Source: Chloroflexota bacterium (GTDB lineage Bacteria; Chloroflexota; Anaerolineae; J036; Brachytrichaceae). From it: a DNA stretch of 42,595 nucleotides. Below the pieces are notes generated by a model, which was not told where the DNA came from, did no database searches, and worked only from the letters and a program-made list of their open reading frames with translations. How positions within the stretch are numbered: position 1 is the stretch's first letter; each line of letters opens with the position of its first letter. Where the stretch lies: the NCBI GenBank assembly GCA_030550095.1, contig JAUQQA010000018.1, forward strand, positions 1 through 42,595. The letters run 5' to 3'. This document shows, piece by piece, positions 1 through 42,595 of this stretch. Position numbers and translations under genes: made by a program.

Positions 1-9
1 TTCTGCGGC

Positions 10-333
10 TCATATTCTCTCCGCTTCCTGCTTCAACGACCCATGGCTCGTAGATCGGCCAGCAGCCGTTCCGCCGGCGTGACTTCCCGGGGAACTCCCG
101 GTAGAGCCCGTGAGGTGGGCTAGTCCGTGGTTTTTCAGGTTGATAGCGGCGTTGAGGTCTCTATCCATCTCCAGACGGCGTTGTGGGCACACGAACACCC
201 GAACCGACAAGGGTATCAGTCCTGGAGAGACCCACCCACAATGGGAACAGGTCCGAGTGGAAGGGAAATGTCTGGGAGCTACGACCACCCTGGACCCATA
301 CCACCTAGCCTTGTACTCCAGCATCCGCCTGAA
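10..333 (-). pseudogene. tnpB: TnpB (IS200/IS605 OrfB) C-terminal remnant
   Basis: Only the last ~108 residues of a TnpB-type RNA-guided nuclease are recognisable: FRRMLEYKARWYG, then the zinc-finger half CSHCG, then DRDLNAAINL of the RuvC-III region, and a Gly/Ser-rich tail ending in KQE. The N-terminal two RuvC segments and the guide-binding lobe are missing; to the right the similarity stops near position 333 and the DUF4832 gene begins at 397. The second zinc knuckle, normally CPxCG, reads CPQRR (codons near 175-180), so two of the expected finger residues are lost. Truncation plus a broken finger make it a dead relic. The IS end past the stop lies at the window edge, so a surviving omega-RNA segment cannot be judged. 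Confidence 0.85.
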
Positions 334-396
334 AGCACCCCGCACCCTAAGCGCGCACAAACAAGTCGAGGACGTTGTATAACCCACCAGCGGCTC

Positions 397-1833
397 ATGC
401 ACAAACGACACCGAAGCGAAATCCTTGCTGTGGCGCTGCTTATGATTGCGCTCGGGCTCTTGGCATTCGACCTCGCCGGGCACGTCTTATCGCACGGCGA
501 GCGCGTTGCCTACTCGGCGCCGTTGTCGAGCTATCAGACCCTCACCTACACCGAGTGGATTAGCGATGTCGTGAACCCCGAACGCGGTTTCCGTTACTCC
601 TTTGACGACCTCGATCCGAATCTGGACTACAGCTACTACCGCAGCCAAGGCGCCTCGCTGATCTACGCCTACCTGCTGCTCGACAATTACCGCACAAGCC
701 CGCTCCCTAGCACCGTGTTGCAACGGCTACAAAACGCGCTAGACGCCGTGCGCAGCGCAGGGCTGAAGGTGATCTTGCGCGTGGCATACAACTTTGGACC
801 GTACCCCAACAGCGAGCCTGATGCGCCGCTGCCGTGGATCATCACGCACACGCAACAGCTCTCGCCTGTGCTGCATGCCAACGCCGACGTGATCGCATGG
901 ATGCACGCAGGCTTCATCGGCGCTTGGGGCGAGTGGCACTCCTCCACCAACGGCTTGCATCTCGACCCCAACGCCAAGTGGCAAGTGCTCAATGCGCTTG
1001 CGGCGGCATTGCCTGCCGACCGCTTTATCCAGTTGCGCTATCCTGCCGACATCATCGCGTTTTTCCCAACGCCGCTCAATGCAAGCGATGCCTTTAACGG
1101 CGCGTTGCAAGCGCGCGTGGGCTTTCACAACGATTGTTTTCTCTCCTCTGATACAGATTACGGCACTTATCTCGACCCCACACACCGACTTACGACAACG
1201 AACTACCTTGCCCAGATGAGCCAATTCGTACCCACCGGGGGCGAAACTTGCGCGCTCTACACAACGCTGCAAAACTGCACCGTCGCCATTCGGGAAATGG
1301 AGCGCCTGCACTGGACGGATTTGAACCTCAGTTACCATCCCGATGTGATTCAGTACTGGCGCAACCAGGGGTGCTTCGAGACCATCCGCAAGCGGCTTGG
1401 GTATCGGCTTGTGCTGCAGCGCGCCACGTTCCCCGTGACTGCCTCGGTGCATCAGGCTATCACCGTGACGTGGACGCTGAGCAACCAAGGGTTTGCCGCG
1501 CCGCTCAACCCACGCCCGGTGTACCTTGTGCTCAGCAGCACAGCGGTGGTGCATCGCGTATTGCTCCCGCACGTTGATCCGCGTCGGTGGCTACCCGGAA
1601 CACACACCGTCACCGTCTCGGTGACGCTGCCGAGCACGCTGCCCGCCACAAGCTACGCGCTTGCGCTCTGGTTGCCCGATCCCTACCCACGCTTGCAAGG
1701 CGATCCACGTTACAGCGTCCGCTTTGCCAATCACAATGTTTGGGACGAAGCGAGGGGGTGGAATCGGCTGGGGCAGATTACCCTCACGAACCCGCTCACG
1801 CACAGTGCGTTTCTGCCACTCCTGCGCCGTTAG
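397..1833 (+). CDS. Membrane-anchored DUF4874/DUF4832 family protein
   Basis: A 478-residue protein. Residues 9-28 form a hydrophobic segment after a basic start (MHKRHR), so it is exported and probably membrane-anchored. The early motif NPERGFRYSF and the later GAWGEWH are hallmarks of the DUF4874/DUF4832 pair, an uncharacterised extracellular family with a TIM-barrel-like first half. The last ~120 residues look like a beta-sandwich module (alternating V/T strands). The ORF is open further upstream to 127, but that part overlaps the antisense tnpB remnant, so the ATG at 397 is preferred; a TATAAC box sits at 378-383. A glycan-related role is a guess from family context only. Confidence 0.8.
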   Translation: MHKRHRSEILAVALLMIALGLLAFDLAGHVLSHGERVAYSAPLSSYQTLTYTEWISDVVNPERGFRYSFDDLDPNLDYSYYRSQGASLIYAYLLLDNYRTSPLPSTVLQRLQNALDAVRSAGLKVILRVAYNFGPYPNSEPDAPLPWIITHTQQLSPVLHANADVIAWMHAGFIGAWGEWHSSTNGLHLDPNAKWQVLNALAAALPADRFIQLRYPADIIAFFPTPLNASDAFNGALQARVGFHNDCFLSSDTDYGTYLDPTHRLTTTNYLAQMSQFVPTGGETCALYTTLQNCTVAIREMERLHWTDLNLSYHPDVIQYWRNQGCFETIRKRLGYRLVLQRATFPVTASVHQAITVTWTLSNQGFAAPLNPRPVYLVLSSTAVVHRVLLPHVDPRRWLPGTHTVTVSVTLPSTLPATSYALALWLPDPYPRLQGDPRYSVRFANHNVWDEARGWNRLGQITLTNPLTHSAFLPLLRR

Positions 1834-1871
1834 CGGTGCGCTCAGCCGCTCCGCGAACAAGCCGAAGTGAG

Positions 1872-1877
1872 TATCAT
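1872..1877 (+). promoter_or_regulatory. -10 box (TATCAT) for the DUF2237 gene
   Basis: TATCAT lies 8 bases before the ATG at 1886, the spacing expected if transcription starts at or next to the start codon. There is no Shine-Dalgarno sequence. No good -35 hexamer is visible. The position argues for the ATG at 1886 rather than the in-frame TTG at 1883. Confidence 0.45.
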
Positions 1878-1885
1878 CCTGCTTG

Positions 1886-2269
1886 ATGTCGAAGAACGTT
1901 CTCGGCACTGAGCTTAAGCCGTGTAGCATGAACCCGCTCACAGGGTGGATGCGCGACGGCAGCTGCAACTTGGGGCCAGGCGATACTGGGCTTCACCTGG
2001 TCTGCGCGCAGGTCACACAAGCGTTCCTCGAGTTCACGCGCACACGCGGCAACGACCTAATCACGCCACGCCCTGAGTATCGCTTTCCAGGGCTAAAGCC
2101 TGGCGATCGCTGGTGCTTGTGCGTGTTTCGGTGGCTAGAGGCCTATGAGGCAGGCTATGCGCCGCCTGTGGACTTGGAGGCCACACACATCTCCGTGTTG
2201 GAATTTGTGGACCTCGAGACGCTGAAGCGCTTTGCGATCTCCCCCACCTTGCCGAGCAGCGAGCCATGA
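1886..2269 (+). CDS. DUF2237 family protein
   Basis: 127 residues matching the whole length of the DUF2237 family: NVLG near the N-terminus, then GWMRDGSC, the block [20 protein letters not shown], and [11 protein letters not shown] with two conserved cysteines. The family is widespread but its biochemical role is unknown. The gene overlaps the following ROK kinase by four bases (ATGA at 2266-2269), so the two are co-transcribed and probably translationally coupled. The -10-like box immediately upstream and the absence of an RBS suggest a leaderless mRNA. Confidence 0.9.
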
Positions 2270-3201
2270 ACTTCTACGGCGGCATCGAAGCCGGCGGCAC
2301 AAAGTTCAACTGCACCATCGCCGCCGATCCTGCGCACATCTTGGCGGAGACGCGCATCCCAACCACCACACCCCAAGAGACGCTAGAACGCGTTGTGGCA
2401 TGGTTTCGTGAGGCGTCGGTGCCGCTGCGCGCCATCGGGATCGGCTCCTTTGGACCAGTTGACCCAAACCCCGCCTCACCGACTTACGGCTACATCACCA
2501 CCACCCCAAAACCGGGTTGGCAAAACACGGATCTCGCAGGCACTATCCAGCGCGCGCTCGGCGTGCCGACTGCATTCGACACGGACGTGAATGCCGCTGC
2601 CCTCGGCGAGTGGCGCTGGGGTGCAGGACAAGGGTTGGACGTAGTGCTTTACCTCACCATCGGCACGGGAATTGGCGGCGGCGCAGTGGTGCACGGGCGG
2701 TTGTTGCATGGGCTGATCCACCCCGAAATGGGACACATTCGCCTTCCGCGCGATGTTGAGCGCGATCCTTTCCCAGGCGTGTGTCCTTATCACGGCGATT
2801 GCTTTGAGGGACTATGCAGCGGTCCAGCGCTGCGCGCGCGTTGGGGACAAGACCCGGCCACCTTGCCACCAGACCATCCCGCCTGGGCGCTGCAAGCGCA
2901 CTACATCGCGTTGGCGCTGGTGAATTACATTTGTGTGCTTTCGCCGCAGCGCATCATCCTCGGCGGCGGCGTGATGAGCAACTCGTTCTTGTTCCCCTTG
3001 ATCCGCCGTGAGGTGCAAGCACTGCTGAACGGCTACATCGTGCATCCCGACATTTTGGAGCACATCGATCGCTACATCGTGCCGCCAGCGCTGGGCGCGC
3101 GCGCAGGTGTGCTCGGCGCCGTGGCGTTGGCGCAGCAGAGACTTGCTTCGCCTAGCGATCACGTTATGCCGCGCAGCGCCTCGGCAACGGCACCGATGTG
3201 A
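2266..3201 (+). CDS. ROK-family sugar kinase, probable fructokinase
   Basis: 311 residues. The ATP-binding GIEAGGTKF is at the N-terminus. The sugar-binding/catalytic region [17 protein letters not shown] precedes GTGIGGG, and HPEMGHI (residues 152-158) is followed by a cysteine/histidine cluster CPYHGDC, the zinc-binding layout of ROK fructokinases and mannokinases. It should phosphorylate a hexose, most likely fructose, in the cytoplasm; substrate is by family resemblance. It starts inside the DUF2237 stop codon. Its 3' end overlaps the convergent HAD gene by 43 bases (3159-3201), so the two transcripts are complementary there. Confidence 0.88.
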
Positions 3202-3962
3202 GCAAACACGTAGTCGGGTTGGATTGCGCTTTGCGCGAGGTCGGATTCGGTGGTAACGCCGCTGAGCACCAAGAGGGTGGTCAGTTGCATGCGCTTGCCG
3301 CCGAGGATGTCCGTGTCGAGCCGGTCGCCGATCACGGCGGTGTCCTCGGGAGTGCCGTTGAGGCGACGCAACGCTTGGCGGAACATCTCTGGCTCGGGCT
3401 TGCCGATGACGAGCGGCGCGACGCCTGTGGCTGCTTGAAGCGCAGCAAGAATCGCGCCGTTGCCGGGTGTTAAGCCGCGTTCGCTTGGAAACGTCAAGTC
3501 GGGGTTGGTGCCAATGAAGGCAGCGCCGCGGCGGATGAGCAGGCATGCCTCGGCGAGTTTAGCGTAGCTCAAGCCGCGGTCGAGCCCCACGACCACATGG
3601 GTTGCCGTGTCGGGTGCGTCGTTCGCTACGCGCAGCCCAGCGCGTTCCAACGCCTCGATCAAACCAGCCTCGCCGATCACAAACACGTGCGCCTTGGGAG
3701 CTTTTTCGGCGAGGAACGCAGCAGTAGCCTGTGGCGAGGTGATCACCTCCTCCTCTCGAATGGCGATGCCGAGGTTAGCGAGCCGCTCCACGTAAGACCG
3801 CGCTGGCTTGGTGGCGTTGTTCGTGGCGAGCACAAAACGAATGCCGCGCGCGCGCACGGTCTCGAAAAACGCGTGAACGCCCGACATGACCTGAGGACCG
3901 CGCCACAGGACGCCATCCATGTCCACGATCACGTTGCGGATGCGCGCGAGTGGGACAGGCAT
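3159..3962 (-). CDS. HAD-IIA (NagD-type) sugar phosphatase
   Basis: A 267-residue HAD hydrolase of subclass IIA. Motif I is [10 protein letters not shown], motif II lies in LATNNATKP, the lysine of motif III is in IGKPEPEMF and motif IV is IGDRLDTDI. Family members dephosphorylate small phosphorylated sugars or nucleotides. I chose the ATG at 3962: a GAGGAG site sits 11 bases before it. An in-frame GTG at 3971 overlaps the permease stop codon but would leave only 2 bases to that site. It is the last gene of the glycosyltransferase-permease-HAD run, all on the minus strand with overlaps or near-overlaps. Confidence 0.88.
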
Positions 3963-3967
3963 TGCGT

Positions 3968-4804
3968 TCACAGCTCCTCGCCAAAGCGCGGGCTATAGCG
4001 GTGGAAAATGACCCAACCGATCACGAAGAACGCGACACACGTCAGCGCCGTGCGCAGCACAAACTCCGGCGTCGTGAGGCGCCCCCAATACATTAGGTCT
4101 TGATACAGATTCACCAGCGAAGCCATCGGGTTCAAGCGGCGAACCCAAACGCTAAGCTCGATCACCTGCCCAAGCAAGGTGACGCGCTGCGCTTGTGCAA
4201 TGTCGTACCAGATGGGCGTGAGGAAGAACAACGCCAGCATCGAGAGATCCACGATGAACTGCGTGTCGCGGTAGAAGACGTTGAGTGTGGCAAGCAACAT
4301 CGCCAGCCCCGCGCTGAAGATCGCCTGTAGCCCAACCACAAAGGGCAGCAGCAACAACGTCCCGTGCAATGGGTGTCCTGAGATGAGCGCCACCAGTAGC
4401 CACATCGGTAACGCCAAGAGGTAGTTCACGAGGCTAGCAGCGACCGACGCCAACGGCAGAATCACGCGCGGGAAGTACACCTTTTTCACGAGCGCTGCGC
4501 TGTTGAGCACACTCCCAGCGCCGCTCACCACCGCTGCGGCGAAGAAGTTCCATCCCAACAAGCCGGAGAGGATGAAGACGTTGTAGTGCTCGATCTCGGC
4601 AGGACCGCGGTTGATCACGCCGAAGACGAACGACATCACCACCATCATGCCCAGCGGCTGGAGAAACGACCAAACCACACCGAGCACAGAGCCGCGGTAG
4701 CGCACCTTTAAGTCGCGCATGACCAACATGCGCAACAAGGAGCGATATGCCCAAAGTTCCTGCAGAGGGTTTATCAGCGCGTGTATCGTCGCGGAATTAA
4801 CCAT
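3968..4804 (-). CDS. ABC-2 type polysaccharide/polyol export permease
   Basis: 278 residues with six predicted membrane helices and the ABC-2 permease signature: a cytoplasmic start with LLRMLVMRDLKVRYRGSVLG, then WSFLQPLGMMVVM and LSGLLGWNFF, and late on TPIWYDIAQ. This is the Wzm/TagG type that exports lipid-linked polysaccharide. The start ATG at 4804 lies within the last codons of the upstream glycosyltransferase (8-base overlap, ATGGTTAA), which supports it over upstream in-frame codons that read out of the neighbouring gene. The matching ATPase (Wzt) is not in the window, so it must be elsewhere or shared. Confidence 0.88.
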   Translation of the reverse strand: MVNSATIHALINPLQELWAYRSLLRMLVMRDLKVRYRGSVLGVVWSFLQPLGMMVVMSFVFGVINRGPAEIEHYNVFILSGLLGWNFFAAAVVSGAGSVLNSAALVKKVYFPRVILPLASVAASLVNYLLALPMWLLVALISGHPLHGTLLLLPFVVGLQAIFSAGLAMLLATLNVFYRDTQFIVDLSMLALFFLTPIWYDIAQAQRVTLLGQVIELSVWVRRLNPMASLVNLYQDLMYWGRLTTPEFVLRTALTCVAFFVIGWVIFHRYSPRFGEEL

Positions 4805-6029
4805 CTTCACGCCGGGAGGTGAGCACTTGAGGGGTCGTTGCGGTCTTGTGCTCCTCGCTGAGCAGGTAGCGGTAGCCTTGCAAGACGACCTGCACGGCGC
4901 GGTCCCAGCCATAGGCTTGCACAGCGCGCTGTCGGAGCTGCTCGCCGAGCTGTCGGCGTCGCTGAGGCGCAGCGAGCAGCGCGGCAACATGATGGGCGAG
5001 GGCAGCGCTATCGCCTAGGGGCGCATAAACGCCCAACGCGCCCAGGTATTCGCGCTGTGCTGGCGTATCGAACGCCACCACAGGCAACCCCATCGCCATG
5101 TAGTTGAGCACCTTGCCACTGCCCTCGGTGAGCGAGCGTTTGGGCGCCACTGCAATATCACCCAGCGCGAGCATACGTGGCGCCTCCGCGTAGGGCACGC
5201 GCCCTGTGAAGATCACCGTCTCGCCGAGACCCACCTGGTGCGCAAGCACGCGCCAGTGCGCGTCACCCGGGTAGCCCATCACCAACCAGCGCGCGTGAAC
5301 GCCGCGCTGCTGCAACAAAGCTGCGGCCTCAATGATGTGCCGAATGCCCTGATGCTCGGCGAGCAGCCCGAGGAAAACCACCACCGGCTCATCTGCGCCG
5401 ATGCCCCACTGCGCACGCAGCGCTGCGCGCTCGTTCGGCGTGAGCACATCGGGGCGGAAGACGTGCGTGTTGACGCCATCAGGCAGTGGCAACACCCGTG
5501 CCCGCCTGCCGAGTTCGCGCTCGAGTTGAGTTGCAGCATGGCGCGTGCTGGTGAAAATGACGCGCGGTAAGCGGTTAATCTTGCGTTCCAGCCGCGCGAA
5601 AAACGCATGGCTCAATGAGCCTGCGCGCACGAAGTTGTGCTGCACGATTTCATCGCTCAGGCTGCCTTGGTAGTCGAACGCCACCGGGATGCCGAACAAG
5701 CGCCCCACCACGCTGCCGATCAGCGCGCCCTCGTGCAAGTGAGCATGGATCACATCGAAACGCTCGCGCATCAGCACTTGCACCAGCTTGAGCGTGAGCA
5801 GCACATCGAAGGCGTACTTGTGGCGCGAGGAGCCGACCTCGTAGTGGCTACGCCAAGGCGTCGGCGCAGAGCGGATAATGCGCACGTCGGGCACGTCGTT
5901 GCCCTTGTAGTACGTCACGATGGTGACTTGATGACCGAGTGCTTGGAGCGCGCGTGCTTCTTCGAGGATGCGCACGTGGCAACCGTAGTCCCCAAAGAAC
6001 GACGTCGGCGCAAGGCTTAGGATGCGCAT
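4797..6029 (-). CDS. GT4-family glycosyltransferase
   Basis: 410 residues with the two Rossmann-like domains of GT-B enzymes. The N-terminal domain begins MRILSLAPTSFFGDYGCHVR, with the acceptor-side loop. The C-terminal domain has VVVFLGLLAEHQGI and the nucleotide-sugar site EGSGKVLNYMAMGLPVVAF, whose first glutamate belongs to the EX7E motif of family GT4. It should transfer a sugar from an NDP-sugar to a growing surface glycan at the inner face of the membrane. It is the first gene of the left arm of the polysaccharide locus and divergent from the ligase gene across 116 bp. Confidence 0.88.
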   Translation of the reverse strand: MRILSLAPTSFFGDYGCHVRILEEARALQALGHQVTIVTYYKGNDVPDVRIIRSAPTPWRSHYEVGSSRHKYAFDVLLTLKLVQVLMRERFDVIHAHLHEGALIGSVVGRLFGIPVAFDYQGSLSDEIVQHNFVRAGSLSHAFFARLERKINRLPRVIFTSTRHAATQLERELGRRARVLPLPDGVNTHVFRPDVLTPNERAALRAQWGIGADEPVVVFLGLLAEHQGIRHIIEAAALLQQRGVHARWLVMGYPGDAHWRVLAHQVGLGETVIFTGRVPYAEAPRMLALGDIAVAPKRSLTEGSGKVLNYMAMGLPVVAFDTPAQREYLGALGVYAPLGDSAALAHHVAALLAAPQRRRQLGEQLRQRAVQAYGWDRAVQVVLQGYRYLLSEEHKTATTPQVLTSRREDG

Positions 6030-6036
6030 CTATTCA

Positions 6037-6042
6037 AGTCTA
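6037..6042 (-). promoter_or_regulatory. -10 box (TAGACT) for the GT4-permease-HAD operon
   Basis: On the minus strand TAGACT stands 7 bases before the ATG at 6029, with no Shine-Dalgarno sequence between them, consistent with a leaderless transcript. The -35 region is poor. Confidence 0.45.
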
Positions 6043-6145
6043 CCGCAAACGCTCTGCCGCAGCAGTGTTGGAAGCACCTAACACGCTAAGCGCTTCAACA
6101 GGCCCTCAAGTTGGCTGCTACACTAAGGTCTTGACGAGAGGGAGT

Positions 6146-9100
6146 ATGACGTCAACAGAGGCAAAACCGAGCACACCCAGCTCAACGCCTTACCAACCCG
6201 CCTCGCGCCTCAGTGTGTGGTGCGATCGCTTGATCGAGGCAGGTTGGCTAGCTGCGATCATCATCGTCCCGCTGTTTTTTAACATTTACTCCAGCCGCGT
6301 CTTTGAGCCAGACAAGCTCACCACGCTGCGCTCGATTGCTTTGGTGATGTCAGCGGCGTGGTTGGTGAAGTGGCTCGAGGAGCGGCGCAATCCGCAACGC
6401 GAGCAGGTGATCTCCTGGCGCACGCCGTTGGTGCTGCCCACGCTTATCCTCGTCGTGGTGTACCTGATCAGCACCGCGCTTTCCGTCGCACCGCGCACCA
6501 GCCTGCTCGGCTCTTATCAGCGCTTGCAAGGCACTTACACCACGTTGGCGTATATCGTGGTGTTTCTCATGATCCTGCAAGGGCTGCGCACGCGCACGCA
6601 ACTGGAGCGGTTGCTCACCGTGATGGTGCTGAACTCACTGCCCATCTCGGTGTATGGCGTGTATCAGCGCTTGCGGCTTGACCCGCTGCCGTGGGGCGGC
6701 GACACAGTGGAGCGCGTCGCCGGCAACATGGGCAACTCCATCTTCATTGCCGCCTACTTGGTGATTGTGTTCTTCATTAACCTTTACCGCATCACCGAGA
6801 GCGCCTTCGCCATCTTCAGCGAGAAGCAGCCGCGCTGGAGCGACGTGGTGCGTCTGGGGATCTACATCGTGATTGCGTTGTTCAACGCGGTGGTGATCCT
6901 CATCCTCGCAGGCAGCCGCGGGCCGCAGCTCGGCTGGCTGGGCGGCATGCTGTTCTTCCTCATGCTGCTTGTGCAGCTCATCCGCCGTCAGCGCACACGC
7001 CTTCTGCTCACGGCAGCCTCCATCGTCCTAGCGCTTGGGGGGCTTGGGTTCCTCGTCTTCCTGAACGTCACGCGCCCCGACCCTTCGTTTGCGTGGCTGC
7101 GCAGCTTTCCACTCTTCGACCGATTGAGCACAGTGCTCACCACCAGCGAGGGCACAAACGCCGTGCGCGTGTTGATCTGGGAGGGCACAGCGCAGCTTGT
7201 GGTGCCGCATGAGCCGCTGCAGATGCCCGACGGTACGCCCGACCGCTTCAACGCCATTCGCCCCCTGGTCGGTTACGGTCCTGAGTCCATGTACGTCGCC
7301 TACAACCGTTTCTACCCGCCCAAGCTAGCGTGGTTCGAGGCGCGCAACGCCTCGCCCGACCGCAGCCACAACGAGACGTGGGACGCTTTGGTTATCACAG
7401 GCTTGGTGGGGTTCATCGCTTACATGTTTCTGTTCATCAGCGTGCTCTACTACGGCACGAAATGGGTGGGCTTGATCGCCTCGCGGCTGGAAGCGTGGCT
7501 CTTCGTGGCGCTCTGGATCACTGGTGGCGGACTCGTCGGGGGCTACATGTTGCTGAGCGGTAACGCGCCGCTGTTTGGTGTTGGCTTGGCGGGCGGCATT
7601 GTGCTGTTGGGGTTGATGCCCTTCCTCTTCGTCAGCGCGTGGATCAACGCGCGGCGTGGTGACGATGTCGCAGTCGCTAGCACGCTCTCGGTGCGCGACC
7701 AGTTGCTGCTGATCGGGATCATCGCGGCGATCGTGGCGCATTTTGTGGAGATCCACACCGGGATCGCCATCGCAGCCACGCGCACCTACTTCTGGGCTTT
7801 GGTCGGCATTATGGCGGTGGTTGGGTTGGGCTTGGTGCGCGAGGAGTCACAACAGGTTGAAACTACACTACCCGCGACCAACAAGCCCGCCGAAAGCTCA
7901 AGCACTAAACGCCAACGCCGCGCAGCGCAATCGGCGCCCACGCGCGCGCCGCGCGCCCCCGCACTGGCTATGAGAGGCGCCAATTGGCTGGGCACTGTCA
8001 CCGCGTATGGGCTGATGCTCGGCTTGATCCTCGCTGTGTTGGCGTTTGACTTCGTCAACAACGCCACGCGCGCAGCTTCAGCTGGCGAGGTGTTCATCCG
8101 CGCCATCACTTTCCTACCGCAAGCCAACCGCACCAGCTACGGCATCTTGCTGATGATGGTGGGCACCCTCATCCTCGGCGTGGCATTGGTGTTGGCTGAG
8201 CTGCGCCGCAGCAACGTGTTGCGCACCAGCGCGCAAGTGAGCGCCGCCGCAGCACTGATGACGAGCATTGGGCTATTCCTCTGGGTGCTGATGGGCACGT
8301 TTATCGGGGGGCGATTGGCTGAGTTCACCTCGAGCACGCAGAACTCCATCGGCACTATCCTCGCTGTTGCCGACCAGCTCGGCTTGTTCCCGGCGTACCT
8401 CTACCTGCTGATCCTCGGTGTGATGATCGCAGCGGCGTTTGTGCTGCGCAATGAGAGCGAGCAAGCACCTACGGGCGCAGCTAGCCCTGCTGCCTGGGGT
8501 GTGCTTGCAGTTTCTGCGTTCGTCGTGCCGATTTGGGCAAGCTACAGCAATCTGCAACCTATCTCCGCGGACATTGTTTACAAGCAAGCCAGCCCATGGG
8601 ACCAACAGGGCGCAAACACACTTGCACCCGGCACCAACATCCAAGGCTGGGACATCGCCATCGAGCATTATCGCCGCGCCATTGACCTCGCGCGCAACGA
8701 GGACTTCTATTACCTATGGTTTGGGCGCGCACTGCTTGAGAAGGCGAAGTCCACAAGCAACCTGAGCGAGGAGCGGCGCTTCCCCGAAAATCTGCCCTAC
8801 ACCGCCATCATCGATCCGAATTCACCCTACTGGCAGCGTCCCACGCCTGACGCGCTGCCGTCGGTATCGCTGAGCCGTGAGGACCTGTTGACGGCGGCGC
8901 GGGTGATCCTTGAAGAGGCGCGCGTGATCAACCCGCTCAACACAGATCACAGCGCCAACCTTGCGCGCATGTGGCGCCAAGCCGCAGAGATCACCAGCGA
9001 CCCAGCCCTGCGCGAACAGCGCTTCCGCAACTCCGACCGCGAGTATGCCATCGCCATCAGCCTCAGCCCAAACAACGCTGCCATCTGGAACGAGTGGGCG

Positions 9101-9574
9101 ACGCTCCACCTCTATGCCTTCCGCGACTTCGAGACGGCAAAACAAAAGCTAGAGCGCTCACTTGCGCTCGATCCGCGCTTTGACCAAACCTACCTGCTGC
9201 TAGCAAGTTGGCACATCGAGAAAGCCAACGTGTTGTTGTTCGAGAAACCCGAAGCGCGCCCTGAGGAGCTTAAGCAAGCGCGCGCCTACCTCGAGCAAGC
9301 CGTGCAGGTCGCGCCGAACGCAACGAACGTGTATCAGGAGATCGCGCGCCTGAGCATTGAGCTTGGTGACTTGCGCGCAGCGATCAGCGCCACGGAAAAG
9401 ATAGCTGAACTCAACCCGAACGACTGGAACGCGCTGAAGAACTTAGCGGTGCTGTATCGCGATGTGGGCGATTCGGAGCGGGCGCGCCAGTACGCGGAAC
9501 GCGCGTTGCCGCTCATGCCGCCCGATCAGCAGCCCATCATGCAAGCCTTCATGCAACAGCTCGGCTCACAATGA
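6146..9574 (+). CDS. O-antigen ligase/polymerase (Wzy_C-like) with C-terminal TPR domain
   Basis: 1142 residues. The N-terminal ~670 residues carry many membrane helices. They include the O-antigen ligase loop LILAGSRGPQLG and a long extracytoplasmic loop ending ASPDRSHNETWD, where His408 matches the conserved histidine of WaaL/Wzy enzymes. A linker rich in Ala/Pro/Arg separates a second membrane block, after which residues ~830-1142 are tetratricopeptide repeats. It should join or polymerise lipid-linked glycan on the outer face. I start at 6146, where GAGAGGGAG precedes the ATG; the longer ORF runs antisense through the glycosyltransferase. The next gene follows after 7 bases. A TACACT box at 6119-6124 may be its promoter. 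Confidence 0.85.
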   Translation: MTSTEAKPSTPSSTPYQPASRLSVWCDRLIEAGWLAAIIIVPLFFNIYSSRVFEPDKLTTLRSIALVMSAAWLVKWLEERRNPQREQVISWRTPLVLPTLILVVVYLISTALSVAPRTSLLGSYQRLQGTYTTLAYIVVFLMILQGLRTRTQLERLLTVMVLNSLPISVYGVYQRLRLDPLPWGGDTVERVAGNMGNSIFIAAYLVIVFFINLYRITESAFAIFSEKQPRWSDVVRLGIYIVIALFNAVVILILAGSRGPQLGWLGGMLFFLMLLVQLIRRQRTRLLLTAASIVLALGGLGFLVFLNVTRPDPSFAWLRSFPLFDRLSTVLTTSEGTNAVRVLIWEGTAQLVVPHEPLQMPDGTPDRFNAIRPLVGYGPESMYVAYNRFYPPKLAWFEARNASPDRSHNETWDALVITGLVGFIAYMFLFISVLYYGTKWVGLIASRLEAWLFVALWITGGGLVGGYMLLSGNAPLFGVGLAGGIVLLGLMPFLFVSAWINARRGDDVAVASTLSVRDQLLLIGIIAAIVAHFVEIHTGIAIAATRTYFWALVGIMAVVGLGLVREESQQVETTLPATNKPAESSSTKRQRRAAQSAPTRAPRAPALAMRGANWLGTVTAYGLMLGLILAVLAFDFVNNATRAASAGEVFIRAITFLPQANRTSYGILLMMVGTLILGVALVLAELRRSNVLRTSAQVSAAAALMTSIGLFLWVLMGTFIGGRLAEFTSSTQNSIGTILAVADQLGLFPAYLYLLILGVMIAAAFVLRNESEQAPTGAASPAAWGVLAVSAFVVPIWASYSNLQPISADIVYKQASPWDQQGANTLAPGTNIQGWDIAIEHYRRAIDLARNEDFYYLWFGRALLEKAKSTSNLSEERRFPENLPYTAIIDPNSPYWQRPTPDALPSVSLSREDLLTAARVILEEARVINPLNTDHSANLARMWRQAAEITSDPALREQRFRNSDREYAIAISLSPNNAAIWNEWATLHLYAFRDFETAKQKLERSLALDPRFDQTYLLLASWHIEKANVLLFEKPEARPEELKQARAYLEQAVQVAPNATNVYQEIARLSIELGDLRAAISATEKIAELNPNDWNALKNLAVLYRDVGDSERARQYAERALPLMPPDQQPIMQAFMQQLGSQ

Positions 9575-9581
9575 GGCGCGC

Positions 9582-10649
9582 ATGGTTGATCTCGTGTTGC
9601 TCTTCTTCGGCGCGTTAGTGGTGAGCGTGGCGCTCACGCCGCTCAGCAAGCGCTTAGCGCCGCGCCTTGGGCTTGTGGCGTACCCACGCGCGCGCGACGT
9701 GCACACGGTGCCTGTGCCTAAGCTTGGCGGCGCAGCAATCGTCGCGGGCGTGTTGCTCTTCGCGCTGGTCGCTGGAGATCGCTTCGGCTTCCGACAGCTC
9801 GCTGCGATTTTGCTCGGCGCAGTGTTCATGTCGTTCCTCGGCCTGCTCGACGATCGCTTCCAGCTCAGCGCCTACCTGCGTTTGCCTCTGCAAGTGCTTG
9901 CGGCGCTGTTCGTGTGGTTCTTTGACGTGCGCACCAGCCTTTTCGCATCGCCAGCGCTCGACATGCTGCTCACGGTGTTGTGGATCGTGGGCATCTCCAA
10001 CGCGATGAACTTTCTCGACAACATGGACGGTTTGCTTGCAGGCGTCAGCGCCGTGATCGCCGCCTTCTTCATGGCGCTAGCAGCCATTAATGGGCAGTAT
10101 CTCGTCGCGCTGCTCAGCGCAGCGGTGATGGGCGCTTGCATCGGCTTCCTCATCTGGAACCTCAACCCGGCGAACGTGTTCATGGGCGACTCAGGCAGCA
10201 TGTTCCTTGGGTTTTTGCTCGCGTCCATCGCCATCAAGTTGCGGTTTCTAGGACAAAGCCCTTCGGTGTCGTGGCTTGTGCCGCTCATCGTGATGGGGCT
10301 GCCTGTGTTTGACATGACGCTGGTGGTGATCTCGCGGCTGCGGCGCGGCAAGAACCCGCTCACCACGCCGGGCAAAGATCACGTCTCGCACCGCATTCAC
10401 AACCAGGGCTACACTAAGCGCGAGACGGTGATGATGCTCTACTTGGTGTGTGCAGCGCTCGGCATCGTCGCGATCATTGCGTCGGTCGCAAGCGTTGCAG
10501 CAAACGCGATCATCGCCAGCGCGCTGCTCGCCTTTGCCGCCTACATGTTTTGGCGCATGGAGTTTGGACCATGGCGACTCAAGACGATAGACTGGGAACA
10601 ACCCAAGACACAAAACGATCTCCCTTCCTCCGCAGCGACGAACGTGTAG
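9582..10649 (+). CDS. WecA/MraY-type polyprenyl-phosphate HexNAc-1-P transferase
   Basis: 355 residues, about ten membrane helices. Recognisable signatures of the family: RDVHTVPVPKLGG near the N-terminus, FLGLLDDRFQL (the DD that binds Mg2+), NAMNFLDNMDGLLAG (residues ~138-152), ANVFMGDSGSMFLG, and the HIHN-like SHRIHNQGYTKRE. It transfers a UDP-linked HexNAc-1-phosphate to undecaprenyl phosphate and so starts glycan assembly on the membrane. The context, between a ligase/polymerase and a UDP-HexNAc dehydrogenase, favours a WecA/TagO-type surface-glycan role over peptidoglycan MraY. It starts 7 bases after the ligase stop. Confidence 0.9.
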   Translation: MVDLVLLFFGALVVSVALTPLSKRLAPRLGLVAYPRARDVHTVPVPKLGGAAIVAGVLLFALVAGDRFGFRQLAAILLGAVFMSFLGLLDDRFQLSAYLRLPLQVLAALFVWFFDVRTSLFASPALDMLLTVLWIVGISNAMNFLDNMDGLLAGVSAVIAAFFMALAAINGQYLVALLSAAVMGACIGFLIWNLNPANVFMGDSGSMFLGFLLASIAIKLRFLGQSPSVSWLVPLIVMGLPVFDMTLVVISRLRRGKNPLTTPGKDHVSHRIHNQGYTKRETVMMLYLVCAALGIVAIIASVASVAANAIIASALLAFAAYMFWRMEFGPWRLKTIDWEQPKTQNDLPSSAATNV

Positions 10650-11944
10650 CGGTCATTGGGCTTGGCTACGTAGGCTTGCCATTGGCGATTGCCCTGGCGC
10701 AGGCAGGACGCACCATCATCGGCGTTGATGTAGATGCGCGCCGCGTGGCGCAACTCAACGCAGGCGGCAGCTACATCCCTGATGTGCCCGCTGAGGACGT
10801 GCACGCCGCCGTGCAGCAAGGGCGCTTCCATGCCACGACCGACTACGATGCCCTGCGCACATGTGATGTCGCGTTCATCTGCGTGCCCACGCCCTACGAC
10901 GCAATGCGCGCGCCAGATTTGCGCTACGTCGTTGCAGCAGCAGAAGGCATTCAGCCACGCTTGCAGCGCGGGCAGCTCATCATCTTGCAAAGCACCACCT
11001 ACCCCGGCACCACCGAAGAGGTGGTGCAGCCCATCCTTGAGCGCAGCGGTCTGAAAGCAGGCGTGGACTTCGACCTTGCCTTCTCCCCTGAGCGCATTGA
11101 CCCGGGTCGGCGCGATTGGACGGTGAAGAACACCCCCAAGGTGGTCGGCGGACTGACGGAGCGCGCGGCAACACGCGCAGCCGACTTGCTGCGCTCCCTT
11201 GGAGCACCCGTGCACGTGGTCTCCTCGCCACGCGCTGCGGAAATGACAAAGCTGTTGGAGAACATCTTTCGCTCGGTGAACATCGCGCTTGTGAACGAGC
11301 TTGCGCTGCTGAGCGAGCGCATGGGCATTGACATTTGGGAGGTGATCCGCGCAGCATCCACCAAACCCTTCGGCTTCATGCCGTTCACACCTGGCCCTGG
11401 CGTGGGTGGGCACTGCATCGGCGTTGACCCGTACTATCTCTCCTGGAAAGCGCGCGAGTTCGACTTCTACACCAAGTTCATCGAACTTGCAGCGGAGGTG
11501 AACCAAAGCATGCCCTTCCACGTGGTGGAGCTAACCGAACGCGCGCTGGCGCGAGTGCGCGTGCCGATGCAAGGGGCGCGGATTTTGGTGTTGGGCGTGG
11601 CGTTCAAGCGCGACATTGACGACGCGCGCAATTCGCCCGCAGAGCGCGTGATCGAGCTGTTGCTCAAGCGGGGGGCAACTGTGCGTTATCACGATCCCTA
11701 CGTGCCCTGTTTTCGCGTCGGCGGTGATGCCTTCATGCGGCAACCCGTAGAGCTGTTCTCGCAGCCGCTGACGGAATCACTCGTGCGTGATTCGGACTGC
11801 GTGGTGATCGTGACCGGGCACCGCGTGGTGGACTACACGTTCGTGGTGCGCAACGCGCGCGCGGTGGTGGATTGCATGAACGCGACCGAGGGCGTCACAG
11901 GCGACAAACACCACATCATCCGCCTGGGTGCAACTCCGCTGTAG
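10571..11944 (+). CDS. wbpA: UDP-N-acetylglucosamine 6-dehydrogenase-type nucleotide-sugar dehydrogenase
   Basis: 457 residues with the three-domain layout of the UDP-glucose/GDP-mannose dehydrogenase family. The NAD-binding fold is VAVIGLGYVGLPLAIALA; the central domain has STTYPGTTEEV and FSPERIDPG; the catalytic cysteine is Cys282 in VGGHCIGVDPYYLSWKA. The TTYPGTTEEV/SPER pattern is the WbpA/WecC subgroup acting on UDP-HexNAc, so it likely makes a UDP-HexNAc uronic acid for the glycan. The start at 10571 overlaps the transferase gene by 79 bases; GGAG eight bases upstream supports it, and no other ATG or GTG precedes the Rossmann motif. Confidence 0.85.
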   Translation: MATQDDRLGTTQDTKRSPFLRSDERVAVIGLGYVGLPLAIALAQAGRTIIGVDVDARRVAQLNAGGSYIPDVPAEDVHAAVQQGRFHATTDYDALRTCDVAFICVPTPYDAMRAPDLRYVVAAAEGIQPRLQRGQLIILQSTTYPGTTEEVVQPILERSGLKAGVDFDLAFSPERIDPGRRDWTVKNTPKVVGGLTERAATRAADLLRSLGAPVHVVSSPRAAEMTKLLENIFRSVNIALVNELALLSERMGIDIWEVIRAASTKPFGFMPFTPGPGVGGHCIGVDPYYLSWKAREFDFYTKFIELAAEVNQSMPFHVVELTERALARVRVPMQGARILVLGVAFKRDIDDARNSPAERVIELLLKRGATVRYHDPYVPCFRVGGDAFMRQPVELFSQPLTESLVRDSDCVVIVTGHRVVDYTFVVRNARAVVDCMNATEGVTGDKHHIIRLGATPL

Positions 11945-11949
11945 CCGAG

Positions 11950-12022
11950 TGGGCAGTGAGGGACTCGAACCCCCGACCTTCCGTGTGTAAGACGGACGCT
12001 CTCACCGCTGAGCTAACTGCCC
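11950..12022 (-). tRNA. tRNA-Val (anticodon UAC)
   Basis: 73 nt folding into a full cloverleaf. The acceptor stem is GGGCAGT/ACTGCCC and the D stem GCTC/GAGC. The anticodon stem TCCGT/ACGGA closes the loop CTTACAC, and the T arm loop is TTCGAGT. The anticodon TAC reads valine codons GUA/GUG. The discriminator base is A and CCA is not encoded. It lies 5 bp beyond the stop of the convergent dehydrogenase gene. Confidence 0.97.
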
Positions 12023-12037
12023 TCTCTGCACGCGATT

Positions 12038-12865
12038 CTACCCCACGCCCACGCGCGCCATGAAGGCACGTACATCCGCCTCAGGGAGCGCAACGCTGCC
12101 GAGCAACATCGCGCCGGCAAGCTCGCCACCATGGAAGTCGCTGCCGCCTGTGACGAGCAAGTTGTTCTGGCGGGCGAATCGCACAAAGCGCTGCGTTTGC
12201 TCCGCAGTGTGGAGGGGGTAATACGCCTCGATGCCGTCCAGCGCCACAGCGAGCAGATCGGACAAGAGTGGCTCGAGGTCGCCTTGATACAGCCCAGGAT
12301 GCGCGAGCACCGCAACGCCACCCGCCGCATGGATCAGCTGCACGGCATCTGCGGGAGTTAAACCCTCGTGGGGCACAAACGCTGGTTTGCCCTCAGCTAA
12401 GTACCGATCGAAAGCCGTTTGCACATCGGGCACAAGCCCAAGCTGCACCATCGCGCGCGCCACGTGTGGGCGACCGATCACGCCATCGCCCGCTTGCGCC
12501 AAGACAGCTTCAAAGGGGACGTGAAGCCCCAGCGCTGCCAGCTTCTCGAGGATCCGCCGCGCGCGTGCAACGCGCACATCTTGCAACGCTGCAATGCGTT
12601 GGCGCACTGCTTCTTCCTTCGGGTTCACGTTGTAGCCCAGCACATGCACCTCACCCTGCGGGGAGAGCGTGCTGATCTCAATGCCGGGGATCACGCGCAC
12701 GCCGAGCGCTGCACCCGCCGCCAACGCTTCAGCATGCCCTGCGAGCGTGTCGTGATCGGTGATGGCAAGCAGCGCAACACCACGCGCCTGGGCTAAACGA
12801 ACAACCTCCGATGGTGCATACAGACCATCGGAGGCGTTGGTGTGGCAATGCAATTCTGCGAGCAC
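12038..12865 (-). CDS. PHP-domain phosphoesterase (RNase AM/YciV-type)
   Basis: 275 residues starting with GTG. PHP metal-binding motifs are in order: ELHCHTNASDG, AITDHDT, PGIEIS, a central helical insertion with GRPHVARAM, VLAHPG, and finally VTGGSDFHG. The length and insertion match the YciV/RNase AM branch, which removes phosphates from 3',5'-bisphosphorylated nucleotides and trims 5' ends of RNAs. It starts 16 bases after the spoVS stop, and a promoter overlaps the end of spoVS. The TACAAT box stands 7 bases before the GTG, so the mRNA is probably leaderless. Confidence 0.88.
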   Translation of the reverse strand: MLAELHCHTNASDGLYAPSEVVRLAQARGVALLAITDHDTLAGHAEALAAGAALGVRVIPGIEISTLSPQGEVHVLGYNVNPKEEAVRQRIAALQDVRVARARRILEKLAALGLHVPFEAVLAQAGDGVIGRPHVARAMVQLGLVPDVQTAFDRYLAEGKPAFVPHEGLTPADAVQLIHAAGGVAVLAHPGLYQGDLEPLLSDLLAVALDGIEAYYPLHTAEQTQRFVRFARQNNLLVTGGSDFHGGELAGAMLLGSVALPEADVRAFMARVGVG

Positions 12866-12872
12866 GACGCTG

Positions 12873-12902
12873 ATTGTAAAGTCAGCGCGGCTCGACCGTC
12901 AG
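12873..12902 (-). promoter_or_regulatory. Promoter of the PHP phosphoesterase gene
   Basis: Minus-strand CTGACG (12897-12902) and TACAAT (12873-12878) are separated by 18 bases. The -10 box ends 7 bases before the GTG start, giving a leaderless or nearly leaderless transcript. The -35 box lies inside the 3' end of spoVS. Confidence 0.55.
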
Positions 12903-13208
12903 GCGTACTGCGGTGCGCTCTGCGCCGTCAATGACGATCTCCGAAAAAGAGGGGATCACCACAACATTAATGCCATCGAGGAGCAAGTAGTTGCGCGCGA
13001 TCGCAACCGCTTTCAGCGCCTGATTGACTGCTCCTGCCCCGATGGCTTGCACATCCACGCGACCCCGCTCGCGCACAATCCCTGCAATTGCGCCTGCGAC
13101 TGCTGTCGAGCGCGAGTGTGCAGACACCTTGACAATCGCCGCTTGTTGCTCTTGTGTTTGCGCCTCTGAGGCGTGATTATGATTGTGTGCGGTGTTTGTC
13201 GTGTCCAT
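12882..13208 (-). CDS. spoVS: SpoVS-like (stage V sporulation protein S) protein
   Basis: 108 residues. From residue ~25 it follows the SpoVS family closely: IVKVSAHSRSTAVAGAIAGI, VQAIGAGAVNQALKAVAIAR, NVVVIPSFSEI and AVRLTVEPR. The fold is Alba-like and is expected to bind nucleic acid. The first ~22 residues are a His/Asn/Gln-rich extension absent from the ~86-residue Bacillus protein. In Bacillus it affects sporulation, but homologues occur in many non-sporulating bacteria, so here the role is open. Only 27 bp separate its ATG from that of the divergent hydrolase. Confidence 0.9.
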   Translation of the reverse strand: MDTTNTAHNHNHASEAQTQEQQAAIVKVSAHSRSTAVAGAIAGIVRERGRVDVQAIGAGAVNQALKAVAIARNYLLLDGINVVVIPSFSEIVIDGAERTAVRLTVEPR

Positions 13209-13221
13209 GCAATAATTCTGG

Positions 13222-13227
13222 TACCCT
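13222..13227 (+). promoter_or_regulatory. -10 box (TACCCT) for the alpha/beta hydrolase gene
   Basis: TACCCT lies 8 bases before the ATG at 13236 within the 27-bp divergent gap; no Shine-Dalgarno sequence precedes the ATG. The gap is so short that any -35 element would sit inside spoVS. Confidence 0.35.
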
Positions 13228-13235
13228 CAATTGAG

Positions 13236-14099
13236 ATGAACCTGAGACGAGACTTAAGGGCAGGTGTGCAAGAAGCGCAAATCGTGCTTTCGCATGGGTG
13301 CATCGCCTATCGCCAAGCAGGTGTTGTGAATGGCGAGAGGCCTCTCATCTTCATCCACGGCTGGGGCGGGTCCTCGCTCTACTTCCGGCACGTCATGGCG
13401 CAGCTTGGCGCTTTGCGCTACAACGCTGCGCTTGATTTGCCAGGGTTTGGCAACTCCCCCATGCCCGAGTCGGTCGAGGCGACCTCGTTTTACACCCACC
13501 GCGGCTTAGCGCACGTCGTCGCCGAATGGCTGGATGCGATTGGCGTCACGCAGTGCGATGTGGTTGGGCACAGCTTTGGCGCTGGCGTTGCGATTGCGCT
13601 TGCAGCCATGCAGCCGCAGCGTGTGCGCTGCGTTGTGCTCAGCAACTTCAGCACCTTCCGCAACGAAGCGGAGCGGCGTTTGATCATGCTCATGCATGAG
13701 ATGAGCAGCTTGCTGCTGAAGCTGCGCGGTTTTCGTTTTGCGCACAGCGACGCTTTTGCGCGCCTGTTGGGCGCGCGCTTTTTCTATCACCCGCCCAGCC
13801 TTGAGATTTTGCGCGAGGGGCTAGAGGACTTTTGGCGCATGAACCCAGATGCTGCGCATTGGGCTATGCGTTACGCCCTCAATTGGGAAACGCCCAATGA
13901 TTTGCGGAGCTTGCGCCAACCCTTGCTGCTCATTCACAGCCACCATGATCAGATCATGCCGCCGCGCAACGCGGTGTACACAGCCAGCCTCGCACCGCGA
14001 GGGCAGCTTTACTGGCTCGACGAATGCGGGCATCTGCCCATGGTCGAGAAGCCTGAAGCATTCTTGGAGATCGTGACGCGCTTCCTCAACGGAGGGTGA
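13236..14099 (+). CDS. Alpha/beta hydrolase
   Basis: 287 residues of the alpha/beta hydrolase fold. The oxyanion loop is FIHGWGGSS, the nucleophile elbow is VGHSFGAG (the serine being catalytic), the acid is in HSHHDQIMPP and the late histidine is in ECGHLPMVEKP. The region between ~150 and 210 is the helical cap. The substrate cannot be named; the sequence resembles the broad esterase/C-C hydrolase group. The ATG at 13236 gives the usual N-terminus; upstream in-frame codons would run antisense into spoVS. It converges on leuD with 7 bp between the stops. Confidence 0.85.
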   Translation: MNLRRDLRAGVQEAQIVLSHGCIAYRQAGVVNGERPLIFIHGWGGSSLYFRHVMAQLGALRYNAALDLPGFGNSPMPESVEATSFYTHRGLAHVVAEWLDAIGVTQCDVVGHSFGAGVAIALAAMQPQRVRCVVLSNFSTFRNEAERRLIMLMHEMSSLLLKLRGFRFAHSDAFARLLGARFFYHPPSLEILREGLEDFWRMNPDAAHWAMRYALNWETPNDLRSLRQPLLLIHSHHDQIMPPRNAVYTASLAPRGQLYWLDECGHLPMVEKPEAFLEIVTRFLNGG

Positions 14100-14110
14100 G
14101 CATTGCTCAC
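14096..14110. terminator. Short palindrome spanning both stop codons of convergent genes
   Basis: GTGAGC-ATT-GCTCAC is a perfect 6-bp stem with a 3-base loop. The hydrolase stop TGA (14097-14099) lies in one arm and the leuD stop (14107-14109, minus strand) in the other. There is no U-tract on either strand, so any terminator activity would be weak. Confidence 0.3.
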
Positions 14111-14697
14111 TTCTGATGCGCCGCTTCGTAAGCTTCAATGCGATCGAGTAAGCTCAGCACGTAGCCGATCTCGTCCACGCCGTTGAGCAGGCACGTTTTG
14201 CTGAACCCGTCGATCGGGAAGGTCACGGCGCGCCCGTCTGGCAAGGTGAGCGTTTGGGCGGCAAGGTCGATCGTCACAGTTGCCTCAGGGTCTTGCTCGC
14301 AGCGCGCGAAGAGCTGCTGGAGCGTCTGCTTGTCCACCACCACAGGCAATAGACCGTTCTTCAGCGCGTTGTTGCGGAAGATGTCGGCGAACGAAGTGCT
14401 GATCACGGCGCGGAACCCCCAGCTCACGAGCGCCCACGGTGCGTGCTCGCGCGAAGATCCGCAGCCGAAGTTGTCGCCGACCAACAGCACCTGTCGCCCT
14501 TTCATCTCTGGGCGGTTGAGCACGAAGTCGGGCTTCGGGTTGCCTGCAGCGTCGTAGCGCCAATCGGCGAAGAGCGCATCCGCTAAGCCTGCCTTGTCGG
14601 TGATCTTCAAAAAGCGCGCAGGCACGATTTGGTCGGTGTCGATGTTGTCCACGGGGAGTGGGACGAGTTTACTCGTGAGCGTTGTGAAGCGGTTCAT
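14107..14697 (-). CDS. leuD: 3-isopropylmalate dehydratase small subunit
   Basis: 196 residues, the normal length. The signature motifs are intact: [17 protein letters not shown] at the N-terminus, then [18 protein letters not shown] and [17 protein letters not shown]. It forms the swivelling domain that, with the Fe-S subunit LeuC, isomerises 2- to 3-isopropylmalate in leucine synthesis. leuC is not in the window, so the two subunits are encoded apart. A TATCAT box stands 13 bases before its ATG and no RBS is evident. Confidence 0.95.
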
Positions 14698-14767
14698 CGC
14701 TGTGCCTGCAATGATAGAGCAAGCGCGGCGATGGTGCGACCCAGCTATGTGATAGGCTGTGCGTCAC

Positions 14768-15295
14768 TCAGACCCAACTCACCTGCCAACCTACTGGCTG
14801 ACCGTCGCGATATGGCATGACGGCGTGGAACTGGCGCGGGTCGTCGCTGAACACCAGTGGCACGAAATACACATCGCCAGGCCACATCGGCAATGCAGCG
14901 CGCGCGCGCACGGTCGGGTCGGGTGAACACGCATCGAGCAGGCGCTGCAACGGTACCCACTCCAGGCGTCCTTCCGCCGTGCGCTCGAGCGGCGTGCCGC
15001 TGAAAGCGGTGATAAGGAACACGAAGCCGAACCAATCCTCGCCGTGCTTGCCGAAGCCGGGCCAGCTGATCGTGCCACGCAGGCGCATCGCCTCGACCTC
15101 GATCCCAGCCTCTTCGCGCACTTCGCGGCGCATGCAACTTGCCACATCTTCGCCCGGCTCGAGTTTGCCGCCCAAGCCGTTGTATTTGCCGAAAGCGTGG
15201 TCGTCCTCGCGCCCGACGCGGTGAATCATGAGCACATGCGTGCCTTCAGGCGAGAGCACGTAGCCAAGCGTGCCGAGGATAGGGGTGTAGGGCAT
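14768..15295 (-). CDS. NUDIX hydrolase, MTH1-like
   Basis: 175 residues. The complete Nudix box GGKLEPGEDVASCMRREV followed by REEAGI is present (GX5EX7REUXEEXGU). The flanking YVLSPEGTHVLMIHR and the Trp/Phe-rich WFGFVFLITAF resemble 8-oxo-dGTP diphosphatases, so nucleotide-pool cleaning is likely but not proven. The open frame continues to 15346, but that extension crosses the rho-independent terminator at 15302-15328; the ATG at 15295, just downstream of the terminator, is therefore the start. Confidence 0.87.
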   Translation of the reverse strand: MPYTPILGTLGYVLSPEGTHVLMIHRVGREDDHAFGKYNGLGGKLEPGEDVASCMRREVREEAGIEVEAMRLRGTISWPGFGKHGEDWFGFVFLITAFSGTPLERTAEGRLEWVPLQRLLDACSPDPTVRARAALPMWPGDVYFVPLVFSDDPRQFHAVMPYRDGQPVGWQVSWV

Positions 15296-15301
15296 GGGGT
15301 C

Positions 15302-15328
15302 AAAAAAGCCCCCGCTGGACGCGGGGGC
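15302..15328 (-). terminator. Rho-independent terminator of the iscX-nuoB-nuoCD-nuoI operon
   Basis: On the minus strand an 8-bp perfect GC-only stem (GCCCCCGC/GCGGGGGC) with a 5-base loop is followed directly by six T residues. It begins 15 bases after the nuoI stop and ends 7 bases before the NUDIX start. Confidence 0.93.
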
Positions 15329-15342
15329 GAGGACGCGAAGCT

Positions 15343-16020
15343 TCAAGCGGCGCTTGCTGGCGGCTGTTGAGCCGAAGGCGCTGGCTTGGCAGCCTCGGCT
15401 TTGGCTTTTGCCTCGGCTGCGGCTTTCTTCTTCGCCTCTTCAGCAGCGCGGTCGGCAAGCTCGCGCTGCCAATCCAAGGGGTGGATCGAAGCGTGGTACG
15501 TGTCGGGCTTGAGCAGCTTGGCTTTGTCGTGCACCAAACGCATGTGCGGCTGCTCCTCGGGGTAATAGCTCAGCTCGTAGTCGTGATCCATCTTGATCGC
15601 GTCGAATGGGCAGAACTCCGCGCAGTAGCCGCAGTTCATGCAGATGGTGGTGTCAATGTAGAACTCCTTCGGCTGAGGAATAGGGCGCTTGGTCACGGGG
15701 TCTTCCGTGCGCACGATCCAGATGCACTGCGGCGGACACACCTTGGCGCAAATGCCGCATGAGGTGCACTTCTCCTCTTGCTTCTCCGTGTCGAGAACGA
15801 GGAATGGGACGTAGCGGAAGTTCTCTGGCAGCGGCAGCCGCTCCTTTGGGTACTCCACCGTCACCAGCCCCTTGTTTTTTGGGCTTTGGCGGCGCAGCGG
15901 GCGTGGCTGCGGCGCTGCGCTTTTGTTGATCAAGTATTTGAGGTCCTCCGCGTAGGTGTTAATGAAGTGCCGGAGCGTTACCCCCAAGCCCTTCAGAATT
16001 CCAGTTCCAAGCAAGCTCAT
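15343..16020 (-). CDS. nuoI: NADH-quinone oxidoreductase subunit I
   Basis: 225 residues. Two [4Fe-4S] ferredoxin motifs are complete: Cys85/88/91/95 in CTSCGICAKVC and Cys127/130/133/137 in CMNCGYCAEFC, each cluster sharing its outer proline context. These carry electrons toward cluster N2 in NuoB inside the peripheral arm of complex I. The last ~40 residues are an Ala/Lys/Glu then Pro-rich tail not needed for the fold. It is the last gene of its operon, followed by a strong terminator. GGAGAG lies upstream of its ATG. Confidence 0.95.
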   Translation of the reverse strand: MSLLGTGILKGLGVTLRHFINTYAEDLKYLINKSAAPQPRPLRRQSPKNKGLVTVEYPKERLPLPENFRYVPFLVLDTEKQEEKCTSCGICAKVCPPQCIWIVRTEDPVTKRPIPQPKEFYIDTTICMNCGYCAEFCPFDAIKMDHDYELSYYPEEQPHMRLVHDKAKLLKPDTYHASIHPLDWQRELADRAAEEAKKKAAAEAKAKAEAAKPAPSAQQPPASAA

Positions 16021-16050
16021 GGTCTCCTCTCCCTTAGCGTGACACTGGGT

Positions 16051-18024
16051 TTAGCGATCCACTTCACCGAGCACGATATCCAACGAGCCGAGGATCACCA
16101 CGGCATCGGCGACCTTGTGCCCCACCACCATCTCTTTGAGCGAGGTGAGGTTGATGAACGAGCTGGAGCGGATGTGGTAGCGGTAGGGGTTCTGGCCGCC
16201 GTCGCTGACAAGGTAAAAGCCCAGCTCGCCTTTCGGCGTCTCAACGCGCGCGTAGGCTTGACCTGCTGGCACGCGATGGTTGTAGGCCTTCTTGCCAGCC
16301 TGAATGTCGCCCCATTTCGTCTGCTCCATTTGCTGCAAGCACTGCTGCACGATCTTGAGCGACTCGCGCATCTCGAGCACGCGGATGCGGTAGCGGTCAT
16401 ACACATCCGCGCCATAGAGCACGGGGATCTCAAAATCGAAGCGGTCGTAGATGCCGTAAGGATCTACGCGGCGGATGTCGTAGGGGACGCCAGCGGCGCG
16501 CAAGCAAGGTCCAGTGAGGCTGTAGTTGATGCTGCGGTCGGCGGGCAAGTAGCCCACGCCGATGGTGCGCGCTTTGACAATTTCGTTGTCAGTGAGCAGC
16601 TCTTCCAGCTCGTCAATCTTGCGCGGGATGCGCTCGAACGCCAGCTCTTTCACCTGCGCGAGCTGCGCCTCGGTGAGGTCGCGGCTCACACCGCCGAAGC
16701 GGAAGTAGTTGCACATCAACCGGCTGCCCGTGACCGACTCGAAGAAATCGAGGATCAAATCGCGCTCGGTGATGAAGTACAGCGCCGGCGTGTAGAACGC
16801 GCCGAGGTCGTTCAGCAAGAAGCCGATCGCCCAGAAGTGCGACTGGATGCGCGTCAGCTCCGCCATGAGCACGCGCAGGTATTCGGCGCGCTCAGTGGGC
16901 TTGATGCCCATCATCTTCTCGACGGTGAGCACGTAGCCCCACTCGTTTGCCATGCCCACGATGTAGTCGAGGCGGTCGGTGTAGGGGATGTTGTGCAGCC
17001 AGGTGTTGCGCTCGCCGATCTTCTCGTGGTTGCGATGGAGATACCCTAGCACCAGCTTGAGATCGGTCACCGTCTCGCCGTCGAGCTTCACCACCATGCG
17101 CAACACGCCGTGCGTGGACGGGTGCTGCGGTCCCATGTTGACGATGATCTGGTCGGTGCGCAGCTCCTCTTCTTCGGCAAGGGCTTGCCCGTTGCCGAGC
17201 ACAGTGGTTGTGGTCTCGCCATAGCCGTTCTTCGTCACCACTTTTAGCCCTGGCACGCCCTCCGCCATAGAGTCATACAAGCCGGCGTCGGGGTCGGCAT
17301 GGAAGTTCAGCGGGTCGAACCCAGGGGGGTAGTTCACGTTGTCCGCCCAGGGGACGCGCTCCTCCGCAAGTTGGTGGTGACCGCCAGGCCAGCGCGAGTC
17401 GAACGGCTTCGTGTCGCCCTCGTAGTATGCCTCATGCCAATCCTTGCGCAGCGGCCAGCCGTAGAAGCCCTCCCAAAGCAAAATGCGGCGCAGGTCTGGG
17501 TGCCCACTGAACGGGATGCCGTACATGTCATAGACCTCGCGCTCTTGGAAGTCAGCGCCGGCGTAGATCGGCGTGATGGAGGGCACGGGTTCGCTGAGGT
17601 CGTTGCCCTGCGGACGCGGCACGCGCACCTTCAGCGTGAGCGGCTCCCCGCCAGTGCTGCGCTGAAAGTGATACACCACCTCGAAGTAGCCGTCCTTGAT
17701 GTAGTCCACGGCGGTGAGGTTGGTGACGCTGTCGTATTTCAGCTCGTCGCGCAGGTATGTAGCGACCTCAGGCAAGCGCGATTTGTCTTGGAGCAGCACG
17801 CCGACATAGGGCGCAGGCGCGATCACGCTCTCGCCGAAGTGCTGCTGCAATTGCTGCATGTCTGGCGTGAGTGTGGCGAGCGGTGCCGCCTTCGCTGCGC
17901 CGTGACCGCCTGCCTTAGGTGCAGCGGCGGCAGGTTTTGCAGCGGGTGCGGGTTTCGCAGCGCTGGGCTGGGCGCTCGCAGCTTGGGTCTCGGGGCGCGG
18001 CGTTTCTTCAGCCATGACCATCAT
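16051..18024 (-). CDS. nuoCD: Fused NADH-quinone oxidoreductase subunits C and D
   Basis: 657 residues. A ~50-residue Ala/Pro/Lys-rich head is followed by a NuoC domain (~52-210; signature [20 protein letters not shown], 162-181). Then comes a ~75-residue linker and a full NuoD domain (~288-657; [15 protein letters not shown] at the start, quinone-site region, RSSSFINL and [12 protein letters not shown] at the end). NuoD with NuoB forms the quinone-reduction site of complex I. Fusion of C and D is known in several phyla. The ATG overlaps the nuoB stop (ATGA); a second ATG three codons in is equally possible. Confidence 0.95.
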
Positions 18025-18686
18025 CCCTCCTGAGTGGGAACGGGTTGCTGCGCTTGGGCAGCCGCTTTCTGGCGAATCTCCTCAGCGCGACGCATGTCCA
18101 CAAGATCAGGGCCAAGCATCGGCACGGGGATCACATCGTCTTCGCCAGGGCGATACCACGGCACCGTGCGCAGGGATTGTTTTTCGATCTTCTCTTGCAG
18201 CTTGAGGAAGCTGTGCAACAGCGCCTCTGGGCGCGGCGGGCAGCCTGTGATATACACGTCCACCGGGATGAATTTATCAATGCCGGAGACCACGTTGTAG
18301 CCCTCTTTGAAGGGACCGCCAGCAGTGGCGCAGGCGCCCATCGCGATCACGTAGCGCGGCTCGGGCATTTGGTTGTAAAGCCGCACGATCTGCGGCACCA
18401 TCTTCTTGGTCACCGTGCCCGCAACGATCATAAGGTCAGCTTGACGCGGGCTAGCGCGCATCAGCTCCCAACCAAAGCGCGCGAGGTCGTGACGGCTAGC
18501 GGCCGTGGCGATCATCTCGATAGCACAGCATGCCAAGCCAAATAGCATGGGCCACATGCTGCGCTTGCGTCCCCAGTTGTAGAGCTTGTCGAGCGTGGTG
18601 ATAAACACGTTGTTGCGCAGTTCCTCGGGCACACGCGGGTCATTCGGGAAGTCACTCGGCAGGGGCTGGTTTACCGTCTCTGACAT
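18021..18686 (-). CDS. nuoB: NADH-quinone oxidoreductase subunit B
   Basis: 221 residues. The four ligands of the terminal [4Fe-4S] cluster N2 are in place: tandem Cys53-Cys54 in GLACCAIE, Cys119 in MGACA and Cys149 in TGCPPRPE. It hands electrons to quinone at the interface with NuoD. The C-terminal 30 residues are Gln/Ala-rich. It starts 10 bases after the iscX stop and overlaps nuoCD by 4 bases. The remaining complex I genes (A, E-H, J-N) are not in the window. Confidence 0.95.
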
Positions 18687-18696
18687 TGCTCACCAC

Positions 18697-18915
18697 TCAC
18701 TCTGAAGAAAGTTTCAACTCAACCCACTCAGCTTGGATCTGCTCCAAGCACTCCACTGTCGCTGCATGGGGATCGTCGCTGAACCCTTCTAGCGCCACCA
18801 CCCAATTGCGCAACACGGCGTGAGCCACCTGCGTCGGGTCAGCGATCTCTGGATGATGCGCGTTCAGCAGCAGCGCGATCGGATATGCGTCGTCCCAGTA
18901 CAGCGGATCTGCCAT
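18697..18915 (-). CDS. iscX: IscX-like Fe-S assembly protein
   Basis: 72 residues, the family size. The sequence follows IscX/YfhJ end to end: LYWDDAYPIALLLN, HHPEIADPTQV, LRNWVVALEGFSDDPHAAT and LEQIQAEWVEL, with the acidic clusters that bind iron and the cysteine desulfurase IscS. In E. coli it tunes Fe-S cluster assembly. Here it opens an operon of three complex I subunits, of which nuoB and nuoI hold three 4Fe-4S clusters. A perfect TATAAT overlaps an upstream in-frame ATG (18930), so the ATG at 18915 is the start. Confidence 0.82.
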   Translation of the reverse strand: MADPLYWDDAYPIALLLNAHHPEIADPTQVAHAVLRNWVVALEGFSDDPHAATVECLEQIQAEWVELKLSSE

Positions 18916-18928
18916 TGGAACGCTCGGC

Positions 18929-18934
18929 ATTATA
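18929..18934 (-). promoter_or_regulatory. -10 box (TATAAT) of the iscX-nuo operon
   Basis: A consensus TATAAT on the minus strand, 13 bases before the iscX ATG. It contains part of an alternative upstream ATG (18928-18930), which rules that start out if the box is used. The -35 region is weak. The 84-bp intergenic gap holds this and the divergent box for the transglycosylase gene. Confidence 0.6.
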
Positions 18935-18987
18935 CCCAGCGGGTTTGCTGCATGAGAGGCGCGCGAAGCAATGCGCAGCGTTGCAGC

Positions 18988-18993
18988 TACACT
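18988..18993 (+). promoter_or_regulatory. -10 box (TACACT) of the lytic transglycosylase gene
   Basis: TACACT ends 6 bases before the ATG at 19000, the spacing for transcription starting at the A of ATG. No Shine-Dalgarno sequence is present. Confidence 0.5.
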
Positions 18994-18999
18994 TGGCGC

Positions 19000-21396
19000 A
19001 TGGTTCCACACCGGCGTTGGTGGGCGCTGCTCTGTGCAGCCATGATGCTGGGCGCGTGCACGGCGCCGACGCTTGATCACACGCCAACCCCTTCGCCCAC
19101 CGCCGTGCCGCCGACGCCTACTGCAACGCCTGCCCCTACGCCAACGCCTTCGCCTGAGGTGCTGCGCCAGCGCGCCCACGAGGCGGCGTTCATTGGCGAT
19201 TACGCGACGGCAATCGCAAACATGCGCCAGGCGCTTGACCTGACTCCCTCTGCGGAAACGCGCGCCGCCATGCAACTGACGTTGGCACAATGGCACTTGC
19301 GCGCGGGAGACGCGAACGCTGCGCAGATGCTCCTTGCCGAAGCGGAGGCTTGGCCTGTAACGCTGCGCGCAGATGCGCTCGTGCTGCGGGGGCGTGCGTT
19401 AAGCACGCTGGGCGAATCTGCAGCAGCAACGCAAGCTTACTCAGAAGCGCTCACGCTCGCGCCAACCATCGCCCCTTGGCTGAACCTATGGATCGGCGAG
19501 GCGTTGCTGAGCGCAGGACAACCCGCCGAGGCGACGCTTTTCCTGCAACGCGCTGCGGATGCTGCGCCAACCCTTGCTGAAGAGTTCGCGCGGCGTGAAA
19601 AGCTGGCGCTTGCCTTTCAGCTCAGCGGCAATTTTGCCGCCGCGGCAGCCGAGTATGAGCGCATTCTGGCGCGCGCGCAGGTGCCTGCTTATCGCGCGCG
19701 CATTCATTGGGAGCTGGCGCAGGTGTTGCGGCTGATGGGGCGCGCGGAGGAGGCCTTTGCGCACATGCGCGTGCTCGTCGAGCAACACGCAACCACCCCC
19801 CAAGCGTTGGCAGCGCTGCAAGCGCTGCTCGATGCTGGGCAAAGCGTGGATGCGTTGCAGCGCGGCATCGTGGCGTATCACAACGGCTTATACGTCCCCG
19901 CGCGAGATGCGTTCCGCCGCGCCATCGCGCTTTACCCCGAGCGCGCCAACGCGATCCGTTACTGGGCAGCGCTGAACTACCTGCGCCTCGGCAGCCCTGC
20001 TGACGCGCTGCGCAATCTTGAGCAAACCATCCTCAGCAACCCACCACGACAGCGTGATCGGGCGATAGCGCTCGCGGAGCGCACCAAGGTCCTGCTCAGC
20101 TTGGGCGACCTGCGCGCGGCGCAAAGCAGCGCCCGCCAGCTTGGCGATGAGCTAACGCCAGATGCCGAGGTGTTGCGCGCCGCACTCGAGGCTGCGCGCG
20201 CGCTTGCCCTGCAATCCGCGCTCGAGGAGGCGATCCAGCTCTACGCTCGGATCGGCGAAGTAGGCACAGGCGAGGAGGCGGCTGAGGCGCTCATGCGTGC
20301 AGCAGCGTGGGGCTACCGTCTCCAACGCCCTGATGCAGTGCAGCGGTTTGCGACGCTGCTGCTCACGCGCCACGCCGATCGCCCGCAATCCTTGCTCGCC
20401 CAGCTTTGGCTGGGCAAGACGCAACTTGCTGCTGGTCAATCGGCAAGCGCTACGCTCACGTTGCAATCGCTCATTGCGCGCGCGCCCGCTTCTTACGAAG
20501 CTGCACGTGCAGCGGAGCTGCTCAGCGATCCGACGCGCGCGCCGCTCTCATACCCATTTGTCACAGCGTTGCCTTCTGTGGACGAAGCTGCCGAACAAGC
20601 TGAGGCGGAGCGTTGGTTGCGCGAGTGGTTGGGCTTGCCAGAAGAAACCAACTTGCGCGCGTTGCGCGCCGATCTTGCCGCAGATGAACGCCTTGCGCGC
20701 GGGGAGCACTTGTGGCGGCTTGGGCTTTGGAGCGAGGCGCGCCTAGAGTTCGACGGGCTGCGCCAAGCATTCGCACAAGATGCGCTTGCGCTGTATCAGC
20801 TCGCGCTTTACTTTCGCGATCTGGGCGCCTATCGCGCCTCGATCCTCGCTGCCGATGCACTGATGCGGCGCTCGCCTGCGTCGCACCCGCTGGCGCTGCC
20901 GCGTTTCATCACGCGCTTGCTCTACCCCGTTTACTACGCCGAGCTGGTGATGCGCGAAGCCAACGCGCGCGCGCTCGACCCACTGCTGATCTTCGCGCTC
21001 ATCCGCCAAGAGAGCCTATTCGAGCCGTTTGCGCTCTCCTCGGCTGCAGCCAGCGGCTTGATGCAGGTGATCCCCTCAACGGGGCGCGAGATCCATGCGG
21101 AGCTAAACTGGCCCCCAAACTACACCACAGCGGATCTCCAAAAGCCCTACGTCAGCGTGCGCTTCGGCACGTATTACCTCGCCAAGCAACGCAGCTTCTT
21201 CGGCGGCGATCTCTACGCTGCGCTTGCGGCTTATAACGGCGGCGCAGGCAACGCATTGCGTTGGCGCGCAGGCAGCGCAGGCGATCCAGACCTGTTCTAC
21301 TTGAATATCACTTTCGACGAGACGCGCCTTTACATCCGCACGGTGAGCGCCAACTACGCGATCTATCACGCGCTTTACGGCAACGCTGCATCGTAG
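19000..21396 (+). CDS. Lipoprotein lytic transglycosylase with TPR superhelix (Slt70-like)
   Basis: 798 residues. A basic start and hydrophobic stretch end in the lipobox LGAC (Cys20), followed by a Pro/Thr-rich linker, so it is a lipid-anchored extracytoplasmic protein. Residues ~50-600 are alanine-rich TPR-like helical repeats. The C-terminal SLT domain has ALIRQESLFEP with catalytic Glu671, then ASGLMQVIP and ALAAYNGGAGN. It cleaves peptidoglycan glycan strands, releasing anhydromuropeptides. Total length exceeds E. coli Slt70 through the added repeats. The start is set by the signal peptide and the -10 box; longer in-frame sequence upstream runs antisense through iscX. Confidence 0.9.
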   Translation: MVPHRRWWALLCAAMMLGACTAPTLDHTPTPSPTAVPPTPTATPAPTPTPSPEVLRQRAHEAAFIGDYATAIANMRQALDLTPSAETRAAMQLTLAQWHLRAGDANAAQMLLAEAEAWPVTLRADALVLRGRALSTLGESAAATQAYSEALTLAPTIAPWLNLWIGEALLSAGQPAEATLFLQRAADAAPTLAEEFARREKLALAFQLSGNFAAAAAEYERILARAQVPAYRARIHWELAQVLRLMGRAEEAFAHMRVLVEQHATTPQALAALQALLDAGQSVDALQRGIVAYHNGLYVPARDAFRRAIALYPERANAIRYWAALNYLRLGSPADALRNLEQTILSNPPRQRDRAIALAERTKVLLSLGDLRAAQSSARQLGDELTPDAEVLRAALEAARALALQSALEEAIQLYARIGEVGTGEEAAEALMRAAAWGYRLQRPDAVQRFATLLLTRHADRPQSLLAQLWLGKTQLAAGQSASATLTLQSLIARAPASYEAARAAELLSDPTRAPLSYPFVTALPSVDEAAEQAEAERWLREWLGLPEETNLRALRADLAADERLARGEHLWRLGLWSEARLEFDGLRQAFAQDALALYQLALYFRDLGAYRASILAADALMRRSPASHPLALPRFITRLLYPVYYAELVMREANARALDPLLIFALIRQESLFEPFALSSAAASGLMQVIPSTGREIHAELNWPPNYTTADLQKPYVSVRFGTYYLAKQRSFFGGDLYAALAAYNGGAGNALRWRAGSAGDPDLFYLNITFDETRLYIRTVSANYAIYHALYGNAAS

Positions 21397-21401
21397 CGAG
21401 G

Positions 21402-21917
21402 TCAGCGCGTTTGCAATTGGCGCTGCGCAAGCAAGCCACCGATCACGCCGAGCACCCAGCCGAAGAGCAGGGCAAAGAGCAGGTATCCGAAAAGGAAGGC
21501 GATGTCTTGACCGCGGAAGTAGTCCACGCCGATGGTGATGTTCCACTGCTGCGCCTGCGCGATCTCTTGGGGCGAGAGTTGCGCCATGCGCAGCGCCACT
21601 GTTTCTTCGTTGGTGTTCGCCCAGCGCACGAGGTTGTGCACCATGAACGGCAGCGCGTAGCCCAGCGCGGCGTAAGTGCCGCCGATGGCGCCAGCGCTGC
21701 GTGCGCTGCCAGCATGGAGCGGGAGCGCCGCTCGCCCCGCCGCGATGCCGCCCGAGAGCGCCACCGCCGCCGCGATCACGCAGTGCATTGCCAAAAACGA
21801 CTCCGCCATGAGCAGCACCAGCACCCCGATGCCGAGGCTGATCGCCGCGACAAACAATCCGCGTAGGCGTGCGGCGCGCCGCGCGGCGCGTTCACTGGGT
21901 GAGGGTTGTGACTTCAT
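21402..21917 (-). CDS. Small membrane protein, last gene of the MoxR-VWA cluster
   Basis: 171 residues, not recognised as a named family. After a basic, Ser/Pro-containing start it has about four membrane helices: residues ~20-40, 43-60, 75-95, and a last pair near the C-terminus around GYLLFALLFGWVLGVIGG. A ~40-residue polar loop with MAQLSPQEIAQAQQ lies between helices three and four. Its ATG overlaps the stop codon of the preceding gene (ATGA at 21914-21917), so the two small membrane proteins are translationally coupled and may work as a pair. It converges on the transglycosylase gene with 5 bp between stops. Confidence 0.7.
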   Translation of the reverse strand: MKSQPSPSERAARRAARLRGLFVAAISLGIGVLVLLMAESFLAMHCVIAAAVALSGGIAAGRAALPLHAGSARSAGAIGGTYAALGYALPFMVHNLVRWANTNEETVALRMAQLSPQEIAQAQQWNITIGVDYFRGQDIAFLFGYLLFALLFGWVLGVIGGLLAQRQLQTR

Positions 21918-22453
21918 CGTCTGCGCAAAGGAGTTTTCTGGTTTGCAGGCAGAGCAGCAAGCCCACCGAGCGCGCCCGTGAGCAACCCGAACACGGGGAG
22001 CGCCACGCCACAACACGCCAGCGAGAGCCACAGCGAAAGCTGCACCAAAGCGCGCAGGTCAACACCCGCTGCCTGAAGCTGCGAGCGTTGCACCTCGGAG
22101 AGCTGCGCCTGCAACATCTCCAGCAGCGCCTGTTGCTCGGTCGGGTCGAACGCCGTCAGGGCTGCGGCTGCCACGAACGCTAACGCCATCATCACGCCCG
22201 ACACCAAGCCGCCCAGCGCGCCCGTGCCCAACGCCGTGTTGCGCTGGCGGGCGAGGCTTTGACGCGCGGCGTAATAGCCCACCACCGCTGGTCCGAGCGC
22301 CATGATCGTCAGCCCCAGCAACTGCATTTCTGCCGAGCTGGCGGCTTGCTGCGCGAGCGTCGCCAACCCCAAAACGATGCCGCCGATCAGCCCAACGCGC
22401 AGCGCGGGGCGTAAGTTCATTGGTCGCGCCGACGTAGAGGGCTGGTTCATCAT
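21914..22453 (-). CDS. Small membrane protein of the MoxR-VWA cluster
   Basis: 179 residues, no family recognised. It has about four glycine/alanine-rich membrane segments (~19-38, 43-61, 75-100, 138-168). The loop before the last segment is polar, with LLEMLQAQLSEVQRSQLQA, and resembles the loop of its downstream neighbour, so the two may be distant paralogues. It starts 3 bases after the VWA gene stop and overlaps the next gene by 4 bases. The tight linkage suggests it is the membrane partner of the ATPase-VWA pair, but that is inference. Confidence 0.7.
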   Translation of the reverse strand: MMNQPSTSARPMNLRPALRVGLIGGIVLGLATLAQQAASSAEMQLLGLTIMALGPAVVGYYAARQSLARQRNTALGTGALGGLVSGVMMALAFVAAAALTAFDPTEQQALLEMLQAQLSEVQRSQLQAAGVDLRALVQLSLWLSLACCGVALPVFGLLTGALGGLAALPANQKTPLRRR

Positions 22454-22456
22454 GGC

Positions 22457-23842
22457 TCAGCGATACTGGAACAAGTGGTCAATGGCATCCGCAAGCTGTT
22501 TGAGCGTTGCCACCTGATGCACGGCGTCGCAGAACGGCGCGTACGCGAGCATGTCGCTATCGCCGCTGCCCCACTGATGAGGCGGCTCGGGGTTAAACCA
22601 CAGCACGCGCCGCGCCCGCATGCGCAGCGCTTGCATGAGGTCGAGGCGCGGATCGTTGAAGTTGTTGCGCGCATCACCGACGAAGATCAATGTGGTGCGG
22701 TGATCCACAGCGTCGAGGTAGTGCTTGCAGAACGTCTCAAGGCTGTTGCCGAGGTCGGTGTTGTAATGCCCAGGTGGGAGCGCATGCAAAACGTGCTGCA
22801 CCGCTTCGTGTGGGCGATGCTCAGCGAAGATCATGCTCACTTCATGCATGTCGCTGATGAACGCAAAGGAACGCGCCTTGCTCACCTGATCCTGCATTTC
22901 GTACATCATGCGCAGCATGAATTCGGCGACGGGGCGCATGGAGGTGCTGACGTCCACGATCATGGTGATCTTGGGTTTCAGGTGTCGGCGCTTCAGCTTT
23001 AGCTCAAGCGGCACACCCATGTAGCGCAGGTTGTGGCGGATCGTGCCCTTGGCATCGAAGTGTCCGCGCTTGCCGCGGCGCAGGCGCAACGCTGCGCGTG
23101 AGCGCAACCGCGCCACTAAGCGCCGCACGTGATTGCGTAGCTCATCAGCTTCTGCCTCGCTCAGCGAGGAGAGCGGGCGGTTCATCAGATCGTCGATCCG
23201 TTGGCGGCGTTGTGGCTGCTGCGTCTGGTTGAGCAGCGACTGACCCACAAAGCGGGAGATTTGCTCGCGCAGCGATTCCGCATTCCCCAACACTGTCTCG
23301 CGCACCTGTTGGCGCCCTTCGGCGTTCATCCCTTCTTCCTTGAGGTGTTTCATCAGCGCCTCGAGCGCTTCCTGAACCTGTTCTGGCGTGAGCCCCATTT
23401 GGCGCAACATGCGCTCGAGCAGCCATTGCTGTGCGTGAGGATTGCCGCGCAGCCCGCGGTCCAGCCCGGCGCGTTGGGCTGCGCGCTCAAGCTGCTCGCG
23501 TGTAGGGCGCTCACCCAGCGCCAACATGCGCATCAGCTCGCGCAGATGTTGGCGCAACTGCTCGATCGCGCGCTCAAGTTGTGCTTGTTGCTCCTTCGTC
23601 AAGCCTTGGGGCGGCTGGAGCGGCGGTCCCTCGTGACCGAAATAAAGCGGGAAGTAGCGCTCGAAGATGGGCACATCTGCTGGCTCTTTGACCAAGGTGG
23701 CTTTCAGCGCGGTCTTGAAGCGCTCGCGATCCATCACGCCGATCGCGCATACAGCACGCAGTGCATCAGCGCTCTCGGCGAGCGAAATGCGCACGCCGGC
23801 GCTGCGCAACGCGCTCACGAACTCGATAATGCGCTCGTCCAT
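22457..23842 (-). CDS. VWA-domain protein (CoxE-like)
   Basis: 461 residues. The N-terminal ~60 residues (FVSALRSAGVRISLAESADA, then FKTALKATLV) are typical of CoxE-like partners of MoxR ATPases. A long Gln/Arg/Glu-rich helical middle follows, and from ~290 a von Willebrand factor A domain. The MIDAS metal site is complete: Asp297/Ser299/Ser301 in IVDVSTSM, the threonine in NTDLGNS and the aspartate in FVGDARNN. Such proteins act with MoxR AAA+ ATPases to insert metals or remodel target enzymes. It lies 28 bases behind the ATPase gene. Confidence 0.88.
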   Translation of the reverse strand: MDERIIEFVSALRSAGVRISLAESADALRAVCAIGVMDRERFKTALKATLVKEPADVPIFERYFPLYFGHEGPPLQPPQGLTKEQQAQLERAIEQLRQHLRELMRMLALGERPTREQLERAAQRAGLDRGLRGNPHAQQWLLERMLRQMGLTPEQVQEALEALMKHLKEEGMNAEGRQQVRETVLGNAESLREQISRFVGQSLLNQTQQPQRRQRIDDLMNRPLSSLSEAEADELRNHVRRLVARLRSRAALRLRRGKRGHFDAKGTIRHNLRYMGVPLELKLKRRHLKPKITMIVDVSTSMRPVAEFMLRMMYEMQDQVSKARSFAFISDMHEVSMIFAEHRPHEAVQHVLHALPPGHYNTDLGNSLETFCKHYLDAVDHRTTLIFVGDARNNFNDPRLDLMQALRMRARRVLWFNPEPPHQWGSGDSDMLAYAPFCDAVHQVATLKQLADAIDHLFQYR

Positions 23843-23870
23843 CCGTTCACCCTCCGAGTGATCCTGCGCA

Positions 23871-24800
23871 TCAGCGCACGCCGATCTCGGGACCGCGCCG
23901 TCCGCCCATGAGGGCGCGCCGCGCGCGCAAAATGTCGCTTTCGTGCTTTAGGATGACGGTGAGGGTGTCGTTGAGCGTCTTTTCGTCAAGGTGTTTTGCG
24001 TTGATCGCCACCAGTGCTTTTGCCCAATCCACGGTCTCGGCGACGCTCGGCGCTTTCTTCAAGTCTATCTCACGCAGCTTTTGCACGATCTCCACGCACT
24101 GCCGCGCTACTTGCGGCGCAAGCTCAGGCACGCGCATCCGCACGATGCGCAGCTCGCTCTCAAAGGACGGGTAATCAACGAAGAGGTAAAGCGCACGGCG
24201 CTTGAGCGCCTCGCTCAGCTCGCGCGTGTTGTTGCTGGTGAGCACCACCATCGGCTGATGCACTGCCTTGATAGTGCCCAGCTCAGGCACGCTCACCTGG
24301 AAGTCGCTGAGGATTTCGAGCAAGAAGGCTTCAAACTCCGCGTCAGCGCGGTCGATCTCATCAATGAGCAGCACCACGGGGTGCTCGCTCATAATCGCGC
24401 GCAGCAACGGGCGCGGCAGCAGAAAGCGGCGCGAGAAGAAGACGTTCTCTTCTTTGGCAAGCGCGTCTGCGGCTTCGCTCAGCGTGCGTGCCTCGCCCAT
24501 GATCTGGTTGAGCTTGTCGCGCAGCAGCTGGGTGTAGAGCATTTGTTTGGAGTACTCCCACTCATACAAAGCCTTTGACTCATCCAACCCCTCGTAGCAC
24601 TGCAAGCGGATCAACTCGCGCCCTGTTGCTGCTGCCCACGCTTTTGCCAGTTCGGTTTTGCCCACACCAGCCGGACCCTCGGCGAGGATTGGCTTGCCAA
24701 GGCGCTCTGCGAGAAACACCACCGTGGCGATCTCGTCTGAGGCGATGTACTGCTGCGCCAACAACCCTTGCACAACGTCTGCAACAGAATTGAACACCAT
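23871..24800 (-). CDS. MoxR-type AAA+ ATPase (CoxD-like)
   Basis: 309 residues. Walker A is EGPAGVGKTE (~41-50), followed by the subgroup signature RLQCYEGLDESKALYEW. Walker B is LLIDEIDRADAEFEAFLLEI, then sensor 1 in VVLTSNNTRELSEALKRR. The YEGLD/ALYEW block is that of the CoxD branch, first known from CO-dehydrogenase maturation. No CO-dehydrogenase genes are in the window, so the client is unknown. An in-frame GTG at 24815 is possible, but it abuts the TATCCT box, so the ATG at 24800, 6 bases from that box, is preferred. Confidence 0.9.
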   Translation of the reverse strand: MVFNSVADVVQGLLAQQYIASDEIATVVFLAERLGKPILAEGPAGVGKTELAKAWAAATGRELIRLQCYEGLDESKALYEWEYSKQMLYTQLLRDKLNQIMGEARTLSEAADALAKEENVFFSRRFLLPRPLLRAIMSEHPVVLLIDEIDRADAEFEAFLLEILSDFQVSVPELGTIKAVHQPMVVLTSNNTRELSEALKRRALYLFVDYPSFESELRIVRMRVPELAPQVARQCVEIVQKLREIDLKKAPSVAETVDWAKALVAINAKHLDEKTLNDTLTVILKHESDILRARRALMGGRRGPEIGVR

Positions 24801-24806
24801 AGGCAA

Positions 24807-24812
24807 AGGATA
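24807..24812 (-). promoter_or_regulatory. -10 box (TATCCT) of the MoxR-VWA operon
   Basis: Minus-strand TATCCT ends exactly 6 bases before the ATG at 24800, leaving no room for a Shine-Dalgarno site; a leaderless mRNA is the simplest reading. Confidence 0.5.
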
Positions 24813-24874
24813 CACCCAGAAGATAAGCGTCTGAGAACGTCAGCCGTGGTGCAGGGTTAGGCCCTTTGCTGGTC

Positions 24875-25534
24875 TCATTCAGGTGCTTCGCCGTTCAGCA
24901 TCGCCAGCGCATCAAGCACCTCTTGGCGTGAGAGGCCGCCGAGCATCAGCTCGTGATCGCGCAACGCAAGCAGCCGCTGGTAAAACGCGCGCGCCTCCTG
25001 GCGCCAGGCCTTGGGGTCTTGCGCAAGCAGTGACCAAAGCGCGTCCTCGGCTGCGGCGTAGCGGCCCATGCGCTCGTAGTAGGCGAAAGCGCGCGCTTGG
25101 GTATGCGGCGCTAGCTCGGTGAAGCGTTCGAGCTTGTCGAGCAGCGCATCAATGCGCTCGGTGTAGTCCTTGGACGTACCGAACGGCTGCTGGAGCAACG
25201 CATCGAGCAGCACGTGGGCTGCCTTCTCGTAGTTCTGGATCGCAAGGTGCTCCTCGCCGACCAGCGCGTGCCAGTCGCCGTCGGCGTCGAGCAGATCGGC
25301 GAGCACCAGCACGCGGTCGAGGTCGCCGACGCGACCCATGCTGACGAAGAGCAGCAGCGCGTCGTCCGAGGCTTGGCGCGCGAACTCGGGCGTGATGCCG
25401 AGCGCTTCGCGGAACGCAGCGTCAATTTGGGCGCGCGCCTCTTCACGGCGGTTTTCGGTGAGCAGTTGCTTCAGCGCAAGCAGGAACGCGCCGAACTGCT
25501 CGATCATGCGCTTGATGTAATCGCGGGAGTACAT
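24875..25534 (-). CDS. Helical TPR-like protein, probable DUF6483
   Basis: 219 residues, almost entirely alpha-helical, beginning MYSRDYIKRMIEQFGAFLLA. This N-terminus and the helical repeats after it fit the DUF6483 family, whose function is unknown; I recall the family rather than having searched it. There is no signal peptide or membrane segment, so it is cytosolic. It starts 6 bases after the amidohydrolase stop and probably shares its mRNA. Confidence 0.65.
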   Translation of the reverse strand: MYSRDYIKRMIEQFGAFLLALKQLLTENRREEARAQIDAAFREALGITPEFARQASDDALLLFVSMGRVGDLDRVLVLADLLDADGDWHALVGEEHLAIQNYEKAAHVLLDALLQQPFGTSKDYTERIDALLDKLERFTELAPHTQARAFAYYERMGRYAAAEDALWSLLAQDPKAWRQEARAFYQRLLALRDHELMLGGLSRQEVLDALAMLNGEAPE

Positions 25535-25540
25535 CGTGCC

Positions 25541-27106
25541 TTAGCCTTGCATCACGCGCGCCATCACGTCCCACCAGAAGCGCCAGCAGCGCGCGATGTC
25601 GTCTTGCGTTTTTGGATCGAGCGGTTGGCGGAAAGGCAAGCGCTGCACGCGCTCGTTGAACTCCGCCACCAAATCCGCGACGTCGAGCGTGAGCAATTGG
25701 CGATCGCGGACCACGACGCGCCCGTTGACGATCACATGACGCACCGATTGTCCCGTCTCACAATGCACCAGCATCCCGTAGGCGTCGTTGTAAGGCGCGA
25801 GCACGGGCGTGTTCAAGTCCAGCAGCACCACGTCAGCCAGCCAGCCCTCGCGCAGCGCGCCGAGCTGCCCGCGCAGCAACAACGCCGCCGCGCCGCCGAG
25901 CGTCGCCATCTCGAACGCCTCGCGCGCGGTGATCCACGTCTTCGGATCGTGGTCGCCCACGTTGTGGATCAACGCCGCGAGTTTGATCGCGTCGAAGAGG
26001 TTTTGGTTGTCGCTGCTGCACGCGCCATCCACGCCGAGCGCCACCGTGATGCGGCGATCCAACATGGCGCGCAGCGGCATGAGGCCGCTGCCGAGCTTGA
26101 GGTTTGCCGCGGGGTTGTGCACGGGCACGGCGCCATGCTCTGCGAGCAAGTCAAGATCAGCGGGATCGCGCACCCAGACGCTGTGAGGCAACGACAGCTC
26201 TGGCGCGAGCACCCCGATCTCTGCGAGCCACGGCACGAGGCGTTTGCCCCGCACTTGGCGGATGCAGTAATCTTGCACGCGCGTCTCGACACAGTGCATG
26301 TGCACGCCTGCGCCATACTTGCGCGCGAGCGCTAGCGAAGCTTGCAGACATTCTTCCGTCACAAGTTGACCTGCCGCTGGGCCGAGGAACGTTTGCAGGC
26401 GACCCTCCTCGCTGCCGTGCCAATCGCGCATCCAGGCGTCGAACATCGCCAGGTTCTCGTGCAGCACTGCGCGGCGGTAGTCGTCGCGGTCGGGGCGATA
26501 GCCGCCGTGTGATTGTCCGTACACGCTGCCGCGCAGGTCATGCCCGAGCGCATCGGCAACGTCGAGCACATAGTCGTGGTCGTCGAACATGGGGGCGACC
26601 GCAGCGCGGATACCTGCATCGCGGTAAGCCTGCATGGTGGCGTCGAGGTATTCGCGTTGCCAAGGCCCGCCGTGCCAAAGATGATCGAGCGACGCCGTGA
26701 CGCCGCTGAGCAGCATCTCGATTGCGCTCATCGCTGCGCAAAGGTAGTGGTCGCGCGCGGTGTATTCGCCGCAGGTGCCGTAGAGCCAGACCAGCCACGG
26801 CTCCAGCGGCATGCGTTCGGTGGCGCCGCGCATGTAGTTCTCGGGTGAGTGTGTGTGCGCGCTGACCAAGCCGGGGATGGCGAACAAGCCACGCCCGTTG
26901 ATCACTTCGATGTTGCCGCGCACACCGCTCTGGAGCAACGCGCCGAGGTTCAACGCGTGCGCGGGCGCAATGCGCCGAATGCGGTTGCCCGCGATCCAGA
27001 TCGTGCGGTCGGTGGCGATGCCACGCGGCGCGTCGGCGTCGAGGAGATCAACGTGTTCGATCAGCAGGTGGGCGGGTTGATGCTGTTTCTCCATGGCGTT
27101 TGGCAT
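25541..27106 (-). CDS. Amidohydrolase of the TrzA/AtzA/SsnA deaminase group
   Basis: 521 residues. The metal ligands of the amidohydrolase superfamily follow in order: HTHSPENYMRG, MHCVET, LPHSVWV and LGVDGACSSDN. The GLVSAHTH and NPAANLKLGSG motifs place it with cytosolic deaminases/dechlorinases of heterocycles (guanine, SAH/MTA, atrazine-type). The exact substrate cannot be read from sequence. The start is the ATG at 27106, which has GGAG 7 bases upstream; the longer frame runs antisense through rpsP. It is divergent from rpsP with a 79-bp gap and followed by the DUF6483-like gene. Confidence 0.85.
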   Translation of the reverse strand: MPNAMEKQHQPAHLLIEHVDLLDADAPRGIATDRTIWIAGNRIRRIAPAHALNLGALLQSGVRGNIEVINGRGLFAIPGLVSAHTHSPENYMRGATERMPLEPWLVWLYGTCGEYTARDHYLCAAMSAIEMLLSGVTASLDHLWHGGPWQREYLDATMQAYRDAGIRAAVAPMFDDHDYVLDVADALGHDLRGSVYGQSHGGYRPDRDDYRRAVLHENLAMFDAWMRDWHGSEEGRLQTFLGPAAGQLVTEECLQASLALARKYGAGVHMHCVETRVQDYCIRQVRGKRLVPWLAEIGVLAPELSLPHSVWVRDPADLDLLAEHGAVPVHNPAANLKLGSGLMPLRAMLDRRITVALGVDGACSSDNQNLFDAIKLAALIHNVGDHDPKTWITAREAFEMATLGGAAALLLRGQLGALREGWLADVVLLDLNTPVLAPYNDAYGMLVHCETGQSVRHVIVNGRVVVRDRQLLTLDVADLVAEFNERVQRLPFRQPLDPKTQDDIARCWRFWWDVMARVMQG

Positions 27107-27185
27107 GCAGTTGCTCCATGCTACACCAGCGCTGAACGTTAAGCTACAATACAACCCCTTTCGAGCAACAGGAGAACACAGCGCT

Positions 27186-27560
27186 ATGGTTCGCATTCGA
27201 CTTCGCCGCATCGGCTCGCGCAACCAGCCGGTGTATCGCATCGTGGTTGCAGATAAAGAGGCGCCGCGCGACGGCGCGTTCATCGAAACGTTGGGCGTGT
27301 ACAACCCGCGCACTCAACCCGAGTTCATTGACTTCAAAGAAGACCGCGTGTACTACTGGCTGCGCGTCGGCGCTCAACCCAGCGAGGCCGTGGCGCAGAT
27401 CTTCCGCAAGACGGGCACCTTGGAGCGCTTTCAACGCTTGCTCAAGGGTGAACCAGAAGAGACATTGCTTGCCGAGGCTGCCGCCAAGCTGCAAGCGCTG
27501 CGCCCGCCGACGCTGCGCACGCGCATTGGCGTTGAGCACGGCGCGAAAGCGAAGCGCTGA
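27186..27560 (+). CDS. rpsP: 30S ribosomal protein S16
   Basis: 124 residues. The canonical start MVRIRLRRIGSRNQPVYRIV and the motif DGAFIETLGVYNP are intact. The C-terminus is about 35 residues longer than in E. coli, ending basic. It binds 16S rRNA early in small-subunit assembly. AGGAG sits 11 bases before the ATG, and a TACAAT box lies at 27145-27150. It opens the run rpsP-khpA-rimM-dprA on the plus strand. Confidence 0.96.
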   Translation: MVRIRLRRIGSRNQPVYRIVVADKEAPRDGAFIETLGVYNPRTQPEFIDFKEDRVYYWLRVGAQPSEAVAQIFRKTGTLERFQRLLKGEPEETLLAEAAAKLQALRPPTLRTRIGVEHGAKAKR

Positions 27561-27571
27561 TTTTGCCCCCT

Positions 27572-27802
27572 ATGAAGGCGCTCGTGGAGTACGTCGCTCA
27601 GCAGCTTGTGCCCGACCCCACCAAGGTGGTGGTAACGGAGCGCACAAGCCGCGGCACGGTGTTCCTCCGCCTTCGCGTGCCCAAGGAAGAACTTGGGCGC
27701 GTTATCGGACGCGAAGGACGCCTTGCGAGCGCTATGCGCGTATTGTTGCGCGTCGCTGGCGCGCGCACGCGCCGGCGCGTCGTGCTGGACATCACCGACT
27801 GA
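27572..27802 (+). CDS. khpA: KhpA-type KH-domain RNA-binding protein
   Basis: 76 residues: one KH domain. MKALVEYVAQQLVPDPTKV begins it, and the RNA-contacting GxxG loop is in GRVIGREGRLASAMR. KhpA (with KhpB) is a global RNA-binding protein in many Gram-positive bacteria. The gene sits between rpsP and rimM, its usual place. ATG at 27572 is preferred over an in-frame TTG three codons earlier. Confidence 0.92.
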   Translation: MKALVEYVAQQLVPDPTKVVVTERTSRGTVFLRLRVPKEELGRVIGREGRLASAMRVLLRVAGARTRRRVVLDITD

Positions 27803-27803
27803 C

Positions 27804-28316
27804 GTGCCGCGCAACACGCTCGTCTCGGTCGGCGTAGTGGCACGCCCTCACGGCATCACGGGTGAGGTTAAGCTCGAGGTCGTGCCCGCTTATGCTGAAG
27901 TGATTGTCCGTCACCTGCGCCGCGTCTTCCTCGGACCTGAGCGACAGCCCTACCGCATCCGATCCGCGCGACTTCACCAGCGCGCCGTCTTGCTGCACCT
28001 GGAAGGCGTGCGCACGCGGAACGATGCCGAGACCCTGCGCGGCGCTGAGGTCTTCCTTCACGCCGACGACTTACCTGCGCTGCCTGCTGGCGAGTACTAC
28101 ATGCACGAACTGCTCGGCTTACACGTGCTTGAGGCAGAGACCCAAACCGAGCTGGGAGAGTTGGCTGAAGTCCTCGTCACTGGCAGCAACGATGTGTACG
28201 TCGTGCGCCGCCCTGATGGGCGCGAATTGCTCCTTCCAGCGCTGCCAGACGTGATCCTCAGCGTGGACCTCGACGCCAACACCATGCACGTGCGCATCCC
28301 GCCTGGGCTAGAGTAG
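27804..28316 (+). CDS. rimM: Ribosome maturation factor RimM
   Basis: 170 residues with both domains: the N-terminal beta-barrel with VGVVARPHGITGEVKLEV and the PRC-barrel with PAGEYYMHELLG, GSNDVYVVRRPDG and LLLPALPDVI. It helps mature the 3' domain of the 30S subunit and binds S19. The start is the GTG at 27804, one base after the khpA stop. In many bacteria trmD and rplS come next; here dprA does. Confidence 0.93.
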   Translation: MPRNTLVSVGVVARPHGITGEVKLEVVPAYAEVIVRHLRRVFLGPERQPYRIRSARLHQRAVLLHLEGVRTRNDAETLRGAEVFLHADDLPALPAGEYYMHELLGLHVLEAETQTELGELAEVLVTGSNDVYVVRRPDGRELLLPALPDVILSVDLDANTMHVRIPPGLE

Positions 28317-28320
28317 TGAG

Positions 28321-29406
28321 GTGGCTCACGCAGAACTGCCGTACTACTTGGCGTTCGTGCGCGTGCGCGGCATCGGCGCAGTGCGCCTGCGCCGCCTCAA
28401 AACCCACTTCGGCTCTCTGCGCGACGCCTGGCACGCTAACGCCTTCGATCTTGCCGCTGCTGGGCTTGAAGAACGTTTGATCGGCGCTTTGCTCTCAGCG
28501 CGTCGCACCATCCATCCCGAGGCTGAGCTTGAGCGCTTACAGCGTGCCAGGGCCACAGCACTTACGTGGGACGACGAAGCCTACCCACGCCTGCTGCGCG
28601 AGATAGACGAACCGCCACCAGTGCTCTTCGTGAAAGGCACGCTTGCTGAAACCGATCGCTGGGCTGTTGCCCTCGTGGGCACGCGGCGCGCTACCGTGTA
28701 CGGCAAACAGGTTGCGGAGATGCTCGCGGCAGACCTCGCGCGCAATCGCGTGACAGTGGTTAGCGGCTTGGCGCGAGGTGTGGACGCCGTCGCTCACGAG
28801 GCAGCGCTGAAGGCGGGCGGGCGAACGATCGCCGTGCTGGGCTGTGGCGTGGACATCGTGTATCCTGCGGAGCATCGCCGCCTTGCCGAGCGCATCCTTG
28901 AGAACGGCGCGCTCGTGAGTGATTACCCTCTCGGCACACCTCCTGATGCACGTAACTTCCCACCACGCAACCGCATCATCAGCGGGCTGAGCCTCGGCGT
29001 CGTGGTGGTGGAAGCAGACGAACAAAGTGGCGCGCTGATCACGGCGCAGTTCGCCGCCCAGCAAGGGCGTGAAGTCTTCGCCGTTCCCGGCAACATCCTC
29101 AACCGCTCCAGCCGAGGGACAAACAAACTGATCCAAAACGGCGCAAAACTCGTCCTCGACGTGGAAAACATCCTCGAGGAGCTGAACTTGAGCGCAGTCG
29201 CCGATCGCGCAAGCGTTGCTGCGATCGCGCCAGAAAACGATCTGGAGCGCGCGCTGCTCGCCCTGCTCTCGCACGAGCCTTGTGATGTGGACACGCTTGT
29301 GCGCAGCGTGGGGCTGCCTACTGAAACCGTGATCGCCGCGCTCACGTTGATGGAGCTGAAGGGGCTAGTGCGCCATGCAGGCAGCATGAGCTACGTGCTG
29401 GCTTGA
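28321..29406 (+). CDS. dprA: DNA-processing protein DprA
   Basis: 361 residues starting with GTG. A helix-hairpin-helix/SAM-like head (VRVRGIGAVRLRRLKTHFG) precedes the Rossmann-like DprA core with VALVGTRRATVYG, SGLARGVDAVAHEAAL, AVLGCGVDIVYPAEHR, FPPRNRIISGLS and EQSGALITAQFA. A C-terminal winged-helix domain follows (~300-361). It loads RecA on incoming single-stranded DNA in natural transformation. It lies 4 bases after rimM, in place of trmD, and makes DNA uptake plausible here. Confidence 0.94.
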   Translation: MAHAELPYYLAFVRVRGIGAVRLRRLKTHFGSLRDAWHANAFDLAAAGLEERLIGALLSARRTIHPEAELERLQRARATALTWDDEAYPRLLREIDEPPPVLFVKGTLAETDRWAVALVGTRRATVYGKQVAEMLAADLARNRVTVVSGLARGVDAVAHEAALKAGGRTIAVLGCGVDIVYPAEHRRLAERILENGALVSDYPLGTPPDARNFPPRNRIISGLSLGVVVVEADEQSGALITAQFAAQQGREVFAVPGNILNRSSRGTNKLIQNGAKLVLDVENILEELNLSAVADRASVAAIAPENDLERALLALLSHEPCDVDTLVRSVGLPTETVIAALTLMELKGLVRHAGSMSYVLA

Positions 29407-29449
29407 GATCACTTTCACGCGTCCGCACGTGCTACCATTAGCACTACAC

Positions 29450-30112
29450 ATGTCAAGCGATCCAGAAACCCCGCCGCTCATGCCTGGCGAACGCCTTTCG
29501 CGCGAGGAGTTCGAGCGCCGTCACGCCGCAACGCCCAAAGCAAAAGCAGAGCTGATCAAAGGCGTGGTGCACATGTCGCCGCACGCCAAAGTGCTCAAGC
29601 TGGAGCACGCGCAGACGCATCTTCTGCTCGCCACGTGGCTCGGTGTGTATGCGGCGCACACGCCCAGCGCGTTGGCGCTGGATAACGTCTCCTACCGTGT
29701 TGACGCGCAAAACGAGCTGCAACCCGATCTCGTGCTCATGCTGCGCGATGGACGCGCCTATGTGGACGCAGAGGGGTTTCTGGCGGGCGCGCCTGAATTG
29801 GTGATCGAGGTCGCTGTGAGCACTGCCGATCGCGATCTCGGTGCAAAGCGCGAGGTTTACCAACGCGCAGGCGTGCAAGAATATGCCGTGTGGCACGTTA
29901 GCGAAGCGCTGTTCAACTGGTGGGTGCTGGAGCAGGGCGTTTACCAAACGTTGACGCCCAACACCGAACAGGTGCTGCACAGCCGCGTCTTCCCAGGCTT
30001 GTGGCTCGACGTGCCCGCGCTGTTGCGACGCGACCTCGCGGCGATGCTTGCGCGCTTGCACGAGGGGCTGCGCAGCGAAGCACATGCAGCGTTCGTCAAG
30101 CAACGCGGTTAA
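29450..30112 (+). CDS. Uma2 family PD-(D/E)XK endonuclease-like protein
   Basis: 220 residues of the Uma2 family (DUF820). Key elements: ELIKGVVHMSP near the start, LQPDLVLM with the acidic active-site residue, and the core EXK-like VIEVAVSTADRDLGAKREVY followed by VQEYAVW. Uma2 proteins are predicted nucleases, abundant in Chloroflexota and cyanobacteria, with no settled function. A TACCAT box (29433-29438) stands 11 bases before the ATG and no RBS is seen. Confidence 0.87.
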   Translation: MSSDPETPPLMPGERLSREEFERRHAATPKAKAELIKGVVHMSPHAKVLKLEHAQTHLLLATWLGVYAAHTPSALALDNVSYRVDAQNELQPDLVLMLRDGRAYVDAEGFLAGAPELVIEVAVSTADRDLGAKREVYQRAGVQEYAVWHVSEALFNWWVLEQGVYQTLTPNTEQVLHSRVFPGLWLDVPALLRRDLAAMLARLHEGLRSEAHAAFVKQRG

Positions 30113-30122
30113 ACTTCACAGC

Positions 30123-30368
30123 ATGACGACGATCAGCACTGAACTTCTCGAAATCCTCCGCTGCCCCTATTGCGTTAGCAGCAGCACACGCCAACCTGGC
30201 GATGACCCCGGCCGCCTCACGCTTTACAAGGACACCTGGTTGATCTGCGAGGGGTGCGGGCGCAAATACCCCATCAAGGACGGCATCCCTGTCATGTTGA
30301 TTGACGAGGGCGAGAAATGGATGCACGTGAAGCCTGAGGACTTGCCCGTGCCGCCGCCACAAGACTGA
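30123..30368 (+). CDS. Trm112-like zinc-ribbon protein
   Basis: 81 residues. Two knuckles, CPYC and CEGCG, frame a small zinc ribbon followed by the family motif YPIKDGIPVMLIDE. Bacterial Trm112-like proteins are small partners of methyltransferases or of unknown role; one such partner is not apparent here. The C-terminus is proline-rich. It lies 10 bases behind the Uma2 gene and 12 bases before the OB-fold gene, so these three are likely one unit. Confidence 0.88.
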   Translation: MTTISTELLEILRCPYCVSSSTRQPGDDPGRLTLYKDTWLICEGCGRKYPIKDGIPVMLIDEGEKWMHVKPEDLPVPPPQD

Positions 30369-30380
30369 TCACAGCACGCG

Positions 30381-31352
30381 ATGCGATTGCTCAAGCTGCT
30401 GGTGCTGTTTTTGGCACTTAGCAGCACCGTTGCGCTGGTGTTGGCGTCGCGCCTCACCGCGCGCACCGTGATCACAGCAGACGCCATCCAGCCAGCGATG
30501 AACTTTGCCTTCGTCGGGCTGCGCGGTGTGATCCCCGCGTATCCCAAACTCGAAGAAGGGTACCTTTCGTTTCGGCTGCGCGACGAGAGCGGCGAAGTGC
30601 GTGTGGTGGCGTATCGCCAGGTGGTCGAGGCACTGCGCCGCGAAGGGCGCATCCCAGCACCCGGCGATCGCGTGCACGTGGAGGGCACGCTGCGCGTGCG
30701 CGAGGACGACGCCGTGCTCATCCTCAGCGTGCCCAAGCTGCTGCGCCTCGAACGCCCCGAAGCGCGTGCGATTCCCCTCGCGCAACTACCCGAAGCTTCT
30801 CTCGGCGAGCACGTCCGTGTGCGCGGGCAAGTGCGCCGCGTGCGCGATGTGGCAGGCTTGCGCATCCTCACCTTGCGTGAGGGCGATGCCGTCGCCGATG
30901 TCGTGTTCCCTTTGCAGTCTGCGCCATGGGGCGCACCACCCCAGGTGGGATTGGGGACATGGGTGGAGATCAGCGGCGGCGTGGGGGAATACCGAGAGAC
31001 GAAACAAGTGCTGGCGCGCAGCGCTGAAGATGTGCGCCACCTCGCTGCGCCACAGCTACACCTTGCTGCCTCTTTCCCCTTTGACCGCAACGCCGTTGGA
31101 CGTTGGTTGAGCGTGCGCGCGCGCGTCGCGGAGCTGCGCCCCTTCAGCGTTGGGATGCGCCTTGTGCTCGAGGACGCGCAGCGCCGAACGCTCGATGTGG
31201 TGATCTTCGATGACCTGTGGAATCAACTTCCGTTCTCGCAGACGCTGCTGATCGGCGACACGGTGTGGGCACAAGGCGAGCTAGCGCTCTACCGCGGGCG
31301 CTTGGAGCTGCTGCCCGAGTTGCCCACAGATGTGCAACGTGAGGCGCGTTGA
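30381..31352 (+). CDS. Exported protein with OB-fold-like repeats
   Basis: 323 residues. Residues ~3-22 form a hydrophobic helix (LLKLLVLFLALSSTVALVLA) without a lipobox, so the protein is exported or anchored. The rest reads as three beta-rich units of the OB type (~45-120, ~130-215, ~230-315), each with a GD/GE-containing strand such as PGDRVHVEGTL and IGDTVWAQGEL. An OB triplet outside the cytoplasm might bind nucleic acid or glycan; neither can be decided. I do not recognise a named family. Confidence 0.7.
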   Translation: MRLLKLLVLFLALSSTVALVLASRLTARTVITADAIQPAMNFAFVGLRGVIPAYPKLEEGYLSFRLRDESGEVRVVAYRQVVEALRREGRIPAPGDRVHVEGTLRVREDDAVLILSVPKLLRLERPEARAIPLAQLPEASLGEHVRVRGQVRRVRDVAGLRILTLREGDAVADVVFPLQSAPWGAPPQVGLGTWVEISGGVGEYRETKQVLARSAEDVRHLAAPQLHLAASFPFDRNAVGRWLSVRARVAELRPFSVGMRLVLEDAQRRTLDVVIFDDLWNQLPFSQTLLIGDTVWAQGELALYRGRLELLPELPTDVQREAR

Positions 31353-31366
31353 CCTCGCCTGTGCAC

Positions 31367-31395
31367 TTGTGGATTTGCGCAAGCAGGGCTATAAC
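31367..31395 (+). promoter_or_regulatory. Sigma-70-type promoter of mgtC
   Basis: TTGTGG (31367-31372) and TATAAC (31390-31395) are separated by 17 bases. The predicted transcription start is ~5 bases before the ATG at 31407. Confidence 0.6.
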
Positions 31396-31406
31396 GATGC
31401 GCGAAC

Positions 31407-31871
31407 ATGCCGCTCACGCTTGAGGCGCAACTCGACCTGTTCCTTCGCGTCCTTGCTGGCGCGGGGCTGTGCGCAGTGATTGGTATCGAGCGCGAGCGCC
31501 ATGGACACGCCGCAGGCTTGCGCACCCACATGCTGGTCGGGCTGGGTGCCGCGCTTTTCACTGTGCTCTCGTTCTACGCTTTCCCCAACAGCGACCCCGC
31601 GCGTATTGCAGCCCAGATCGTGAGCGGCATTGGCTTCCTTGGCGCTGGCGCTATCCTTCAGCGGCGCGACCGTTACCACATGCACGGCTTGACCACAGCC
31701 GCTAGCATCTGGGCGAGCGCGGCAATCGGCATGGCGTGCGGCGCAGCGCTCTACGTCATCGCCGCGCTCACAGCATTGCTCGTGGTGATTGTGCTCGCCG
31801 TGCTTGCGCCCCTCGGTGAGCGCCTCAGACCGCCTTCAAAGGCAGAACCCGAAGGAGTCCCATACCCCTAA
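31407..31871 (+). CDS. MgtC/SapB family membrane protein
   Basis: 154 residues with about four membrane helices. The family core is evident: GAGLCAVIGIERERHGHAAGLRTHMLVGLGAALFT, then the highly conserved IVSGIGFLGAGAILQ and LTTAASIWASAAIGMACG. The C-terminal soluble domain of Salmonella MgtC is absent, as in most relatives. MgtC proteins influence Mg2+ homeostasis and ATP synthase; here the role is not set by neighbours. It is followed after 15 bases by the isomerase gene. Confidence 0.92.
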   Translation: MPLTLEAQLDLFLRVLAGAGLCAVIGIERERHGHAAGLRTHMLVGLGAALFTVLSFYAFPNSDPARIAAQIVSGIGFLGAGAILQRRDRYHMHGLTTAASIWASAAIGMACGAALYVIAALTALLVVIVLAVLAPLGERLRPPSKAEPEGVPYP

Positions 31872-31886
31872 GAGGAGTTCATCCGT

Positions 31887-33539
31887 ATGCCATACGCTAT
31901 CCCAAAAATCCCCAAGCCGAAGACCGCAAAGCCGAACACCGCCTATCTCATCGCCAATGGTGACCTGCGCCTTTCTGCCAATCAAGTGTGTTGGCCCGCA
32001 CAAGAGGACATGGAGCGCCGGGTGATCGCCGCATTTGCCCAAGAGGGCGTCAAGGTGATCCGCGCACACCCCTACGACCCCGAGTTGAAACACGGGTTCA
32101 TCTGGAACCAGCGCATGGGCATGGACGTGTTCCAGAACATCCCGCCCGACGCGCCGCTGATTGTCGCCGAAGCTGTGTGGCAATACAGCTACCACATCCT
32201 GCCCGGCTTGCGCGATCATCGCGGACCAATCCTCACCGTCGCCAACTGGAGCGGGCAGTGGCCCGGCTTGGTGGGCATGCTCAACCTGAACGGCAGCCTC
32301 ACCAAGATGGGCGTGAAATACAGCACGATCTGGAGCGAGACGTTCGAGGACGACTTCTTCCGCAAGGCGATCCGCCAATGGATTCGCACAGGGCGCATCA
32401 AACACGACACAAGCCACGTCCGTCCGCTCAACCTCGATCGGCTGCCAGCAGCAGAACGCAAACTCGGGCTTGCGCTTGCGGAATACCTCAAGCGCCGCAA
32501 GGCGATCATCGGCGTGTTCGACGAAGGCTGCATGGGGATGTACAACGCCATCATTGATGACGAGCTGCTCAACCCAACAGGGATTTACAAAGAGCGCCTC
32601 AGCCAGAGCGCACTGGTCGCTGAAATGCGCAACGTGACGGACGAAGAAGCCAACGCCGCACGCCAGTGGCTCGAAGCGCGCGGCATGACCTTTAAGACCG
32701 GCACCGACGAAGCCACCGAGCTGACTGATTGGCAGATCCGCGAGCAGCTCAAGATGTACATCGCTGCCGTGCGCATCGCAGCCGATTTCTCCTGCGACGC
32801 GATCGGCATCCAATATCAGCAAGGCTTGAAGGACATGACGCCCGCAAGCGACCTCGCCGAGGGCTTGCTGAACAACGCCGAGCGCCCGCCCGTCTACCGC
32901 CGCGGCACAAACGAGGAGCTTTACCCCGGACGACCGCTGCCGCATTTCAACGAGGTGGATGAAGGCGCGGCTGTGGACGCACTGGTAACCAATTGGGTGT
33001 GGACCGCGATGGGGTTCGACCCCGCCACCACGCTGCATGACCTCCGCTATGGCGAGCACTACAAAGACGAGAAACTCGATGCCTTTGTATGGGTGTTCGA
33101 GATCAGCGGCGCAGCACCCCCCTCGCATTTCATCGGCGGCTACGCTGGTGCTGTGAGCGAACGACAGCCACCGATGTACTTCCGCCTCGGCGGCGGCACG
33201 CTCAAAGGCATCAGCAAGCCAGGCGAGATCGTCTGGAGCCGCGTCTTCATCGAAAATGGGGCGTTGCACGCCGACCTGGGGCGCGCGACCGTGGTGGAGC
33301 TGCCGCGCGAGGAGACCGAGCGACGTTGGCAAATGACCACGCCCCAGTGGCCCATCATGCACGCTGTGCTTCATGGCGTCACGCGCGATCAGATGATGGC
33401 GCGCCACAAGTCCAACCATATCCAAGTCGCTTATGCGCCAGACGCGAAAAGCGCCGACAAGGCGCTTGCCGCCAAAGCCGCCATGTTTGCCGGCATGGGC
33501 ATTAAGGTTCACCTTTGCGGCGATGTGAAAGTTGGGTAA
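31887..33539 (+). CDS. L-fucose/L-arabinose isomerase family protein
   Basis: 550 residues. The overall pattern is that of the fucose isomerase family: NQVCWPAQEDMERRVIAAF early, VANWSGQWPGLVGMLNL, IIGVFDEGCMGMYNAIID with acidic metal-site candidates, CDAIGIQYQQGLKD, and a C-terminal barrel with a histidine-rich HAVLHGVTRDQMMARHKSNH. It probably interconverts an aldose and a ketose; the exact sugar is open. AGAGGAG lies 9 bases before the ATG. Downstream, convergent, are an oxidoreductase and a sugar isomerase/epimerase, so it is part of a carbohydrate module. Confidence 0.82.
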   Translation: MPYAIPKIPKPKTAKPNTAYLIANGDLRLSANQVCWPAQEDMERRVIAAFAQEGVKVIRAHPYDPELKHGFIWNQRMGMDVFQNIPPDAPLIVAEAVWQYSYHILPGLRDHRGPILTVANWSGQWPGLVGMLNLNGSLTKMGVKYSTIWSETFEDDFFRKAIRQWIRTGRIKHDTSHVRPLNLDRLPAAERKLGLALAEYLKRRKAIIGVFDEGCMGMYNAIIDDELLNPTGIYKERLSQSALVAEMRNVTDEEANAARQWLEARGMTFKTGTDEATELTDWQIREQLKMYIAAVRIAADFSCDAIGIQYQQGLKDMTPASDLAEGLLNNAERPPVYRRGTNEELYPGRPLPHFNEVDEGAAVDALVTNWVWTAMGFDPATTLHDLRYGEHYKDEKLDAFVWVFEISGAAPPSHFIGGYAGAVSERQPPMYFRLGGGTLKGISKPGEIVWSRVFIENGALHADLGRATVVELPREETERRWQMTTPQWPIMHAVLHGVTRDQMMARHKSNHIQVAYAPDAKSADKALAAKAAMFAGMGIKVHLCGDVKVG

Positions 33540-33568
33540 GCGCGCTGTTCCCCTCGCCTCAAACACAC

Positions 33569-33600
33569 GACCGCCGAGCTTGGTCTGCTCGGCGGTCATT
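33569..33600. terminator. Bidirectional hairpin between convergent sugar genes
   Basis: A perfect 11-bp stem, GACCGCCGAGC/GCTCGGCGGTC, with a 7-base loop, lies 30 bp after the isomerase stop and 26 bp before the oxidoreductase stop. Plus-strand tail is ATTTC, so the U-tract is short. Confidence 0.65.
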
Positions 33601-33622
33601 TCGTCGCTAGGCCGTGGCGCTC

Positions 33623-34813
<1,191 letters not shown>

Positions 34814-34842
34814 GGTTCTTGCTCCTGCGCTTGCAGCTCGGG

Positions 34843-35844
34843 TTACTTGCGCTCGAAGGCAGCGTCGAAGGCTTGAGCGCTCGGCTTAAAGTCGTAGCGG
34901 CGCACGTTTGCGCAGCTTTCGGCGGCGCCGTGCTCGCGATCCATGCCGGGGTCTTCCCACTCCACTGAGAGCGGTCCGTCGTAGCCGATCTCGTTCAGCG
35001 CGCGGATGATGGCGTCGAAGTCGATCTTGCCGCGCCCGACGCTGCGGAAGTCCCAATAGCGGCGCGAATCGCCGAACATCGTGTGCCCGCCGAATACGCC
35101 AGCTTGCGTGGGCACGCTGCTCCACCATACATCTTTCATGTGAACATGGAAGATGCGGTCGCGGAACTTGCGGATGAAACCCACGTAGTCAACCCCTTGA
35201 TAGCCAAAGTGGCTTGGGTCGTAGTTGAAGCCGAACGCAGGGTGACCGCTGACGGCATTGAGCGCGCGCTCAGCGCTGACGATGTCGAAGGCGATCTCTG
35301 TGGGGTGCACCTCAAGCGCAAAGCGCACGCCGTTCTCGTGGAACACGTCGAGGATCGGCTTCCAGCGCGCGGCGAAATCGGCGAAGCCCGCCTCTATCAG
35401 TGCTGGCGGCACGGGCGGAAACGAATACACGTAGTGCCAGATGCGGCTGCCGGTGAAGCCGTTGACCACCCTAACGCCAAACAGCTTTGCGGCGCGCGCC
35501 GTGTTCTTCATCTCCTCGGCGGCGCGCTCGTTCACGCCGTCAGGGTTGCCGTCGCCCCACACGCGCGGCGGCAGAATAGCTTTGTGGCGCTCGTCAATGC
35601 GGTCGCACACCGCCTGCCCGACAAGGTGGTTGCTGATGGCGAAGCATTGCATGCCATACTTCTCCAGCACGTCGCGGTGGCGGCGCACGTAGCCGTCGTC
35701 GCTCAGCGCCTTCTCCACGTCGAAGTGATCACCCCAACATGCCAGCTCTACGCCGTCGTAGCCGAACGCCTTGGCCTTCGCCACGATAGTCTCAAACGGC
35801 AAATCTGCCCACTGCCCAGTGAAAAGCGTTACAGGTCTTGCCAT
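34843..35844 (-). CDS. Sugar phosphate isomerase/epimerase (AP endonuclease 2 superfamily TIM barrel)
   Basis: 333 residues of the xylose-isomerase-like TIM-barrel family (IolE/IolI type). Candidate metal ligands appear in order at strand ends: Glu in FALEVHPTE, Asp in [11 protein letters not shown], His in IFHVHMKD, and Glu in [11 protein letters not shown]. It likely isomerises or epimerises a keto-sugar or cyclitol. GAGGAG lies 7 bases before the ATG at 35844, which favours it over an in-frame codon at 35859. It is the first gene of the two-gene operon. Confidence 0.88.
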
Positions 35845-35873
35845 GGTGGTGCTCCTCAAGTGGTAGTGAGCTT

Positions 35874-35902
35874 AGTCTAGCGACATGCCGCGGATTCCGC
35901 AA
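35874..35902 (-). promoter_or_regulatory. Sigma-70-type promoter of the isomerase-oxidoreductase operon
   Basis: Minus-strand TTGCGG (35897-35902) and TAGACT (35874-35879) with a 17-base spacer. The box overlaps the last codons of a decayed transposase, so the promoter lies in, or was created by, IS-derived sequence. Confidence 0.65.
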
Positions 35903-36095
35903 CAGACTCACTTTTGCTGCGCGAACGGATACGGTCGCCAAGCTGGCGCTTGATAACCAATTGCACGGTTTCCGCGTTCCAGCCTTGCCCATAGAGCCCA
36001 TCCAAGCGAGCGCAAGCTTTGCGTTGCGGAGCAAACACCGCCTCATGACGGCGAATGGGCGGTACCAGGCGGCATTGGGGTAGGTGTAGGCATGC
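35877..36095 (-). pseudogene. DDE transposase (IS4/IS5-like) C-terminal remnant
   Basis: A 72-codon frame without a start codon ends in TAG at 35877-35879. It reads RLVPPIRRHEAVFAPQRK, then LDGLYGQGWNAETVQLVIKR, then QLGDRIRSRSKSES. The YGQxWxAETVxxxIKRxLGD pattern is the last catalytic block of many IS4/IS5-type DDE transposases, where the Glu of AET completes the triad. The N-terminal part and the usual tail after the block are missing. It sits at the left end of the cassette array and donates sequence to the promoter of the adjacent sugar operon. Confidence 0.6.
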
Positions 36096-36166
36096 GTGCC
36101 GGTGGCGGGGAAGCTGGAGTTGGGAATGGTGTTAGTCAAGGTGCAAGGAAATTCAAAAGACTGGCT

Positions 36167-36245
36167 GCCCAACAATCCGCGGCTTAGCCGCAGCGCGGAG
36201 CGAGCACAGCGAGCGGAGCTTTGTCGGCTAAGCTGCGTGTTGGGC
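36167..36245 (-). repeat. attC-like site A
   Basis: 79 bp with ends GCCCAAC (36167-36173) and GTTGGGC (36239-36245), matching the RYYYAAC/GTTRRRY cores of attC. Inner arms CGGCTTAGCCG and CGGCTAAGCTG are complementary with mismatches, as expected of a folded single strand. It lies 14 bases behind the stop of the nuclease-like gene. Confidence 0.72.
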
Positions 36246-36259
36246 GGCAACTTCGCTGC

Positions 36260-36739
36260 TTACTCAAAGATACCAAGAATATCCCAGCGATCTTTCCATT
36301 GCTCGAGCCTACTCTCGTCAATCGAGTGATGCGTAGAGTTTGGATTTCCAGGACGTTTTCCGCCGTGTTTGTTCAGATACTCTTGGTGTGTCCTATAGAT
36401 GTTGTCCTTTATCCACCATTCTGGCACGACCCAGTAGCGCGGCGCTGTGTTTATATCACCCAAATCAACAAACACCCAGAAATTGCTTTCGTCATCTTTT
36501 GGAGACATTGGCTGGCTGCCGACAATACTTGAATGCCACGTCTTTCCACCACGCTTGGTCCTAACCTGAATGTAAACCGTGCGACTTTCATCACTGTTGC
36601 AAGCGATAACATCAATCTTGGGCATATTACCAGCAACAGGTACGGCAAACGCCCCGCGTTTGTTCAACTCAGCGACGACAAAATACTCACCTGCACGACC
36701 GACTTGTTGAGTTGTTGCTCTGCGCGACTTTGCTGCCAT
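36260..36739 (-). CDS. Cassette gene 1: PD-(D/E)XK nuclease-like protein
   Basis: 159 residues. After a basic start, GRAGEYFVVAELNKRGAFAV, PKIDVIACNS and VYIQVRTKRGGK follow the order E, then D, then (Q)xK of PD-(D/E)XK endonuclease-like proteins. The usual IQVKT is IQVRTK here, so catalysis is not assured. The C-terminal half is Trp-rich (WVVPEWWIKDN, LEQWKDRWDIL). It is AT-rich relative to its surroundings. It begins 26 bases after site B and ends 14 bases before site A, filling its cassette. A defence or restriction role is plausible but unproven. Confidence 0.72.
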   Translation of the reverse strand: MAAKSRRATTQQVGRAGEYFVVAELNKRGAFAVPVAGNMPKIDVIACNSDESRTVYIQVRTKRGGKTWHSSIVGSQPMSPKDDESNFWVFVDLGDINTAPRYWVVPEWWIKDNIYRTHQEYLNKHGGKRPGNPNSTHHSIDESRLEQWKDRWDILGIFE

Positions 36740-36765
36740 AGGAAATCTCTGTACTGCTCGCTACC

Positions 36766-36837
36766 GCCCAACGGTTTACGCTTCACCTGCACCGCGAAGC
36801 GCAGCGGAGCGGCGTCAGGTGTAAGCGCGTGTTGGGC
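36766..36837 (-). repeat. attC-like site B
   Basis: 72 bp with perfect GCCCAAC (36766-36772) and GTTGGGC (36831-36837) ends. Arms ACGCTTCACCTG and CAGGTGTAAGCG pair with one mismatch. The loop CGCGAAGCGCAGCGGAGCGG is shared with site D at 18 of 20 bases. Only 3 bases separate it from the stop of the preceding cassette gene. Confidence 0.75.
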
Positions 36838-36840
36838 GCA

Positions 36841-37404
36841 CTATTTGTGTTGTTCCAGGTATTTTTTGCCACTATCAGTTATCTCCCATACCCCACGAGG
36901 AGAGTTGGAAGAGAGCAACCCTTCTTTGACCATTGCAGCTCGTGCCCATTGAGCGGTATTCCGCCATCGTGGAATAGTAGGATCAGATGGCAGAGTCTGG
37001 CGGTCATAAGCATTTAGCTTGTGGCTCATTCGTATTTCCACTTTGTCAAGCACATCATTCATAGGAGCAGCACCACCTAACTCAACCAGGGTCTGTAAAA
37101 TTGGAATTCGAAATTCATCTTCGGGGGTGCGTAGCCCATGCTGTAATTTCTTATATCGGGGTGCTTTATGCTTTCGTGGTTTCGGGGGGACAATAGACGC
37201 AAATATATTGAGCCATTCCTTTTGCAAGTCTTTGACACGATTTCGAAAGGCCGTCATCTGTGAGCCTTTCTCTATCAGGTCGCGTGCTATCTCGTATTTT
37301 CCATTTTCAAATGCCTGAGCGCCTTCTCGATTAAGGGCGGCAATGGCATTTTCAATTTCTTCTAAAACTATATCAAAGGCGACAGCCACTTCGTTTTGGT
37401 TCAT
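36841..37404 (-). CDS. Cassette gene 2: winged-helix protein resembling the Mrr N-terminal domain
   Basis: 187 residues. The N-terminal ~85 residues are helical (VLEEIENAIAALNREGAQAF, then VKDLQKEWLNIF). The C-terminal ~100 residues match the winged-helix Mrr_N domain: IPILQTLVELGGAAPMNDVL, WRNTAQWARAAMVKEGLL, SPRGVWEITDSGKKYL. In Mrr restriction enzymes this domain precedes a nuclease domain; here no nuclease follows, so it could be a DNA-binding or regulatory protein. It is the most AT-rich gene of the window and fits tightly between sites C and B. Confidence 0.78.
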   Translation of the reverse strand: MNQNEVAVAFDIVLEEIENAIAALNREGAQAFENGKYEIARDLIEKGSQMTAFRNRVKDLQKEWLNIFASIVPPKPRKHKAPRYKKLQHGLRTPEDEFRIPILQTLVELGGAAPMNDVLDKVEIRMSHKLNAYDRQTLPSDPTIPRWRNTAQWARAAMVKEGLLSSNSPRGVWEITDSGKKYLEQHK

Positions 37405-37443
37405 TGTTAGCGTCTCCCTTTCAAGCTAGGCAAATCATTTTGC

Positions 37444-37570
37444 GCCCAACGGCAGGTTTTAGCGGCCGCAGCGGCGCGAGCAAGACGCCTTGGCCTACAC
37501 TCAACTCCGCTGGCTCGCAGCGCATACCCCGAAGCAGCGAAGCCGCTGTCCGCCGCAAATGGTGTTGGGC
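37444..37570 (-). repeat. attC-like site C
   Basis: 127 bp with perfect GCCCAAC (37444-37450) and GTTGGGC (37564-37570) ends. Inner arms AGCGGCCGCAGCGGC and GCCGCTGTCCGCCGC pair imperfectly. The ~60-bp centre is longer than in A, B and D but within the known attC size range. Confidence 0.65.
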
Positions 37571-38079
37571 ATATCCACCCGTCCACCGCAAGACACCATT
37601 GCCTTCACGCGCCTATTTCTCCCTGCGGGCGAGACCCTATATCGCCATAGCCACACCCGCAAATTTGTCAAGCACCATCGCGGGCAAAACCCCACAGCCC
37701 AAACACCACCTGCCTCTCAAGCGCCCCGCCAGGCAAACGCGACGGCGGGCAAACCAACCTGGCAAACCCAAAGCCCGCCCCCGTAACCAGCGCCCCGCCC
37801 AAGAGCGGAAGGACAATGCCCGCCAGCTCGCTTGCCAGCCCGCGCGCCCTGGCTATCAGACCTCACGCCAGGCCAATCCCGCCCAGGGACAAGGGAATGC
37901 TCGGGGTCAGTCGCGGGCGTTGACCGCGGGCAATACACCCAGCCCATCTCATCCCAGGCCAACCTGCACTTTGCCGAGCGAAGCTCAAAAGCGGGCAACA
38001 CCCCACGGTAGGCAATGGCTCGCAGGCTCGAAAGGCTCGCCAACCACCATGTTCGCCTGATAAAGTTCAACCTTTTTGC
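37571..38079 (-). other. Cassette 3: no convincing gene, possible promoter
   Basis: 509 bp between sites C and D. Frames on both strands are open in places but low in complexity and without recognisable domains. The stretch repeats GCGGGCAA (TTGCCCGC on the minus strand) four times, near 37679, 37747, 37927 and 37991, and is Pro/Gly/Arg-coding in every frame. ORF-less cassettes are known in chromosomal integrons. A minus-strand promoter near 37644-37671 points toward the Mrr-N-type gene. Confidence 0.55.
37644..37671 (-). promoter_or_regulatory. Cassette-borne promoter
   Basis: Minus-strand TTGACA (37666-37671), a perfect -35 hexamer, and TATGGC (37644-37649) with a 16-base spacer. It would drive transcription through site C into cassette genes 2 and 1. 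Confidence 0.45.
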
Positions 38080-38147
38080 GCCCACGGCAGGCGTTTCAGC
38101 CGCCCGCGTAGCGTAGCGGAGCGGGGCGGCTGAAACGCGTGTTAGCC
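38080..38147 (-). repeat. attC-like site D with degenerate cores
   Basis: 68 bp. The inner stem GCGTTTCAGCCGCCC/GGGCGGCTGAAACGC is a perfect 15-bp repeat and the loop resembles that of site B. The outer cores are damaged: GCCCAC lacks an A and the other end is GTTAGCC instead of GTTGGGC. It is 17 bases behind the Doc fragment stop. Probably no longer recombinogenic. Confidence 0.55.
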
Positions 38148-38164
38148 AGCGCACAACTCCTGAA

Positions 38165-38371
38165 TCAACCCCATGGCTTAATGTGGGCATTCAGCCAGCG
38201 TACAAACTCATCACAGTTCATCTTGCCCGACGCAACCTGAAGGATCACGTTCTCCTGCTCGTCCACTGTTGCTTGAATCTCATATCCATTCAACACAAGG
38301 AACGTTTCTATCGCCGCATGGGCTGTCCGCTTGTTACCGTCCACAAAAGGTATCATCAGTCGCCGACACAT
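38165..38371 (-). pseudogene. doc: Doc (death-on-curing) toxin C-terminal fragment
   Basis: 68 codons covering the second half of a Doc/Fic-fold toxin: IPFVDGNKRTAHAAIETFLV, LNGYEI and VASGKMNCDEFVRWLNAHI. The Fic motif HPFxDGNxR has lost its catalytic histidine (IPF in place of HPF), and the N-terminal half, including the region before the motif, is not found upstream in any frame. No Phd antitoxin is seen nearby. Doc phosphorylates EF-Tu; this copy should be dead. Toxin-antitoxin genes are common integron cassette cargo, and it stands in cassette position ahead of site D. Confidence 0.75.
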
Positions 38372-38779
38372 TGACGATCCGAGGTGGGGCGAGGATTACC
38401 ACTGCAGAAAGCGTCCCTTTCATCTCTCAATCTCTCCAGGTGAGGTGCTCAATATCGCGCAACTCCTTATGATTATAGCCATTCAGCCAACGCCACCATC
38501 GGGATCAAGCCAAAACTTTGCGCTCTATCTGGTCGAAGCATAGGTGCAATTCGTGATTCGCTTGAATCTGGAAGCTCATTTGCCCGAGTGCTGGGATGCC
38601 GACCAGAAGTCAGCGGAAGCAATGATTCACCGTCAGGTGCGCCTCAAGGACGACGGGTGGAAGGCTACGCCGAGCCGTCGTGGGTTATGGCTGAACCCAA
38701 TCCCGAGCACAGCCTAGGCTTGCATCACGCGCGCATAACGATAGAAGAGCACCCCGCGATTTGAAGCACGGGCTAGAGA
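38372..38779. other. Unassigned spacer between Doc fragment and IS remnant
   Basis: About 400 bp. Short frames occur on both strands, for example a minus-strand WLNGYNHKELRDIEHL near 38430-38500, but none has a start, length or domain I can support. It looks like scrambled ends of former genes. Confidence 0.4.
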
Positions 38780-39060
38780 TGACCCGAGTGATGAACAAAC
38801 GGTAGGACTCCTTGGAGAAGATGCTGGCACTGCTGGCTAGTGTATGCCATCGGCTTGTTGGTCGGGGAGGCCTGCGCGACGCGCTATCTCACCATCGGCG
38901 GATGCGTCCACATCACAGCCCAGGAGGAACAAGTGGCGATGCCGATTCTGAGTTGTTTGTTTTGCTCAAGCAGAAGTGGTCTGTTTCGCCACTGCGCTAG
39001 CAGGCCATCTGGAACGCCGCCTTGACCGCTTTCGTGGCCATTGTTTATTCCACTGTCCCA
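38780..39060 (+). pseudogene. IS4-like transposase C-terminal remnant
   Basis: Pieces of one transposase C-terminus appear in shifting frames: EMTRVMNKR (then TAG), DSLEKMLALLA, in the next frame YAIGLLVGEACATRY, then LFVLLKQKWSVSPLR (then TAG) and QAIWNAALTAFVAIVYSTVP. The order and motifs (EKLLALLA..GLLVGE..LFVLLKQKW) are those following the last catalytic block in IS4-type elements. At least two frameshifts and two stops make it non-functional. It lies just past the stop of argS on the opposite strand and marks the right edge of the mobile region. Confidence 0.55.
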
Positions 39061-39080
39061 ATTAAGTCTGAACCTCAGAC

Positions 39081-40829
39081 TCACATCCGCTCTGGGGCGC
39101 TCATGCCCATAAGGCGCAGCGTCTTCGCCAGGGTGATGCGCGTGGCTCGCGCCAGCTGCAGGCGCGCAAAGGCTTGGTCGGGTGGCGCACCCTTGATGCG
39201 GCACTCTTCGTAAAACTTGCTGAACGCCTGCGCCACCTCGCGCGCGTAAGTCGTGTAATGGTGCGGTTGCAGGCTGGTGGCGACCAGATGCACCACCTCT
39301 GGCAGCTCGAGCAACTTAGCGATCAACGCAAGCTCAGCAGGGTGGTCGTAGCGCAGCGGGGCAGAGGGGTCAAGCGCCCATTGCTCCTCTTGCGCTTTAG
39401 CCTCGATGGAGCAAATGCGCGCGTGCCCATATTGGATGTAATACACCGGGTTCTTCTCATTTTGCTCGCGCAGCAAGGCGATGTCGAAGCTGAACTTGGT
39501 GTCCACGCTGCGCGAGAGCATGATGTAGCGGAAGGCGTCAGTGCCGATCTCGTCGAGAACGTCGTCAATGAGCAGCGCGTTGCCTTTGCGCTTGCCCATG
39601 CGCACCTCCTCGCTGCCGCGCATCAGCGTGATGAAGCGGTAAATCACGATGCGGACCGCCTCCTCGGAGATGCCCAACGCGCGCGCCGCAGCATACAGGC
39701 GCGGCACGTCGCCTTGGTGATCCTCGCCCCACACGTAAATCGCAGGATTAAAGCCGCGGATCACCACTTTGTGCCACAGATAGGGGATATCGCTGGCGAA
39801 ATAGGTGGGGCGCTCTTCGGGGTTGGGGATTACTGCTGGCGAGCGGATCAGCACCGCTTGCACAGGCAGGGGGCCACTGGGGGCTTCGGCGTTGGCTTCG
39901 GCATATTCTTCGTCGCTGCGCTTCTGTGCTTGTCCTTTGCGGATCGGCGAGCCGTCCTCAGTGAACCAAAGCGCGCCTTCATGTTCAACGACCAGCCCCT
40001 TCGCGCGCAGGCGCTCGATGAGTTCATAGCCGAGGCCGCTCGTCCAAAGGCTTTTCTCGCTGAAAAAGTTGTCATAGCGCACGTTGAGCCGGGTCATCGT
40101 TTGGCGGATGCGCGCCATGACCAACTCGATGCCGATCTGCCCCACAGCGCGGACTGCTTCCTCGCGCGGCATGTGCAAGAAGCGCTCACCTTCACGCTCT
40201 GCGATCGTCCGTCCCACTTCTGCTACATCCTCCCCGAGGTAACCGCGCTCAGGCATCGGCTCATCACGCCCGAGCGCTTGGGCATAGCGCGCGAAGACGC
40301 TCTCGCCAAACACGCGCACCTGCGAACCAGCATCGTTGACGTACCACTCCCGATGCACCTCATAGCCCGCTGCCTCGAGCGTGTTCGCCAATGTGTCGCC
40401 GATCACCACATTGCGCCCCGTGCCCAGCGTGGCATAGCCAGTAGGGTTTGCGCTGCCGTGCTCCACCTGCGCCTTGCGCCCTTTGCCGAGATCAAGGTCG
40501 CCCCAGCGTTCGCCCTGTTCGAGGATGTGCGCTACCTGCGACGCAAGAAACGCTGGCGTGAACCGAAAGTTGACGAAGCCATTCACCGCCTCTGCGGTGA
40601 ACGCTGGGTGATCCACAAAGCGCGCGATGATCTCTGCAATGCGCGGCGGGGGGAGTTTTGCCGCGCGCGCTAGGTGTAGCGCGATGTTGGTCGCGTAGTG
40701 CCCGAGCCTAGGATCACGCGGGTGCTCGACGTTCACCGGGGGCACTTCAAAGGCGGGCAACGCGCCCTCGGCTTGTGCAGCACGAATAGCGGTGATGACG
40801 CTTTGGGCGATAAGCTCGCGGATCAACAT
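39081..40829 (-). CDS. argS: Arginyl-tRNA synthetase with atypical HIGH motif
   Basis: 582 residues, full length. The Arg-N domain (~1-110) is followed by the class I catalytic core with SANPTG, WYVNDAGSQV, and AIYVWGEDHQGDVPRLYAA. The KMSKS loop is RMGKRKGN, and the anticodon-binding DALR domain ends the protein (~450-582). In place of the usual GPLHVGHxR the enzyme has GYATLGTGR (residues 131-139): both histidines of HIGH are replaced. Everything else is well conserved, so it should be the working enzyme charging tRNA-Arg. It precedes nothing on its strand; the FeoB-like gene lies 30 bases upstream and reads the same way. Confidence 0.93.
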   Translation of the reverse strand: MLIRELIAQSVITAIRAAQAEGALPAFEVPPVNVEHPRDPRLGHYATNIALHLARAAKLPPPRIAEIIARFVDHPAFTAEAVNGFVNFRFTPAFLASQVAHILEQGERWGDLDLGKGRKAQVEHGSANPTGYATLGTGRNVVIGDTLANTLEAAGYEVHREWYVNDAGSQVRVFGESVFARYAQALGRDEPMPERGYLGEDVAEVGRTIAEREGERFLHMPREEAVRAVGQIGIELVMARIRQTMTRLNVRYDNFFSEKSLWTSGLGYELIERLRAKGLVVEHEGALWFTEDGSPIRKGQAQKRSDEEYAEANAEAPSGPLPVQAVLIRSPAVIPNPEERPTYFASDIPYLWHKVVIRGFNPAIYVWGEDHQGDVPRLYAAARALGISEEAVRIVIYRFITLMRGSEEVRMGKRKGNALLIDDVLDEIGTDAFRYIMLSRSVDTKFSFDIALLREQNEKNPVYYIQYGHARICSIEAKAQEEQWALDPSAPLRYDHPAELALIAKLLELPEVVHLVATSLQPHHYTTYAREVAQAFSKFYEECRIKGAPPDQAFARLQLARATRITLAKTLRLMGMSAPERM

Positions 40830-40859
40830 ACGGGTGCGTATTCTCGCACAGGCAACGCG

Positions 40860-42254
40860 CTACGCCGCCAAGCCGAGCAGCCGCGCCGCCGTTGCTACGA
40901 GAAAGGTGACCAAAAACGCAGTGCCCAGCGTGATCACTACGCTCACCGCCGCCCAAAAGGCAGAGCGAGTCTCCTTGTAGATGGTGAGGATGGTGGTGGC
41001 GCAGGGGTTGTGCAGCAGCGAGAAGAGCATCAGGTTGATCGCTGTGAGCAGCGTCCAACCTTGCTGCCCGATCAGCAGCGCGCGGATCGCCTCGACGCCT
41101 TCGGGTGCCTCGACCATCGCGCCGGCGTTGGTGTAGATCATCATCAGCGTCGGCACGACGATCTCGTTGGCGGGCAAGGCAATGATGTAGGCGAGGAGGA
41201 TCGCGCCGTCTAACCCGAACAGACGCCCGAAGCCGTCCAGCCCGCGCGCAATGGCGAGCGCTAAGCTCCCCTCACCCACGTGGATGTTGCCCAACAGCCA
41301 GATCACCGCACCCGCGGGCGCCGCCGTGCTCATCGCGCGCAGCAGCACGAAGATCGTGCGGTCAATGAACGAGGTGTAAAGAATGCGCAAGAAGTTCGGT
41401 CGGCGGTAAGGCGGCAACTCGAGCGTGAACGCTGAGGCCTCGCCGCGCAACAGCGTGCGCGAGAGCAACCACGACATGAGCAGCGTGAAGCCTACGCCGA
41501 TCAGCACTACGGCGACCACCGCGCTCGCCGCAATGAACGCAGCGAGCGCCCCGCCAAAGCCCGCTGCGACGAACGCCGTCGCCAGCATGATCAACGTTGG
41601 GAAGCGTCCGTTGCACGGCATGAAGTTGTTGGTGAGGATGGCGATCAGCCGCTCGCGCGGCGAGTCAATGATGCGCGTAGCGACCACGCCGGCGGCGTTG
41701 CACCCCAACCCCATCGCCATTGTCAACGCTTGCTTGCCGTGCGCGCCCACGCGCTGGAACAACCAATCCATGTTGAACGCCACGCGCGGCAAGTAGCCCA
41801 AATCCTCGAGGAACGTGAAGAGCGGGAAGAAGATCGCCATCGGCGGGAACATCACCGACACCACCCACGCCAGCGCCAAGTACACGCCGTCCCAAACAAA
41901 GCCTGTGAGCCACCAGGGCATGCCGAGTTGCTGAAAGAGCGCGCGGCCTAGATCCCTAATCCCAAACAACACCTGCGCAAGCGCGTCGGAGAAGACGTTG
42001 GCGCCAGAGACGGTGAGCCAAATCACCACCGTCAGCAACAGCAGCATGATCAGCAAGCCCGTGATGGGCCCCGTCACCAAGCGGTCAATCCATTGGTCGA
42101 GGTCGTAGCGACGGTCGCCGCGCGTGTGTACAGCGCGCTGAGTGAGGCGCTGCGCTTCAGCGTAGAGCGATTGCACCAGCGCATCCCGAAAGCCCTCAGG
42201 CAACTCTCGGCGCAACTGTTCGGCGCGCTGGAGTATTTCTTGCGCGTTCGTCAT
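40860..42254 (-). CDS. GTPase-less FeoB-type permease (nucleoside recognition/Gate domains)
   Basis: 464 residues corresponding to the membrane half of the ferrous iron transporter FeoB. LDQWIDRLVTGPITGLLIML opens it, followed by VVSVMFPPMAIFFPLFTFLE, LGYLPRVAFNMDWLFQRVG, HGKQALTMAMGLGCNAAGV and RLIAILTNNFMPCNGRFPTL. The N-terminal G domain (G1-G4) is absent. In split systems it is encoded by a separate small gene; none is visible here, and the sequence just upstream is an IS-like fragment. It should move Fe2+ or another divalent metal if a GTPase partner exists. The ATG at 42254 gives a natural start before an amphipathic helix. Confidence 0.85.
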   Translation of the reverse strand: MTNAQEILQRAEQLRRELPEGFRDALVQSLYAEAQRLTQRAVHTRGDRRYDLDQWIDRLVTGPITGLLIMLLLLTVVIWLTVSGANVFSDALAQVLFGIRDLGRALFQQLGMPWWLTGFVWDGVYLALAWVVSVMFPPMAIFFPLFTFLEDLGYLPRVAFNMDWLFQRVGAHGKQALTMAMGLGCNAAGVVATRIIDSPRERLIAILTNNFMPCNGRFPTLIMLATAFVAAGFGGALAAFIAASAVVAVVLIGVGFTLLMSWLLSRTLLRGEASAFTLELPPYRRPNFLRILYTSFIDRTIFVLLRAMSTAAPAGAVIWLLGNIHVGEGSLALAIARGLDGFGRLFGLDGAILLAYIIALPANEIVVPTLMMIYTNAGAMVEAPEGVEAIRALLIGQQGWTLLTAINLMLFSLLHNPCATTILTIYKETRSAFWAAVSVVITLGTAFLVTFLVATAARLLGLAA

Positions 42255-42348
42255 CGCCTTGGGTATTTTAACGTCAGTTCTGGAAAGAAAGCCGCCTTCA
42301 GGCGCGCTCGAGATGCCAAAGCGCGCGAAAGAGGCCCTACCCTTGAGT

Positions 42349-42595
42349 TTAGTTGAAATGTTCTGCCGTATCGCATTCCCATCGGCCGCACCACGGTAAC
42401 CCTTGCGATTTGGCTTGCGTTGCCGCTGCCTTGACCCAGTTGGCAACGGTTTGGAGGTTGACCTTCAGCACGCGTGCGATGCTGCGATTGCTGTGCCCGT
42501 TCGCTGCCATGGCGACAGCCTGCTGGTGCAAGGCGATGCCATAGCCACGCGGTTTGGGGTTAGGTGTGTAGAAGCGGCGGCGTTCCTTGCAGCGG
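42349..42595 (-). pseudogene. IS1-like transposase N-terminal fragment, cut by window edge
   Basis: The frame is open from the window edge to a stop at 42349. It reads RCKERRRFYTPNPKPRGYGI, then an HTH segment NGHSNRSIARVLKVNLQTVA and NWVKAAATQAKSQGLPW, ending HFN. This is the zinc-ribbon plus helix-turn-helix head of IS1/InsA-type transposases. One zinc cysteine appears lost (CKER in place of CKxC). No DDE catalytic domain follows: only 94 bp separate it from the FeoB-like gene. It could be the InsA part of a two-frame element or a truncated relic; the 5' part lies beyond the window. Confidence 0.65.

Follow-up and report, generated by a model that had tools for sequence, protein, structure and literature searches.

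The 42,595-nucleotide contig analysed here, from a Chloroflexota bacterium (the whole stretch is referred to as the window), carries two short genes side by side on one strand. A first-pass annotation had read a PD-(D/E)XK-like core in one of them (gene 1) and an Mrr_N winged helix in the other (gene 2), two kinds of domain that are often fused in Mrr-type restriction enzymes, and had offered two choices: a split restriction or defence pair, or two unrelated defence cassettes. Do the two proteins work together, or do they only share an array? The reading that we hold with good confidence is a CALIN with two unrelated cassettes. Gene 1 would encode a mobile PD-(D/E)XK nuclease-like protein, probably inactive here, and gene 2 an orphaned DNA-binding partner of restriction systems.

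The cassette array

Both open reading frames were confirmed on the minus strand, in an array located downstream of argS. The elements of the array are given here in minus-strand order.

38165–38371, minus strand: partial Doc (death-on-curing) toxin gene, reduced to its C-terminal half (TIGR01550 positions 67–120)
38078–38146, minus strand: fourth attC, degenerate, R' one base short (recognised by eye and by an inverted repeat)
37450–38084, minus strand: cassette without a convincing gene, C-rich on the plus strand
37444–37570, minus strand: 127-bp attC belonging to the next cassette upstream, with perfect cores
36772–37449, minus strand: gene 2 cassette, full extent
36841–37404, minus strand: gene 2, 187 aa, with a two-helix hairpin (3–71), a flexible linker and an Mrr_N winged helix (97–184)
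36766–36837, minus strand: 72-bp attC belonging to the gene 2 cassette, with perfect cores and one extrahelical base
36173–36771, minus strand: gene 1 cassette, spanning R' to R'; the start codon follows the preceding R' at 33 bp, a spacing shared by the copies L042 and L043
36260–36739, minus strand: gene 1, 159 aa, PD-(D/E)XK nuclease-like, with E18, D43 and Q58 kept and the catalytic K60 changed to Arg
36167–36245, minus strand: 79-bp attC belonging to the gene 1 cassette, with perfect R'' GCCCAAC and R' GTTGGGC

Three of the attC sites are perfect, with RYYYAAC...GTTRRRY cores that are complementary at 7/7 positions and a stem between them. In comparison, 0–2 hits (mean 0.2) were obtained per dinucleotide shuffle of the window (n=20 shuffles), under a rule that tolerates one core mismatch and is looser than the three perfect sites. 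Each of the two genes stands alone in its cassette and is followed by an attC with paired R'' and R' cores (at 36167–36245 and 36766–36837), and the earlier description of adjacent same-strand cassettes, each with its own attC, is thus confirmed. No integron integrase above the TIGR02249 cut-off was found in the whole genome (97% complete), and the array is therefore classified as a CALIN. No intI adjoins it, as would be found in a complete integron.

The GC contents of gene 1 and gene 2 are 47.9% and 45.4%, compared to 61.7% for the window. The AT-richness noted before is real; the recent import that had been read from it is less well supported, because the closest copy of gene 1 has already diverged to a dS of 0.33, synonymous divergence between gene 2 and its nearest copy is saturated, and the cassette copies elsewhere are also AT-rich.

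Other parts of the array were also inspected. The cassette at 37450–38084 has a GC skew of -0.16 on the plus strand (C over G), and GCGGGCAA-like words recur in it. The Doc gene has lost its 5' half and adjoins the degenerate attC. The segment between the array and argS (38540–39060, plus strand) is non-coding and has, by eye, the look of a transposase relic. A toxin–antitoxin pair was considered and rejected, as neither protein matches a toxin–antitoxin family and the nearby Doc remnant is truncated. An Rfam scan gave nothing above the gathering score. A structured RNA was likewise rejected, the sole match (JUMPstart, E 0.33) overlapping an attC and being attributable to chance.

Gene 1: fold, active site and spread

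Gene 1 has no Pfam match of its own, and profile searches returned only weak YraN-like matches. Among its relatives, PDDEXK_5 is matched by 7/55 and Mrr_cat, weakly, by 7/55. The AlphaFold2 model (pLDDT 89.9, pTM 0.84) contains the PD-(D/E)XK core fold. The top match of this model with the program Foldseek is archaeal Hjc, and SPARDA nucleases were also found. A second aligner places I-Ssp6803I first (Z 12.2, rmsd 2.5 over 116 residues), followed by SPARDA DREN (Z 10.5) and then Hjc (Z 9.9). A search by sequence against solved structures found no relatives of either gene 1 or gene 2. The PD-(D/E)XK-like core proposed by the first-pass annotation therefore stands, on the profile matches of the homologues, the conserved E18, D43 and Q58, and the matches of the model to PD-(D/E)XK enzymes. 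The profile searches that it had suggested gave a direct match for gene 2 (PF14338, see below) and none for gene 1, where PDDEXK_5 appears in the relatives instead.

The catalytic set consists of E18, D43, Q58 and K60. The metal-binding residues E18, D43 and Q58 are conserved, and the window copy keeps all three. The collection scan for relatives used patterns at positions 16–24 and 35–43. Some of the conservation of E18 and D43 therefore follows from the search itself, but none of that of Q58 and K60 does. Position 60, in the Q-x-K motif, is Lys in 75/75 aligned relatives and Arg in the window, which consequently lacks the catalytic lysine. The codon is AGG in the window as compared to AAG, a single transition. 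The change is one of 11 differences from the closest copy (in the Chloroflexi genome G068), and it arose on the branch of the window, as Lys is also present in L043, a more distant copy. The dN/dS relative to the closest copy is 0.10 (dS 0.33), and the gene 1 family is therefore under purifying selection. PD-(D/E)XK enzymes that lose this lysine usually cleave far less or not at all. From its sequence, the gene 1 protein of the window is probably catalytically dead or strongly impaired, unless R60 is an assembly error. Its relatives are probably DNA nucleases. A relative in Vibrio campbellii (37% identity) has lost D43 and the Gln of Q-x-K.

Two other readings bear on this protein. The window copy could be active, with R60 an assembly or sequencing error or with arginine sufficing for catalysis. 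The single AGG/AAG transition, the intact gene and the dN/dS to the nearest copy favour this reading, which we consider unlikely given that every aligned relative keeps Lys and that the substitution falls on a canonical catalytic position of the fold. Somewhat less doubtful is the idea that the relatives serve in DNA repair or recombination, in the manner of Holliday junction resolvases, and are not defence nucleases. The rank of Hjc with both aligners and the weak YraN matches would agree with it. However, the homing endonuclease and SPARDA nucleases match equally well or better, the relatives have spread as cassettes, and an N6-adenine methylase gene lies downstream in three of the closest relatives (see below). 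The likeness of gene 1 to Holliday junction resolvases is one of predicted fold. The preferred reading of gene 1 is a mobile cassette with a single-domain PD-(D/E)XK nuclease-like protein, whose predicted fold would be closest to those of I-Ssp6803I, SPARDA DREN and Hjc.

The mobility of gene 1 is visible in other genomes. A copy with 93% identity is located in the complete integron of G068, where an integrase (TIGR02249, 485 bits, cut-off 265) is followed by cassettes with their own attC sites, with gene 1 last and then an hsdM-like gene. A second copy (87% identity) belongs to the complete integron of an armatimonad, where it follows a divergent integrase (441 bits) on a complete Chthonomonadaceae chromosome. 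The same cassette thus lies beside TIGR02249 integrases in both hosts, and the distance from the R' core to the start codon of gene 1 is 33 bp in the window, the 93% copy and the 87% copy alike. Degraded copies of the cassette are present in a planctomycete MAG and another MAG (L046 and L050). Relatives with 70–82% identity were found in Verrucomicrobia, Kapaibacteria, Caldilineaceae, Anaerolineaceae and Meiothermus, several of them without a recognisable attC. Altogether, relatives with 70–93% identity span Chloroflexi, Armatimonadota, Verrucomicrobia, Kapaibacteria, a planctomycete and Meiothermus, and another (56%) is in a Heimdallarchaeota MAG; most are MAG records, and individual taxon assignments could stem from misbinning. 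With closely similar sequences in about six phyla, this nuclease cassette clearly exemplifies the movement of cassettes from phylum to phylum.

A phage or plasmid origin was examined and rejected for both genes. Neither has a match among phage proteins. In plasmid records, gene 1 has three weak matches and gene 2 has one, and scans of viral contigs gave no gene 1 relative and a few distant gene 2 relatives.

There is no dominant partner in the neighborhood of gene 1. Among the 102 nearest neighbors of its relatives, five matches are to DNA methylases. In L042, L043 and L052, which are among the closest relatives, the next gene downstream encodes an N6-adenine DNA methylase, hsdM-like or MAD2-like. 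Separately, the first cassette of the G068 integron (L027:4399-5016) and a locus in the Chloroflexota genome G059 (L037:8800-9417) encode nearly the same 205-aa protein, to which no family is assigned. G059 also carries a broken integron integrase.

Gene 2 and its gene neighborhoods

The match of gene 2 to Mrr_N (PF14338) is clear (E=1.3e-18, 67.3 bits, cut-off 29.5). The winged helix of the first-pass annotation is therefore present, although it occupies the C-terminal half of the protein (residues 97–184) behind a helical hairpin. In the AlphaFold2 model, which was built on five sequences and has a pTM of 0.52, residues 3–71 form the two-helix hairpin and residues 75–82 are disordered. Comparison of the model with known structures gave winged-helix matches only, none with an E value under 0.001. 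Mrr_N is matched in 7/7 family members tested. The hairpin may mediate dimerisation or the binding of a partner, and gene 2 would be a stand-alone DNA-binding protein in which this hairpin is joined to the Mrr_N winged helix.

Gene 2 also travels. A copy with 84% identity over its full length is present in another genome (G207), flanked by attC-like sites, and gene 1 is absent. This copy precedes a second cassette whose product has the N-terminal domain alone. Three similar attC-like repeats (CCGCCCGGCGGCACGGCTTTGAAAAA...) lie between the cassettes there (L152:4950-7700), of a type unlike the attC of the window.

The surroundings of the relatives are informative. In 22 non-cassette contexts, picked by homology alone, a restriction or defence-type enzyme is beside or near the gene 2 relative in 13, and in seven of these it is a type IIG (Eco57I-like) enzyme. 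The enzymes at the 13 loci are as follows.

L157: type IIG, Eco57I-like, 4-bp overlap with the gene 2 relative
L161: type IIG, 3-bp gap to the gene 2 relative, PLD/SNF2 helicase on the other side
L162: type IIG, 17-bp gap to the gene 2 relative
L039: type IIG, Eco57I-like, near the gene 2 relative
L194: type IIG with an SNF2 helicase upstream of it; an in-frame stop interrupts the gene 2 copy
L205: type IIG, with an EVE-domain gene lying between
L206:1-5988 (G480, Kapaibacteria MAG): overlapping operon of an SNF2-type helicase, an N-terminally extended gene 2 relative and a type IIG enzyme
L195: type ISP enzyme near the gene 2 relative
L153: ResIII, 4-bp overlap with the gene 2 relative
L154: DUF499 near the gene 2 relative
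L159: JetC-like ATPase near the gene 2 relative
L029 and L031: PLD/SNF2 helicases near the gene 2 relative; L031 is from the genus of the window itself

In the L206 operon, the gene 2 relative overlaps the type IIG gene by 4 bp and the helicase gene by 11 bp. The count of 13/22 is set against an informal control and not a formal background rate; in this control, Eco57I is outside the 25 most-matched families among the 102 nearest neighbors of gene 1 relatives.

Two further features were noted by eye. On the viral-collection contig of L195 (5674–6564), the gene 2-like part is joined behind an ArsR-like helix-turn-helix, which, judged from sequence, would fit a regulator role. In L194, a sigma-70-like protein is encoded at 6577–7767, just downstream of the gene 2 relative, and its N-terminal part resembles the N-terminus of the neighboring type IIG enzyme.

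Relatives adjoin or overlap a type IIG gene at seven loci, and the likeliest role of gene 2 is that of a DNA-binding accessory or regulator in such restriction systems. The chromosomal relatives would be the small partner of such systems, often of a type IIG enzyme with SNF2 or PLD helicases, and their winged helix most likely reads the target DNA or regulates the operon. No type IIG enzyme is present beside gene 2 of the window, in the array or its immediate flanks, and this copy would be an orphan without such a partner.

Probably separate passengers of one array

The evidence for two separate passengers comes from where each gene is found alone. No gene 2 relative turned up in the flanking DNA, up to about 5 kb, that was retrieved for about 80 relatives of gene 1. 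The nearest approach is in L083, where a complete Mrr enzyme adjoins a distant gene 1 relative, 7 bp upstream. A profile search of 400 Chloroflexota genomes found gene 2 in 36 and gene 1 in 15, and both only in the genome of the window and in none of the 399 others. With 35 and 14 carriers among those 399, chance predicts 1.2 shared genomes and gives none with a probability of 0.27, so the zero is weak as a test and argues against an obligate pair, less against a loose or rare association. Of a set of 40 genomes that carry gene 1, a gene 2-like match occurs in six, always away from the gene 1 locus. A close copy of each gene is located in a cassette array of another host without the other gene.

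These observations bear on a split Mrr-like restriction system, in which gene 2 would recognise DNA and gene 1 would cleave it from an adjacent cassette. The two genes are adjacent on the same strand and combine an Mrr_N domain with a nuclease fold, Mrr_cat is weakly matched by some gene 1 relatives, and the Mrr enzyme of L083 hints at such a link. The pair was nevertheless rejected, as each gene moves alone and no shared locus was found, nor any shared genome besides that of the window among the 400. The catalytic lysine is gone from the window's gene 1, which makes a split restriction enzyme unlikely, and the usual partners of gene 2 are large type IIG enzymes and helicases. Mrr_N and Mrr_cat are not found in one protein here, Mrr_N being in gene 2 only, and joint inheritance of the two halves is not seen in the flanks or in the 400- and 40-genome sets, whose power is low. 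We consider a split Mrr-like system highly improbable. The first-pass annotation had tied its proposal to co-occurrence in other genomes and to a nuclease fold for gene 1: the fold is predicted, the co-occurrence was not seen, and of its two choices the unrelated cassettes are the one that fits. The CALIN downstream of argS would thus hold two cassettes that are array-mates by position only.

Integrons are known in Chloroflexota (PMC9668308), and their role as stores of anti-phage genes is established according to PMC12444791, which cites papers of 2025. As in such integron and CALIN arrays, the cassettes here are attC-bounded, have single genes and have defence-type products; unlike in those arrays, neither gene is a named PADLOC defence gene (gene 2 has a weak partial match to a type IV enzyme model), and an anti-phage function is putative for both. 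Gene 2 shares the Mrr_N winged helix with the Mrr type IV restriction endonuclease, and the gene 1 family is distantly related to the Mrr_cat fold. However, in Mrr the winged helix precedes the catalytic domain within a single chain, whereas the winged helix of gene 2 is C-terminal and without Mrr_cat, and gene 1 is an independent cassette. Gene 1 is predicted to share its fold with Hjc, I-Ssp6803I and SPARDA DREN; it differs from them in having no sequence match to any solved structure and, in the window copy, in having Arg in place of the catalytic Lys. Winged-helix fusion endonucleases that read N6-methyladenine, some of which co-occur with Eco57I-like type IIG methylases (47 cases; PMC11037411), resemble gene 2 in placing a winged helix in a restriction setting. 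Those proteins are fused to HNH, GIY-YIG or PLD nucleases, whereas gene 2 has no nuclease domain and has a different N-terminal hairpin.

No paper on a family with the hairpin plus Mrr_N was found in the open-licence literature. Tentatively, gene 2 would be the founding member of a family of winged-helix accessory proteins that has not been described before, built from a helical hairpin and Mrr_N. Such proteins would work as one unit with type IIG (Eco57I-like) enzymes and SNF2/PLD helicases in several phyla, and the family would have been mobilised alone in an integron cassette, perhaps so that the protein controls resident restriction systems or is fed into them. The cassette pair itself is ordinary, as integrons are known to store defence genes, and the gene 2 family is the lead worth following. 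Genes of this unnamed winged-helix family overlap those of type IIG enzymes and helicases again and again, which points to an overlooked subunit or regulator of a widespread class of restriction systems.
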